Shown one piece after another: positions 1-37,462 of a stretch of 37,462 bases of DNA (the first letter of the stretch is position 1; each line of letters begins with the position of its first letter). The position numbers were made by a program, and so were the translations under genes. The DNA comes from a virus. Location of the stretch: the IMG/VR virus record IMGVR_UViG_3300045994_000730, positions 1 through 37,462 of that record; one strand, given 5' to 3'. A model generated the notes under the pieces. The model ran no database searches. It was given only the letters and a program-made list of their open reading frames with translations, and was not told the DNA's origin.

Positions 1-47
1 TACTTAAGAAATCCTTTAGAATTGCTGGTTAATATAAAGGTTCAAAT

Positions 48-123
48 GGGGTGTTAGCTCAGTTGGTAGAGCAGTGGACTCTTAATCCATAGGTCCAGGG
101 TTCGAATCCCTGACACCCCACCA
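48..123 (+). tRNA. tRNA-Lys (anticodon CTT)
   Basis: A complete cloverleaf is visible. The 7-bp acceptor stem pairs 48-54 with 113-119. The D-arm has AGTTGGTAGA, the anticodon stem GTGGA/TCCAT encloses the loop CTCTTAA, and the T-arm has GGTTCGAATCC. Position 120 is the discriminator A, and CCA is encoded at 121-123. The loop places CTT at positions 34-36, so the tRNA reads lysine AAG codons. It is host DNA 114 bp left of the prophage. It is not the phage attachment site, because the element has no integrase and no tRNA fragment recurs at the right end. Confidence 0.96.
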
Positions 124-214
124 ATAAAATCAAATACTTACATTGAAATGTAAAGTGCGTCAAAAATATCGGTGATATGCCGGTGCTATGGCAAAATAAA
201 AAAAACTAGGTAAT

Positions 215-583
215 TTAGCTTTCTTTAGTCGGCACTTGTGAAGACCAGGGATATTTGGCGTAGTAGCGGAATGAACCGAAATTATCTGAACCTATACGGA
301 ATAAGGGCTCAAGAGAATTTTGAATTTTTTGAGAATTGCACGATATTTGGCGTAGTTCTTCAAAATCGGTTACGAATTGCATGATATTTGGCGTTAATTC
401 TTTTTCATCATCAGCCTGGTTTAACGGCTTATCACCTGATTTCCCCCTCCTTTTAGATTTACCACCCGTAAACGTTTGATTTTCAGAAAGATAAATATTA
501 ACAGTAATGTTAATTGTTGAATTTTTAAAGGTCACTTCCCCCTTATAGCTTTTTATATAAGCGTTGGTTTTCATCCTCTTCAA
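215..583 (-). CDS. Small hypothetical protein at the left end, downstream of the repressor
   Basis: A 122-residue ORF, 24 nt downstream of the repressor gene on the same strand, so probably co-transcribed with it. The start chosen is TTG at 583, because AAGGA lies 8 nt upstream of it; an ATG at 574 has its purine run too close. The N-terminal half contains alternating beta-type residues (VTFKNSTINITVNIYLS) followed by a charged segment. No family is recognised. The reading frame runs through all three transposase-binding repeats and across the left tip, so the last six residues (VPTKES) come from host DNA. It could be a real lysogeny-operon gene or a fortuitous frame. Confidence 0.45.
   Translation of the reverse strand: MKRMKTNAYIKSYKGEVTFKNSTINITVNIYLSENQTFTGGKSKRRGKSGDKPLNQADDEKELTPNIMQFVTDFEELRQISCNSQKIQNSLEPLFRIGSDNFGSFRYYAKYPWSSQVPTKES
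237..396 (+). repeat. Left end with three transposase-binding repeats (L1, L2, L3)
   Basis: The motif GATATTTGGCGTAGT occurs at 250-264 (L1) and 342-356 (L2). A shorter copy, GATATTTGGCGTTA, is at 383-396 (L3). All three share one orientation. L2 and L3 also share the upstream GAATTGCA. Spacing is 92 bp between L1 and L2 and 41 bp between L2 and L3, like Mu, where a long spacer separates L1 from L2. The tip TG at 237 is 13 bp from L1. Inference: these are binding sites for the transposase encoded at 2346. Confidence 0.88.
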
Positions 584-607
584 AATAATACATCCTTGAT
601 TTACAAG

Positions 608-1099
608 TTACTTTTGCTTTGCAAGCCTATTTAATATGCTTTGTGAACGCGCCTTGGCAGCTTGACTAGCCTGCCGCTCTTCTTCCTCAATCTCTTCATA
701 AGCCATTGCAATAGCCGTAGCCATTTGCTTGTCCGGTAACCGGTTATTACCATGGTGAAGCTTAACCATCTCATTCACCTCGGTAATTGCCTGGAGCAGC
801 CGATCATGATCAACGGGGCAGACGTATTCTTGCTCTGCCTCTTCCTCAATGACGGGTGCTGACTGTACCACAGATAGTACACCTAAGTCTGTAACCAGCA
901 TTGGGCCTATGCCTTTCAAAAGCCAAGTGGCATTAATACCAGCATCTATGAAACGTATGATGGCATCTGCTCCAGGCTTACTAATATCCATCTCATACTT
1001 TTGTAACGTACTAAATGGAGTTCCTAATAAGGAGCTAGCCTCATCCTGCTTAAGTTTTTTAGACTCCCTCCATTGTTTTAATCTGCCTCCGATACTCAT
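608..1099 (-). CDS. Phage repressor, XRE-type HTH (Mu c analogue)
   Basis: This 163-residue protein has an N-terminal helix-turn-helix at about residues 4-60 (RLKQWRESKKLKQDEASSLL, then STLQKYEMDISKPG), followed by INATWLLKGIGPM, typical of phage CI-like repressors. The C-terminal part is acidic and then basic, without an obvious peptidase domain. It is the leftmost large gene and is transcribed leftward, the position and direction of Mu c. Its start codon lies inside the inverted repeat at 1097-1129, which suggests autoregulation. No good Shine-Dalgarno precedes the ATG. Role inferred: maintains lysogeny by repressing the early operon that begins with ner. Confidence 0.85.
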   Translation of the reverse strand: MSIGGRLKQWRESKKLKQDEASSLLGTPFSTLQKYEMDISKPGADAIIRFIDAGINATWLLKGIGPMLVTDLGVLSVVQSAPVIEEEAEQEYVCPVDHDRLLQAITEVNEMVKLHHGNNRLPDKQMATAIAMAYEEIEEEERQASQAAKARSQSILNRLAKQK

Positions 1100-1163
1100 G
1101 CGGCAATTAATGCGGTTAATTGCCGCATGAGCATAAAATTAATTGCCGCATATGCGGCAATTA
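1097..1163. promoter_or_regulatory. Repressor/Ner operator cluster
   Basis: Two strong dyads are built from the half-site TAATTGCCGCAT. The first pairs CATGCGGCAATTAA (1097-1110) with TTAATTGCCGCATG (1116-1129) around a 5-bp spacer and covers the repressor start codon. The second is a perfect 24-bp palindrome at 1140-1163 with half-site TAATTGCCGCAT. A further half-site, AATTGCCGCA, lies at 1220-1229. They occupy the divergent control region about 0.9 kb from the left end, where Mu has its operators and internal enhancer. Which protein binds which site cannot be told from the sequence. Confidence 0.85.
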
Positions 1164-1166
1164 CAA
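1131..1166 (-). promoter_or_regulatory. Candidate leftward repressor promoter
   Basis: On the minus strand TTGTAA (1161-1166) and ATTAAT (1138-1143) are separated by exactly 17 bp. The 24-bp operator palindrome fills that spacer. Transcription would start near 1131, about 32 nt before the repressor ATG. Both boxes are imperfect, so this is a plausible rather than firm call. Confidence 0.4.
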
Positions 1167-1170
1167 GTGA

Positions 1171-1199
1171 TTGATAATAATATAAAAAATAAATATTCA
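1171..1199 (+). promoter_or_regulatory. Candidate rightward early promoter
   Basis: TTGATA (1171-1176) is followed after 17 bp by TATTCA (1194-1199). The surroundings are very AT-rich (1164-1200) and lie between the operator palindrome and the half-site at 1220. The -10 match is weak. Its place upstream of ner is what an early promoter would need. Confidence 0.35.
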
Positions 1200-1229
1200 C
1201 GCTACTCTCCTTATGCAGAAATTGCCGCA

Positions 1230-1278
1230 ATCCTAATTAGGATTTTTTAAAGTTTGCATTAACTCCTTTTTGGGAGTT
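1230..1278 (+). promoter_or_regulatory. Palindrome and hairpin in the ner leader
   Basis: ATCCTAATTAGGAT (1230-1243) is a perfect 14-bp palindrome followed by a T run to 1248. AACTCC (1261-1266) pairs with GGAGTT (1273-1278) around a T-rich loop. Both lie in the likely 5' leader of the early transcript. They could be an attenuator or protein-binding sites; the palindrome plus T run resembles a weak terminator. Confidence 0.35.
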
Positions 1279-1318
1279 TAATAGCCACTCGTTACATAAC
1301 TTACTTGGAGTTTACACC

Positions 1319-1657
1319 ATGAACCAAAAAGCCTCAAAAAAGGCCGAATCAGACGCAGAAATCCCTGCGCCTGATTGGCACCCAGCTGACATTAAATCAG
1401 CCTTAAATAAAGTCGGAAAAACCCTGGCGATGGTCGCAGAGGATCATAACTTAAACAGCGGAAGCTCACTATCAAAAGCATTAACGTCCAGCTCTCCGGT
1501 TGCGGAAAGACGCATAGCTGATGCGCTGGGATTACACCCAAAAGTGATTTGGCCCAGTCGCTATGAAGCAGACGGCACACACAAGCCGCAAGGGTCACAT
1601 GCATTACGGCGCAAAGTACCGACGCAAGCGCCGGTTATCAAGGAAGAGCGGGCATGA
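1319..1657 (+). CDS. ner: Ner/Nlp-family DNA-binding regulator
   Basis: The 112-residue protein contains the Ner signature at about residues 19-82: DWHPADIKSALNKVGKTLAM near the start, the HTH around SSLSKAL, and RRIADALGLHPKVIWPSRY at the end. In Mu, Ner is the first early gene product and represses both the repressor promoter and the early promoter during lytic growth. The ATG at 1319 follows TTGGAG. The stop overlaps the start of the next gene (ATGA), so it heads a translationally coupled operon. The C-terminal tail is basic and Pro-rich. Confidence 0.93.
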   Translation: MNQKASKKAESDAEIPAPDWHPADIKSALNKVGKTLAMVAEDHNLNSGSSLSKALTSSSPVAERRIADALGLHPKVIWPSRYEADGTHKPQGSHALRRKVPTQAPVIKEERA

Positions 1658-2148
1658 GCCAGGAAGATACTAGCAATAAAGGCTTTCCGCCTAATTTAAT
1701 TGAGAAGCTGGTAAAGCAAAGGCTTGATTGGATGGCAGCACGAGAAAAAGGAGTAATAAAACAGGTAAATGAATTCTGGCAGACTGTTAATCCGCCAGAA
1801 GGACCTTTGACTGCTACCTATGAAGAATTTGTTAAGCAGGTCATTAATAAAGCGATTGAGGGTGAAAAGCTAATTTTAGCGGTCAATATCCGAAGAAGAC
1901 GCATCAGGAAATTCATCAGCGTATTGCTGCTGGTGATAGGCGTTCTGGGCTTCGTTTTGCTTAAAAGCAACCTTAATGGCAGCCATTATTTGCTCTGGAT
2001 CATTGACTACCTCTATCCCTTTTATACAGGTTTTGCAGCCGTCTTTGCTTTCCATTCGTTTAGAGAGCCATGTTGTAAATGCAATGATGGCGAGGTCATG
2101 GCCAAAACTAACCAAATACATGGTGACATCGGCAAGATCAATACTTAG
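1654..2148 (+). CDS. Hypothetical early protein with a hydrophobic segment
   Basis: This 164-residue ORF overlaps the end of ner by ATGA and has AAGGAAGAG upstream, so translation is likely. Residues 1-75 look like a genuine soluble helical region (LIEKLVKQRLDWMAAREKG). Residues about 86-101 form a hydrophobic stretch (FISVLLLVIGVLGFVLL), and a second lies near 110-130. The 3' half overlaps, antisense, the leftward ORF 1876-2259, so at least part of one frame may be under little constraint. No family is recognised. Alternative: only the N-terminal part is ancestral and the C-terminus is read-through into the antisense region. Confidence 0.5.
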   Translation: MSQEDTSNKGFPPNLIEKLVKQRLDWMAAREKGVIKQVNEFWQTVNPPEGPLTATYEEFVKQVINKAIEGEKLILAVNIRRRRIRKFISVLLLVIGVLGFVLLKSNLNGSHYLLWIIDYLYPFYTGFAAVFAFHSFREPCCKCNDGEVMAKTNQIHGDIGKINT

Positions 2149-2259
2149 TCCGGCAGCGGCTATTGGCGCGATGGTTACGTCTTCCGGCAGGTTAGCCAGG
2201 TCATCAAATAGATCAGTATCGTTAGTCGTTATAAGTACTGTGTTTTCTTTAAAAATCAT
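1876..2259 (-). CDS. Leftward hypothetical protein between ner and the transposase gene
   Basis: A 127-residue ORF on the opposite strand to the early operon. The ATG at 2259 follows AGGTGA with good spacing. Composition looks like a real soluble acidic protein: NDTDLFDDLANLPEDVTIAP, then an amphipathic central part with TMYLVSFGHDL, a pair of cysteines in DGCKTCIKG, and a polar C-terminus (HHQQQYADEFPDASSSD-like). No family is recognised. A reverse-oriented gene inside the early operon is typical of an accessory (moron) gene expressed from the prophage. Its 3' part overlaps the rightward ORF 1654-2148 for 273 nt, so one of the two may be spurious. Confidence 0.55.
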   Translation of the reverse strand: MIFKENTVLITTNDTDLFDDLANLPEDVTIAPIAAAGLSIDLADVTMYLVSFGHDLAIIAFTTWLSKRMESKDGCKTCIKGIEVVNDPEQIMAAIKVAFKQNEAQNAYHQQQYADEFPDASSSDIDR

Positions 2260-2345
2260 GGAGTATCACCTGTGTGTAATTTTGATTGTAGGAGATTGAA
2301 GCCTAGCACAGAACAGATACTCCGCCCAACAGCAGGGATAGCGCT

Positions 2346-4724
2346 ATGACTGACATTAACCGGCCTGCTGATACGCAGGAAATCGCCGCCGTTATTGGAA
2401 AAAGCAAGGATACCGTTGAGCGAATGGCTAAAAAACCACCTGGATGGAAATTTACCGAAGGGGATGGAGCAGGCCGCCATAAAAAACGCCTGTATGCACT
2501 GAAAGAGCTGCCCAAAGCCATACGTGACGCCCTTATCACTTACCGGATTAACCAAGGAGTTAACCATGAGCAACCCCATAGAGACATTACCGGCAGACCA
2601 GCGGTCGCCAATGATAAAAGCAAAGCAATTACCCAAGCTGCCAGCCATGGCGGAGCAGTTGAGCGAAAACCAGATCGACGAGTTGCTGGACATGGCGACT
2701 TACCTGACGATGTTTCAAACTACCTTCATGATGAAGGCGGCAACTCAGCCAAACGCCAGCCTGCCCTTGTGGGGAAAAAAGAGCAAGGAAGAGTTTGCGA
2801 AAAACTCCCCGCTGCCACTTTATTATGCCCCGTCGATTCTGGAAGAGCTGGAGTTACGGGAGTTCCTGCAACTCAAGGAGCTGGAAGCAAAAAAGCTGAT
2901 AAGGCTGATACAGCAGGGCGTAAAGATGGAGTGCTGGCAGTTAACCGCAAGAGGCCATCTGGTGGTGATTTGGTACCTGCGCTTCGCCATGGATTATCAA
3001 GCGATACTGGACCAGTATCCGATGATAGACAGCGATTAAAGAACGAATCCCGGCATACGATTTTAATGTTTGTTGAGGGTTATCCGGGTTCATTAAAGGC
3101 TGCCTGCGAGTATTTGACCCAGGGCTATGCTGCCAGTGAGTTATCGCCTGATTTGGTCTATGCGATAGATCATTGCAATGACAAGTTGAATGATAATCGG
3201 AAGGGCAAGATTTCAGATAGCACTGTCGGCAAATGGAAGAACCTAAAGAAGTCGGCTGGGCACTGTTTACCTAGTGTCACGCGGGTTAAAACGCGCTGGC
3301 AGGATGTGTCTTGGCTGCCGTTGTTTCTGGCTTGCTATCGGAAGCCGCAAAAACCGAAGCAGACTGAGGCCTACACAGAGTTTAAGAAAGATTGGGCGTT
3401 GCATCGGTTCAATCCTGAAGAGCTGCCAAGTCTATCGACGATTAACCGGCTGTTGAAGATGATGCCGCCTATTATCCTGGAAACCGGGCGTAGTACAGGA
3501 TCAGAAATGGCCGCTCTTAAATCCTTTACCCGGCGGAACTGGTCGGATATGTCCAGCAATGAGGTCTGGGTAGGCGATGGGCATAGCTTTAAAGCCAAGG
3601 TTCAGCACCCTGAAACTGGGCATGCCTTTATTCCTGAGGTAACAGTGATTATCGATGCAGCAAGCCGGTTTATTGTCGGTTGGGCCTTTAGTCTGTCAGA
3701 GAATCAGATTGCCGTGTCCGAATCGCTTGGACAGGGGATGTTAAAGCACGGCAAGCCGTTAATTTACTATTCCGATAACGGTTCGGGACAAACCGCCAAA
3801 ACCATAGACTGCCTGGCAGGCGGAATGCTTGCCAGAATGGGTATTCACCATGAAACCGGAAGACCTGGCAATCCGCAAGGGCGCGGCTTAATTGAAGGGC
3901 TTTGGGATATTACCGCGATTGCAGCGGCCAAGACCTTTGCAACCTTTCAGGGCACCGGCATGGATGGTGATACCTTGCGCAAGCGTACTAATTTGATTAA
4001 TAGCGCCAAGCGCAAAGGGGAGGTGCCCGCTTTTGTGCCGAAATGGAAAGAGTTTATGACCTGTTGCGAGGAGTATTTCGACACCTATAACCACGAGCAT
4101 AAGCACAGCAAATTAGGCGGAAAAACACCGGCAGAAGTGTATTTTTCCAACTTTGACCCAACTTGGTCGTGCCCCTTGACCGAGGACGAAGCGCTTAACC
4201 TGTATCGGCCTTTTGTAGAGCGGGAGACAAGACGGGGCGAGGTACTTTGGATCAACAACATCTATTTCAATCAAAAATTGGTGGAGTTGCCTAGAAAGAC
4301 CAAGGTGCGCGTGGCTTATGATATGCACCATGCCGATCATGTCTGGATTAGTGATCTACAGGGCCGGTTTATCTGCATTGCCATCTGGAATGGCAATCAG
4401 GTGGACGGGTTTGCTAAATCAAAGCGGGAAAAGATTAAGGATGCGCGGATTGATGGCATGGTTAAGCGCGGACAGGATCAGATAGACAAGGCTTATGCCG
4501 AGCAGGGTTACATTATTGACGGTGAACTATTAGAACGGGTGTTCGTGGAGCCCGTCGAGCGGGAAGCGCCATTAATTCAACTGTTTGAAGAAGCCAAAGA
4601 ACAGGATGAGCCCTTAAAACAGATTGTTATCGACGGAGGATTTAACCGGCAGCAACCGGAAGAAAAAACCATGACCTGGCAAGAACAAGCCGAGTGGTTT
4701 GAGTCAAAGAATAACGGCGGTTAA
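2346..4724 (+). CDS. DDE transposase, MuA-like
   Basis: This 792-residue protein catalyses strand transfer of the phage ends. Residues about 1-65 form the Mu-type winged-helix DNA-binding domain (TQEIAAVIGKSKDTVERMAK, KKRLYALKELPKAIRDAL). Residues about 225-400 correspond to the end-binding and pre-catalytic part. The RNase-H-like core has candidate catalytic residues D411 (VWVGDGHS), D477 (YYSDNGSG) and E517 (GNPQGRGLIEGLW). A Mu C-terminal domain follows. Compared with MuA, about 150 extra residues rich in Gly, Ala, Lys, Arg and Asp lie between the first DNA-binding domain and the end-binding region. That extra stretch coincides with an out-of-frame ORF at 2566-3039. The start at 2346 follows AGGGATAG. 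Confidence 0.94.
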   Translation: MTDINRPADTQEIAAVIGKSKDTVERMAKKPPGWKFTEGDGAGRHKKRLYALKELPKAIRDALITYRINQGVNHEQPHRDITGRPAVANDKSKAITQAASHGGAVERKPDRRVAGHGDLPDDVSNYLHDEGGNSAKRQPALVGKKEQGRVCEKLPAATLLCPVDSGRAGVTGVPATQGAGSKKADKADTAGRKDGVLAVNRKRPSGGDLVPALRHGLSSDTGPVSDDRQRLKNESRHTILMFVEGYPGSLKAACEYLTQGYAASELSPDLVYAIDHCNDKLNDNRKGKISDSTVGKWKNLKKSAGHCLPSVTRVKTRWQDVSWLPLFLACYRKPQKPKQTEAYTEFKKDWALHRFNPEELPSLSTINRLLKMMPPIILETGRSTGSEMAALKSFTRRNWSDMSSNEVWVGDGHSFKAKVQHPETGHAFIPEVTVIIDAASRFIVGWAFSLSENQIAVSESLGQGMLKHGKPLIYYSDNGSGQTAKTIDCLAGGMLARMGIHHETGRPGNPQGRGLIEGLWDITAIAAAKTFATFQGTGMDGDTLRKRTNLINSAKRKGEVPAFVPKWKEFMTCCEEYFDTYNHEHKHSKLGGKTPAEVYFSNFDPTWSCPLTEDEALNLYRPFVERETRRGEVLWINNIYFNQKLVELPRKTKVRVAYDMHHADHVWISDLQGRFICIAIWNGNQVDGFAKSKREKIKDARIDGMVKRGQDQIDKAYAEQGYIIDGELLERVFVEPVEREAPLIQLFEEAKEQDEPLKQIVIDGGFNRQQPEEKTMTWQEQAEWFESKNNGG
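2566..3039 (+). CDS. Nested out-of-frame gene inside the transposase gene
   Basis: A 157-residue ORF in the +1 frame relative to the transposase. Its ATG at 2566 is preceded by a near-perfect Shine-Dalgarno AAGGAG (2554-2559) at 6-nt spacing. The frame favours CTG, GAG, CAG and AAG codons and gives a normal helical protein (AEQLSENQIDELLDMATYLT, ELELREFLQLKELEAKKLIR). The transposase frame here encodes low-complexity hydrophilic sequence. The pattern suggests the nested frame carries the main protein constraint and the transposase frame is an open linker. No family is recognised. Alternative: an inserted gene that happened to leave the transposase frame open. Confidence 0.62.
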   Translation: MSNPIETLPADQRSPMIKAKQLPKLPAMAEQLSENQIDELLDMATYLTMFQTTFMMKAATQPNASLPLWGKKSKEEFAKNSPLPLYYAPSILEELELREFLQLKELEAKKLIRLIQQGVKMECWQLTARGHLVVIWYLRFAMDYQAILDQYPMIDSD

Positions 4725-4791
4725 TACCGCCATTACCCAACCATCTTGCTGTAACAAGATGATTTTTCCCAATGAAATGAGGATTGTACCG

Positions 4792-5523
4792 ATGAAACTG
4801 CATTATGTAAAAGCCAGTAACTACCATTTATTTTTAGTCATGCTGGCAACGGTTGAGGCCAATGCGCCCAAAGAGGGCCGTATTATCTATGTGCATAGCG
4901 GGCCGGGTGAGGGTAAATCGCGCACTTTGGATTATATCGGCGCTGACCGTAACGCTATCTATATAGAAGGGATGCCGGGGATGACGCTGTCTTATCTGAA
5001 AGAGCTGGTCAGTTATGAACTGGGTTGCACCGGGGGCACCATGTATCAGCAGCAATCCGCTATCGCCAAGGTATTTGGCGAGCGGGTGCCGATGGTGATT
5101 TTTGACGAGGCGCAACACGGCCTGGCTAAAAACGCTGAGTGTATCGAGTATTTACGCCGCTTATGTGAAAAGTCTGGCAGCGTGTTAGTGCTGGTCAGTC
5201 ATAGCAGCGAAAAACACCGCTTCGGCGAACACAAGTTAGCCCATATCGCTACCCGGATCAGCGCGGTGGTGGAGTTTAAACCGGCAACAATGGAGGATTG
5301 CGCGTTGTATTTACAGGAGTTGTGTGAAGTTACGGTGGAGGCTGGCAATGTGCATCAGGCCTTGACTCAGTCCGGTGGGCGTTATCGGTTACTGTCCTGC
5401 GCTTGTCGCTCACTGGAAAAAATCGCCGCCAAGCTGGGCAAGACCCATTTAACCGAAGCCGATACCAAAGGCATGATGCTCTGCGAGGATGCAATGAAGG
5501 CGTTACGTAAAGGATCCAAATAA
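4792..5523 (+). CDS. MuB-like AAA+ ATPase, transposition target activator
   Basis: A 243-residue protein with Walker A GPGEGKS at residues 37-43 and Walker B VIFDEAQH with D105 and E106. It lies directly after the transposase, as Mu B does. MuB binds ATP and DNA, selects the target site and stimulates the transposase. It is shorter than MuB (312 residues) and lacks the N-terminal HTH extension, so it resembles the compact B proteins of other transposable phages. The start at 4792 was chosen because GAGGA lies 8 nt upstream; the frame is open further upstream (TTG 4699), but that would overlap the transposase. Confidence 0.88.
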   Translation: MKLHYVKASNYHLFLVMLATVEANAPKEGRIIYVHSGPGEGKSRTLDYIGADRNAIYIEGMPGMTLSYLKELVSYELGCTGGTMYQQQSAIAKVFGERVPMVIFDEAQHGLAKNAECIEYLRRLCEKSGSVLVLVSHSSEKHRFGEHKLAHIATRISAVVEFKPATMEDCALYLQELCEVTVEAGNVHQALTQSGGRYRLLSCACRSLEKIAAKLGKTHLTEADTKGMMLCEDAMKALRKGSK

Positions 5524-5565
5524 CTTATTTCACCTCATCCGCTAACTTAGCCAGGAGAGAGCGCA

Positions 5566-5916
5566 ATGCGCAAAGGACAAACAGCACCAAGAACCAGAAC
5601 GGGCGGCTTACGCGCCCGGGCCTGGTGGGTTTTACGCAAGAATAAAAGTATGACCTTGATTGATATTCAAACCACGATCTGTGATGGCAGTGAGAAAAAT
5701 CCGGTGGGTAATTTACGCAAGTGGCTGAACAAGCTGGTGGCCGCCGGGGTAATGGCGATTGAGCGGGTTGATGATGGAAAGCTGACCAGTAATGGCAGCT
5801 ATAGCTATACCGTCACCCGTAATCTGGGACCGAAAGCACCGATTGTCAGGTCGCGGGGCGGGCAGGTCTTTGATCCAAACAGCAATGCGATTATCAAGAG
5901 GAGCGGTGATGAGTGA
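5566..5916 (+). CDS. Early hypothetical protein, possible winged helix
   Basis: The 116-residue basic protein starts at an ATG after AGGAGAGA. Residues about 15-75 (RAWWVLRKNKSMTLIDIQTT, VGNLRKWLNKLVAAGVMAIERV) have the helix-turn-helix plus beta-wing pattern of a winged-helix domain. The C-terminal third is a beta-rich and then Pro/Arg-rich tail. Similar small genes follow gene B in other Mu-like phages. Its end overlaps the next gene by 8 nt, placing it in the early operon. Function unknown; DNA binding is an inference. Confidence 0.7.
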   Translation: MRKGQTAPRTRTGGLRARAWWVLRKNKSMTLIDIQTTICDGSEKNPVGNLRKWLNKLVAAGVMAIERVDDGKLTSNGSYSYTVTRNLGPKAPIVRSRGGQVFDPNSNAIIKRSGDE

Positions 5917-6214
5917 TTTATTAACCGCCTTTAACGCCAAACGTACCGAGATCGGCACCAAGGCACTGGCCGAAGCTCTAGGGATTAAAGATAGCGCAGT
6001 CCGAATGGTCAGCACTGGAAATTATCCCAATAATACGCCAATCATGAATAAATTTGCTAAGCAATTTATTAACGTAGTGAGCTGCCCTTATGCCGAGCGA
6101 ATCATCGAGCGGTCCGAGTGCAAAACCCGATCCACCGCCCCGCGCCCCTTTGGTGGCACGGCAAAATTAGCCTGGTGGGATGCCTGCCAAACCTGTGAAC
6201 ACAAAGGAGAATAA
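5909..6214 (+). CDS. Small HTH protein of Mu-like phages
   Basis: A 101-residue protein. Residues about 10-45 (GTKALAEALGIKDSAVRMVS followed by TGNYPNN) form a helix-turn-helix of the type seen in small early regulators of transposable phages. The C-terminal half has four cysteines (SCPYAE, SECKT, DACQTCEH), which could bind a metal ion. The start ATG at 5909 overlaps the upstream gene and is preceded by AAGAGGAG. Precise role not known. Confidence 0.72.
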   Translation: MSDLLTAFNAKRTEIGTKALAEALGIKDSAVRMVSTGNYPNNTPIMNKFAKQFINVVSCPYAERIIERSECKTRSTAPRPFGGTAKLAWWDACQTCEHKGE

Positions 6215-6216
6215 CG

Positions 6217-6450
6217 ATGAAATTGATTGTATCTGTTGAAGAAATAACCATTGGAGCCAGGGTTTCCGCAGAAGTGGCCTTTGATTCTGATCAGGATGCT
6301 AATCCCAGCAAGAGCGAAGTGGAAACCATTTATGCGATGGGTAACTTCTTGTGCACCGCTGCCAGGTGCTGGCTTGAAGCCAATCACATGACGATTGCAC
6401 AAAGGCAGGCGATGATTGAGTCGATGACCGCTAAACCGCTTATTCACTAG
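6217..6450 (+). CDS. Hypothetical early protein
   Basis: A 77-residue ORF with a strong ribosome-binding site (AAAGGAG) 7 nt before its ATG. It directly follows the HTH gene and ends immediately before the next ORF, so it belongs to the early operon. The sequence is mixed alpha/beta (LIVSVEEITIGARVSAEVAF, then an amphipathic helix around NFLCTAARCWLEA). No family is recognised. Confidence 0.6.
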   Translation: MKLIVSVEEITIGARVSAEVAFDSDQDANPSKSEVETIYAMGNFLCTAARCWLEANHMTIAQRQAMIESMTAKPLIH

Positions 6451-6669
6451 GTGCCAATAATGATACTTAATGGATCTATTGAGTTACCCCACAGCAGCAT
6501 GGTGGGCGTTGTGGCCAGTGCCACTTCTCCCGTCATTCGGCTTGAAGTTTATACCAAAGACAGCATGCGTTTTGCCACGCTAAATACCGCGCAGTGTAAT
6601 GAACTGATTTCAATACTTAAAAAAGCCAAGTATTTGGCTGATAACCATAGGCCGCACCATGAGAACTAA
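6451..6669 (+). CDS. Hypothetical early protein
   Basis: The frame opens with GTG at 6451, immediately after the previous stop; an ATG at 6460 is an alternative. The product is 72 or 69 residues, beta-rich at the start (MVGVVASATSPVIRLEVYT) with a helix near ELISILKKAKYLA. It overlaps the next gene by 11 nt. No family recognised. It is supported by tight packing and the absence of any better frame. Confidence 0.5.
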   Translation: MPIMILNGSIELPHSSMVGVVASATSPVIRLEVYTKDSMRFATLNTAQCNELISILKKAKYLADNHRPHHEN

Positions 6670-7000
6670 CGATACCCTGCCAGAACCGCTTAAAACCGGC
6701 GCATGCATTAAAACCGGGACCATGAAGAGCTATCAAATGCTGAACAGACCGGTTGCGACCGTTGCCATTATGCAGGTAGCCCGGATTGCCGGAGAGCTTA
6801 CTAACCTGGGCTTTGGCGTTGTCACCGCACAGTTTGGCGACTCGCCATCGATCACCATTAAACCCTGTGTATTGACTAAGAAATTTGTCTCTGTCTGCAC
6901 TGGTCAGGGCTTCTTTAATGGCCGAATGTGTAAGAGTTATGCAGCTGTTTACGGTGGCGTCAAGCTGGTATGGCACAAGCCGATGAAGCCGCTGCATTAA
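6659..7000 (+). CDS. Hypothetical early protein
   Basis: A 113-residue ORF overlapping the previous one by 11 nt and followed by a terminator-like hairpin at 7016. The centre has alternating hydrophobic strands (VATVAIMQVARIAGELTNLG, FGVVTAQFG). The first 20 residues may not be used, because a second ATG at 6722 also fits. No family recognised. Confidence 0.5.
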   Translation: MRTNDTLPEPLKTGACIKTGTMKSYQMLNRPVATVAIMQVARIAGELTNLGFGVVTAQFGDSPSITIKPCVLTKKFVSVCTGQGFFNGRMCKSYAAVYGGVKLVWHKPMKPLH

Positions 7001-7015
7001 ATAAATCACCATTAA

Positions 7016-7046
7016 TCCCCCTTTTACCAAGGGGGAGACCTTTTTT
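7016..7046 (+). terminator. Candidate intrinsic terminator
   Basis: TCCCCC (7016-7021) pairs with GGGGGA (7031-7036) around a 9-nt loop. After GACC comes a run of six T (7041-7046). It sits between two early genes and may be partial, allowing some read-through to DUF3164. Confidence 0.5.
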
Positions 7047-7063
7047 AAATTGGAGAAAATCCC

Positions 7064-7687
7064 ATGCAAGACTTAACTATAAACCAAACTCCTCCAGGCT
7101 ATTTAACTAATGGCCTGGGCCACCTGGTACCTTCGGATTTGGTCAGTGAGATCGATAAGACCCGGAATACGCTAGTGCTGGATATAGTCAGCAAAGCCAA
7201 TGATTTACGTAATTTGTTGGGTGATTTTAAAGCCGACGCCTTTGGCGATATACAAGCCTTTGCCGAGTTGTCTGCTGAAAAATACGGTATCAAGTTAGGC
7301 GGTATCAAGGGCAATATCAGCTTGAGCAGTTTTGACGGGCGCTACCAGGTCAAGTTATCCCAGGCGGATGTAAAGATTTTTGATGAACGCCTGCAAGCGG
7401 CTAAAGATCTGGTTGATCTGTGTATACATCGCTGGACTGAGGGCAGCAGGATCGAGATCAAGGCGCTGGTTGAGCACGCTTTTCAAACCGATAAGGAAGG
7501 TAAAATCAGCCTGGGCCGGATTTATACCTTGATGAATCTGGATATACAAGACGAGCAATGGCAGCAAGCCATGCAGGCATTAAAGGATTCGATGCAGGTA
7601 GTCAGCACTACGGCTTATCTGCGTATTTATGAGCGGGATGATAAGGGTAAGTTTGAGCAGTTGGCGCTTGATTTGGCGGGGGTGTGA
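7064..7687 (+). CDS. DUF3164 family early protein
   Basis: The 207-residue protein matches DUF3164 of Mu-like phages throughout: PPGYLTNGLGHLVPSDLV at the N-terminus, then AFAELSAEKYGIKLGGIKGN, SFDGRYQVKLSQAD, WTEGSRIEIKALVEHAFQTD and a C-terminal QALKDSMQVV. The family is conserved in the early region of transposable phages but its biochemical role is not established. The ATG at 7064 follows TTGGAG. It leads a tightly packed group reaching to 9811. Confidence 0.9.
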   Translation: MQDLTINQTPPGYLTNGLGHLVPSDLVSEIDKTRNTLVLDIVSKANDLRNLLGDFKADAFGDIQAFAELSAEKYGIKLGGIKGNISLSSFDGRYQVKLSQADVKIFDERLQAAKDLVDLCIHRWTEGSRIEIKALVEHAFQTDKEGKISLGRIYTLMNLDIQDEQWQQAMQALKDSMQVVSTTAYLRIYERDDKGKFEQLALDLAGV

Positions 7688-7688
7688 G

Positions 7689-8123
7689 ATGGCCGATGGA
7701 AACACTATAACTCGTCGGGATATTTGCAAAAAATATGACTTTAGCATCGCGACCTTAAGAAACATTATCGTATTTAATAAGGAGCTTAATTTCCCTGAGC
7801 CCATAGGATACGAGGGCCAAAGTATGATTTATAACACCAAGGCTATTGACGACTGGTTTGCAGCTAACCCACTTAAGGGAACCAAGCTAAATAATCAATA
7901 TGTGAGCAAAGCAAATGCGGTACCGACACCTTCCAAGCCGGGCTTTCAAAATGCATCTGCCTTAAGCTTCCTGTCGAGTCGATATGATAATAAAGACCGC
8001 CAGCTTAAGCGGGCTGCACGGATAATTGACGCGCGGCAGGCGACAGAACGATATCGAGTTACGGTAACAACCCAGGAAATTGGCTTTATTCCGGCAACCA
8101 ATCATTGGGAGGGTTTGATATGA
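7689..8123 (+). CDS. HTH (MerR/AlpA-like) DNA-binding protein
   Basis: A 144-residue protein. Residues about 5-60 (TITRRDICKKYDFSIATLRN, IYNTKAIDDWFAANPLKG) look like an AlpA/excisionase-type winged helix in which a recognition helix is followed by a short wing. The rest is basic and less structured. It begins 1 nt after the DUF3164 stop and overlaps the next start by ATGA. Possible roles are regulation or assistance to transposition; this is inferred from fold and place only. Confidence 0.6.
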   Translation: MADGNTITRRDICKKYDFSIATLRNIIVFNKELNFPEPIGYEGQSMIYNTKAIDDWFAANPLKGTKLNNQYVSKANAVPTPSKPGFQNASALSFLSSRYDNKDRQLKRAARIIDARQATERYRVTVTTQEIGFIPATNHWEGLI

Positions 8124-8539
8124 GCAAACAAGGTGAGTTAGCCAAGATCCACATCGCCAAGAAGCAATTGGGCATGGATGATGATACCTACCGAGAGATG
8201 TTAATGCAGGTCGCAGGTGTTAACAGCGCCAAGGATTTAACAGAGTTTTCCCGTGCCAAAGTGCTGGAACATCTGAAAACAGTTGGCTTTAAAGGCACCA
8301 AGCAGTTTAAGGGCAAGCCGCATAATATCGGCACCAAGGCAAATAATGCCGCCCGCCTGGGCAAGATTGAAGCGTTGCTGGCTGATTCAGGCAGGCCGTG
8401 GGCGTATGCTACGTCAATGGCCTGGCGGATGTATAAAAAACATAAGTTGGAGTTTTGTAGCGGTACTGAGTTGGGCGGGATTATTACCGCCCTGGTTAAA
8501 GATGCGACCAAGCGGGAGGTGGTCGATGCAGCTCAATAA
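8120..8539 (+). CDS. GemA/Mu gp16-like protein (DUF1018)
   Basis: The 139-residue protein has the DUF1018 pattern: AKIHIAKKQLGMDDDTYREM near the start, then LTEFSRAKVLEHLKTVGF, and ARLGKIEALLADSGRPWAYA. Mu GemA (gp16) modulates host gene expression and DNA topology during lytic growth. The start at 8120 is preceded by GGGAGGG and overlaps the upstream stop (ATGA). It overlaps the following gene by 14 nt. Confidence 0.88.
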   Translation: MSKQGELAKIHIAKKQLGMDDDTYREMLMQVAGVNSAKDLTEFSRAKVLEHLKTVGFKGTKQFKGKPHNIGTKANNAARLGKIEALLADSGRPWAYATSMAWRMYKKHKLEFCSGTELGGIITALVKDATKREVVDAAQ

Positions 8540-9002
8540 ACAGCAATGGGAGGATGTTAAGCAGCAGCTATCAAGCTCGTATGGTCGGTGTTATTTATTA
8601 TGTGATGGCTATGTCGTCTGCGCATCAATACAGCGGAATAAAATGAAGTTGGTCGTTGCTGTTTATGTAAATGGCGACATCAAAGGCAGTGACCACTGGA
8701 GCGGATCAGATAGCGATATTGAGCAAATGGGCGATATTGCCAGAAAGTTTTGGAATCTCAAGAGCATGGGCAGGCCGGTTAAGGAGATTGCTAAATGGGA
8801 AAAGATCTATGGAAAGCGGGAAGCCAAGAAAATGGGCATCTATCGTAGGCATTGTTACACGATGCCTTACTTCAGTGCGCCTGGCACATTTATAACCCAT
8901 TTAAAAAAACATAATGAATCGATTGAACTGGTTGATTATGAGGTTTATCAGGCTGCGATAGATGCATTGCCAAAGGAGGAGGTTATAGATGCAGCTGAAT
9001 AG
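8526..9002 (+). CDS. Hypothetical protein of transposable phages
   Basis: A 158-residue protein with start at 8526 after GGGAGG. Residues about 10-60 are beta-rich (CYLLCDGYVVCASIQRNKMK, LVVAVYVNG); a basic helical segment follows (FWNLKSMGRPVKEIAKWEKI) and an acidic C-terminus. Similar proteins follow gp16 in other Mu-like phages, but I recognise no functional domain. It overlaps both neighbours, which supports the frame. Confidence 0.65.
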   Translation: MQLNKQQWEDVKQQLSSSYGRCYLLCDGYVVCASIQRNKMKLVVAVYVNGDIKGSDHWSGSDSDIEQMGDIARKFWNLKSMGRPVKEIAKWEKIYGKREAKKMGIYRRHCYTMPYFSAPGTFITHLKKHNESIELVDYEVYQAAIDALPKEEVIDAAE

Positions 9003-9435
9003 ATGCCCGATCTGTCATAGTCGGATTGGTGTAGAGGCATTGGTGCAGGATGAAGCGGGGCGTGAGCTGTTGGGGTTGCTTATTGCAATGGATACAGAAA
9101 CCGGCGCAGCCCTGGCGGGTTATTTGCGCCTGTTTCGCTCCAGCTGTCGCGACTTAACCAATGATAAGGCATTAAAACTAAGCCGTGAGGTGCTGGCACT
9201 GGGGCCTATTGATGCGGTCGCGGCGGCCATGCGCCAAACCTTAGTAAGTCTGCAAGGCAAGAGTGACAAGCCTTTAACCACCCATAATTACCTGAAGCGG
9301 GTTCTTGAAGATAATGGTGGGAGCGATGCCAGCATTCGGATCGAGCGTGTTAGGCGCGACGTAGGTATCGCCCCCACTAAAACCAGCAAGACCGCACAGG
9401 CATTGCGATCATTAGAGGATTTTGGCCATGAATAG
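8989..9435 (+). CDS. Early protein with N-terminal zinc-finger motif
   Basis: A 148-residue protein. CPICHSRIGVEALVQDEAGR at residues 6-25 starts with a CxxC pair plus His, suggesting a partial zinc-binding site. Helical regions follow (RELLGLLIAMDTETGAALAG). The C-terminus is basic and probably flexible. Comparable proteins occur next to a helicase-loader-like gene in Pseudomonas transposable phages, so a role in replication handover is possible but unproven. The start at 8989 is preceded by GGAGGT and overlaps the previous gene by 14 nt. Confidence 0.65.
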   Translation: MQLNRCPICHSRIGVEALVQDEAGRELLGLLIAMDTETGAALAGYLRLFRSSCRDLTNDKALKLSREVLALGPIDAVAAAMRQTLVSLQGKSDKPLTTHNYLKRVLEDNGGSDASIRIERVRRDVGIAPTKTSKTAQALRSLEDFGHE

Positions 9436-9811
9436 CAGGCAGGATAAAAGCCGCGACTGGCTAAAGCTAGCGGTGAGTCGCGGTTTGCAAGCACTGGTTG
9501 TTTTGCATCTGGATGGTGGACCCAGCTCTGAAACAGTGACTCAGACCGCAGGGATCTGGTACCGGGTTTTAAAGAAATGGCCGATTGGCTGGGATGAGCA
9601 GCTGGACAGGCAGCGTTTAACCGATGCTTTTTTAGCGCTGGCTAGTCAGTCACCCCGCTGGCCTAGTCCCAGTCAGTTACGGTCCTTGCTGCCACCCCGG
9701 GTTTATCCGCAACCAGCCTTGTCCGCACCAGACTATCCGCCGGAAAAAGCCAAGGCCAATTTAATCCGGATTAAACAAATGATGAAGGAAGCGTTTAAAC
9801 CATTATGTTGA
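9428..9811 (+). CDS. Hypothetical replication-associated protein
   Basis: A 127-residue protein. WYRVLKKWPIGWDEQLDRQR, then RLTDAFLALASQSPRWPSPS and QLRSLLPPRVYP resemble the compact loader-like or P-like proteins of phages in pattern only. The ATG at 9428 was chosen; it overlaps the previous gene by 8 nt. It is the last gene of the block that begins with DUF3164. Function is uncertain. Confidence 0.6.
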   Translation: MNSRQDKSRDWLKLAVSRGLQALVVLHLDGGPSSETVTQTAGIWYRVLKKWPIGWDEQLDRQRLTDAFLALASQSPRWPSPSQLRSLLPPRVYPQPALSAPDYPPEKAKANLIRIKQMMKEAFKPLC

Positions 9812-9849
9812 GTGTACCGATAAGATTACAAATTAACGTCTATACTCAA
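9809..9849 (+). promoter_or_regulatory. Inverted repeat and -10-like box before the lipoprotein gene
   Basis: TTGAGTGTA (9809-9817) and TATACTCAA (9841-9849) form an imperfect inverted repeat with 23 bp between the arms. TATACT (9841-9846) resembles a -10 box, but no good -35 lies 16-18 bp upstream. The region may carry an independent promoter for the lipoprotein, perhaps under regulation. Confidence 0.3.
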
Positions 9850-9883
9850 TAACTTTTTACCCACAACTTAGAATGGAAACGAC

Positions 9884-10219
9884 ATGTATAACAAAATTAT
9901 TATAGCGGCGGTGTGTTTGTCGCTGGGTGGCTGTGCGACTAACTGGGAGTATGTAAGGATTGAAAACCAAATACCTGATAAGAGTTGCGTTTATAAAATG
10001 CAGGAAGCATGCAGCCAGGCGGCCAATGCCTGTCTGAACTGGCATAAGAAACGTGCGGCAAAATTTGGAGCTAATACGGTCGTTGTTACCCAAAGCGGCA
10101 ACCAGCAGCAATATGCTACTGGAGCCTTTGGTATTAAGGGTGGCGAGAATACCAGCACCCTGGCTGATTACTACTTTTGCAATGGTGCAAAAAACATTAC
10201 TCCAAAAACTTCAAATTGA
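9884..10219 (+). CDS. Small secreted lipoprotein
   Basis: The 111-residue product starts with a lipoprotein signal peptide: basic MYNK, hydrophobic IIIAAVCLSLGG, and lipobox LGGC with Cys17. The mature part has four more cysteines (SCVYKMQEACSQAANACL and FCNG), which could form disulphides. It stands apart from the preceding operon with 72 nt of leader and is followed by hairpins. It may be an envelope-modifying moron gene, for example for superinfection exclusion, but this is inference. No family recognised. Confidence 0.75.
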   Translation: MYNKIIIAAVCLSLGGCATNWEYVRIENQIPDKSCVYKMQEACSQAANACLNWHKKRAAKFGANTVVVTQSGNQQQYATGAFGIKGGENTSTLADYYFCNGAKNITPKTSN

Positions 10220-10246
10220 TTAATTGATTCCGGGATGCTAATCTAT

Positions 10247-10270
10247 CCGTGCTGACATTGCTCAGCACGG
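10247..10270 (+). terminator. Perfect hairpin after the lipoprotein gene
   Basis: CCGTGCTGA (10247-10255) pairs with TCAGCACGG (10262-10270) around a 6-nt loop. There is no T run after it, so termination would be factor-assisted, or the hairpin protects the transcript end. Confidence 0.45.
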
Positions 10271-10293
10271 GTTTGACATCTCGGTATCTATCG

Positions 10294-10324
10294 GCACAGG
10301 CCGCTATAAGCGGTTTTTTTGTGC
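10294..10324 (+). terminator. Intrinsic terminator upstream of the C4-like RNA
   Basis: CCGCT (10301-10305) pairs with AGCGG (10309-10313) and is followed by seven T (10314-10320). Outer GCACA (10294-10298) can pair with TGTGC (10320-10324). It would stop transcripts from the lipoprotein gene before the C4-like RNA, or act as an early attenuator in it. Confidence 0.72.
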
Positions 10325-10348
10325 GCATCGCTCCATCCCTTCATTATG

Positions 10349-10421
10349 TCGGGCTGGGCAGGCAGCCGTAAGGCTGGCCGGTCGATAGTCCGGTATGTCA
10401 ACCTGTTCAGTCCGGCGCCCA
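10349..10421 (+). ncRNA. C4-type antisense RNA
   Basis: The sequence folds like phage P1/P7 C4 RNA. An outer stem joins GGGC (10351-10354) to GCCC (10417-10420). CAGCC GTAA GGCTG (10363-10376) is the first hairpin. CCGG (10378-10381), loop, CCGG (10390-10393) is the second, with loop CGATAGT (10383-10389). The conserved ATGTCAACC stretch (10395-10403) follows. Two segments are complementary to the RNA just downstream: CGATAGT to ACTATCG (10455-10461) and ATGTCAA to TTGACAT (10426-10432). In P1, C4 uses two such pairings to block translation of the antirepressor. Here the target gene is the KilA-N gene. Confidence 0.82.
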
Positions 10422-10465
10422 ATGTTTGACATCATGACGCCGGGTTATTAACTTACTATCGGAAG
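10412..10465 (+). promoter_or_regulatory. C4 target region in the KilA-N leader
   Basis: TTGACAT (10426-10432) and ACTATCG (10455-10461) are complementary to two segments of the C4-like RNA. The second adjoins and partly overlaps the Shine-Dalgarno GGAAG (10461-10465), 6 nt before the ATG at 10472. CCGGCG (10412-10417) can also pair with CGCCGG (10438-10443). Pairing with C4 RNA would hide the ribosome-binding site. Confidence 0.72.
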
Positions 10466-10471
10466 TCTATT

Positions 10472-11086
10472 ATGAACGCATTAACAATTACCCTCTGCAA
10501 TACCGCTATACGCCAGGACCTTGACGGTCGTTTTTGCTTAAACGATCTATATAAAGCCGCTGGTAGCCATCAAAAACACCGCCCAAAATACTGGCTGGAA
10601 AGCCAGCAAACTAAGGACTTGATCGCCGTATTATCCGATGGCGGAAAACCGCCCACGCAACAAAATCAACCGGTTAAAGTAATTCAAGGTGGAAACAAGC
10701 AGCAAGGTACTTTCGTTGTCAAAGAACTTGTCTATGCCTATGCGATGTGGATCAGCGCAGAATTTTACCTTGCCGTAATTCGCGCTTATGACGCTTTAGT
10801 AACCGGTCAATTACAGTCCGACAACTCAAGACACGATTATTTAGCGCTGCAAGATGAAACTATGGAGCTGCGTATTGAAAATATGGCCTTGGAGAAAGAG
10901 CTACTTGGGTTGTATCGTGGTCAGGTGCCAGTACGCGAAATCACCGTCAACAAAGTGCCGGTTGAAGCGGTGGTACTAATGGAGCGCTACGGCGTACCGC
11001 GTGAGGATATTGCCCGCATCAGTGGTCGTAACCTTAACTGCATCCGTCAGCATATTCATAATGCTAAAAAAGGAGAATTAGTATGA
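10472..11086 (+). CDS. KilA-N domain protein, candidate antirepressor
   Basis: The 204-residue protein has an N-terminal KilA-N DNA-binding domain (about residues 5-115): IRQDLDGRFCLNDLYKAAGS, HRPKYWLES, and QQGTFVVKELVYAYAMWISA followed by EFYLAVIRAYDAL. The second half has a helical linker and a putative HTH near VLMERYGVPREDIARISGRN. Such proteins act as antirepressors or early regulators in many phages. Its leader is paired with a C4-type antisense RNA, the arrangement that controls ant in P1/P7, which supports an antirepressor role. The stop overlaps the next start (ATGA). Confidence 0.87.
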   Translation: MNALTITLCNTAIRQDLDGRFCLNDLYKAAGSHQKHRPKYWLESQQTKDLIAVLSDGGKPPTQQNQPVKVIQGGNKQQGTFVVKELVYAYAMWISAEFYLAVIRAYDALVTGQLQSDNSRHDYLALQDETMELRIENMALEKELLGLYRGQVPVREITVNKVPVEAVVLMERYGVPREDIARISGRNLNCIRQHIHNAKKGELV

Positions 11087-11340
11087 GCGTCATTAACTTC
11101 CCCCAGCCATCAGCGCTATTGTCAGATGATGCGCATGGAAAGCTCGTTGAAGAGTTGGATGGACTATCCAAGCTTTTGCTTAGTCGGCTTGAAAGTATTG
11201 ATGGCTTTACTACAGCAAATGAACCGCTTGAATATACCTGTGGTGATTTTTATGTGCTGGCCAAAATGCTGCTACTGATGCGGATGGAGCTTAACGATAA
11301 CTTTGAGTTCATAATGCAGCACGTAGCAGGTAAACAATGA
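11083..11340 (+). CDS. Hypothetical protein, KilA-N operon
   Basis: An 85-residue acidic protein that overlaps the KilA-N gene by ATGA and has AAAAGGAG upstream. It is mostly helical (DDAHGKLVEELDGLSKLLLS, YVLAKMLLLMRMELND). No family recognised. The coupled arrangement suggests co-regulation by the C4-like RNA. Confidence 0.65.
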   Translation: MSVINFPQPSALLSDDAHGKLVEELDGLSKLLLSRLESIDGFTTANEPLEYTCGDFYVLAKMLLLMRMELNDNFEFIMQHVAGKQ

Positions 11341-11558
11341 GCGCCTCAGCTGCGCTATGGGCCAGTCCAGTCATCAACGCCCTGGATCGAATCGACCATA
11401 TCACCGTCTGCCTGGAAGCTGTCAGCGACCTGGTCGCGCCTGAAACCGATATGCACCTGGTTGATCGTGACAAGTTTGCCATCCTGATGGCATTTTTACT
11501 GACCGAACAGCGCACCGCCAGCAACCAACTGGCTCAGGCGTTAAAGCACGATAGTTAA
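11337..11558 (+). CDS. Hypothetical protein, last gene of the KilA-N operon
   Basis: A 73-residue helical protein (SPVINALDRIDHITVCLEAV, RDKFAILMAFLLTEQRTASN) overlapping the previous gene by ATGA. A strong terminator follows at 11585. Size and helical pattern resemble its upstream neighbour, but there is no clear sequence match. Function unknown. Confidence 0.62.
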   Translation: MSASAALWASPVINALDRIDHITVCLEAVSDLVAPETDMHLVDRDKFAILMAFLLTEQRTASNQLAQALKHDS

Positions 11559-11584
11559 TCGCCGGTTAATACCCACCCAACTAA

Positions 11585-11606
11585 ACCCGCTTCGGCGGGT
11601 TTTTTA
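11585..11606 (+). terminator. Intrinsic terminator of the KilA-N operon
   Basis: ACCCGC (11585-11590), tetraloop TTCG, GCGGGT (11595-11600), then a T run to 11606. A textbook rho-independent terminator that separates the KilA-N operon from the Mor gene. Confidence 0.9.
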
Positions 11607-11677
11607 TTGCTGGCAATATAGACAAATCGCTAAACTCCATTAGAATCATGCCTTACCAATTTTAGGAGGTTGCTGCC

Positions 11678-12112
11678 ATGACTATGAAGTTACTCGATTT
11701 AACTGCCCCACCTAAGCATTACTGGCCTCGCAGTTTACAGCGTATTGAACAATGGTGTGGGGATGAGGTGGCTATAAAACTCTGGAAATCCTATCCCGGT
11801 GTCCATGTGCATATCCCTAAATCAATTACTGCCGAGCACCCTTTAGTTGCAGTTATTGGCTTACAAGCCGCAACAATACTTAGTGATCTTTGTGGTGGTG
11901 AGAATCTGCTTATCGCCAAGGCTCATAAGGCGCAGCTTGCATTACGCAACTTCGCTATCCGCCGTGCTCGCAGAGAAGGAAAGAGTTTATCTGAATTGGC
12001 TTTGTCGTATGAGTTATGCGAGCGGCAGGTTATGGCAATCTGTAATGCAGATGCACTAGTACCTGTTTCAACCCAAATAGATCTATTTGCCGATCTCAAT
12101 GAGGATGGCTAA
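11678..12112 (+). CDS. Mor-family transcriptional activator
   Basis: The 144-residue protein fits the Mor/C family: WPRSLQRIEQWCGDEVAIKL at residues 17-36, HIPKSITAEHPLVAVIGLQA in the dimerisation part, then GGENLLIAKAHKAQLALRNF and a C-terminal HTH (GKSLSELALSYELCERQVMA). Mu Mor activates the middle promoter to switch on late functions. Its ATG at 11678 follows AGGAGG. It lies between early and lysis genes, as in Mu, and overlaps the next start (TAATG). Confidence 0.9.
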   Translation: MTMKLLDLTAPPKHYWPRSLQRIEQWCGDEVAIKLWKSYPGVHVHIPKSITAEHPLVAVIGLQAATILSDLCGGENLLIAKAHKAQLALRNFAIRRARREGKSLSELALSYELCERQVMAICNADALVPVSTQIDLFADLNEDG

Positions 12113-12423
12113 TGTTTAAAGAGCTGCTTATCGATATACTGGGTGAAAGCCATAATAGTACGGTAGATGAGCAGCGTTTTATGGAGCTGCTTCCGGAGAT
12201 GCTGAATAATAGATTAATAAGCCCCTCATCAAATCACATACCTATCGAGCGCTCTATTTCAATTCTTGAATGCCGCTATGGATTAAACGGCCATTATGCG
12301 GTAAGTTATGAAAGAGTTGGCAATCTGCATGGTATCAGCGGGCCGCGTGCAAGACAGATTACAGCTCGAACAATTAGTCATTTGCGCCACCCTGATAATC
12401 GCTACTTATTTTTCAGCACATAA
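12112..12423 (+). CDS. Sigma-70 region-4-like DNA-binding protein
   Basis: In this 103-residue protein, residues about 47-97 match sigma region 4: ISILECRYGLNGHYAVSYER, then VGNLHGISGPRARQITARTI and SHLRHPDNRYLFF. There is no region 2, so it is not a full sigma factor. It is coupled to the Mor gene, where Mu has the middle operon leading to the late activator C. It may replace C as the late regulator by contacting promoter -35 regions or RNA polymerase. That role is inferred from position and fold. Confidence 0.75.
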   Translation: MFKELLIDILGESHNSTVDEQRFMELLPEMLNNRLISPSSNHIPIERSISILECRYGLNGHYAVSYERVGNLHGISGPRARQITARTISHLRHPDNRYLFFST

Positions 12424-12437
12424 AACTACTCAATATC

Positions 12438-12462
12438 ATCTTGCAATACTGCTAAGCAAGAT
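12438..12462 (+). promoter_or_regulatory. Hairpin after the sigma-like gene
   Basis: ATCTTGC (12438-12444) and GCAAGAT (12456-12462) can pair over an 11-nt loop. No T run follows. It may be a binding site or an RNA end in the gap that should also hold the late lysis promoter; no clear promoter boxes were found. Confidence 0.3.
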
Positions 12463-12489
12463 TACGAAACCCCTCTTATTCCTCACCTA

Positions 12490-12513
12490 GGGGCTAGTCA
12501 GTAGACTAGCCCC
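12490..12513 (+). promoter_or_regulatory. Perfect hairpin abutting the lysozyme start codon
   Basis: GGGGCTAGTC (12490-12499) pairs perfectly with GACTAGCCCC (12504-12513) around AGTA. The ATG starts at 12514, the very next base. The only purine run that could serve as a Shine-Dalgarno (AGGGG, 12489-12493) is in the 5' arm, so the stem should hide it. This suggests translational control of lysozyme. Confidence 0.7.
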
Positions 12514-12990
12514 ATGATTAAAAAATACACTTTATCTAAAACCGGACTGAACCTGCTCAAGCAGTGCGAAAGCTTTTCTGCGGTGGTTTATCTATGCCCC
12601 GCTGGCAAGCCGACTATTGGTTATGGCCATGTCGTTAAAGCCGCCGAAAGCTTTAAACAGCCGATCTCTACAGCCCAGGCAGAAGACCTGCTCCGTGCTG
12701 ACTGTGAAACCGCCTCGAACTACATCAACGCCACCGCTGATGGGAAAGGCTCGCTAAATGGCGGCTACCGGTTAACACAAAATCAATTTGATGCCCTGGT
12801 GCTGCTGGTTTTCAATATCGGCGTAACTGCTTATCGCGAATCAACCCTGCTCAGATGTTTGCAAAACGGCGATAAGACCGGCGCATCTGAGCAGTTCTTG
12901 GTCTGGAATAAGATCACCGTTGATGGCAAGAAACAGGTTTGTAAAGGTCTGGAAAATCGCCGAGCCAAAGAGCGGGCCTTATTTGACTAG
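12514..12990 (+). CDS. Phage lysozyme (GH24 endolysin)
   Basis: The 158-residue muramidase has the T4/P1-type catalytic pattern E19, C28, T34 (CESFSAVVYLCPAGKPTIGY), that is E-8aa-C-5aa-T, with Cys in the place of the usual Asp; such D/C variants are known in the family. Then come QFDALVLLVFNIGVTAYRES and a C-terminal GLENRRAKERALF, the standard end of the fold. No signal peptide or SAR domain is present, so a holin should be needed for release. It starts the lysis cassette. Confidence 0.93.
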   Translation: MIKKYTLSKTGLNLLKQCESFSAVVYLCPAGKPTIGYGHVVKAAESFKQPISTAQAEDLLRADCETASNYINATADGKGSLNGGYRLTQNQFDALVLLVFNIGVTAYRESTLLRCLQNGDKTGASEQFLVWNKITVDGKKQVCKGLENRRAKERALFD

Positions 12991-13044
12991 GCTTATGCAT
13001 AACTTAATCACCATTTTAGCGCCCTTGTGCGTATTCCTGTTTTT

Positions 13045-13078
13045 TCTGGATAGGCGGGTTGCAGCTTGCCTATCCAGA
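13045..13078. other. Long hairpin after the lysozyme gene
   Basis: TCTGGATAGGC (13045-13055) pairs perfectly with GCCTATCCAGA (13068-13078) over 12 nt. A T run precedes the stem on the plus strand and A follows it, so it is not a normal terminator in either direction. It lies in the 160-nt gap between lysozyme and the next gene (12991-13150), in which I see no other feature. Confidence 0.45.
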
Positions 13079-13150
13079 AGAAAATCCATTCGGCATTTCT
13101 GTTTACGCGGTGCCGGACCTCACCACTCTTTTTTTATGGGACCTTATTCA

Positions 13151-13531
13151 ATGCGAAAAATTAGCTCGTTAGTACCCTGGTTTATTATTTCTTTAGTCGC
13201 TCTGGCCGTATCTGGTGTAGAGGCGGCGGTCGATGGCGCTATTGCTGTCGTCTCGTCTGATCCGGCTGTCTTGTTGGTTACGCCGACCGGTGATGGTAAG
13301 TTTCATGTGGCAGTGGTCGGTATTGGTCCGGTAACGTTAACCGTGACCGGTGATGCTGATCGTGGCGATGGCGTGCGTAATTTGTCACAAAACTTTGATT
13401 TTGAAGTCTATGACGGTGCCACTGAGGCTGACCATTTTGAATTGCAGATTGCCGAGTTTGCACCGGCCAATGCTCCGGCGATTCCCGACCCTGCGGCATC
13501 GCTAAACCCTGATCCTACTGCAACCTCCTAA
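13151..13531 (+). CDS. Exported or membrane-anchored hypothetical protein of Mu-like phages
   Basis: The 126-residue protein starts with a hydrophobic segment (SSLVPWFIISLVALAVSGVE) that looks like a signal peptide or anchor. The rest is beta-rich: AVVSSDPAVLLVTPTGDGKF, then HVAVVGIGPVTLTVTGDADR and an acidic stretch, ending in a Pro/Ala-rich tail. Similar proteins occur beside lysis genes in other transposable phages; function unknown. The start at 13151 was chosen (13136 is possible), because the open frame further upstream has no good start or coding character. A terminator follows. Confidence 0.72.
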   Translation: MRKISSLVPWFIISLVALAVSGVEAAVDGAIAVVSSDPAVLLVTPTGDGKFHVAVVGIGPVTLTVTGDADRGDGVRNLSQNFDFEVYDGATEADHFELQIAEFAPANAPAIPDPAASLNPDPTATS

Positions 13532-13551
13532 AGGAAAGCGGGATACCTCGG

Positions 13552-13580
13552 CCCGGGCGCTTTGCCCGGGTCTTTTTTTT
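13552..13580 (+). terminator. Intrinsic terminator or attenuator
   Basis: CCCGGGC (13552-13558) pairs with GCCCGGG (13564-13570) across GCTTT, followed by TC and eight T. Strong stem and T run. It lies only 14 nt before the next gene, so partial read-through is likely if the late genes form one transcript. Confidence 0.88.
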
Positions 13581-13593
13581 ACTAGAGGTTACT

Positions 13594-13839
13594 ATGAATA
13601 CTTTATTGCTGCTATGCCGCGCTCTGCGGGCCGGTGAGTCGCTGACCGATTCAGCTACATGGAAAAATCACCAGTTACGCTTAAACGCGATACTGGCAAT
13701 TTTGTATCTGCTGGTCAAGTTTTTGCCAATCGATCTGCCCGCTGATGATATTGATGCTATTGCCTCCAGTATGGCGTTATTAGGCGGCACCGTGAACAGT
13801 TATTTAACAGTCGCCACCAGCGACAAGGTAGGCTTTTAA
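13594..13839 (+). CDS. Small membrane protein, holin candidate
   Basis: The 81-residue protein has a clear hydrophobic segment (LNAILAILYLLVKFLPI, about residues 30-46) and a second moderately hydrophobic part (AIASSMALLGGTVNSYLTVA). It lies between the lysozyme and the spanin pair, where a holin would be expected. The position, small size and two possible membrane spans support that call; there is no diagnostic motif. The stop overlaps the next ATG (TAATG). Confidence 0.6.
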   Translation: MNTLLLLCRALRAGESLTDSATWKNHQLRLNAILAILYLLVKFLPIDLPADDIDAIASSMALLGGTVNSYLTVATSDKVGF

Positions 13840-14222
13840 TGTCGCTAATGTTAATGGGCTTGGCTATTATGTTGGGCCTAATCGTAATAGCCATGGCTTA
13901 CCGCAGCCAGGCTCAGCAAGCCAAGCATTTTGCCGCCATCCAAAAAACCATAGCGGACGCCGCATTAAGCCAGACTCAGCATCGTGAGGAACTGGATAAA
14001 ACCCTATCAACTTTAGAACAAAAACAACGCCAGGAGACAATCGATGAAACTAATCCGAAAACTTTGGCTAAACGTGATGGTCTGGATAATTCTTGGTCTG
14101 ATGCAGATGGGTTGCACGACACCGCAACCGGCACCACAGATCATCCAGACAGCACTGCCGTTACCGACACGGCCAGCGCTGCCCTCGATAAGCGCACAAG
14201 AATTGACCTGTTTGGCGGATGA
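13839..14222 (+). CDS. Inner-membrane spanin (Rz-like)
   Basis: The 127-residue protein has an N-terminal membrane anchor (MSLMLMGLAIMLGLIVIAMA) followed by a long, charged, Gln-rich coiled-coil region (AKHFAAIQKTIADAALSQTQ, EELDKTLSTLEQKQRQE). This matches i-spanins, which bridge the inner membrane to the o-spanin at lysis. The gene contains the start of the o-spanin gene in another frame at 14044. From about residue 70 its sequence turns polar and low in order, where the two genes overlap. Confidence 0.8.
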   Translation: MSLMLMGLAIMLGLIVIAMAYRSQAQQAKHFAAIQKTIADAALSQTQHREELDKTLSTLEQKQRQETIDETNPKTLAKRDGLDNSWSDADGLHDTATGTTDHPDSTAVTDTASAALDKRTRIDLFGG

Positions 14223-14361
14223 TGTCTACGCCCGCCTTGCATCGCGCAATCAAATGCAGCGTCATTATGCCGAGCGATTGGAAGCTATCATCAAGTCCAC
14301 GCGTCCGCAAGATGGGCGGGCCGCTGATGTCCTTGGCAACCCGAAGGTACCTCATGAGTGA
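14044..14361 (+). CDS. Outer-membrane spanin (Rz1-like)
   Basis: The 105-residue protein has a basic start, a hydrophobic core (VMVWIILGLMQMGC) and Cys24, followed by a Pro-rich stretch (PQPAPQIIQTALPLPTRPAL) typical of o-spanins. The lipobox (QMGC) is not canonical at -3. It begins 205 nt inside the i-spanin gene in the +1 frame after CAGGAG and runs 139 nt beyond its end, a staggered overlap of the pair. The C-terminal helix (RNQMQRHYAERLEAIIKS) is longer than in many Rz1 proteins. Confidence 0.8.
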   Translation: MKLIRKLWLNVMVWIILGLMQMGCTTPQPAPQIIQTALPLPTRPALPSISAQELTCLADDVYARLASRNQMQRHYAERLEAIIKSTRPQDGRAADVLGNPKVPHE

Positions 14362-14584
14362 TGAAATAGACCGCGCTAATGATGAGACGCAATTTACCAC
14401 GGATCATGCGGTGCAGACGTATCTTAAAAGCCAGGCATTGCCGCCACAACGCATTATCGCGGATGAAGTGTTGTGCCTTGATTGCGAAAGCATAATTCAT
14501 CCCGGCCGATTAGCTGCACTGCCAAATTGCGTCCGTTGTATTGGCTGTCAGGAAGCAGAAGAGCTACGAGGCAGGGTGATATGA
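14354..14584 (+). CDS. TraR/DksA-type zinc-finger protein
   Basis: The 76-residue protein has the C4 zinc finger CLDCESIIHPGRLAALPNCV followed by RCIGCQ, and an acidic N-terminal helix (SDEIDRANDETQ). Short TraR-like proteins of phages and plasmids bind the RNA polymerase secondary channel and mimic DksA plus ppGpp. The start at 14354 overlaps the o-spanin stop by 8 nt. It lies at the border between the lysis and packaging modules, as in many Mu-like phages. Confidence 0.87.
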   Translation: MSDEIDRANDETQFTTDHAVQTYLKSQALPPQRIIADEVLCLDCESIIHPGRLAALPNCVRCIGCQEAEELRGRVI

Positions 14585-14970
14585 CTATCACCTTGGATAT
14601 TTACCAGTTGCTGGGCTTGGCAGTCACTATGCTTTCGGCCTTTATAACCGTGATGTTTGCAGCCGGTAAGTTGTTGGTCGGCCAGTTTGAGCAGCGTCTT
14701 GATGACCGATTCAGTAGTCAAGATGAAGCGCGCATCGCTGGGCAAAAGCATTGGGATACCAAGTTTTTGGCGCTGGAACAGGCTGCCGCTAACGAAGCTA
14801 AAGAATGGCAGCGCATTGAAAGAGAAATTTTAATCATGAAAGCTGACCTGCCTAATCTCTATGTACGTCGGGATGACTATATCCGCAATCAAACAGTCAT
14901 TGAGGCAAAGCTTGATGGCCTTGCTATGCGCATCGAAAATGCAATTTTAAAAGGAGATAGACATGGCTGA
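14581..14970 (+). CDS. Membrane protein, Mu gp25-like (DUF2730-type)
   Basis: The 129-residue protein has an N-terminal membrane segment (YQLLGLAVTMLSAFITVMFA) followed by a charged, probably coiled-coil region (EQAAANEAKEWQRIEREILI). Position between the TraR-like gene and gp26 matches Mu gp25. Family membership is inferred from order, size and topology. The start at 14581 overlaps the previous stop (ATATGA). Confidence 0.68.
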   Translation: MTITLDIYQLLGLAVTMLSAFITVMFAAGKLLVGQFEQRLDDRFSSQDEARIAGQKHWDTKFLALEQAAANEAKEWQRIEREILIMKADLPNLYVRRDDYIRNQTVIEAKLDGLAMRIENAILKGDRHG

Positions 14971-15274
14971 TCACGCCAAAATACGCCGCGAGAACATCCG
15001 TTGGCAAATTCTGTTAACATTAAACAATGCCCGGCCTATTGGTGCTTTCGAGCGCATTGTGCTGTCTGTTATTCAGGCTGAATACCCGGATTCGACACAG
15101 GAAGAAGTCCGTAAAAATCTGGATTATCTACATGAGCGCAATCTGGTCAAAGTAGAGCATAGGCCGGATGGGCGTTGGTTTTGCAGTCTGGCCAGATACG
15201 GGGTTGATGTCGTCGAGTATACCGTCGAGATTGAACCAGGTATTGCTCGTCCTGATAAATACTTCGATGCCTAA
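14963..15274 (+). CDS. Mu gp26-like winged-helix protein
   Basis: The 103-residue protein has a winged-helix pattern (IRWQILLTLNNARPIGAFER, VRKNLDYLHERNLVKVEHRP, DGRWFCSLARYGVDVVEYTV). It lies directly upstream of the small terminase and overlaps it by 8 nt, like Mu gp26. The role in Mu is unknown; the fold suggests DNA binding. Ribosome-binding site AAAGGAG precedes the ATG at 14963. Confidence 0.78.
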   Translation: MADHAKIRRENIRWQILLTLNNARPIGAFERIVLSVIQAEYPDSTQEEVRKNLDYLHERNLVKVEHRPDGRWFCSLARYGVDVVEYTVEIEPGIARPDKYFDA

Positions 15275-15815
15275 GCCAGGTGCAATAGATCAGCTATCGC
15301 CAGAACAGCGTGCAGTATTTGAGCATGAGCTGATCCGGCGCAACTTTGCCGATTATGATGGCTTTGTCGAATGGCTGAATGAAAGCGGCTTTGAGATTAG
15401 TCGTAGCTCTGCTTATCGGCACGGTGCCAAGCTTAAGCGCCGGATTCAGGCGGTCAGGAACAGCACAGAGGCAGCGAGGATGATTGCTGAGGCTGCGCCC
15501 GATGATTCGGATCTGCGTTCTGCGGCGGTTATCTCCCTGGTGCAATCAGAGTTGTTTGATGTGATGGTCAGTCTTCAGGATCTGGATGAAGCTGAACCTG
15601 CTGAACGGGTCGCACTATTGAAAGAAGCATCCAGGTCGGTGCTGGATATGACACGGGCCTCAACCCTGCAAAAAGAATGGCAGTTAAAAAATACGGCCAG
15701 AATACGTCAGGAAGCCAGGGCCGAAGCCGCCGAACAGTTGACGACCGAACTTAAAAACGATGGCATCAGCGCTGAGTTGGAAGCCTCGATCAAACGCATT
15801 CTATTGGGTAAATGA
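15267..15815 (+). CDS. Terminase small subunit, Mu gp27-like (DUF3486)
   Basis: The 182-residue protein matches DUF3486: KPGAIDQLSPEQRAVFEHEL at the N-terminus, then NFADYDGFVEWLNESGFEIS and SSAYRHGAKLKRRIQAVRNS, with long helices in the rest. It recognises phage DNA for headful packaging. The ATG at 15267 is used; it overlaps gp26 at its 5' end and the large subunit at its 3' end. Confidence 0.87.
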   Translation: MPKPGAIDQLSPEQRAVFEHELIRRNFADYDGFVEWLNESGFEISRSSAYRHGAKLKRRIQAVRNSTEAARMIAEAAPDDSDLRSAAVISLVQSELFDVMVSLQDLDEAEPAERVALLKEASRSVLDMTRASTLQKEWQLKNTARIRQEARAEAAEQLTTELKNDGISAELEASIKRILLGK

Positions 15816-17386
15816 TGGCTGCTAATCCTGCCCTGGTAAGTTTTGATACTGTTGAGGATCTGCAAACCGGTGATTATTTTCCGGCTGATGAACCGGTTTT
15901 GCTGGGTTATCAGGCTCGCTGGATAGAGGATGACTCAGAAGTCAAGATTGGCGAAAAATCCCGCCGGACTGGATTGACCTGGGCAGAGGCAACCGACAAT
16001 GTCATTACTGCTTCAAAACCTAAAAAACGCGGAGGGCGTAATGTTTTTTATATTGGTTCTCGTCAAGAAATGGCCCTGGAATATATTGCAGCGTGTGCAT
16101 TATTTGCCAAGGCCTTTAACCAGTTGGCAGGTAGCGTGGATCAGTCCTTATTCAAGGATGAAGACGGTAGTAAAGAGATTCTGGCGTATACGATCCGCTT
16201 TCCTAATTCTGGATTCAAGATTACTGCGCTGTCGTCCCGTCCGTCTAACTTGCGTGGGATGCAGGGTGATGTGGTCATTGATGAAGCTGCTTTTCATGAT
16301 TCTTTGCATGAACTATTAAAAGCCGCAATGGCATTGACCATGTGGGGTGCGCGAGTACGAATCATCAGCACCCATAACGGCGTTGATAATGAGTATAACC
16401 AGTATGTCGAAGATGCTCGCGCCGGTCGCAAGCCCTACAGTATCCACCGTATTACCCTGGATGATGCGCTGGCCGATGGCTTATTCAAGCGGATCTGCTT
16501 TGTTAACGATCAGGCTTGGAGCCCAGAAGCAGAGTTAGCCTGGCGCAATAAAACCATCGCTAACGCCCCAAGCAAAGAAGCGGCGGATGAAGAATACTTC
16601 TGTGTACCAAGCCAATCTGGCGGCGCTGCTTTAAGCCGGGTATTGATCGAAGCGCGAATGGACAAGCGTTACCCTGTTATCAGGCTGACTAAAGGCAACT
16701 CATTTAACGAATGGCCAGAGCATTTGCGGCAGGCTGAAATTAAAGACTGGTGTGAGGAGTACTTGCTGCCAGAGCTGAATAAGCTCAACCCAAAGCTGGC
16801 GCATGCCTTCGGTGAAGATTTTGGCCGTTTTGGCGATTTAACCGTCATCGATCCGATTGCCATTGAACAGAACCTGGACAGAACCGTACCGTTTTCGGTG
16901 GAGTTGCGCAACATCCCATTCAAGCAACAAGAGCAAGTGCTGTTTTATATTGTCGATCGCTTACCGCGCCTGGTCGGCGGCGCGCTTGATGCAGGCGGCA
17001 ACGGCATGTACCTGGCTGAGCAGGCTAGGCACCGCTACGGTTCCGGTAGGATTCAAGAAATAAAACTGTCGGAAAGCTGGTATCTGGAAAACATGCCCAA
17101 GCTGAAAGCGGCGTTTGAAGATGCCAAGCTGACTATTCCTGCCGATGCCGACCAACTCAACGACTTACGGGCCCTACAGGTCATTAACGGTATTATCCGG
17201 TTGCCTAAGGCTAAGACCGATACCGGCCCTAATCAGCGTCACGGCGATAGCGCCATCTCTAAGGCATTGGCTTATTTTGCCAGTCTGACCGAGGCACAGA
17301 TTATTGAATATAACCCCATCCCCAGTAAAGAAGACCGCTACTGGGAAAATGACGATTTGGAAATTGACCGCGCGGGAGCCTGGTAA
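15812..17386 (+). CDS. Terminase large subunit, Mu gp28-like
   Basis: The 524-residue ATPase/nuclease has a Walker A-like segment near residues 45-56 (GEKSRRTGLTWAEA), Walker B with D157 and E158 (DVVIDEAAFHD) and motif III near IISTHNGVDNEY. The nuclease part begins near D336 (FGEDFGRFGDLTVI) and includes GGALDAGGNGMYLAEQ. It translocates DNA into the prohead and cuts it after a headful; in Mu-like phages this takes flanking host DNA. ATGATG at 15812/15815 gives two adjacent starts. Confidence 0.95.
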   Translation: MMAANPALVSFDTVEDLQTGDYFPADEPVLLGYQARWIEDDSEVKIGEKSRRTGLTWAEATDNVITASKPKKRGGRNVFYIGSRQEMALEYIAACALFAKAFNQLAGSVDQSLFKDEDGSKEILAYTIRFPNSGFKITALSSRPSNLRGMQGDVVIDEAAFHDSLHELLKAAMALTMWGARVRIISTHNGVDNEYNQYVEDARAGRKPYSIHRITLDDALADGLFKRICFVNDQAWSPEAELAWRNKTIANAPSKEAADEEYFCVPSQSGGAALSRVLIEARMDKRYPVIRLTKGNSFNEWPEHLRQAEIKDWCEEYLLPELNKLNPKLAHAFGEDFGRFGDLTVIDPIAIEQNLDRTVPFSVELRNIPFKQQEQVLFYIVDRLPRLVGGALDAGGNGMYLAEQARHRYGSGRIQEIKLSESWYLENMPKLKAAFEDAKLTIPADADQLNDLRALQVINGIIRLPKAKTDTGPNQRHGDSAISKALAYFASLTEAQIIEYNPIPSKEDRYWENDDLEIDRAGAW

Positions 17387-18978
17387 TGAACTTTATGGAC
17401 TGGTTTAAAAGCAAACCGACCCCGGCTGATGTCAAAATACAGCAGACCAGCTCGCCAATGGCTGAGCGCCTGCACCGAGAGTTTGAAAACCATCCCTCCC
17501 GAGGCTTAACCCCGGTAAGACTGGCACAAATCCTGAGAGATGCCGAGCAAGGCAACATGATGGCTCAGGCTGAGCTGTTTATGGATATGGAAGAAAAAGA
17601 CGCACACATTGCCGCCGAGATGGCAAAACGCAAGATGGCGGTTAAAAAACTCGACTGGTCCTTGGCTCCGCCTCGGGATGCTACCGCCACTGAAAAAAAG
17701 AATACCAAACTGCTTGAAAACCTGATTCGCGATGAATTGGACACCGGCATAATCATCATGGACATGCTTGATGCGATTGGCCATGGTTACTCTTGTCTTG
17801 AGCTGGGCTGGGCATTAAACCGGGAGGGCAAGTGGGTGCCCAACGAAGTACAGCACCGCCCGCCGACCTGGTTTACCAGTCCTGTCGAAGACCGTAATTC
17901 CATCCATCTTCGCGACCTGTCGTCAGTCTATGGCGTACCGCTGCAACCCTTTGGTTGGATAGCGCATACTCATAAATCCCGTTCCGGCTATCTGGCTAGA
18001 ACCGGTTTGCATCGGGTTTTAGCCTGGCCGTATTTGTATAAAAACTATTCGGTGCGGGATATGGCCGAGTTTTTAGAGATCTACGGCCTGCCGATCCGGG
18101 TGGGTAAGTATCCAGTCAGCGCCGGTGATAAGGAAAAGCGGGACTTGTTACGCCAGGTATTAAGCCTTGGCCACAATGCCGCCGGGATTATCCCCGACTC
18201 GATGCAGCTGGAATTACAGCAGGCCTCAGCCGGTGGCGGTGCAGATGCGTATAAGATAATGATCGACTGGTGTGAAGGTAGTATTTCAAAAGCTATTTTA
18301 GGCGGTACGTTGACCAGCTCCACCGGCGCGAATGGCAATCGTAGCCTGGGCGATATCCATAATGAAGTGCGGTTGGATGTTCGCGACGATGATGCCAAGC
18401 AGGTCGACCATACGCTTAGCCTACATTTAGTCTATCCGATGGCAATGCTGAATGGCCTGTTTGCCGATCACCGCTGCCCAACCTGGGTCAGCGACACCCA
18501 AGAGCCGGATGACTTGGCTTTGTTGGCTGATGCGCTGCCCAAGTTGGCGGCTGCAGGTGCAAAGATCCCGGTGAGCTACGTCAATTTAAAATTAAAAATC
18601 CCGGTACCGGAAGAGGGAGAGGAGATTTTGCAGGTTAGTAAGGCGCCGATTGCCGCCACGCCTATATCCAATTCTAATGCAGCGGCGACGCTTGCGGCTG
18701 CAACGGTTAGCACTACTCCTGTTGTCATTGCTGATATTGATCCGACATCGATGTCTGCTGAAACAGATCTGCTGGCCATTGCTGCCGGATCTGCAATTAA
18801 AGGCTGGGTGGATGTTATTCAAGGAAAAGTTAATGCCGCTGCGAGCTTGGAAGCATTACGTGATGATCTATTATCCAGCTATGAGGATCTGGACGGTACA
18901 GAGCTGACTAAAGTCATGGTGCTGGCCTTTGCAGCCGCTGATTTGTCGGGGCGGTTTGATGTGAGCAGGGGTGGGTAA
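17386..18978 (+). CDS. Portal protein, Mu gp29-like (DUF935)
   Basis: The 530-residue protein matches DUF935 portal proteins: LTPVRLAQILRDAEQGNMMA near the start, then MEEKDAHIAAEMAKRKMAV, WCEGSISKAILGGTLTSSTG and EPDDLALLADALPKLAAAGA. It forms the dodecameric vertex through which DNA passes. It overlaps the terminase stop by 1 nt and ends 1 nt into the next ORF (TAATG). The C-terminal 100 residues are Ala/Thr-rich. Confidence 0.95.
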   Translation: MNFMDWFKSKPTPADVKIQQTSSPMAERLHREFENHPSRGLTPVRLAQILRDAEQGNMMAQAELFMDMEEKDAHIAAEMAKRKMAVKKLDWSLAPPRDATATEKKNTKLLENLIRDELDTGIIIMDMLDAIGHGYSCLELGWALNREGKWVPNEVQHRPPTWFTSPVEDRNSIHLRDLSSVYGVPLQPFGWIAHTHKSRSGYLARTGLHRVLAWPYLYKNYSVRDMAEFLEIYGLPIRVGKYPVSAGDKEKRDLLRQVLSLGHNAAGIIPDSMQLELQQASAGGGADAYKIMIDWCEGSISKAILGGTLTSSTGANGNRSLGDIHNEVRLDVRDDDAKQVDHTLSLHLVYPMAMLNGLFADHRCPTWVSDTQEPDDLALLADALPKLAAAGAKIPVSYVNLKLKIPVPEEGEEILQVSKAPIAATPISNSNAAATLAAATVSTTPVVIADIDPTSMSAETDLLAIAAGSAIKGWVDVIQGKVNAAASLEALRDDLLSSYEDLDGTELTKVMVLAFAAADLSGRFDVSRGG

Positions 18979-19238
18979 TGGGTAGCATATCGCCTGGTGT
19001 TTCAGTTGTCTGGCTAACCTATTTTGCAGCCCTTTTGGTACGCATAATTAAATTTTATTGGATCATTTATAGAGATGATATAAAAGCAATAAAGGCTGGT
19101 ATTTTATTTAATCCTTATGGATTTTGGTTAGGTATACATTACTCGGCTTTTAATAAGCGATTATGCATTAATTTATTCCCGATGCTGACTATATGGATTG
19201 CATTTGAGGGTGGAGCTTCTCCTAGAAAATGCCGCTAA
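18978..19238 (+). CDS. Small hydrophobic protein inserted between portal and gp30
   Basis: An 86-residue ORF of low GC (visibly AT-rich compared with its neighbours). It has two hydrophobic stretches (VSVVWLTYFAALLVRIIKFY, LCINLFPMLTIWIAFEGGA) and an aromatic centre. The ATG overlaps the portal stop (TAATG) after GGGTGGG, and its end overlaps gp30. Mu has no gene here. It may be an acquired membrane-protein gene such as an exclusion factor, but nothing identifies a function. Confidence 0.55.
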   Translation: MGSISPGVSVVWLTYFAALLVRIIKFYWIIYRDDIKAIKAGILFNPYGFWLGIHYSAFNKRLCINLFPMLTIWIAFEGGASPRKCR

Positions 19239-20398
19239 ATCTATCCCCTACCCAGGTTGCATTTAACGCCCGAGGCGACGGAAAATTTAGCCTGCCGTTC
19301 CAGGAGCAGAATGACTTCTTTCGTCAAAAGCTCAACCTGCCCACCGAGTATTACGACGATATTTTAAGCGCTGGCCATGATCGCGCTTTTATCGTTGCGG
19401 GTGCTGCCAAAGCCGATTTGCTTAACGATCTGCGTACCGCTGTCGATAAATCCATCGCTGAAGGTAAGAGCATTCAATCGTTCCGGAAAGAATTTGCCGC
19501 TATCGTGCAAAAGCACGGATGGGAAGGCTGGACCGGTTCCGATACCAAAGCAGGCCGGGATTGGCGGACTCGGGTTATTTACAGCACCAACATTCAGGCC
19601 AGTTACAACGCCGGGCGCTATGCCCAGTTATCCGATCCGGAGTTAATCAAGAATTACCCGTATTGGAAATATATCCACAATGACACCGTTTCTCACCCAC
19701 GCCCGCTACATCAGAGCTGGAGCGGCACCGTTCTAAAATATGATGACCCGTGGTGGAAAGCACACTTTACCCCCAACGGTTACGGATGCCGATGCCGGAT
19801 TGCCAGTGCCGGTAATGACGAATATAAAGGCCATCCCGCTCCGGATGATGGAACTTATGAAAAAGTCGATCGCAATGGCGTTATCCATACGCTGCCCAAG
19901 GGCGTTGATTATGGTTTTGATTATGCGCCAGGTAAAAGTAACCTGGAAAAAATTGTCGGCTTTCAACAGCAAAAGGACGAGTCACTGCCCTGGCAGCTGG
20001 CCCGATCGAATGTAAAAGACCTGGTTAACAGCCCTATTTTTAACAAATTCTTTTCGGGTAACTTGCCGGGCGAGTTCCCTATTGCAGTATTGCCTGCCGC
20101 CGATCAGGCCTTATTGGGTTCGGAAACAGCAACAGTATTGTTATCTCAGCTTTCTTTAACCGAGCACCTAGTTAAGCATCCGGAAGTTGGCTTGACGGAT
20201 TATTTAAAGATTCAGACGATTCTGGAAACCGGCGAGGTTTACCGGCAAGGCGATGAGCGATTGATTTATTTGATGATTGATGGCATTAATTATCGAGCAG
20301 CATTAAAACGCACGGTAGATGGGCAGAAGAATTATTTTTTAACGCTGTTCAAGAATGATAAAGGCAAGCCGCCTAAAGACTCTGAAAAAGTACGCTAG
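19229..20398 (+). CDS. Head morphogenesis protein, Mu gp30-like, with nuclease-like C-terminus
   Basis: The 389-residue protein has the SPP1 gp7/Mu F-like domain (about 40-195): STNIQASYNAGRYAQLSDPE, HPRPLHQSWSGTVLKYDDPW and FTPNGYGCRCRIASAG with its Cys pair. The C-terminus (about 275-389: LSLTEHLVKHPEVGLTDYLK, IQTILETGEVYRQGD, YRAALKRTVDGQKNYFLTLF) resembles the PBECR-type Barnase/EndoU/RelE-like nuclease domains found at the end of such phage proteins. Known role: minor head protein injected or bound near the portal. Nuclease activity is inferred. Confidence 0.88.
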   Translation: MPLNLSPTQVAFNARGDGKFSLPFQEQNDFFRQKLNLPTEYYDDILSAGHDRAFIVAGAAKADLLNDLRTAVDKSIAEGKSIQSFRKEFAAIVQKHGWEGWTGSDTKAGRDWRTRVIYSTNIQASYNAGRYAQLSDPELIKNYPYWKYIHNDTVSHPRPLHQSWSGTVLKYDDPWWKAHFTPNGYGCRCRIASAGNDEYKGHPAPDDGTYEKVDRNGVIHTLPKGVDYGFDYAPGKSNLEKIVGFQQQKDESLPWQLARSNVKDLVNSPIFNKFFSGNLPGEFPIAVLPAADQALLGSETATVLLSQLSLTEHLVKHPEVGLTDYLKIQTILETGEVYRQGDERLIYLMIDGINYRAALKRTVDGQKNYFLTLFKNDKGKPPKDSEKVR

Positions 20399-20525
20399 CG
20401 GATGCCCGGATAGCTACCCGGATTAGCTCATCAGTGCCAAGGGCAAAGGCTAAGTCAGCCTAATAACCATCCGCTAACAATTTTAGTATAAGCTAACCAC
20501 TAACAATTACAACTGAGGATCTGCC

Positions 20526-20741
20526 ATGCATAGTACCGAAACCCTAAAAAACCTGCTCAGTTCTGGCGCTGGCCTGCGCATTGACGCTAAAGCCATCAGC
20601 CTTAATAGCCTTAACGAATTGGCTGCGATTGCCCATAGCAGCAATACTCAGCTCACCATCTACAATGCCAGTCATATCCTTAAGGATTCTATTGAGCGTT
20701 TGGCCGTAGTTGGTGAGCGGAATATAAGCTTTGAGTTTTAA
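20526..20741 (+). CDS. Small hypothetical protein before gp31
   Basis: A 71-residue ORF with GAGGAT about 6 nt upstream of its ATG at 20526, ending directly before the G-like gene. It contains LRIDAKAISLNSLNELAAIA and QLTIYNASHILKDSIERLAV, a helix-strand repeat-like pattern. No family recognised. The 127-nt gap before it (20399-20525) holds only two copies of CTAACAATT (20472, 20501). Confidence 0.6.
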   Translation: MHSTETLKNLLSSGAGLRIDAKAISLNSLNELAAIAHSSNTQLTIYNASHILKDSIERLAVVGERNISFEF

Positions 20742-21194
20742 ATGATTACAATAACCGTCGATAACCGCGCTATTCTAGCCGCCTTGCAGCAGCTGCAACA
20801 GGCATCAGTTAACCTGAGCCCAGCTCTGCGTAAGATTGGCGAGGATTTAGAAGAGTCAACGCAGAAACGCTTTGCAACGACAATCGGCCCGGATGGCGAG
20901 CATTGGGCTTTGAACTCGGTACTGTCTACGTTATTGGGAGAGAAAGAAGGTGATCGACCGTTAACGGATAAAGGCACCCTTGGCAATACCATCAACTATC
21001 AATTACTGGGTAATGATGGCGTGCAGATCGGCAGTCCGATGGAATATGCAGCCATGATGCAGTTCGGCGGCACTAAGGCTGAGTTTCCGCATTTGTGGGG
21101 CGATATTCCTGCCCGGCCATTTTTGGGCGTTTCTGCTGAGAATGAGAGCCACATTGTCGATATTCTGCGGCGGCACCTTGAATCTGCTTTATAA
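20742..21194 (+). CDS. Virion morphogenesis protein, Mu gpG (gp31)-like
   Basis: The 150-residue protein matches the phage virion morphogenesis family: ALRKIGEDLEESTQKRFATT, IGPDGEHWALNS, GTLGNTINYQLLGNDGVQIG, YAAMMQFGGTKAEFPHLWGD and IPARPFLGVS. Mu G is a tail or head-completion protein found between gp30 and the protease. It begins immediately after the previous ORF. Confidence 0.92.
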   Translation: MITITVDNRAILAALQQLQQASVNLSPALRKIGEDLEESTQKRFATTIGPDGEHWALNSVLSTLLGEKEGDRPLTDKGTLGNTINYQLLGNDGVQIGSPMEYAAMMQFGGTKAEFPHLWGDIPARPFLGVSAENESHIVDILRRHLESAL

Positions 21195-21461
21195 ACTATC
21201 AAAACCCCACTTTCCCGATTAAATATAGGGCACTTAAAGCCAGTTTTTAAAAAAGCTACGCTGGATACGCTGGTAGTAATTTAATATCTACCCCGCAACA
21301 TCGATATAGGTTTTGTTTTTTTACCCCGTTAATTACCCGTTAAATGAAGTTCTAGGGGTATATTAGGGCTATAATCTAGCTCGGTTGTTACATATTTCTC
21401 AAAACACTACTCCAAACCACTTCCGAACCCCGTCGTATTCTTAAGTCATGCTCAACTGCCT
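21195..21461 (+). promoter_or_regulatory. 267-nt gap upstream of the protease/scaffold gene, late control region
   Basis: No ORF of interest. TATAAT (21370-21375) is a good -10 match, but no good -35 lies 16-18 bp upstream, as expected if an activator is needed. The segment CAAACCACTTCCGAACCC (21413-21430) recurs with two changes at 26339 before the gp37 gene. The block T-run/ACCCCGTTAATTACCCGTTA (21313-21342) is also noticeable. Probably a late promoter under the Mor or sigma-like regulator. Confidence 0.5.
21413..21430 (+). repeat. Repeated 18-mer, copy 1 (before protease gene)
   Basis: CAAACCACTTCCGAACCC. The second copy, CAAACTACTTCCGAACTC, is at 26339-26356. They match at 16 of 18 positions, and similarity extends downstream (GTCGTATTC against CTCGCATTC). 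Each copy precedes a late gene in a non-coding gap. Confidence 0.7.
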
Positions 21462-22589
21462 ATGATGCAGTCCATGAGCAAAATAAAACCTTCAATCGCC
21501 GCCTGCCTGTTAGCGCTATCGCCTGATGACGATGGCGCTATTCAGCTATTTCCTGCTGGAGACTTTGATGCTCCGCGTGGTGCATTGCGTGGTCAAGGTC
21601 CATGGCATTTGTCTGCCGAATCTGCCAAACAGTTAATCATCGCCTGTGCACAACGGGCCAACGATATGCTGATTGATTACGAACACCAATTTTTGCACAG
21701 TGCTAAAAACGGTTTGCCGGTTCCTGCGGCGGGCTGGATCGATAGCGCTTCGTTGGAATGGCGGGACGATCCATCTGCTGCAACAGGTTTATTTGCCAAG
21801 CAGGTCAAATGGGTCGGTGATGCTTCGGCCAATATTGCCGCCGATATTTACCGCTACTTATCCCCTGTTTTTTCATACGATGCCAAGACCGGAACAGTAC
21901 TGGACATCATCAATGTCGCTTTAACCAATAGCCCGGCTATCGATGGCATGCAAGCCGTGACGATCGCCGCCGCCAGTTTTATGGCCTTAACCTCCACCCC
22001 TTTACCGGAGTCCGAAATGGATGAAGAAATTAGAGAGCGTTTGCTCTATGTGCTGAATTTGCCAACCCTGGCAACCGACGCCGATATTATTGCCGAGCTG
22101 GATAAAGCCAAGGCGTTATTGGCCAGCAACGTTACCGATACGGCAGCCACCAGCCTGGCGGATTTATGCACTGCCAAAAATGCAGAGATTGCAGCACTAT
22201 CGGTAAAGGTAAGTACTGAGGTAGATCCTACCCAATATGCACCGATTGCAGTTGTAATTGAGTTGCGTACTCGCCTGGCGGCTTTATCAACGACGGCTAA
22301 TGTTGACCAGGTCGAAAAACTGATAACTGAAGGCATAGCGAAGGGCAAGCTGATTGGCGAGTCTGAGCAGGCCTGGGCAAGAGCGGTAGGCAAAAAAGAT
22401 ATTGCCGCATTATCGCATTATCTGGACTCAGCTCAGCCGATTGCAGCCTTATCGGGAATGCAGTCCGGTGGAAAGGTGCCGGTTTCTGTTGAAACCGCTG
22501 CCTTGTCAGCAACTACAGAAGAACAGGCGGTCGCCGCACAATTGGGCATCAGCCATGAAGATATTGTTAAACAACGGAGCGCGAAATAA
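21462..22589 (+). CDS. Head protease with scaffold domain, Mu gpI-like
   Basis: The 375-residue protein matches the Mu I protease: SIAACLLALSPDDDGAIQLF, PAGDFDAPRGALRGQGPWHL, ANDMLIDYEHQFLHSAKNGL and PVPAAGWIDS, then RYLSPVFSYDAKTGTVLDII and VALTNSPAIDGM. The C-terminal 190 residues are helical and Ala-rich (scaffold). Candidate starts are ATG at 21462, 21465 and 21474; none has a strong Shine-Dalgarno. In Mu the same gene yields a separate scaffold protein from an internal start, and a matching start is visible here at 22017. Confidence 0.92.
   Translation: MMQSMSKIKPSIAACLLALSPDDDGAIQLFPAGDFDAPRGALRGQGPWHLSAESAKQLIIACAQRANDMLIDYEHQFLHSAKNGLPVPAAGWIDSASLEWRDDPSAATGLFAKQVKWVGDASANIAADIYRYLSPVFSYDAKTGTVLDIINVALTNSPAIDGMQAVTIAAASFMALTSTPLPESEMDEEIRERLLYVLNLPTLATDADIIAELDKAKALLASNVTDTAATSLADLCTAKNAEIAALSVKVSTEVDPTQYAPIAVVIELRTRLAALSTTANVDQVEKLITEGIAKGKLIGESEQAWARAVGKKDIAALSHYLDSAQPIAALSGMQSGGKVPVSVETAALSATTEEQAVAAQLGISHEDIVKQRSAK
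22017..22589 (+). CDS. Internal-start scaffold protein (Mu gpZ-like)
   Basis: In frame with the protease gene, ATG at 22017 is preceded by CGGAG (22006-22010) at a 6-nt distance, stronger than the signal for the full-length start. The product (190 residues, starting MDEEIRERLLYVLN) contains only the helical scaffold domain. Mu makes its Z scaffold this way. It would be needed in large amounts for prohead assembly. Confidence 0.68.
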   Translation: MDEEIRERLLYVLNLPTLATDADIIAELDKAKALLASNVTDTAATSLADLCTAKNAEIAALSVKVSTEVDPTQYAPIAVVIELRTRLAALSTTANVDQVEKLITEGIAKGKLIGESEQAWARAVGKKDIAALSHYLDSAQPIAALSGMQSGGKVPVSVETAALSATTEEQAVAAQLGISHEDIVKQRSAK

Positions 22590-23005
22590 TGACCGCATTA
22601 GCAGCAGAACGAAATACCAAAGAACGCTTTGGTGAAATTGAAGATTATTCAATGAAGGCCGCAACTATCGGTTACGCAGGTGGCATTGCCGTTATTGATG
22701 CCGGTTATGCAGCCCCTGGCAGAACAGCCACCGGCCTTATTGCCGTAGGGCGCTTTGAAGAAACCAAAGACAACTCTACCGGAGCTGCCGGTGCGATTGT
22801 TGTTCGTATCAAACGCGGCAAGTTCCGTTTTGCTAATTCAGCGGCAGGTGATTTGATTGCGCAGGCCAATGTCGGCGCTGATTGCTATATCGTCGATGAC
22901 CAGACTGTCGCCTTAACCAGCGCCACCAGCACCCGTTCACGCGCTGGCAAGATTGCCGGAGTTGATGCGTCCGGGGTTTGGGTTCAGATGGGCTTGGGAC
23001 TGTAA
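22589..23005 (+). CDS. Capsid decoration or cement-like protein
   Basis: The 138-residue protein contains KAATIGYAGGIAVIDAGYAA and then ATGLIAVGRFEETKDN. It is beta-rich, lies between scaffold and major capsid, and resembles the small DUF2190-type capsid-associated proteins of Mu-like siphophages. The ATG overlaps the upstream stop. A structural role is inferred from position and pattern. Confidence 0.72.
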   Translation: MTALAAERNTKERFGEIEDYSMKAATIGYAGGIAVIDAGYAAPGRTATGLIAVGRFEETKDNSTGAAGAIVVRIKRGKFRFANSAAGDLIAQANVGADCYIVDDQTVALTSATSTRSRAGKIAGVDASGVWVQMGLGL

Positions 23006-23043
23006 AGTCGCCAACGTCGTCGTTAATTATTTAGGAAAATAAC

Positions 23044-23937
23044 ATGCAAATTACATCTTCAGCATTACGCGCGCTCAGCCAGGGCTTTCAAGCGGCGTTT
23101 TTAAAAGGTATTGAATCGGTAGATCCGAAATGGCCATTGGTGGCTATGGAAGTCTCTTCCAAGCACAAGATCGAAAATTATGGCTGGATGAAAGATCTAC
23201 CCGGTATGCGTGAGTGGACCGGCGACCGGGTTATTCACAACCTTGAAGCGATCAATTACCAAATCATCAACAAGCATTTTGAACATACCATCGGCGTAGA
23301 TCGAGATGATATTGAAGATGATGTACTGGGCATTTACTCTAACCGTTTCGCCATGCAAGGTGAAGTGGCAGCGGCGCATCCGGACACGCTGGTCTGGCAG
23401 TCTCTATTGGCGGCATTTGCAACAGTTGGGTTAGATGGCCAATACTTTTTTGATACTGACCATGTTGGCTATGATATTAATGGCATTGAAGTGACCTATG
23501 CAAATATGGCAGCCGGTGCGAGCGCACCCTGGTTTCTGATGGATTTGTCCCGTACCTACATGAAACCGCTGGTATTACAGCGTCGTCAGGAAGTGCGTTT
23601 TGTACAAAAAACGCAGGAAGATGACGAGTCTGTGTTTAATGCTCGTACTTTTAAGTATGGTGCTGATGCCCGCTATAACGTCGGTTATGGTTTCCATCAG
23701 CTGGCTTATGCTGGAAAAGTGGCATTGGATGCAACCAGTTATTCAGCTGCTAGAATTGCCATGGGTGCCCAGCGCAAACCGGATGGTTCCAGCATGAATG
23801 TCATGCCAACTCATTTGTTAGTGGGCCCTACTGGTGAAGCAGCTGCTCGTGCAGTACTTAAATTGGAATATGTTAATGGTAGTACTAACCCTTGGTACAA
23901 CTCAGCTGAGTTGGTTGTTGTTCCGGCTCTGGGTTAA
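23044..23937 (+). CDS. Major capsid protein, Mu gpT-like
   Basis: The 297-residue protein matches the Mu-like major head subunit: LRALSQGFQAAFLKGIESVD, then YGWMKDLPGMREWTGDRVIH, NKHFEHTIGVDRDDIEDDVL and FFDTDHVGYD. The C-terminal MPTHLLVGPTGEAAARAVLK is typical. Expected HK97 fold. Ribosome-binding site TTAGGAAA precedes the ATG. Confidence 0.94.
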   Translation: MQITSSALRALSQGFQAAFLKGIESVDPKWPLVAMEVSSKHKIENYGWMKDLPGMREWTGDRVIHNLEAINYQIINKHFEHTIGVDRDDIEDDVLGIYSNRFAMQGEVAAAHPDTLVWQSLLAAFATVGLDGQYFFDTDHVGYDINGIEVTYANMAAGASAPWFLMDLSRTYMKPLVLQRRQEVRFVQKTQEDDESVFNARTFKYGADARYNVGYGFHQLAYAGKVALDATSYSAARIAMGAQRKPDGSSMNVMPTHLLVGPTGEAAARAVLKLEYVNGSTNPWYNSAELVVVPALG

Positions 23938-23940
23938 GTC

Positions 23941-24249
23941 ATGATTCGCATCATAGCCAGAAATGACGGTTTTAGACGATGCGGAGTTGCGCATTCGGTC
24001 AATCCTACAGATTGGCTGGACGAGCGGTTTAGCGCGGATGAATTGGAGATCCTGCTCAATGAGCCGATGCTGATGGTTGAGGCTGTCGCTGACCTGATTG
24101 ATGATGAACCAGGCGATAAAGGCTTAGTTGATCCAAAAACCGAGGCTGCGATAGTCATTGATGAACCTGTTGTTGATGCTGATATTGCAGATAAGGCTGA
24201 AGAGCCGTCTACAATCGATGACAAAGCTACTAAAACCAGTAAAAAATAA
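23941..24249 (+). CDS. Mu gp35/FluMu HI1506-like protein
   Basis: The 102-residue protein begins with RIIARNDGFRRCGVAHSVNP and TDWLDERFSADELEILLNEP, then MLMVEAV, the conserved N-terminal domain of the gp35-like family. The rest is an acidic tail, rich in Asp, Glu and Lys. It lies directly after the major capsid gene as in Mu. Function unknown. Confidence 0.82.
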   Translation: MIRIIARNDGFRRCGVAHSVNPTDWLDERFSADELEILLNEPMLMVEAVADLIDDEPGDKGLVDPKTEAAIVIDEPVVDADIADKAEEPSTIDDKATKTSKK

Positions 24250-24258
24250 GGAATAGCT

Positions 24259-25902
24259 ATGCCTGCGCCGCTCATTGGATCAGTTCTAACCCCTGATAAA
24301 ACTCCGCCTACTGCGCCCGGTACGCCTGTCATTACCAATGCGCTATCTAATGAGACGGTTACTGTAACAGTAACGGCCTCTACCGATGCAGTAGGCGTGG
24401 CAGGTTATGCGGTGTTTTTAGATGGAAATGTTGCTGAGGCGGGCCGCAGTGCATCAGTTGTTATTAATTTGACTAAGGTTCCAGCTGGATCACATAGCGT
24501 GGTGGTTAAGGCGTTTGATAAAGCAGGAAATTATTCACTACCGAGTGCAGCTAGCGGATTTAATATTCCTGTGCTGAATAAGGGTAAATTAATCAGTAAT
24601 CCATCTATACCCACATTATCAGCATTAACTGCTGCTATTACTGAGGGGTTATATTCTCAAACAATCACGGTTTTAGGCGATAGCACTGGCTACAATACAT
24701 GGATGTGGGTATATAAACTTGGACAACTATTTGCGGCTACATATCCTACATTGCGCGTTGAGTATGAGTTATTTGATACCACCAACGCAACTCCTGCATT
24801 TTGGGATTACGCCGCTCCCGAAGTACTCAATGCTGGTAACACTGGAGCCAGATCAATTAGATTCACCGGAGTACGTGGGCGCAATATAACAGCTGCATTG
24901 GTAGGCGCTATTACAGGTGATGCTGATGTATCTGCTCAAGTAGCGATGGATAGTTGGAGTTCAGCAAGACAGTCAATCGTTAGCAGATATGATATAGCAG
25001 CTGGGGGATTCAACTTTTATCAAGAATCTGGAACGCTTGGGGTGGAACTATTGGCATCAGGATATGCAAATAAAACGGCAACAGTATTTACTGGTTTTAC
25101 CAATGGACAAGTGGCATGGGTTAGATTTACTTATGTTGCGGCTTCTGGATTGATTACATTTTATACATCAACAGACGGGGTTGCCTGGGTACAACTGGGC
25201 GCAACGGTATCTGCAACGGTTGTAGGTGCATTTGTACAGATTGCTTTAAAAGACTATGAAATTGGGTCAAAAAATGGACCAAGTACGGGTGGCCCAGGCA
25301 TAGATAATGCATTAACAGGAAATATTTACAATGTGAGGATTAGGCAAGGCATCAATGGTCCTGTTATGAATCCACAGCCTATTGAGTCATGGTATGAGTA
25401 CTTCGGTGGCGGATCATCCTTAGCTGGAAGCCAAACCTTATATATTAAAAATGGGTCTGTTCCTGGCGCAACACTGAGTTTTTTAAACACTACTTTAACA
25501 ATTAATAAACAAGTACAAGACTCACAACCCAATATAGTTTTTTTATCTTGCTCACATAATGACCTGAGCGCTATAGATAAAAACTATTTTACAAGCTGGT
25601 CTACGTATATAGCAGCAATAAAAGCACGTAGCAGTGAATGTGCAATTTGTATACTTACCCAAAATCCAAATGCGGCGGGGGCTGCATTTATAGAATCACA
25701 TGGGAAACGTGCTAAGAGATTAATTACATATGCCCAATCTAATAACTTAGCATATATAGATACTTTTACTGAATTTGTAAGATCACCACTAGGCATTGAA
25801 GCTTTAACTGGACTGCCTGAAAACATAGATGGACTAGGAGTTCACCCTAATGCAACGGGGAGTAAGCTATGGGCGGATACTATATTTAATTGTTTCCAAT
25901 GA
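24259..25902 (+). CDS. Ig-like/LamG-like/SGNH-hydrolase protein in the capsid module
   Basis: A 547-residue protein. Residues about 15-105 form an Ig- or Fn3-like domain (TPPTAPGTPVITNALSNETV, VGVAGYAVFLDGNVAEAG, SHSVVVKAFDKAGN). SGNH block I is at residues 140-142 (VLGDSTGY, S142). A beta-rich LamG-like segment follows at about 200-365. The last third has SCSHNDLS (N434, D435) and IDGLGVHPNATGSKLWAD (D524, H529), the SGNH catalytic blocks, with an extra two residues between Asp and His. It could be a virion-attached esterase that modifies surface sugars. Lower GC than its neighbours. The start is at 24259 after AAGGAAT. Confidence 0.78.
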   Translation: MPAPLIGSVLTPDKTPPTAPGTPVITNALSNETVTVTVTASTDAVGVAGYAVFLDGNVAEAGRSASVVINLTKVPAGSHSVVVKAFDKAGNYSLPSAASGFNIPVLNKGKLISNPSIPTLSALTAAITEGLYSQTITVLGDSTGYNTWMWVYKLGQLFAATYPTLRVEYELFDTTNATPAFWDYAAPEVLNAGNTGARSIRFTGVRGRNITAALVGAITGDADVSAQVAMDSWSSARQSIVSRYDIAAGGFNFYQESGTLGVELLASGYANKTATVFTGFTNGQVAWVRFTYVAASGLITFYTSTDGVAWVQLGATVSATVVGAFVQIALKDYEIGSKNGPSTGGPGIDNALTGNIYNVRIRQGINGPVMNPQPIESWYEYFGGGSSLAGSQTLYIKNGSVPGATLSFLNTTLTINKQVQDSQPNIVFLSCSHNDLSAIDKNYFTSWSTYIAAIKARSSECAICILTQNPNAAGAAFIESHGKRAKRLITYAQSNNLAYIDTFTEFVRSPLGIEALTGLPENIDGLGVHPNATGSKLWADTIFNCFQ

Positions 25903-26309
25903 CCTACTGCACTGCCCAAAACCTAATCGACCGCTTTAGTCAATCTGAACTGATCCAGAATACCAATCGCGACAATTCAGCAACGACGATTAACACAACT
26001 GTACTCGACCAGGCTATCGCCGATGCGACAGCAGAGATCAATGGTTATTTGACTGCTTATCTGCCTCTGGCGATTATTCCCGCTAACCTGGTGCGGATTT
26101 CTTGCGATATAACGCGTTATTATCTGACTGACGATCAAGTCATTCCTCGCGTTGATATGCTGTATAAGTCAGCCATCGATTACTTAAAATTGGTAGCTGC
26201 CGGAAAAATCCCATTAGCGCCTGATTTGACTGGTCAGGTCGATATGCCTACCGAAGCGTTGGTAGACTTCTCTTCCAGTCCGTCAGTCTTTAGCCGAAAC
26301 AACTATTAA
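25899..26309 (+). CDS. Mu gp36-like protein (DUF1320)
   Basis: The 136-residue protein matches DUF1320: TYCTAQNLIDRFSQSELIQN, then LDQAIADATAEINGYLTAYL, and ISCDITRYYLTDDQ. It is a head-tail joining protein candidate. The ATG at 25899 overlaps the SGNH gene stop (ATGA), which is preferred over the slightly longer frame. Confidence 0.9.
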   Translation: MTYCTAQNLIDRFSQSELIQNTNRDNSATTINTTVLDQAIADATAEINGYLTAYLPLAIIPANLVRISCDITRYYLTDDQVIPRVDMLYKSAIDYLKLVAAGKIPLAPDLTGQVDMPTEALVDFSSSPSVFSRNNY

Positions 26310-26427
26310 ACCTGCCGCATAAGGTAATTTTTACCTAACAAACTACTTCCGAACTCGCTCGCATTCCTCGCTAGACTGCATCCGCCTACACTGTAGGCAT
26401 GCAACCAAATACCCCAAAAATCTTTTC
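26310..26427 (+). promoter_or_regulatory. Late gap with hairpins and the second 18-mer
   Basis: AGGTAA (26322-26327) pairs with TTACCT (26331-26336). The repeated 18-mer (26339-26356) follows, and GCCTAC (26384-26389) pairs with GTAGGC (26393-26398) over ACT. Together with the gap before the protease gene this suggests a shared late control module. Confidence 0.45.
26339..26356 (+). repeat. Repeated 18-mer, copy 2 (before gp37 gene)
   Basis: CAAACTACTTCCGAACTC, 16 of 18 identical to 21413-21430. It is 72 nt before the ATG at 26428, while the first copy is 32 to 44 nt before the protease start. Confidence 0.7.
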
Positions 26428-26853
26428 ATGAGTACGCTACGCCAGCTAATGGAGACGCGTATTCGCGCCCAAATTCCGGCTTTTAAAGAGGTTGCTGGAG
26501 CTGCCGATCTGGGTAGTATTTTAGCCGGTCGAGTATCTGCGCCTGGCTGCTATCTATTCACCGAACGCGATACCGCTGGAGCCAACTCGTTAATCAATGG
26601 CGTCAGTCAGCGCGTGGTTGAACTGATGGCCATCGTGACAGTCGTTCGCAATGTTCGTGACGCACGCGGTACCGATGCAGATGACGAAAACAAGCTGCTG
26701 CGTAATTTGGTCAGTGCTGCCCTGCTCAACTGGACTCCTGACGCCACTCATGAGCCACTGGAATATGTAGGCGGTCAGGCAATCTCATTTGCCAACGGTT
26801 TTTTGTTTTACAAAAGCACCTACTCAACCGCAACGCAGATCCGGGCGGTTTAA
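26428..26853 (+). CDS. Mu gp37-like protein, tail terminator candidate
   Basis: The 141-residue protein contains METRIRAQIPAFKEVAGAAD, APGCYLFTERDTAG and QRVVELMAIVTVVRNVRDAR, as in the gp37 family. It lies between the gp36-like gene and the tail tube, where a tail terminator or joining protein should be. The exact role is inferred. Confidence 0.82.
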   Translation: MSTLRQLMETRIRAQIPAFKEVAGAADLGSILAGRVSAPGCYLFTERDTAGANSLINGVSQRVVELMAIVTVVRNVRDARGTDADDENKLLRNLVSAALLNWTPDATHEPLEYVGGQAISFANGFLFYKSTYSTATQIRAV

Positions 26854-27045
26854 GTGGCTGAAGCATCAAAAACTTGCCATCGCTGTAACTCGGTAATGAT
26901 TTATATCTCTGGAGTCATAAGATCTGTGTATCAGTGTTATGCGTGTGGAGCAAGCGTAGTTGATAAAGCTATTGATTTTTCGAGCGTGACTATTGATCTG
27001 GATGAGGCGCCTGAAGTTAACGATGACCACTGGACGTTTTACTAA
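26854..27045 (+). CDS. Small zinc-ribbon protein
   Basis: A 63-residue ORF starting with GTG at 26854 immediately after the previous stop. It has CHRC (residues 8-11) and CYAC (28-31), a CxxC-CxxC zinc ribbon with SVMIYISGVIRSVYQ between, and an acidic C-terminal tail ending DDHWTFY. No equivalent in Mu. It lies in a run of tightly packed small genes (TAATG overlap with the next). Confidence 0.6.
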   Translation: MAEASKTCHRCNSVMIYISGVIRSVYQCYACGASVVDKAIDFSSVTIDLDEAPEVNDDHWTFY

Positions 27046-27287
27046 TGGCTAACTGGTCAGATGCGCTTGCCGCGCTAAAGAAATATGAGCATGTTGCGCT
27101 GGAAGAGTGGGAGGGTAAGCAAGTGCTTGAGTTTAGCCCTGGCATGCGAGAGCGCGATAAATCGAAATGCTTTATTTTTATACGTACCGTACCTTATTTT
27201 GCTGACGTCAACCGCCGGTTTTGGAAGCCAACTCAAGAAGATATGCTTAAAGAAACGTGGATTATCGGCAGTCAGTGCCTTTTCTAA
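27045..27287 (+). CDS. Hypothetical protein
   Basis: An 80-residue ORF overlapping the previous stop (TAATG). It has SDALAALKKYEHVALEEWEG, then CFIFIRTVPYFAD, a mixed helix-strand pattern. No family recognised. The tight packing supports the frame. Confidence 0.55.
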   Translation: MANWSDALAALKKYEHVALEEWEGKQVLEFSPGMRERDKSKCFIFIRTVPYFADVNRRFWKPTQEDMLKETWIIGSQCLF

Positions 27288-27310
27288 CACAAATTAAACT
27301 GGAGAGATTT

Positions 27311-27487
27311 ATGGCTGAGCCAACACCTGATGTATCTGTGCATCTTGACCCGCATGCTGGGCAAGCGGGAACTTTTATTTTTGATCCTCTAACGGGTAAC
27401 CGTATCTCTGCTGATCAATATCAACCACCCGAGCCTAGCCCTGCGCCCAATCCGGCTAAGTCTCCTATTGCCGAGGATAAAATCTAA
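27311..27487 (+). CDS. Small Pro-rich hypothetical protein
   Basis: A 58-residue ORF with GGAGAG before its ATG at 27311. N-terminus DVSVHLDPHAGQAGTFIFDP, then LTGNRISADQY and a Pro-rich tail (PPEPSPAPNPAKSP). Position just before the tail tube resembles the small gp38-like genes of Mu-like phages, but there is no clear similarity. It ends 1 nt into the next ATG. Confidence 0.55.
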   Translation: MAEPTPDVSVHLDPHAGQAGTFIFDPLTGNRISADQYQPPEPSPAPNPAKSPIAEDKI

Positions 27488-28701
27488 TGGCTCAAGCTAC
27501 TCGTAAGCGCGTTATTTTAGTAAAACTGGAACCTACCTACGGGACAGACTCTGTACCTGTTGCTGCTGATGCAGTGTTATGCAGTAATTTATCAATCACT
27601 CCACTGGAAGGATCATCAGTTGAGCGTGATTTCATCCGTCCGTATTTTGGCGCATCCGGATCGATTAGGGTAGAAAACTTTGCCTCACTGAGTTTTGATA
27701 CTGAGATTGCTGGATCTGGAACGCCAGGTGTTGAGCCGGAATGGGGTTCATTGCTTAAGTCATCAAACTTTTCAGCTTATCCAACAGCATCAGCGATAAC
27801 AGGAACAGCAATTGTAGGTGGCACTACAACTACGATTAAGTTGCCGGTGACTATGACATCACCGGCAACCGCTACTTCAGTCGTTGATGATTTCTACACG
27901 GGGATGACTGTTAGTATTACAGCGGGCACAGGGAGTGCGCAAGCGGTTAGCTCTGGCGAAATTATCAGTTATATCGGTGCAACCCGTATAGCTACCGTTG
28001 CTGTACCATTTACTGTTGCACCTGATGCGACCAGTGTATTCAGCATTGGAGCAAATGTAATCTACAGACCCAACTCTGATTTTGGTATTGCTACAGCGAA
28101 TACTTCATCATCAATTTATTTTAATGTTGATGGAGTGCGCCACGTCCTGCTTGGTGCGCGCGGTACAGTGAGTTTTGATCTGTCGGCCAAAGCCATCCCT
28201 AAGATGAAGTGGAAGTTTACCGGTTTACTTGCGACGGTGATGGTTTCTGACCAGGCATTGCCAACGGCTGATTTTACTGGCTGGCAAACCCCTGTTACCG
28301 CTTCCGCCGCTAATACAACTGATCTTAATATACTGGGCTATGTAGGCGCAGTACTTCAAACACTGACATTTGATATCGCTAATACAGTAATCCATCGCCA
28401 GCTGATCGGCTCTGAGTCAATTTTAATTACCGATCGCAAGCCTGCTGGCACGGTAGCAATTGAAGCGACCTCGGTTGCCGCCAAAGACTGGTGGGCGCTC
28501 GCTAAAGCTGCAGGTACCGGACAATTCTGCGTCAAGCATGGCTCAGTGGCTGGTAATATTTTTGGTATTACAGCGCCTAAGGCTCAAATTAAAGATCCAA
28601 AATACTCGGATTCTGAGGGTGTCAATATGTTTGATTTTGGTCTGGAGCTAATCCCCTTTAGCCCGGCCGGGAATGATGAAATTAGGATTTGCAGTAAATA
28701 A
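27487..28701 (+). CDS. Tail tube protein, siphovirus type
   Basis: The 404-residue protein begins RKRVILVKLEPTYGTDSVPV and contains SNLSITPLEGSSVERDFIRP, FASLSFDTEIAGSG, GVEPEWGSLLKSSNFSAY and a C-terminal VNMFDFGLELIPFSPAG, a pattern of siphophage tail tubes. Residues about 105-190 form an inserted Ser/Thr-rich beta domain (ITGTAIVGGTTTTIKLPVTM), possibly Ig-like. It replaces the contractile-tail sheath and tube genes of Mu, so the tail should be non-contractile. Confidence 0.84.
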   Translation: MAQATRKRVILVKLEPTYGTDSVPVAADAVLCSNLSITPLEGSSVERDFIRPYFGASGSIRVENFASLSFDTEIAGSGTPGVEPEWGSLLKSSNFSAYPTASAITGTAIVGGTTTTIKLPVTMTSPATATSVVDDFYTGMTVSITAGTGSAQAVSSGEIISYIGATRIATVAVPFTVAPDATSVFSIGANVIYRPNSDFGIATANTSSSIYFNVDGVRHVLLGARGTVSFDLSAKAIPKMKWKFTGLLATVMVSDQALPTADFTGWQTPVTASAANTTDLNILGYVGAVLQTLTFDIANTVIHRQLIGSESILITDRKPAGTVAIEATSVAAKDWWALAKAAGTGQFCVKHGSVAGNIFGITAPKAQIKDPKYSDSEGVNMFDFGLELIPFSPAGNDEIRICSK

Positions 28702-28710
28702 CCATAACTG

Positions 28711-28735
28711 AGCGAGGTGTTAAATCCTCGCTTTA
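28711..28735 (+). terminator. Hairpin between tail tube and chaperone gene
   Basis: AGCGAGG (28711-28717) pairs with CCTCGCT (28726-28732) over 8 nt, followed by only three to five T. A weak terminator or mRNA-stabilising hairpin that could keep tube expression above that of downstream genes. Confidence 0.5.
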
Positions 28736-28759
28736 TTAACGACTTTTAAAGGGTAAAAA

Positions 28760-29107
28760 ATGGCATTCGTTATAAAAAAAGATAAAAGCTACCTCTGGCC
28801 ATGCGTCATTTCTGAGCCGGTTGATGGCGGCGGTTTTAACGACCAAAAGGTTCGGGTTAAATTTAAGATGTTAAGCCAATCTCGGATTGATGAGGTAGTT
28901 AAAAACGAAGCGGAAGAAGATGCGGACATTTTATCGGACGTTTTGATCGGTTGGGATGACGAAGCATTTAAGGATGAAACGGGAGCTTCCCTGGCTTTCA
29001 ATCAAGAGAATAAAGACTTGATTTTATCAGTGCCGTTTGTTCGTGGGGCATTGATCAAAGGCTTCTTTGAGTCTATAGCCGGTAAGGCATTTAAAAGAAA
29101 AAACTAA
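28760..29107 (+). CDS. Tail assembly chaperone (G-like)
   Basis: The 115-residue protein (KVRVKFKMLSQSRIDEVVKN, ADILSDVLIGWDDEAFKDET, NQENKDLILSVPFVRGALIK) matches the G-type chaperone before siphovirus tape measures. It ends KRKN at a -1 slippery site, A AAA AAC, one codon before the stop, and is expected to make a longer G-T product by frameshifting. Start at 28760 after AAAGGGT. Confidence 0.85.
   Translation: MAFVIKKDKSYLWPCVISEPVDGGGFNDQKVRVKFKMLSQSRIDEVVKNEAEEDADILSDVLIGWDDEAFKDETGASLAFNQENKDLILSVPFVRGALIKGFFESIAGKAFKRKN
29098..29104 (+). promoter_or_regulatory. -1 programmed frameshift site A AAA AAC
   Basis: In the zero frame the codons are AGA AAA AAC TAA, so A|AAA|AAC is in the right register for simultaneous slippage. 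After a -1 shift the frame continues as CTA ATC GAA GCG... and runs open to 29448. The downstream frame has no ATG/GTG start with a ribosome-binding site near its beginning. This is the layout of G/GT genes. Confidence 0.85.
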
Positions 29108-29448
29108 TCGAAGCGGCTGAATATTACTGCAATCAGTCGCAAAGTAATAATACCGAACAGCTGGATGATGATGCCGCGCTGTTCGGCTTGATCCTTCCGG
29201 ATCTGGATGATACTCCGGAACACTTCGAAATATTCAAAGAGCATCTTCCAGTTTTAGAAGCATTTTTTTTACTGGATGGCTGCGCCTGGAACTGCTCGGA
29301 TATGGGCGTGATGATTGGTCTGGATTATCCAGCCGCCAAGGTGATTTGGGAGTATGCCGGGATCAGGTTATCACCTGATGTTTTTCGTGGGGTAATGACC
29401 TTTAGTCGCACTGTAGCTGATGAGTTAAACAAAAAGAGGAAAAAGTGA
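29104..29448 (+). CDS. T part of the G-T tail chaperone, read by -1 frameshift
   Basis: Read in the -1 frame from 29104: LIEAAEYYCNQSQSNNTEQL and on to DGCAWNCSDMGVMIGLDYPA and ELNKKRKK, 114 residues. The fused G-T protein would have about 229. The T part resembles small DUF1799-like proteins located before tape measures. An independent start at TTG 29188 is possible but lacks a ribosome-binding site. Confidence 0.8.
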   Translation, partial: LIEAAEYYCNQSQSNNTEQLDDDAALFGLILPDLDDTPEHFEIFKEHLPVLEAFFLLDGCAWNCSDMGVMIGLDYPAAKVIWEYAGIRLSPDVFRGVMTFSRTVADELNKKRKK

Positions 29449-29449
29449 C

Positions 29450-32400
29450 ATGACCGCACCGATTATACTGGGTATAACCATACGAGCCAACGGCAGTGCG
29501 CCAGTTACTGGCGAGATTGATCGGGTGCGTCAGAGTGTAACTGGTGCAGGAAATTCAGCGCAAGGCGCTAACCGGCAGTTTGCATCCTATGCAGAAAGCA
29601 TGAGATCGGCTGAGCAGGCAGCGCTGGCTATTCAAGCACGCATTGCTAGTGCTACAGCTATTTACGATGCCCAGGTGGCCCGATTAACAATGACATCCCA
29701 GGCCTACCGCGCATATCAATTACAGATGGATGGCTTGCATCCATCACAAATTAGGCATATACAAAATTTAGAGGCAACAGCCATCAGTGCTGGCGTAGCG
29801 CGAACTGCGGTAAATGGATTAAATGCAGCTATGGGCGCTATTGGTGTTGGCATTGGTCTTGCCACTTTAGTGGCGCTGGCAGCCGATATTTTTAAAACCA
29901 ATATGGCGATGGAGCAATTACGCGTCCAGTTAATCAGTGTTACCGGTAGCGCTGCCGTAGCTGAGCAGGCTTTCAATGATGTTTTAAAAGTCGCCAAAGA
30001 TACGCCGCAATCAGTCGAGCAAATCAGCAAAGCCTATATTATGCTGAAAAATTTCGGTATACAACCAGCCATGCAAGTCATGGAAGATTTAACCAATATG
30101 ACTAGCAAGTTGGGTGGCTCTTCTGACACGCTAACCGGGATTACCTTAGCACTTGGGCAGGCCTTCGGAAAAGGGAAGTTGCAAGCGCAAGATGCCAATC
30201 AAATGATTGAGCGAGGCGTTCCTGTTTGGGATTTGCTGTCTAAGGTAGCCGGTAAAAATGCGATTGAGCTCAATAAGATGATGGATGCTGGAGAGCTTAC
30301 ACGCCCAGTGATTGAAAAGTTAATTCGCGCAATGGGCGAGGAATCTATTGGAGCCAGCAAAAATGCCATGAATACACTGGCGGGGCAGGTTAATATCCTT
30401 GGTGATGCCTGGCACAGATTTGAGGATGTGCTTTTAAACGATAAATCAGAAGGATTAATCAAAAGCATAATTGGCAACATGTCCGGTATGCTTGATGGTC
30501 TTGCCAACATGATGGATGTGACTCTTCAGGAAAAAATAAGTCACGCTCAGCGCAAAATAAACATGCTTAATCAGAATGGCTTTCTTGGCTCACTTGTCGA
30601 TGGTTTAGCGGGTAATAGCGTTGCTGAAGAGCAGGCAAAAATAGACTCTTTGCAGCAACAAATATCTAAGAATAAAACGGCTTTAACACAAGCGGATGAA
30701 GTAGCGGCACGAAACAAGAAGGCGCAAGAGGCGGCTAATACTTCCGCTCAGGTAAAAGCGCTTGAAATAGAAAGAATTAAAGAATTTGGAACTCAGCAAC
30801 AAAAAGAAACTCAGGCGATTACAGAAGCAACTGATAAATATGGCGTGTTAACCGCTGCAATGCGGGAGCAGATTCACGCTAAAATTTACGCAAAACAAAT
30901 AAGCGCAGCCTCAACTGCGGCTCATAAAGAAGAAGCGGCGGCAAAGAAAGAGGCTACTAAAAACTCTAAAGCTATTGCAGATGAACTATCTAGCCTTGAC
31001 GCAAAGCATGAAAAATTAATGCTGTCAGAGCGTGATTATTACGCACAATCGGCAGCATTAGCTAACATGACGCCAGCTGTCAAAGCTTTCGCTCTGGCTC
31101 AGTGGGATGTTAATCATGCATTGGAAGGCCAAAAGAAAAGCACCGATGCAGCCCAGTCAGAAATGGATAGCCTGATTGATAAATATAATCAGCTGACCAT
31201 GTCGGCCCAAGAGTATTTTGCTACAAAGCTAAAAGCAGCGGGTATTACAACAGCTGATGCAGCTCCATTGATCGTTCAAAATAATAAGAATGTCGGTATT
31301 GAAGATGCTGCAAAGTCGCATGATTCAGCAACCGCAGCACTAATAGCATATAACAGTACCCTAGATACGACCTTATCAAAAACTCAGGACTTAAGCGGTC
31401 TTACTTCAGCTGTTTTCGATGGCGCATTAGGCGGAATAAGCGCGATGACCGGTGCGCTAACCGCAATGGTAGACCAGATCAAAAGTAACACAGACCAAAT
31501 GGTTAAGCTAAATGAGGCCAAGCAAGCCATAGCTGACTTTAAGCCGCAAGGCATTGATGAGGCAGCGTTAAAGTTTAAGTCTGAAAAGAAGAATATTGCT
31601 GAAATTGATGCTTTAAATAAGAAAAGCTTAAATGATAATTTAACAGGTATTCGTCAAATTGCCGGTGATTTTGGAAATATGTTTGGAAAAAAGACGGCTG
31701 CAGCAAAGGCGTTCCATGCTATTGAGTCCGGAATAGCTGCTGTCCAGATGGTTATGAAAATGCAAGAAATTGCCATGTCACTGACTGCGACTGGTGTTAA
31801 GACTGCTGAAGGTGGCGCAACGATGTTTGCCCAGTCCGGCTGGGCCGGTTTTGCAGGTGTAGCAGCAATGATTGCGGTTATGGCCAGCCTTGGATTTGGC
31901 TCTAAAGGCAGCAGCACAGCAAGCGCTCCTCCGCCAACATCTCCTGATACTGGCACGGTACTTGGCGATTCAACGGCAAAATCAGATTCTGTCAATAAAA
32001 CATATACCCTTTTAAAGGATATCCATGCCTCTGAATATATTGAGTTACGTGGGATCAATAACGGGGTCGCTGCTTTGTCGTCTGGCATAACTAATGTTAT
32101 TACCAGATTATTTCAAGCGGGGGGAATTACTGACCCGTCAATAAAAACTAACCTGGGCATGATAGGTATTGGTGGCGCTATAAATGGGCCGGGATTGGGG
32201 GCCCATTGGTTATTAAATGGTTTGTTTGGTGGGGATGTAAAGCAGGAAATTACTGGCGGAGGATTAGCAACCGGCGCTACATCACTAGCGTCAGTTAGGA
32301 ATAATGGAAACCTTAATTCCAATCAATACACAACTATAAAAAAGACTGTTGATGGTGGTTGGTTCGGGTCCGATAAAGTTAGCTATTACAATCAATACCA

Positions 32401-34276
32401 AGCCATTGACACCGCAACCCAAAAAGCCTTAAACGGCGTATTTAAAAGCATGGGCGATACTATGTTTGGCCTGGCGAAAAACCTAGGTGGTAATTTAACG
32501 CAAAAAGTGAATGAATATATTATTCCTGCCATGACTATTGAGTTACGCGGACTAAACGGAGAAGATGCAGCAAGGAAGTTGAATGGGGTTATTTCAACAG
32601 CATTGGATACGATGTCGATGGCGGTATTTGGCTCTATGCTGGCTCAGTATCAACAGCTCGGCGAAGGGATGTTAGAAACAACTGTCAGGATCGTATCGGA
32701 AATGGCTGTTGTTAAGGACGCTCTGTCCCTGTCGGGATTGGCGTTAAAAAATAATCTAATCTCAATATCAGATGCCCTTGTTACCGCAGCCGGAGGATTG
32801 GCAGCATTTCAAACGGCATTTGGTATTTATTTTGATAAATTCTATAGTGACAATGAAAAGGTGAGTCGATCTTATAACACGCTAAGCGGTGAGCTTCTTG
32901 GTGTATTAACAGTATTGCCTGCGACGCGTGCGGAATATAGAAAATTAATTGAGTCGCTCGATCTTTCTAATATCGCAGATCAAGAGCGCTATTCTATGTT
33001 GATAAAACTGAGTTCAGCAGCGGACGCGTATTACACAGCGCTTGAAGCTCAAACAAAAGCCTATACTGATGCAGTTGCAACAGCAAAAAATAACCTAGCC
33101 TCAGCTTATAAGACCGAAGCCGATGCGCTAAATACCACAATCAGCAAGATGACTGGTTTCATTGATACCCTAAAAAAGTTTCGAGATGGACTAGTTGTTG
33201 GGGCTTTGGCTGTGGGTAATTCATCCCAGAAATATGAGGCAGCAAAATCAAAATTTAATGCTACCAGCAGTACAATAAATAGTGGGTATGGCGCTACGGA
33301 CGCAAGCAAAACAGCGTTTACTAATGCGGTTGGTGCGCTATCAACAGACGCTAATAATTTTCTTGCAGCATCAATGGCGTCCTCAGCAACATCTCTTGAT
33401 TACGCCCGTGATTTCAATAAAGTATTGGCGGCGACACAAAAGGGTATTAATAAGTCATCAAATATAAAAGATAGCGCAACTTTGCAGCTCGATGCTCTTA
33501 CTAAGTCAGTTGATACACTAATTATAATCAATGCCTCAGTGTTGTCTGTGCATGATGCAATAGCTGGAGTGATCAAAGCTGTCTCCGAACTCGCAGCAAA
33601 TGAAAGAGTAAAGCTGGCAATCCAGAAAGCGGCTGATGATGCGGTTAAGGCTGCTGCAGCACAACGTATAAAAGATGATATAGCTGCAGCAAAACAATCA
33701 GCATATAGCAATGCATCAGCATGGACGACAAAAGATTTTGCAGCGGCAACATACCTAAGTAACGGCGGCAAGGCTCAATACATCGATTTTTATGCAGCCG
33801 GATGGTCGCAGGTTTCTCAACAAGTGCTTGGTAAATTTAACGATAAAGCTACGGTGGTCCAGTGGAATCAAATTACATCATTACTGTCAAAATTGATGCA
33901 TGATAATGTACTGCAAATGCAGGGTAGGTTCTCGGAAATGCTACACCCAGTGAGTTGGTATGGCACTGAAGCCAAGCGAATCATGGGATCTCATAAAGAC
34001 GGGTTGGGTTACGTCCCTTTTGACGGCTACGTTGCAGAATTGCACAAAGGCGAGAGAGTCTTAACTGCGGCTGATAATATGGCAATGTCAGCGCCGAGAC
34101 GAGATATTGCCAGTCAGGAGTTAATAGCAGAAATTAGAGCTCTGCGAAAAGAGGTAGAGCAGTTACGATCAGAATCCAGGGCGGGAAATTCGGCTATTGC
34201 AGAAAATACAAAAGCTACATCGAAGCAACTGATTAAATGGGATGTTGACGGGCTTCCGGCGGAGACAGTCGAATGA
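29450..34276 (+). CDS. Tail tape measure protein
   Basis: The 1608-residue protein has a tape-measure domain at about 145-330 (VQLISVTGSAAVAEQAFNDV, DTPQSVEQISKAYIMLKNFG, ANQMIERGVPVWDLLSKVAG), hydrophobic segments near 122-148 and 800-822, long helical Ala/Lys-rich parts, and a C-terminus typical of the family (LGYVPFDGYVAELHKGERVL followed by a coiled coil). It sets tail length and enters the cell with the DNA. By the usual rule of about 0.15 nm per residue the tail would be roughly 240 nm. It is the largest gene in the element. Confidence 0.95.
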   Translation: MTAPIILGITIRANGSAPVTGEIDRVRQSVTGAGNSAQGANRQFASYAESMRSAEQAALAIQARIASATAIYDAQVARLTMTSQAYRAYQLQMDGLHPSQIRHIQNLEATAISAGVARTAVNGLNAAMGAIGVGIGLATLVALAADIFKTNMAMEQLRVQLISVTGSAAVAEQAFNDVLKVAKDTPQSVEQISKAYIMLKNFGIQPAMQVMEDLTNMTSKLGGSSDTLTGITLALGQAFGKGKLQAQDANQMIERGVPVWDLLSKVAGKNAIELNKMMDAGELTRPVIEKLIRAMGEESIGASKNAMNTLAGQVNILGDAWHRFEDVLLNDKSEGLIKSIIGNMSGMLDGLANMMDVTLQEKISHAQRKINMLNQNGFLGSLVDGLAGNSVAEEQAKIDSLQQQISKNKTALTQADEVAARNKKAQEAANTSAQVKALEIERIKEFGTQQQKETQAITEATDKYGVLTAAMREQIHAKIYAKQISAASTAAHKEEAAAKKEATKNSKAIADELSSLDAKHEKLMLSERDYYAQSAALANMTPAVKAFALAQWDVNHALEGQKKSTDAAQSEMDSLIDKYNQLTMSAQEYFATKLKAAGITTADAAPLIVQNNKNVGIEDAAKSHDSATAALIAYNSTLDTTLSKTQDLSGLTSAVFDGALGGISAMTGALTAMVDQIKSNTDQMVKLNEAKQAIADFKPQGIDEAALKFKSEKKNIAEIDALNKKSLNDNLTGIRQIAGDFGNMFGKKTAAAKAFHAIESGIAAVQMVMKMQEIAMSLTATGVKTAEGGATMFAQSGWAGFAGVAAMIAVMASLGFGSKGSSTASAPPPTSPDTGTVLGDSTAKSDSVNKTYTLLKDIHASEYIELRGINNGVAALSSGITNVITRLFQAGGITDPSIKTNLGMIGIGGAINGPGLGAHWLLNGLFGGDVKQEITGGGLATGATSLASVRNNGNLNSNQYTTIKKTVDGGWFGSDKVSYYNQYQAIDTATQKALNGVFKSMGDTMFGLAKNLGGNLTQKVNEYIIPAMTIELRGLNGEDAARKLNGVISTALDTMSMAVFGSMLAQYQQLGEGMLETTVRIVSEMAVVKDALSLSGLALKNNLISISDALVTAAGGLAAFQTAFGIYFDKFYSDNEKVSRSYNTLSGELLGVLTVLPATRAEYRKLIESLDLSNIADQERYSMLIKLSSAADAYYTALEAQTKAYTDAVATAKNNLASAYKTEADALNTTISKMTGFIDTLKKFRDGLVVGALAVGNSSQKYEAAKSKFNATSSTINSGYGATDASKTAFTNAVGALSTDANNFLAASMASSATSLDYARDFNKVLAATQKGINKSSNIKDSATLQLDALTKSVDTLIIINASVLSVHDAIAGVIKAVSELAANERVKLAIQKAADDAVKAAAAQRIKDDIAAAKQSAYSNASAWTTKDFAAATYLSNGGKAQYIDFYAAGWSQVSQQVLGKFNDKATVVQWNQITSLLSKLMHDNVLQMQGRFSEMLHPVSWYGTEAKRIMGSHKDGLGYVPFDGYVAELHKGERVLTAADNMAMSAPRRDIASQELIAEIRALRKEVEQLRSESRAGNSAIAENTKATSKQLIKWDVDGLPAETVE

Positions 34277-35898
34277 AAATGATCAAGCCGGTGTCAATAT
34301 CCGGTGCGGGTAGTTTTACGCGCTCAACAACGGCGACTTACTTTGACTACGCAGGGCAGCTGAAAACATCCGCGATAGATCAATACAGATACTCATACGA
34401 TCCGTCTAATTTAGCGTTGCCACCTCAATTAATTACAGAGGGAACCGCAGCAAATCAAGCATTTTATAGCGAACAGTTTGATAATTCAGCATGGACAAAA
34501 ACAGCCTCATTAACAGTATCTCCAAATGACACCATGTCACCGGCTGACTTCGGCGTTATTCCAGCGCAAACTCTGGCGGACAAGATTGCGCTTAACAGCA
34601 CCGCAAACACAGGCCATGCAATAAATAGATTATGTTCAATAGCCAGCAATGTCGCATCAACATTTTCTATTTATGTTCTTCCTAATCAAGTTTCCTGTTT
34701 AAGATTAGTCATTGCAGATGGGGCAAATAGTGCCAACTATGTAAGGGCGGATATTGATGCGGTAAATTTAACGGCTACCGCAACAAATTTTGGAACCGGT
34801 TCGTGGACGGCGATAAGCGTAAATAGCTGCGGCAATGGATGGGTTAGGGCAACTATTAGCGGGATACCGAACGCCGCAAGTGTATCAGCTACAAGCAACG
34901 TAAGGATTGTAGCTATACCGAGCATAGGCGCATCAGAGGGGTATGCAGGGGCGATAGGAGACTGCTTTTGGGCATGGGGCGCGCAGTATGAATTAGGTTC
35001 TGTTGCAACGTCTTATTTTCCAGCAACAAGCGTTGCAGGGGTTCGGGCGACGGATGTATCGACACTTAAAACCTATAGTAATATCACAGAGCCATCAGGA
35101 GCGGAGGCGCTTTGGAGTCCAGCAAGTGCGTATAGCGTTGGGACTAGAGTTATACGCACATCAACTCACAAGATTTATGAGTGTGCTATAGCGGTATCGA
35201 CAGGTACTAATCCAGCGCCAGAGACATTATTAACTGGAACATTACCCACGTGGATTGAGGTGTCGTCCACCAATAAATGGGCCTTGTTTGATGATTTTTG
35301 GAGTACTCAAACAACTTCTGCAGTAAGTTCAGATTTTATTTCAATGGCATTTCAGCCGGGAGTTGGAATAAATAGTATTGCCTTCCTGAATTTAACAAAC
35401 GTTCATTTCATTCAGGTTATTGTCTCCGGTACCGCATATAGTTCTGTCATAAATACGACAGGTAAAACTGATTATGTGTTTACAGACCTTACTTCAAATC
35501 CATTGGGAATTATATTTGTTACCCTTTATGGAACAGTGGGAGCAACTAAATGCGGAAAAGTTGTAATCGGAAATGTTGTAAGCCTGGGTGATACTGCCTA
35601 TGGCTCAAGCGTTGGTATAACTGATTACTCTACAGTGACTACTGATCCATTCGGCGTAACGTCGGTAGTTAAGCGCAAGTACGTTAAGCGTATGACTGCA
35701 AAACTCTTGCTAAAAAATACGTTAATTGATGGAATTTATAATGCTCTGGCAGCCTATAGATCAACTCCAGCGGTTTGGATTGGTAGCGATAATGATTATT
35801 CATCATTAATAGTGTTTGGGTATTATAAGGACTTTGACATCAATATCGCTTACGCTTCTGAAAGCGATTGCTCATTAATAATAAACGGTCTGTCATGA
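34273..35898 (+). CDS. Tail/fibre protein with carbohydrate-binding-like region
   Basis: The 541-residue protein starts with SGAGSFTRSTTATYFDYAGQ and YDPSNLALPPQLITEGTAAN, then EQFDNSAWTKTASLTV, a pattern seen in phage structural proteins with a concanavalin-like or CBM-like sugar-binding region (residues about 60-250). The middle has an SPASAYSVGTRVIRTSTHKI segment like a carbohydrate-binding module. The C-terminus (DFDINIAYASESDCSLIING) may be the attachment part. It overlaps the tape measure by 4 nt (ATGA). Likely a distal tail or receptor-binding protein. Confidence 0.68.
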   Translation: MKMIKPVSISGAGSFTRSTTATYFDYAGQLKTSAIDQYRYSYDPSNLALPPQLITEGTAANQAFYSEQFDNSAWTKTASLTVSPNDTMSPADFGVIPAQTLADKIALNSTANTGHAINRLCSIASNVASTFSIYVLPNQVSCLRLVIADGANSANYVRADIDAVNLTATATNFGTGSWTAISVNSCGNGWVRATISGIPNAASVSATSNVRIVAIPSIGASEGYAGAIGDCFWAWGAQYELGSVATSYFPATSVAGVRATDVSTLKTYSNITEPSGAEALWSPASAYSVGTRVIRTSTHKIYECAIAVSTGTNPAPETLLTGTLPTWIEVSSTNKWALFDDFWSTQTTSAVSSDFISMAFQPGVGINSIAFLNLTNVHFIQVIVSGTAYSSVINTTGKTDYVFTDLTSNPLGIIFVTLYGTVGATKCGKVVIGNVVSLGDTAYGSSVGITDYSTVTTDPFGVTSVVKRKYVKRMTAKLLLKNTLIDGIYNALAAYRSTPAVWIGSDNDYSSLIVFGYYKDFDINIAYASESDCSLIINGLS

Positions 35899-37046
35899 AT
35901 CTTCATCTAACCGATACATACAGCTCAAGCAAACAGATTGTGCAGCTATCAAGCGCCGGTAAAACGCTTATATATACAGGGGCATTGGCTAAAATAAAGC
36001 ACAATAACGCTAGCTATGGACTGATTATTTTTGAGGCGTCCACCGGGAAAAGTTATAACTTGGTTGGTAATAAAAGCTCTGTTTTATTAAACGCGACACT
36101 GGGTATTTATGCCCTAAAAGACGTGGGCATTGCATCTATTAATATAGAGCTTACAACATATGTTTTGATATCTCATAAGGCTGCAGAGGAGGTGGTAACA
36201 AATCCCAATTTATTTAATGAAGGATCGATACAGCTTAATGGGGTTTCTGCTCTTGAAATAAGTAAGGATACAATTGTAACCTCTGCTCCCGCTGGTACGT
36301 CTACAAGCCTGATGATTGGCCACAAGCATAGTATTTTATATGTTGGAACTGGGACGCTGTCATTGCCAGGGCATGTGATTGGGCACTATAGCCTAGGTTC
36401 AATTAATGCCCCCGGTAAAACTGTCCCGCTTTTAATCGGCAGTGAGGCGTCCATCGAAAATTATGCGGGCGCAGCAGATATGGCGTGTGCCAGCGTCAAT
36501 ACTTTAAATATAAACTCGGTAGGGCAAGCAATAACTGAGTTCATTGGGTCATTAAATCAGGTCACGTCAAATGCTGGCACAATTACGAAGGGCTCTGGCG
36601 TGTCATCGAGGCTCACTGGAAATACTGGGACCATCAATGAATGGAATGGTTTTGAAGTCACGGATGGGTCTGGGGTTTCAGGCGTTACTAGACGCAGAGC
36701 ATTTTTAAACAATGATGCGGGGGCTCCTATTGTTAGTAAGTCGGCAATTATTGACAGTTCAGTACAAGTACCATCTACTCCAACAAATGGTGGGGTAAGT
36801 GTGATATTAAGGGATATATCCACTGTATTATTATTTCCTGCGGCGACAATAGCCAATCACACTTTGACCTTTCCGGCTAACGCCGAAGACGGTCAAAAAA
36901 TAAGTTTCTATACATCAGCGGCCATAACATCCTTACTTTATACTGCTGGGCCAACAATGCTCGGAGCACCTTCAACGATTGCTGCAAACGGTTTTTTTAC
37001 GCTTAGGTATTTATCAAGTGTCCCGGCCTGGATAAGGATGGCCTAA
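35895..37046 (+). CDS. Tail fibre-like protein, last gene of the prophage
   Basis: A 383-residue protein with start at 35895 overlapping the previous stop (ATGA). It begins with SSSKQIVQLSSAGKTLIYTG, then has many short Gly/Asn/Ser-rich beta stretches (NTLNINSVGQAITEFIGSLN, NAGTITKGSGVSSRLTGNTG), as in trimeric fibres or beta-helical proteins. The C-terminal VLLFPAATIANHTLTFPANA, DGQKISFYTSAAITSL is like a fibre tip. It ends 171 nt before the right tip. Confidence 0.65.
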   Translation: MNLHLTDTYSSSKQIVQLSSAGKTLIYTGALAKIKHNNASYGLIIFEASTGKSYNLVGNKSSVLLNATLGIYALKDVGIASINIELTTYVLISHKAAEEVVTNPNLFNEGSIQLNGVSALEISKDTIVTSAPAGTSTSLMIGHKHSILYVGTGTLSLPGHVIGHYSLGSINAPGKTVPLLIGSEASIENYAGAADMACASVNTLNINSVGQAITEFIGSLNQVTSNAGTITKGSGVSSRLTGNTGTINEWNGFEVTDGSGVSGVTRRRAFLNNDAGAPIVSKSAIIDSSVQVPSTPTNGGVSVILRDISTVLLFPAATIANHTLTFPANAEDGQKISFYTSAAITSLLYTAGPTMLGAPSTIAANGFFTLRYLSSVPAWIRMA

Positions 37047-37167
37047 ATTAATATTTATGGCGTTATTTGAGCTGCAAATTTAACAGCATTGTACTGTCTT
37101 TGATTGGTGTTTTTTTTTCTGTTTTTAGGGCGGTTTTGGGGTGTTATTGGGTTATTGCAATAAAAAA

Positions 37168-37217
37168 ACTACGCCAAATATCATGCAAAACTACGCCAAA
37201 TATCGCGCGTCGTTACA
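37168..37217 (-). repeat. Right end with two transposase-binding repeats (R1, R2)
   Basis: ACTACGCCAAATATC occurs at 37190-37204 (R1) and 37168-37182 (R2), a 22-bp period as for Mu R1/R2. They are inverted relative to the left-end repeats. R1 ends 13 bp before the tip at 37217. The last 15 bases, TCGCGCGTCGTTACA, resemble the Mu right tip as I recall it (11 of 15). The 120 nt between the last gene and R2 hold T-rich tracts and nothing else I can name. Confidence 0.88.
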
Positions 37218-37370
37218 CCTTATTGGTGGGAAAATGAATTAAGTGATTCCCCAGGAGCAATACAGCAAGTTCTAATCAGTTTTGCCAGATTTGCCAATCT
37301 TGATATTAAAAGCGTTTTAAATGCTCACGAACCCTTACGCTCTCGGCGGCGTAAAGCAGTTTGTAGTTGA
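37218..37370 (+). pseudogene. Host ORF fragment right of the prophage
   Basis: From the tip an open frame reads PYWWENELSDSPGAIQQVLI and then SFARFANLDIKSVLNAHEPL before a basic, probably non-native tail and a stop at 37370. It looks like the C-terminal end of a host gene cut by the prophage or by the adjacent IS remnant. The left flank carries no clear N-terminal counterpart. Family unknown; low confidence. Confidence 0.28.
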
Positions 37371-37462
37371 AGGAGCGGCAATGGCATCTCCGCAAAGGGT
37401 GCGCCGTTGCGTAATGCGCCAGGCTTTTTCTCAAGCAGCGGAATATAGTGTTGCCATTCGTA
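37325..37462 (-). pseudogene. IS21-family transposase (IstA) fragment
   Basis: The minus strand from the window edge reads YEWQHYIPLLEKKPGALRNG, then APFAEMPLPLLQLQTALRRR, the conserved IstA stretch (HYxPxLxxKPGALRNGAPF). It stops at 37325 after RRRERKGS, earlier than full IstA, so it seems truncated or frameshifted. The upstream part lies beyond the window. It shows that the prophage sits next to older mobile DNA. Confidence 0.72.

Follow-up and report, generated by a model that had tools for sequence, protein, structure and literature searches.

The window, by which we mean the entire 37,462-nucleotide stretch of viral DNA analyzed here, carries a Mu-like DDE transposase gene (A) on the plus strand at positions 2346 to 4724 (792 amino acids). 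Its identity is given by matches in Pfam and PHROGs, including the DDE integrase core (rve), the Mu C-terminal domain (Mu-transpos_C), and phrog_310, which covers residues 226 to 786 (E = 4e-118), along with a downstream gene for a DNA transposition protein B-like AAA ATPase (4699 to 5523, plus strand; AAA_22; phrog_296, E = 1.4e-21). On the other side lie genes for a C repressor-like helix-turn-helix protein (608 to 1099, minus strand; Pfam HTH_3; phrog_8 and phrog_4) and a Ner-like regulator, the first early gene (1319 to 1657, plus strand; HTH_35, E = 3.8e-24; phrog_769). Because these three genes flank the transposase, we regard the locus as an ordinary Mu-like early region. Two further protein-like open reading frames (ORFs) lie between ner and the transposase gene and have an antisense overlap of approximately 270 bp, one at 1654 to 2148 (plus strand) with a likely membrane segment and one at 1876 to 2259 (minus strand); neither had a PHROG match of note.

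Inside the transposase gene, positions 2566 to 3039 of the same strand hold a second, nested gene of 157 codons in the +1 frame relative to the transposase. Its ATG is preceded at a distance of 6 nt by the Shine-Dalgarno sequence AAGGAG (2554 to 2559). The original prediction had called this ORF and its well-spaced AAGGAG, and its coordinates were exact. A GTG at 2524 would give a longer reading of 171 amino acids; the conserved start with a Shine-Dalgarno sequence is the ATG at 2566. Throughout the nested gene the transposase frame stays open, and the residues that it encodes there are rich in G, R, A, S, P, and D; the original prediction had described this stretch as free of stops, low in complexity, and hydrophilic.

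The nested gene coincides with a gap in the predicted transposase structure. In a model of modest confidence (mean pLDDT 53), the protein is folded on either side of a linker. Specifically, residues 1 to 70 (2346 to 2555) form an N-terminal helix-turn-helix domain with a pLDDT of about 67 to 81 that is conserved among relatives and takes the position of domain Ialpha in MuA, where the N-terminal helix-turn-helix is the enhancer-binding domain. Residues 71 to 224 (2556 to 3017), encoded in the transposase frame by the DNA of the nested gene, are modeled essentially without secondary structure and with a pLDDT below 50. The end-binding, catalytic, and C-terminal part (3021 to 4724) resumes around the nested stop codon, with the phrog_310 match starting at residue 226 and helices at residue 227. 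The nested gene spans transposase residues 74 to 231 and thus agrees with the unstructured region to within a few residues.

Taken alone, the openness of the nested frame in the window sequence is moderately unlikely and only suggestive. When transposase codons were shuffled synonymously, the nested frame stayed open in 0.7% of cases, and an equally long same-strand, out-of-frame open stretch arose somewhere in the transposase gene in 1.4% of cases. What is decisive for the nested gene is conservation across relatives rather than openness in a single sequence.

Co-occurrence, translation start, and selection in the overlap

Relatives were drawn from virus contigs, from one metagenome-assembled genome (MAG) of the Rhodocyclaceae, and from genomes of one further order. 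We identified 15 transposases with a long linker, meaning a long stretch from the N-terminal helix-turn-helix to the end-binding domain: those of the window, L002, L005 (near-copy L006), L009, L024, L025, L001, L054/L035, L055/L036, L053/L037, L059/L039, L057/L041, L052, L056, and L076. These cover two deep catalytic subfamilies, and in every one of them (15/15) the corresponding site holds a +1 ORF, starting 72 to 91 codons into the transposase, compared to 0/15 of the related transposases with a short linker (Fisher P = 6e-9, uncorrected for shared ancestry). The proposed co-occurrence of linker and nested ORF was thus found, and no long-linker homolog with a broken nested frame was seen. 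Across the overlap at 13 loci, the transposase frame contained 0 stops while the third frame contained 9 to 16, and both frames were open across the whole overlap in further relatives beyond that set.

The nested proteins are homologous to one another in 14 of the 15 cases, as judged by leave-one-out profiles (E = 7e-37 to 6e-6). For the remaining one, L056, the same procedure detected no homology to other nested proteins, so we counted it for co-occurrence only. This ORF (G910 C129) begins at transposase codon 91, encodes 158 amino acids with a basic isoelectric point of 10.2, and has an AGGA start signal; perhaps it is a different gene that occupies the same slot.

The original prediction also held that the transposase has about 150 extra residues here, and this proved correct. 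When nested length is subtracted from the position of the catalytic Asp, 14 transposases with a nested gene give values of 242 to 275; in most transposases that lack the gene, that residue lies at about 261 to 299. Since this difference is nearly constant, the extra transposase residues are essentially equivalent to the nested gene and nothing more.

The nested gene appears to have its own translation start. An ATG is present at this point in every relative, and 14 of 15 nested starts have a Shine-Dalgarno match of at least 4 nt at proper spacing (L059 has a poor one), compared to 161 of 749 out-of-frame control ATGs from the same genes (binomial P = 5e-9). Alternatively, the nested frame could be an alternative C-terminus reached by +1 ribosomal frameshifting, yielding a fusion of helix-turn-helix and winged-helix domains. 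The nested frame directly follows the helix-turn-helix domain of the transposase, and Shine-Dalgarno-like sequences can stimulate ribosomal frameshifting. Yet the spacing to the ATG, itself found in every relative, fits initiation, and we noted no conserved slippery site by eye. Furthermore, in L005, L009, and L025 the nested frame is closed by a stop only 3 to 5 codons upstream of the ATG, which leaves almost no room for a frameshift fusion. We consider frameshifting very unlikely, and independent initiation at the nested start is the best reading of these sequences.

Patterns of substitution indicate on which of the two frames selection chiefly acts. Within the overlap, the wobble position of the transposase codon is position 2 of the nested codon, and the wobble position of the nested codon is position 1 of the transposase codon. 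Among seven pairs of relatives, nested position 3 differed most (0.32 to 0.59) and nested position 2, the transposase wobble, differed least (0.15 to 0.39), with the exception of L001-L037, where nested position 1 was marginally below position 2 (0.19 versus 0.20). Downstream of the overlap the usual pattern returned, with transposase wobble most variable (0.45 to 0.60). Because the codon-position pattern is inverted in the overlap and normal downstream, we conclude that selection acts mainly on the nested protein, with the transposase frame being maintained as an open one. This is the purifying selection on the nested frame that had been proposed as a check, and the opposite case, in which such selection is limited to the transposase frame, was not seen. 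In addition, nested identity was 0.35 to 0.71, versus 0.14 to 0.28 in shuffles that preserve the transposase protein. Synonymous shuffles of nested codons introduced a mean of 1.6 to 3.7 stops into the transposase frame, where 0 were observed (13 loci). Identity in the transposase frame was somewhat above the expectation from synonymous shuffles, which ignore shared ancestry, and this may reflect mild constraint on the linker or shared ancestry that is not yet saturated.

These results bear on whether the nested ORF is a gene at all. It could be a by-product, an open frame driven by the composition of a flexible linker, and in single sequences the chance that the nested stretch is open ranges from 0.000 to 0.13. 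Such a by-product would not be expected to show homology among nested proteins, an inverted codon-position pattern, a conserved Shine-Dalgarno sequence, and perfect co-occurrence with the linker, and we regard it as extremely improbable. A chance ORF was rejected on the basis of the codon-position pattern and the shuffle test of identity.

Predicted fold and movement of the nested gene

Structure prediction suggests that the nested gene encodes a MarR-like winged-helix protein. The model, of moderate confidence (pLDDT 71), has the order helix, helix, helix, strand, strand, and long helix, plus one extra short helix. It resembles MarR-, RosR-, and TubR-like winged helices with Foldseek probabilities of up to 1.00 (best E = 7.5e-3) and VIA Z scores of up to 9.8 over approximately 90 residues (MexR, MepR, MarR, RosR, and TubR), and a conserved W-x-L-T-x-x-G of the nested proteins maps to the second strand of the predicted wing. 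At the sequence level, the nested protein had no match in Pfam, PHROGs, or PDB sequences. Among eight nested proteins there was no match to a MarR-type Pfam family at E values up to 1, and one weak match to Arg_repressor (Pfam; E = 0.071). Given that no sequence family matches and that most members are neutral to acidic (isoelectric points of 4.4 to 7.9, except for L056), DNA binding by the predicted winged helix is only plausible. Taken together, we conclude that positions 2566 to 3039 very probably are a genuine +1-frame gene within the transposase linker, from which a small winged-helix protein would be made on the early mRNA from its own Shine-Dalgarno sequence and ATG.

A tblastn search with four different members of the nested family returned no match in 50,697 phage records (INPHARED), and profile searches of 399, 369, and 250 genomes from the order, class, and family of the Rhodocyclaceae MAG returned only that MAG. 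The family was found in 6 of 311 genomes of one further order. This order is probably Methylococcales, because the search was centered on a genome carrying PF02461, the particulate methane/ammonia monooxygenase family. On this partial sampling, the nested family looks concentrated in one probably methanotrophic order and in environmental virus contigs.

Some relatives of the nested gene point to its movement. One stand-alone relative was found in a prophage of G775 (L046, 4931 to 5308, the same as L040, 1480 to 1857), where it sits between ner and the transposase gene (leave-one-out E = 6.6e-10); the L046 transposase carries a nested copy as well. Moreover, trees of the nested protein and of the catalytic domain are discordant. 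Nested L025 and L052 group with L001 and L053 (93/95), whose catalytic domain belongs to the other deep clade. In a second conflict, L024 and L054 form a pair in the nested tree (100/99), and the catalytic domain of L054 pairs with L025 (95/100). Finally, L058 and L059 are 92.7% identical in the DNA of their catalytic part, and only L059 has the nested gene. Because the trees disagree and these two loci differ in presence, the nested gene behaves as a module that is gained, lost, and exchanged between transposase subfamilies.

Other comparisons touch on the same part of the transposase. L058 and L059 form a near-natural pair of empty and filled sites, and their end-binding domains differ. The transposases of the window (2346 to 4724) and L001 (1829 to 4207) are nearly identical in the N-terminal helix-turn-helix, with only about 28% identity in the best segment of the whole protein; the sequences suggest a module swap in which the parts were joined at, or close to, the nested gene. 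In L002, a separate 152-amino-acid gene (2838 to 3296) lies directly upstream of the transposase. The N-terminal half of its product resembles the transposase helix-turn-helix domain, with a weak match to phrog_310 (E = 0.006), and the gene would thus encode a free-standing Ialpha-like protein.

How the overlap came about can be viewed in two ways. Overprinting usually refers to a new ORF that is born inside an older one, and the original prediction described the locus as overprinting. The part of that claim that stands is the overlap of two coding frames. The direction is another matter: the nested protein looks ordinary and is possibly the older module, with the linker accommodating it. We reverse the direction on account of the winged-helix fold, the stand-alone L040, and the exchange between transposases. 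Under de novo overprinting, a long linker would have come first and the winged-helix gene would have evolved from its +1 frame. All homologs found so far but one lie inside transposases, and there was no stand-alone copy near short-linker transposases in the flanks that we examined, both of which would fit such a birth. Against it, the nested gene accounts for nearly all of the additional linker length, the predicted fold is a standard one, a stand-alone relative exists, and the linker frame is of low complexity, with openness as its one clear constraint. We consider de novo birth rather unlikely. The modular traffic favors a gene that was first inserted and then read through in a second frame, although stand-alone relatives are too few for certainty.

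Our fuller interpretation is that a movable gene for a winged-helix regulator may have been inserted whole into the transposase, read through as a disordered linker, and passed between subfamilies, so that each transposase mRNA would also yield a regulator of transposition or lysogeny. We hold this combination of steps tentatively, as a reading that is quite possible. If true, the linker was created by gene insertion, the reverse of the usual route of overprinting.

Proposed role and comparison with known overlapping genes

In the working model, the gene would have entered as a module at the insertion-permissive linker between Ialpha and Ibeta, in keeping with the stand-alone relative between ner and A in one prophage. 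The corresponding MuA linker (amino acids 65 to 89) accepts insertions, and several of them increase activity (PMC3362531). Since the linker tolerates extra unstructured residues, the transposase frame would need only to remain open, and the transposase would gain a long flexible tether that joins its N-terminal helix-turn-helix to its end-binding domain. Ribosomes would initiate independently at two places on the early transcript, the ATG of the transposase and that of the nested gene, so that the small winged-helix protein would be made in step with the transposase. From its winged-helix fold and the ner-adjacent relative, we expect a regulatory role. The nested protein may be an early regulator that binds phage DNA or the transposase and tunes early transcription or transposition, which would agree with the suggestion in the original prediction that it could modulate transposition.

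The main functional alternative to early regulation is that the nested protein serves in counter-defense or exclusion and simply makes use of a high-value early location. The nested proteins are mostly neutral to acidic, which is atypical of strong DNA binders, Mu-like early regions do contain accessory genes, and overlapping exclusion genes are reported near ner in phage Fc02 (PMC9936078). The winged-helix fold and the stand-alone relative next to ner point instead to regulation, and we view a role in counter-defense or exclusion as unlikely.

Our findings have several implications. Fully nested same-strand genes are seldom proven in bacteria and phages, and claims are often based on one genome. 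The case described here draws on numerous diverged relatives, on related transposases that lack the gene for comparison, and on a clear signature of selection, and there is a structural reason for why the overlap is tolerated, namely a linker predicted to be disordered at a position where MuA accepts insertions. It offers a testable example in which one gene would have entered another and been accommodated through a second reading frame, it suggests a new layer of transposition control, and it demonstrates that a compact phage can conceal a gene family missing from the 50,697 phage records that we searched. Overlapping phage genes are of a known kind, while a gene inside a Mu-like transposase was not described in the literature searched, in which subscription journals were sparsely covered and bioRxiv preprints were not included.

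Among overprinted phage genes, E within D of phiX174 and Rz1 within Rz of lambda are well known. Like these, the nested gene is a complete small gene in another frame with its own start. Unlike these, its host frame is a disordered linker that is present only with the nested gene, and the gene itself looks inserted, exchangeable, and of a known fold type. Regulators are also made from transposase genes in Tn5 (Inh), IS1 (InsA), and IS3 (OrfA). Those systems likewise involve a second product of a transposase gene, which for the nested protein plausibly regulates transposition; however, their products are read at least partly in the frame of the transposase, whereas the nested product is wholly out of frame and unrelated in sequence. 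An in-frame inhibitor made from an internal start, of the Tn5 Inh type, was ruled out here, as the nested product is in the +1 frame.

Rpn genes-within-genes resemble our case in that a product of a gene within a gene is translated separately, but RpnS represents the full-length protein's own C-terminal domain, while the nested product is out of frame (PMC10327210). The overlapping +1 genes olg1 and olg2 of the Mu-like phage Fc02 also belong to a regulatory region, yet they are placed elsewhere, upstream of the repressor and opposite ner and gene 10, outside the transposase (PMC9936078). A parallel in position is the Ialpha-Ibeta linker of MuA, which occupies the same place in the protein as the nested gene and for which no gene was reported (PMC3362531).
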